NCBI GenBank assembly: GCA_022562855.1
Contig: JADFON010000087.1
Coordinates: forward strand, 1 to 7,267
DNA from: Candidatus Zhuqueibacterota bacterium
Lineage (GTDB): Bacteria > SM23-31
Reading direction: 5' to 3'
Length of the DNA stretch: 7,267 nt
Under the pieces are notes generated by a model. It was given only the letters and a program-made list of their open reading frames with translations, had not been told where the DNA came from and made no database searches. Shown here piece after piece: positions 1-7,267 of this stretch (positions within the stretch are counted from its first letter, which is position 1; the number at the start of each line of letters is the position of its first letter). The position numbers and the translations under genes were made by a program.

Positions 1-218
1 AAGTTATGGTTGAAATAACAGATTGTAAGTTTATAATTAAAAACATCTACAGCCATATTCAACAAATGCAATAATACTGAAGAATCCACACCTCCCGAAT
101 ATGAAACTATAACAGAATCGTCCCTTTTGATAAGCGAATGTTCATTAATGAAATCTACAAAGTTTGACTCAAAAGATTTTGAATCAATCAATTTTCCCGT
201 TGTCTTTTTTCGAATCAT
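1..218 (-). CDS. tilS: tRNA(Ile)-lysidine synthetase, N-terminal 72 codons (runs off the left edge)
   Basis: TilS is a cytosolic PP-loop ATPase that attaches lysine to C34 of the CAU-anticodon tRNA-Ile, so that it reads AUA instead of AUG. The visible reading frame shows the hallmark PP-loop, SYSGGVDSSVLLHLL, with SGGVDS at residues 41-46. Before it lies the usual amphipathic lead-in (FVDFINEHSLIKRDDSVIV). After it comes the second beta strand, LTICYFNHN at the window edge, matching the family HxNH(G)L segment. The ATG at 218-216 is the only ATG after an in-frame stop at 236-234. It gives about 15 residues more than many TilS proteins have before the PP-loop, so the TTG at residue 10 is a possible alternative start. 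No Shine-Dalgarno sequence precedes the ATG. The remaining catalytic and C-terminal domains lie outside the window. SGGxDS PP-loops also occur in TtcA-type enzymes, but the N-terminal spacing and the HLL/FNHN context favour TilS. Confidence 0.85.
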   Translation of the reverse strand, partial: MIRKKTTGKLIDSKSFESNFVDFINEHSLIKRDDSVIVSYSGGVDSSVLLHLLNMAVDVFNYKLTICYFNHN

Positions 219-530
219 TTTGACTATGACCGGTTATGGTATTGCTTCCTCAAAAGTATTACAATATACAAATAAACTCACATTAAATCAACCACCGGTA
301 TGGGGCTCTTTTGCTACATGTTTCAAAAAATTATTGATTGTATCTAGTTTTAAATTAAGAAAGATGTAATTTCCACAAAATGAGGACATATCTTCACTTT
401 CTTGTAATTTATTCAATAGTCATTCTGGATTTTAAGCAACTGATTATAGGGAGAGCGTTGCAATAAGCTCCTTCTCTTCCAAAAGGTCTTCAATAGCGTC
501 ATGGGTTATATTGACACTTTTTAATAATTT
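219..530. other. Gene-poor AT-rich spacer upstream of tilS with two short minus-strand open frames
   Basis: No intact gene is seen here. Besides the candidate tilS promoter, the minus strand has two protein-like stretches. One spans 419-288 (43 codons, ending KHVAKEPHTGG then TGA; an internal ATG at 389 would give 33 residues). The other spans 539-444 (31 codons without any ATG, GTG or TTG near its beginning, ending in the acidic-helical EDLLEEKELIATLSL then TAA). I recognise neither. The second looks like the C-terminal tail of a lost gene. The 419-288 frame is in the same frame as tilS but is separated from it by TGA and TAA stops. Confidence 0.4.
263..291 (-). promoter_or_regulatory. Candidate sigma70-type promoter for tilS
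   Basis: On the minus strand, TTGATT (291-286, 4 of 6 to TTGACA) is followed by exactly 17 bases and then TATATT (268-263, 5 of 6 to TATAAT). Transcription would start near 256, giving a leader of roughly 38 bases before the tilS ATG at 218. The region is AT-rich, so a chance match is quite possible. Confidence 0.35.
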
Positions 531-539
531 GTGCCCGGA
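444..539 (-). pseudogene. Possible C-terminal remnant of an unidentified protein
   Basis: This minus-strand frame is bounded by TAA codons on both sides and encodes 31 residues, ending VNITHDAIEDLLEEKELIATLSL-like (a charged amphipathic helix with a short hydrophobic tail). It has no usable start codon in its first half, so if it was ever coding it is only the end of a gene. Its upstream end coincides within a few bases with the point where the plus-strand permease homology begins (about 531), as expected at a deletion or recombination joint. At this length, chance cannot be excluded. Confidence 0.2.
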
Positions 540-782
540 TTACTCAGTCTTGTTTCCAAAAATATATTGATATTAGTCGTTACCGCAAATTTGTTCGCAT
601 GGCCCGTTGCATACGTGGTAATGAACAACTGGCTTCAAGGATTTGCTTTCAGGGTGGATATTAGTTTGAATGTATTTATAATCTCAGGATTATCTGCCTT
701 TTTTATTGCAGCAGTAACAATCAGTTTTCAAACCATAAAAGCGGCTACAAAGAATCCTGTTGAAACACTGAGATACGAGTAG
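531..782 (+). pseudogene. C-terminal remnant of a MacB/FtsX-type ABC transporter permease
   Basis: Intact members of this family are inner-membrane permeases of about 400 residues (MacB, LolCE) or 800 residues (two-repeat type), which act with a separate or fused ATPase on lipoproteins, peptides or drugs. Only the last 83 codons remain. They contain the typical penultimate membrane helix and amphipathic segment (ANLFAWPVAYVVMNNWLQGF), then FRVDIS, the last transmembrane helix (about residues 48-66) and the family-typical end, IKAATKNPVETLRYE. The first codon of the homologous stretch is GTG at 531, where family members read ...GASV. Two codons upstream is an in-frame TAA (525-527), and no permease-like sequence is seen in other frames further upstream. 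The fragment is therefore truncated rather than simply frameshifted. It lacks the large periplasmic domain and the first membrane helix and is very unlikely to transport anything. Confidence 0.8.
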
Positions 783-873
783 ATAATCAACGTATCGATT
801 TGGATGCGAACTGCTATTAAAAGTAACGGATACATTGTCATTTAACGAGCATAACGGGGTCTCATATACAAAC

Positions 874-1005
874 TTATAGCGACGCCCCATTCAAGTACTT
901 GTGTACAGGACCGTCAACATCGGGAACCAAAGCATTGCATGAAAAACAAAGTATATTTTCGTTTGTTTCGCTCAAGCCGGGTTTCTCGGTCAATATCTTG
1001 TTCAT
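874..1005 (-). pseudogene. Truncated DUF5946-like protein, N-terminal 43 residues
   Basis: A minus-strand frame starts at ATG 1005, preceded by a good ribosome binding site (AAGGA, 1015-1011, five bases from the ATG), and ends at TAA 876-874. Residues 20-42 read CFSCNALVPDVDGPVHKY followed by LNGAS. This resembles the start of DUF5946-type proteins, where a CxxC pair is followed by (L/F)PD(I/V)xGPxHxY and then ASPGCW. The match stops right after GAS: the expected GCW and the helical remainder of the domain (normally over 100 further residues) are absent in every frame. The gene appears cut off about 90 bases from the permease remnant, which is on the opposite strand. The function of DUF5946 is unknown to me. 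The CxxC suggests metal binding, but with only two cysteines here no site could form. The family assignment is from memory and moderate. Confidence 0.5.
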
Positions 1006-1079
1006 AAATTTCCTTATCTCAAGCAGAAACACAAATAGATTACGGATTAATTAAATCTATTTTTGCCCTTCAAGTGTTT

Positions 1080-1232
1080 TTAGGATTTTTTCTTATTGAT
1101 CTTATCTTGAATAAGTAACGTATGAATTAAAAGGATAAGAATTAGAAGAGAAAAACCAATATATCTATAAGAATCAGCTTTTTCAAATGATTTAAATTCT
1201 CTATTTGCACTTTCAGAAAAATATGTTAAATT
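1080..1232 (-). pseudogene. Possible membrane-protein C-terminal remnant
   Basis: This minus-strand stretch of 50 sense codons has no start codon near its beginning; an in-frame TAA lies at 1235-1233. It reads as a charged segment (REFKSFEKADSYRY), then one strongly hydrophobic helix (IGFSLLILILLIHTLLI), then a basic tail ending KINKKKS. This is the pattern of a single-pass protein with a cytosolic lysine tail. I do not recognise the family. In DNA this AT-rich, hydrophobic open frames arise by chance, so this is only a candidate remnant. It lies immediately upstream of, and antisense to, the channel gene's leader. Confidence 0.25.
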
Positions 1233-1284
1233 TTATATGCAAATCTTGTAACTATCAGAAATAATCGAAGGAATAATAGCTTTT

Positions 1285-2355
1285 ATGGGTTCAAAACGGC
1301 AATTACTCGTAGTATTATCCGGAGTATTACTGGTTATAATTCTTGGGAGTATAGGCTACAAACTTGTCGCCGAAGCGGGAATGTCCTGGATAGATTCTTT
1401 TTATCACACGCTGCTCACAATCACATCAATCGGCTACACAGATACCGGATACGGCAATACTCCCGTTCAAAAAATATTCGGCGTTATCTTTATGGCAATG
1501 AGCCTGATTTCGCTTTCAATAACCGGCGCCGCTTTTGTCGCATTTTTTACAGAAACTAAAATCCACAAAAAAGTATGGGAAATCATGATGGCACGAAAAA
1601 TGAAATACAAGAGAAGTCATATGGTCTTAATCGGGGTAAACAAGGTTGCCCCGTACATAATAACAGAGTTTCTCAGGACAAAAACACCTTTCTGTGTCAT
1701 TTCTCAGGACGAGGAGGTTATCGCTAATTTGATCAAAGAGCATAAAGATTTGATTATATTTCATCATCCGAGTAAGCATTTTACTGAGAAGATATTTGAA
1801 CAAGTCCAGCTCAAAAATGCAGATAAGGTGATTCTCGATCTCGGTAACGATGAAATAAATTATATCACTTCTGATTTGGTTAGAGAATATAATCCGGACA
1901 TAAAACTGCTTGCCGTGGGGGACGATATGACGTATATGCCGGTCATGTCAAAAAGAATGAACCACGTTGTCAATCCGCATAATATGTGTGCGATGCGTCT
2001 CGCTTCCCTCGCAAAGCGTCCTGCTGTCGTCAATCACCTTGACAGGATGCTTTATAAAAAAGACGGTGTATATCGTATAGAAGAAGTCGAGGTAACCAAG
2101 AAATCTACGATGGTAAATATGACGCTTCAAGAGCTTGATCTGCCTCATAATCTCAAGCTTTGTGTAGTAGAACTTATGTCGCCTGTCGACGATCACTTTG
2201 AATCTAATTTTCTACCCCTGCCGGAGGACACTATCGAACAAGGGATGAAATTGTGTGTTCAGGGTGAAGTGGAAAATATCGAACTATTACGCGACGTAGC
2301 TGATGGGACCAAGTCATGGCGCGAAATCAATAAAGGCGCATCGTCTTCCGTATGA
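1285..2355 (+). CDS. Two-transmembrane potassium-channel-like protein with RCK (TrkA-N/TrkA-C) module
   Basis: This 356-residue inner-membrane protein has the MthK/GsuK-like layout. TM1 is at about residues 7-27, the pore helix and filter at 35-53 (YHTLLTITSIGYTD), and TM2 at about 63-88. A basic linker (KMKYKR) leads to a cytosolic RCK N-domain at about 112-255 and a TrkA-C domain at about 260-338 (GVYRIEEVEV ... LPLPEDTIEQGMKLCVQGE). Channels of this type form tetrameric pores gated by ligands bound to an RCK ring. Two features are odd. The filter reads S-I-G-Y-T where TVGYG is canonical (residues 48-52), and the Rossmann loop reads GVNKVA (117-122) instead of GxGxxG. The later GDAT-like motif is also gone (FHHPSK at 159-164). 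Ion selectivity and nucleotide regulation are therefore uncertain. The ATG was chosen because it places TM1 at the N-terminus; GAAGGA lies 12 bases upstream, a long spacing, and an in-frame TAA is at 1249-1251. No terminator hairpin is visible downstream. The gene appears monocistronic, as the next gene has its own promoter candidate. Confidence 0.85.
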   Translation: MGSKRQLLVVLSGVLLVIILGSIGYKLVAEAGMSWIDSFYHTLLTITSIGYTDTGYGNTPVQKIFGVIFMAMSLISLSITGAAFVAFFTETKIHKKVWEIMMARKMKYKRSHMVLIGVNKVAPYIITEFLRTKTPFCVISQDEEVIANLIKEHKDLIIFHHPSKHFTEKIFEQVQLKNADKVILDLGNDEINYITSDLVREYNPDIKLLAVGDDMTYMPVMSKRMNHVVNPHNMCAMRLASLAKRPAVVNHLDRMLYKKDGVYRIEEVEVTKKSTMVNMTLQELDLPHNLKLCVVELMSPVDDHFESNFLPLPEDTIEQGMKLCVQGEVENIELLRDVADGTKSWREINKGASSSV

Positions 2356-2485
2356 TTTCGTAAAAATCCCGTTCATGTAATGCCTATAAACAATTGGAGA
2401 TTTAGGTCTTTTCTCTATAAATATTAAATGAACAAAATGACAATATCAACGCTGTCAATATACACTTAGCACAAGAGGTGTTAAC

Positions 2486-2514
2486 TTGACATGACACTAC
2501 ATGGGCGCTTTAAA
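2486..2514 (+). promoter_or_regulatory. Candidate sigma70-type promoter for the TonB/winged-helix gene
   Basis: TTGACA (2486-2491) is a perfect -35 consensus. It is followed by a 17-base spacer and TTTAAA (2509-2514, 4 of 6 to TATAAT). Transcription would start near 2521, leaving a leader of about 100 bases before the ATG at 2622. The -10 box is part of the left arm of the palindrome at 2509-2526. Confidence 0.5.
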
Positions 2515-2526
2515 CTTCAGTTTAAA
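2509..2526. repeat. Near-perfect palindrome overlapping the -10 box (possible operator)
   Basis: TTTAAACTTCAGTTTAAA has perfect 8-base arms (TTTAAACT and AGTTTAAA) around a 2-base centre. It covers the -10 hexamer and the expected transcription start of the downstream gene, the classic place for a repressor site. The dyad would suit a dimeric winged-helix regulator. It does not resemble the TACA/TGTA half-sites of known BlaI/MecI operators. With AT-rich arms of 8 bases, a chance dyad is possible but unlikely at exactly this place. Confidence 0.45.
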
Positions 2527-2621
2527 TATATAAAGGAACAATCCAGGAGTAAAGCAGTTCTAAAATTAGTAAATATAGTCTTTGTTTCATTTCAAAGCAG
2601 TCCCAATCCGGTCTTTTTCTC

Positions 2622-3650
2622 ATGGATTTTTCGAAAAGATGGATTTTTGCCTCCCTGGTATTTCACGCAATTTTAATCGTTGCTTTGAGATTCACTTATT
2701 TAACCATACCGCCCGCAGAATATATACCCCGTTTATCAATTGAAATAATTGACTCCCCCGAAGAAATAATCGAGAAACCTTCCCCTGCTGTCTCGGAAGA
2801 TATTCAGAATTCTATACAGAATGATTTAGAAAATATTATTGAATCAGAGGTTTTTCCTGAAAATCTCGATAGATCTGTCGAGATTGAAAAATTTGTCGTT
2901 CCGGATGATATTATGTTCGTTAAAAAAGAAGTTGATTCGATAAGAATTGAAATGGACCGGCTGCGAAAGTATTATGCTGAAAACAAGGTTGTTCCGTTCG
3001 AATCAAGATTCAGAGAACTTCTTGACATGGAACCTATAACGTTTGTGCCTGATGTAACACCCAAAAAGCCCATGAGCCTCCGGGATTCACTGCAGAATAT
3101 TGTCTCGAACAGCCGGTTATTGCAATTTAATCTTGACGATTATGCGGTATTAAACGACATTGTAGCAGACGAGTACAATTCAAAATACACAAATCCAACG
3201 TTTCCTGTAGTCCCCCTTATATTGCAGGGATTATCGTTAGCGGGAAAGCTCTTTTCAAAGATTTTTAATGTTGATACTCCCGAAGAAACAAACAGGTTTT
3301 TGACCGTTATCGAAATCCGGTTAATGAAAGTAGTCTGGAAGCAAAAGGAAATAGCGCCATCGGAACTTTACGCACAATTACCTGTAGATATTCCTTTGAC
3401 AATGATAGATGTACTCGGTCATCTTGAGCAATTACATTTAAAAAGAATACTTAAAAAGAGAAAAAAATCAACAAAAGAAGTGTTTTATCCGGTAATTAGC
3501 AGGAAAGATTTGTTCGCTTTTTACCTTGCAGTTTACACTGAAAGTCTGCACGAATCCAATACCGGTGATACGAACGGAAGCGCCGGAATGTTGTTGACTG
3601 ATCTTAAGGACAAACTAATCTTATTGAGTTCTGATGATATTAAACATTAA
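2622..3650 (+). CDS. Membrane-anchored protein: TonB-like N-terminus, acidic linker, BlaI/MecI-type winged helix
   Basis: This 342-residue protein is not from a family I can name as a whole. A TonB-like anchor is seen at residues 5-29 (KRWIFASLVFHAILIVAL), followed by the short PxxxIPRLSIEIID stretch usual after TonB/TolA-type anchors. Next come an acidic, proline-bearing linker (about 44-95), a helical part with coiled-coil character (about 98-135), and an uncharacterised middle region (about 136-215). At 227-297 lies a stretch matching the penicillinase-repressor winged helix: FLT-x2-EIRLMKVVWKQ, IAPSELYAQLP, a recognition-helix region LTMIDVLGHLEQLHLKRILKK and wing VFYPVISRKDL. BlaI-type repressors are normally soluble proteins of about 125 residues. 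By the positive-inside rule (K5, R6 before the helix, acidic after), the C-terminus should be periplasmic, which conflicts with DNA binding. Possibilities are inverted topology, proteolytic release, or a winged helix used for protein contact. The start lacks a Shine-Dalgarno sequence, but no other ATG is available. The stop lies 26 bases from the convergent DUF4139 stop. Confidence 0.75.
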   Translation: MDFSKRWIFASLVFHAILIVALRFTYLTIPPAEYIPRLSIEIIDSPEEIIEKPSPAVSEDIQNSIQNDLENIIESEVFPENLDRSVEIEKFVVPDDIMFVKKEVDSIRIEMDRLRKYYAENKVVPFESRFRELLDMEPITFVPDVTPKKPMSLRDSLQNIVSNSRLLQFNLDDYAVLNDIVADEYNSKYTNPTFPVVPLILQGLSLAGKLFSKIFNVDTPEETNRFLTVIEIRLMKVVWKQKEIAPSELYAQLPVDIPLTMIDVLGHLEQLHLKRILKKRKKSTKEVFYPVISRKDLFAFYLAVYTESLHESNTGDTNGSAGMLLTDLKDKLILLSSDDIKH

Positions 3651-3676
3651 CAGCAGTAATTCAAGAACGGCAAAAG

Positions 3677-5029
3677 TCAATTTATCCGAACGGTATAATT
3701 GATCGTTATTTTTGATTCGGGCGGGATCGTTACGATAAATTCTGCGGTTCTCGAATCGGGCATTGTGTAATCTTCTGAACTGGTAATTATTCGCCATTCA
3801 CCATAAAAGTGTTCGTTAACTACAACTTCTTTTTCTTCATTGCTTCCGTTTTCCAGTTCAATTTGGTATACTTCTTCGCGTATGCGGTCGGTAATCCGTC
3901 TGAACTGTTTCTGAGTCCTTGTTCCGGTGATATCGAACGCAACGCCGATCCGAATGGTGACTAAGCCGTTCAGCGGCGTATCTTGTAAGTTGTCTTCACC
4001 AAGAAAAATAGACCCTGAATCGCCGGACTCGAATATTCTCACTGTCCCCGAAGGTAATGGCTCTCCTGTACCTGAATTCCTGTCATTTGTAAACATCAAT
4101 ACATTCATTACCTTGTCACCGAAACGGTTTACATCAAATATAAACTTCTGATCTACGCTGATAAGTCTATCCGGGAAGAGACGTACCTGGCGTTCACTCC
4201 TGTTTTCAAGATTCAATTCCTGGTCTAATGAAAACTTATGAAAAATATGGACATTTTCTACTTGAAACGCCATTGACTGCTCTGCCGCTTTCATAGACAG
4301 ACGGGGCTGCGCATATTCGATTCCCCCCGTGGCGGCGCGATGCGGCTCACCCGCAATTAAAATCACTTTATCGTTTTCGATCCTGCTCCCTGAATTATTC
4401 CTTATACGTGCGCGCGACTTGAGCAGCAGTTCTCCCCTAGTCGGATTGTACATACCGACATATTCTCCCGACCATCCGATATTGTTAACAAGGTAATGCA
4501 GCCTGATAATATCCCTGACCGTATTAGAAGAAGCAACGGTAAGGTGCAGCCGGGGACTAAATGGTGCAATATTTGTTATACCTTCTATTGTGTAATCCTG
4601 GATTCGGTTTCTGTTAATCGAGGTGAATGAGCCGCCATTCCTTAGAATTATCTCATTGCCGTTGAACCCGTAATATGTTCCCGTTATGCTTTGGTTGTCC
4701 ATTAGTGTAAGGCGGATAATACTTCCCCGGTAATCATTCAATATTTCGTTAAAATTGAATACTCTCGAATCAAACTGCTGCTGCAGGATCTCTACTCCCC
4801 CGCTTGTCCTGTCGACAAAAATAGTCTCCGTCTGTATCTGCATAGGCAGGTTTGATATCAGGTAGGAATGTGTCCCCGGTTCGAACTGCATTTCCCTGGA
4901 ATCGATTACATAGGCAAAGGAATTGTAAATCACATATTCTCTTTCAGAGTTTTGGAAACCGGCAGCGGACGTGACAGAAACCGTCAATAAACTCGTCAAC
5001 GCTAAAAAAGCAATTAATTTGATTTTCAT
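3677..5029 (-). CDS. Exported DUF4139 domain-containing protein
   Basis: A 450-residue protein with a clear signal peptide (MKIK then a hydrophobic core, likely cleaved after ...VTSAA near residue 23), so it is probably periplasmic or surface-exposed. The mature protein begins with the family-typical YVIYNSFAYVIDSREMQFEPG (about 32-52). A small beta-rich segment follows (about 99-147, RGSIIRLTLMDNQSITGTYYG), the usual insert between the N-terminal part and the DUF4139 core. The core shows HYLVNNIGWSGEYVG (178-192), NNSGSRIENDKVILIAGEP (211-229), PSGTVRIFESGDSGSIFLGED (326-346), VAFDITGTR (363-371) and a C-terminal immunoglobulin-like strand set ending ITINYTVRI. The biochemical role of DUF4139 is unknown. 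Length and order are normal for the family, with no truncation. Its ATG (5029-5027) overlaps the valS TGA as ATGA, implying co-transcription and translational coupling with the synthetase gene. No terminator is visible in the 26-base gap to the convergent gene. Confidence 0.85.
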   Translation of the reverse strand: MKIKLIAFLALTSLLTVSVTSAAGFQNSEREYVIYNSFAYVIDSREMQFEPGTHSYLISNLPMQIQTETIFVDRTSGGVEILQQQFDSRVFNFNEILNDYRGSIIRLTLMDNQSITGTYYGFNGNEIILRNGGSFTSINRNRIQDYTIEGITNIAPFSPRLHLTVASSNTVRDIIRLHYLVNNIGWSGEYVGMYNPTRGELLLKSRARIRNNSGSRIENDKVILIAGEPHRAATGGIEYAQPRLSMKAAEQSMAFQVENVHIFHKFSLDQELNLENRSERQVRLFPDRLISVDQKFIFDVNRFGDKVMNVLMFTNDRNSGTGEPLPSGTVRIFESGDSGSIFLGEDNLQDTPLNGLVTIRIGVAFDITGTRTQKQFRRITDRIREEVYQIELENGSNEEKEVVVNEHFYGEWRIITSSEDYTMPDSRTAEFIVTIPPESKITINYTVRIN

Positions 5030-7267
5030 GATAGTTCCAATGAATTTAAGTTATTTTGAATCGTATTCATGTTATTTGTAAATGTCTTTAATTTTTCTCT
5101 TTCACGTTCGATAACATGAGCGGGAGCTTTACCGAGGAAATCCTTATTAGATATTTTTTGGTTAACTGTAATGATCTGTTTTTGCAGACGAGTTACTTCT
5201 TTACTCAATCTATCGTGCTCGGAATTTATATCTATTAAATCAGCCAACGGCACATATAGTTCCATACCCGCAACCACCGCCGTAGCCGATTGTGGGGGTT
5301 TATCCACTGAAGGACCCGTTTTTATATTGTCAATTCTTCCAAGCCTGTATAAATAATCGAGGTTTTTGTTTATGATTTCAAGCTGATTCTTGTCGCCGCA
5401 TTTTATCAAAAGATTCGCTTTTTCCGCAGGTGGAATGTTCATCTCTCCTCTAATATTTCTAACTGAATAAATAATATCCTGCACAAGCCCCATTTCTTTT
5501 TCGCTTTCGATGTCTACCAGTTCTTTTGAAAACTCACCCGGAGAGGTAATCATGACAGACTCATTTTCATCAGGACTAATTAACTGCCATATCTCCTCAG
5601 TAATAAACGGCATAAACGGGTGGAGAAGTTCCATCGTCTTTTTGAATACCGGCAATCCGACATTCAGCAATGATTGAGATGCCGACTCAAAATCAGCATC
5701 CATCCTGTCTTTTAAGATTTCAAGATACCAATCACAGTAATCGTGCCACACAAAAGTATACAAGGCATTTAATGCCTCATTGAGCTTATAATCGGAGAAT
5801 TTCTTATCGACAATATTCCGTGTAGAATTAAGTCTGCTGACAAGCCAGCGGTCGGACAGATCCCGGCTTTCAAAACTCCCGGATACCTCGACCCCCTTTG
5901 CTTTGACCTCGGATTCCTTGATCTTAAGGAATCTAAACGCATTCCATATTTTATTGGTAAAATTTCGACCCATTTCAAATTTTTGCTGCGATAGTTTTAT
6001 GTCCTGCCCATCGGTATTCAGCGCTATCATACAGTATCTTACCGAGTCCGCGCCATATAAATCTACCATTTCTACCGGGTCAATACCATTGCCGAGTGAT
6101 TTCGACATTATTCTGCCTTGTTCATCCTTGATCATTCCGGTAAGATAGACAACGCTGAAAGGTTTTTCACCGGTAAACCACAATCCAGCCATAATCATAC
6201 GCGCTATCCAGAAAAATAATATCTCATAACCGGAAACAAGGACGGAAGTTGGATAAAAATAATCGAGATCTTTGGTTTTTTTTGGCCAATCCAGCGTGGA
6301 AAACGGCCACAACCAGGATGAAAACCACGTATCGAGAACATCTTCGTCCTGACGTATATCTGTCGAATCGCAGTGACTGCATTTCGTCGGATCTTCTGTG
6401 GAAACGGTTATCTCTCCACAAGACCCGCAGTACCATACGGGCAGCCGGTGCCCCCACCATAACTGACGCGATATACACCAATCGCGGATGTTATCCATCC
6501 AGAATTGGAAATCCTTTTCCCATTTTTTCGGATAGAAAACAATTTCGCCATCTTTTACCGCCTTACTCGCCTTTTCCGCTAATGGAGCCATTTTTAAAAA
6601 CCACTGGTCTGAAAGTAACGGCTCAATTGTATTTGAACAGCGGTAGCATTTGCCGACCTTATTTGTATAGTCTTCTGTCTTTTCAAGAAATCCCTGCTTA
6701 TCGAGTTCGGCTACCAGTTTCTTCCTGCATTCAAAACGGTCAAGTCCGGCAAACAGCGGACCTGCCTCGGACGTCATTTTGCCCGCCTCATCGATGACTA
6801 TCACATTCGGAAGTTTGTGCCTTTGACCCATTAAAAAGTCGTTTGCGTCGTGTGCCGGGGTTACTTTCACAGCGCCGGTGCCAAATTTCCTGTCGACAAA
6901 ATCGTCCGCTATGACGGGTAATTCCCTGTCAAGTATTGGAAGTTTGATCTTCTTGCCGATAAATTTCTTATACCTTTTATCTTTTGGATTCACCGCTACC
7001 GCCGTATCTCCAAGCATTGTTTCGGGTCTGGTTGTGGCAACGGTGATTGATTCATCGCTTCCGTCCAGGAAATATTTGATATACCAGAGTGAACCCTGGG
7101 TTTCCACATGTTTTACTTCTTCGTCGGAAAGTGCAGTCATGTGAAAGGGACACCAGTTGACAATATATTTCCCCTTATATATCAAACCTTGTTCATAAAG
7201 GGTAACAAATACTTTACGAACAGCCTGGGACAAACCTTCGTCCATGGTAAAACGTTCACGTTTCCAA
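5026..7267 (-). CDS. valS: Valyl-tRNA synthetase, C-terminal about 746 codons (5' end outside the window)
   Basis: A class I aminoacyl-tRNA synthetase that charges tRNA-Val with valine in the cytosol and edits misactivated threonine. The frame is open to the right edge, reading WKRERFT before the methionine at 7245, so that methionine is internal. The HIGH motif and about 130-140 N-terminal residues are missing from the window. Numbering from that methionine: CP1 editing domain about 50-185 with TTRPETMLGDTAVAVNP (71-87) and GTGAVKVTPAHDANDF (122-137); Zn-ribbon cysteines C200/C203 and C273/C276 with C289/C292; WCISRQLWWGHRLPVW (256-271); and the DVLDTWFSS and GYEILFFWIARM catalytic-domain motifs. 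The KMSKS loop is IMSKS (379-383). The anticodon-binding helical domain follows (about 465-600), and the ValS-specific C-terminal coiled coil at about 670-735 ends LNSLELS. The TGA overlaps the start of the DUF4139 gene. The promoter is out of view. Only the first KMSKS lysine is unusual; all else is normal. Confidence 0.97.
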   Translation of the reverse strand, partial: WKRERFTMDEGLSQAVRKVFVTLYEQGLIYKGKYIVNWCPFHMTALSDEEVKHVETQGSLWYIKYFLDGSDESITVATTRPETMLGDTAVAVNPKDKRYKKFIGKKIKLPILDRELPVIADDFVDRKFGTGAVKVTPAHDANDFLMGQRHKLPNVIVIDEAGKMTSEAGPLFAGLDRFECRKKLVAELDKQGFLEKTEDYTNKVGKCYRCSNTIEPLLSDQWFLKMAPLAEKASKAVKDGEIVFYPKKWEKDFQFWMDNIRDWCISRQLWWGHRLPVWYCGSCGEITVSTEDPTKCSHCDSTDIRQDEDVLDTWFSSWLWPFSTLDWPKKTKDLDYFYPTSVLVSGYEILFFWIARMIMAGLWFTGEKPFSVVYLTGMIKDEQGRIMSKSLGNGIDPVEMVDLYGADSVRYCMIALNTDGQDIKLSQQKFEMGRNFTNKIWNAFRFLKIKESEVKAKGVEVSGSFESRDLSDRWLVSRLNSTRNIVDKKFSDYKLNEALNALYTFVWHDYCDWYLEILKDRMDADFESASQSLLNVGLPVFKKTMELLHPFMPFITEEIWQLISPDENESVMITSPGEFSKELVDIESEKEMGLVQDIIYSVRNIRGEMNIPPAEKANLLIKCGDKNQLEIINKNLDYLYRLGRIDNIKTGPSVDKPPQSATAVVAGMELYVPLADLIDINSEHDRLSKEVTRLQKQIITVNQKISNKDFLGKAPAHVIEREREKLKTFTNNMNTIQNNLNSLELS

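Follow-up and report, generated by a model that had tools for sequence, protein, structure and literature searches.

What does a DNA-binding fold of the repressor type do at the end of a protein that begins like TonB? The question is raised by a gene in the window, i.e., the whole 7,267-nt stretch of DNA analysed here, which comes from a fragmented, 80%-complete draft genome of a Candidatus Zhuqueibacterota bacterium. A first-pass annotation described the gene product as an uninterrupted chain joining a TonB-like membrane anchor to a BlaI-type winged helix, and proposed that it was a one-component membrane regulator. The frame does run unbroken from an ATG start through 342 codons, and four further genera have full-length orthologues that are 24-35% identical to the window protein. 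Features of the window are as follows, with those inside the fused protein given as predicted.

1285-2355, + strand: K+ channel (Ion_trans_2, TrkA_N and TrkA_C domains)
2622..3650, + strand: whole fused gene, 342 aa (TonB/TolA-type anchor, linker/middle region, BlaI-type winged helix, C-terminal helices)
2640..2708, + strand: N-terminal membrane helix, residues about 7-29
2652..2666, + strand: Ser11-X3-His15, the portion of the SHLS motif that binds the motor; after X6 it is followed by the Leu of the motif (Leu22)
2709..3191, + strand: linker/middle region, residues 30-190, the first part proline-rich and charged
2730..2753, + strand: RLSIEIID, following the membrane helix; a possible "motor box" beta strand, assigned by inspecting sequence and position
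3198..3266, + strand: conserved amphipathic helix PVVPLILQGLSLAGKLFSKIF, about residues 193-215 (196-215 in the AF2 model)
3279..3497, + strand: BlaI/CopY-type winged helix, residues about 220-292 (Pfam match 228-299, i.e., 3303-3518)
3402..3440, + strand: recognition-helix position, residues 261-273 (AF2 helix 261-273), most of the BlaI TTVxT...R residues absent
3501..3629, + strand: two C-terminal helices, residues 294-313 and 319-336 (AF2), in the position of the BlaI dimerisation helices, without Pfam match
3677-5029, - strand: DUF4139-like protein (weak DUF4139/DUF4140 matches, both below the Pfam cut-off)
5026-7266, - strand: valyl-tRNA synthetase

The N-terminal anchor and membrane topology

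The TonB-like character that had been ascribed to the N-terminus was borne out. Residues 7-25 average 1.95 on the Kyte-Doolittle scale, the sole segment of the window protein above 1.6, and the full-length AF2 model (mean pLDDT 46; reliable for the anchor and the winged helix only) places a helix at residues 3-28, with pLDDT 72-83 over residues 1-20. K5, S11 and H15 are invariant across the five orthologues. It is through the first Ser and the His of the SHLS motif (S-X3-H-X6-L-X3-S) that TonB and TolA contact ExbB/TolQ, as seen by cryo-EM (PMC12215075). By inspection, the Leu of this motif is kept in four of the five fused proteins and the complete motif in one (G003). Of 113 ORFs in the fetched loci whose N-terminus is hydrophobic, 22 carry SxxxH: the fused five plus 17 that are TonB/TolA-like, several of the latter adjoining motor genes. 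The set is not random, since the loci were chosen for TonB, ExbB, BlaI or M56 matches. When the fused N-terminus was aligned by hhalign to 15 TonB/TolA-like N-termini, the score was 32.2 (probability 93.5%), above all 200 column-shuffled controls (maximum 25.7, median 11.9). A TonB N-terminus HMM run on 461 ORFs ranked two fused proteins among the transducers (E 1.5e-5 and 6e-4); two of the five fused N-termini scored near chance, and that of the window protein fell below the HMM's list. Judged by motif and profile comparison, the anchor of the fused protein is of the TonB/TolA type. The segment RLSIEIID is a candidate for the motor box described in force transducers (PMC12204202). None of the five fused proteins matched TonB_C, TonB_2 or TolA domains at E <= 1, PF03965 being found instead.

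Behind the anchor, residues 1-189 gave no Pfam match, the Pro content over residues 30-96 varies from 9 to 28% within the family, and AF2 confidence in the linker/middle region is mostly below 50 (pLDDT). The first-pass annotation had placed the winged helix in the periplasm from the pattern of flanking charges. That argument proved weak, as the counts are nearly balanced (two K/R before the membrane helix and one to three in the 15 residues after it; G003 has eight in the 30 residues after), but the placement itself is still the likelier one: a Ser-X3-His anchor implies that the N-terminus is inside and the C-terminus periplasmic, a topology that would follow from homology of the anchor only.

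A membrane-anchored one-component regulator, in which a cytoplasmic winged helix would bind DNA while the N-terminal or middle region senses the envelope, would have either the opposite orientation (N-out/C-in) or a second membrane pass at residues 193-215. The flanking charges, leaving topology undecided, are compatible with it, as is the helix at 193-215, with a Kyte-Doolittle value of up to 1.39 and lysines at its C-terminus. The anchor is nevertheless N-in by homology, and the second helix is amphipathic (helical moment 1.19) and too polar on the Hessa scale: in the three members in which no other later segment does better, it sums to about +8 to +10, compared with -1.3 to +1.6 for the N-terminal helix. 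Since hydropathy is about 1.4 or less and insertion strongly unfavourable for such an amphipathic segment, a second membrane pass is unlikely.

The winged helix and its recognition position

The winged helix that the annotation had recognised was confirmed. PF03965 (Penicillinase_R) matches residues 228-299 of the window protein at E 1.1e-6 (29.4 bits; cut-off 22.6) and matches all five fused orthologues, and a profile of the orthologues searched against solved chains finds CopR/BlaI/MecI at 6e-11, 1.6e-8 and 3.7e-3. A predicted structure lacking this fold, or homologues carrying the two parts as separate genes, had been named as grounds for rejecting the annotation; the AF2 model of residues 190-342, built from three sequences, contains a helix-helix-helix-strand-strand fold with a two-stranded wing (pLDDT about 76-87), and in the homologues both parts lie in one gene. 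With this model as query, the suggested Foldseek search returned MecI/BlaI as top matches (E 2.5e-3, prob 1.00). Structural alignment to MecI by VIA-align gave a Z of 10.4 with an rmsd of 2.2 A over 83 residues, and since unrelated winged helices, LmrR for example, reach the same Z, the BlaI family assignment rests on sequence; on that basis the BlaI-type winged helix is real. The PF03965 match ends at profile position 65-80 of 115 in the fused proteins versus 1-115 in ordinary BlaI; as to the dimerisation/cleavage region of a full repressor, two helices follow the winged helix in the model.

Binding of TACA/TGTA operator DNA is a trait of the BlaI/MecI/CopY repressors, and in BlaI/MecI it is the TTVxT...R residues that contact the operator. 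In the fused proteins the positions of the hydrophobic core are conserved, as is the Lys that follows the recognition helix. The T47-equivalent is found in none of the five, compared with 28 of 32 ordinary BlaI proteins; the two residues of the TT pair in 0/5 and 1/5 (ordinary BlaI, 24/32 and 27/32); and the recognition-helix Arg in one (ordinary BlaI, 19/32). From this loss we infer that the fused winged helix may no longer bind DNA. A repurposed fold was one of three options that the annotation had offered for a periplasmic winged helix, and it is the one favoured by the general absence of these residues. Four of the fused winged helices have retained a positive net charge (+3 to +7), so that a degree of DNA binding may persist, and that of G001 is negative (-3); charge does not separate fused from ordinary BlaI.

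These results weigh on the regulator as well. In CadC and ToxR the winged helix is N-terminal and cytoplasmic. These one-component regulators (PMC5430869) combine a winged helix with a single membrane helix in the same chain, as the fused protein does, and lend the regulator a precedent; the preserved winged-helix core and the mostly positive charge also speak for it. In the fused protein, by contrast, the winged helix is C-terminal and follows an anchor predicted to be N-in. Most residues conserved in BlaI recognition helices are gone, and there is no conserved neighbour for a regulator to act on: the search for a common target gene that the annotation had recommended found no neighbour shared among fused-gene contigs except in the closest pair, G004/G005, a weak test on contigs of 3.7-17 kb. 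Thus the annotation's leading reading was not upheld, as the Ser-X3-His anchor and the lost recognition residues fit a transducer or tether better, and we regard a regulator, which is the main rival, as unlikely.

Considerably less probable is a periplasmic DNA-binding tether, in which a motor-linked winged helix would bind extracellular or incoming DNA, e.g., during DNA uptake. Its periplasmic placement would follow from the anchor and the positive charge of four of the five winged helices would suit it, but the missing recognition residues and the negative charge in G001 would not, and competence genes were not recognised among the ORFs inspected beside the fused gene.

Proposed role and relation to known systems

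With modest confidence, we favour a transducer or tether of the inner membrane, TonB/TolA-like and specific to this lineage, in which a BlaI winged helix has been repurposed as the periplasmic end. Its N-terminal helix would lie in the inner membrane with the N-terminus inside, and Ser11/His15 would dock the anchor on an ExbB/TolQ-type motor, the protein being energised by ExbBD/TolQR-type motors. The linker would cross some of the periplasmic space, and a protein partner would be bound by the winged helix together with the C-terminal helices, such that periplasmic protein binding would take the place of DNA binding. Each of the phylum's six genomes encodes both ExbB-family and TonB_C proteins. 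A more specific version, which we put forward tentatively and think somewhat less probable than its contrary, is a PMF-driven envelope transducer with the winged helix pulling or tethering a partner in the periplasm, forming a new TonB/TolA-like class beside the vWA transducers.

The comparison with TonB/TolA is the closest. Common to both are the N-terminal membrane helix with Ser-X3-His (and Leu in four of five fused proteins), a beta-strand-like segment after it, a long linker with proline-rich stretches in several fused members, and motor genes in the genome. The fused protein differs in that its C-terminal domain is a BlaI-type winged helix and that its gene was not seen beside exbBD/tolQR, ExbB/ExbD adjoining it on none of the contigs (3.7-17 kb). 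A foreign C-terminal domain on an SHLS anchor has a published precedent in the vWA force transducers, where it likewise follows an SHLS membrane helix and a linker and replaces the TonB/TolA C-terminus (PMC12204202); the fused protein, in contrast, carries a winged helix, has no adjoining motor or TPR gene that we could see, and was found in one small phylum only. With BlaI/MecI/CopY it shares the winged-helix core, W239, Y250, K274, YxPxxS after the wing, and the match to CopR/BlaI/MecI. It departs from them in being membrane anchored, with about 220 residues in front of the winged helix, in having lost most recognition-helix residues, and in lacking both similarity to the final third of the BlaI model and a nearby M56 partner, the absence of an M56 gene noted by the annotation holding throughout the window. 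By strict membership the fused protein therefore belongs neither to TonB/TolA, whose C-terminal domain it lacks, nor to the BlaI repressors, whose recognition residues and M56 partner it lacks; most likely it works like TonB/TolA and borrows a domain from BlaI. We found no paper on a BlaI-TonB fusion.

We think it probable that the fused product acts in the periplasm as a force or linking protein and that its DNA-binding fold is borrowed, which would be new if confirmed. A DNA-binding repressor fold would then have moved to the periplasm and become attached to PMF motor machinery, and ExbBD/TolQR-type motors might drive a wider range of C-terminal domains. For annotation this would be a warning, since the fused protein has a Pfam "Penicillinase_R" match and yet is probably no transcriptional regulator.

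BlaI and TonB parts also come together in another form in this phylum, as M56-TonB_C proteins adjoining BlaI. There they are separate genes, unlike the fused chain: an ordinary, soluble BlaI is followed by an M56 protease frame with TonB_C domains (G000:C295, L017/L061; G001:C72, L092/L057), and the G001 frame is 1052 aa long with several TonB_C repeats. M56 was detected in three of the six genomes; G003, G004 and G005, all with the fused gene, have none (drafts 70-90% complete), and in G003 and G004 the fused protein is the only PF03965 match.

Family, origin and neighbourhood

Within the small phylum sampled (six genomes), the full-length architecture is present in five of six genera. The sixth genome (G002, 76% complete) is without an orthologue, its best match having an E of 0.2. 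No full-length match was found in about 440 genomes outside the phylum, whether among 380 genomes beyond its own six or in deeper searches of the phyla of G306 and G149, which gave short BlaI proteins only. Two orthologues are also present as cold-seep MAG contigs, found with a two-row alignment; a degenerate-pattern search with the window protein alone as query returned no relative, and the five-row alignment was too divergent for such a search. The five fused winged helices form a single clade against 32 ordinary BlaI proteins (support 97/96), and on the sequences compared the fused architecture has one origin across the five genera. An assembly artefact, two genes joined by chance or a gene in decay might be suspected in so fragmented a genome, but because the full-length architecture recurs in orthologues, stop-free in five genera, with two on cold-seep MAG contigs and all winged helices in one clade, we consider this explanation excluded for practical purposes.

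Some candidates were set aside. Longer BlaI-matching frames in other phyla (G205, G351 and G177) proved to be ordinary BlaI with over-extended frames, and an N-terminal match in G310 was a TonB/TolA-like protein adjoining ExbB/ExbD.

Several features of the surroundings were also recorded. Next to the fused gene and divergent from it, L003 and L009, which belong to the closest pair of relatives, alone encode a large repeat-unit protein, its frame reaching 1571 aa in G004. The window also holds a short frame at 531-782 (+), possibly a remnant, with sub-threshold similarity (E 0.025) to the C-terminus of an FtsX-like permease. Finally, G001 has a distant homologue of the window's K+ channel (21% identity) about 4.2 kb from its fused gene, on the other strand.
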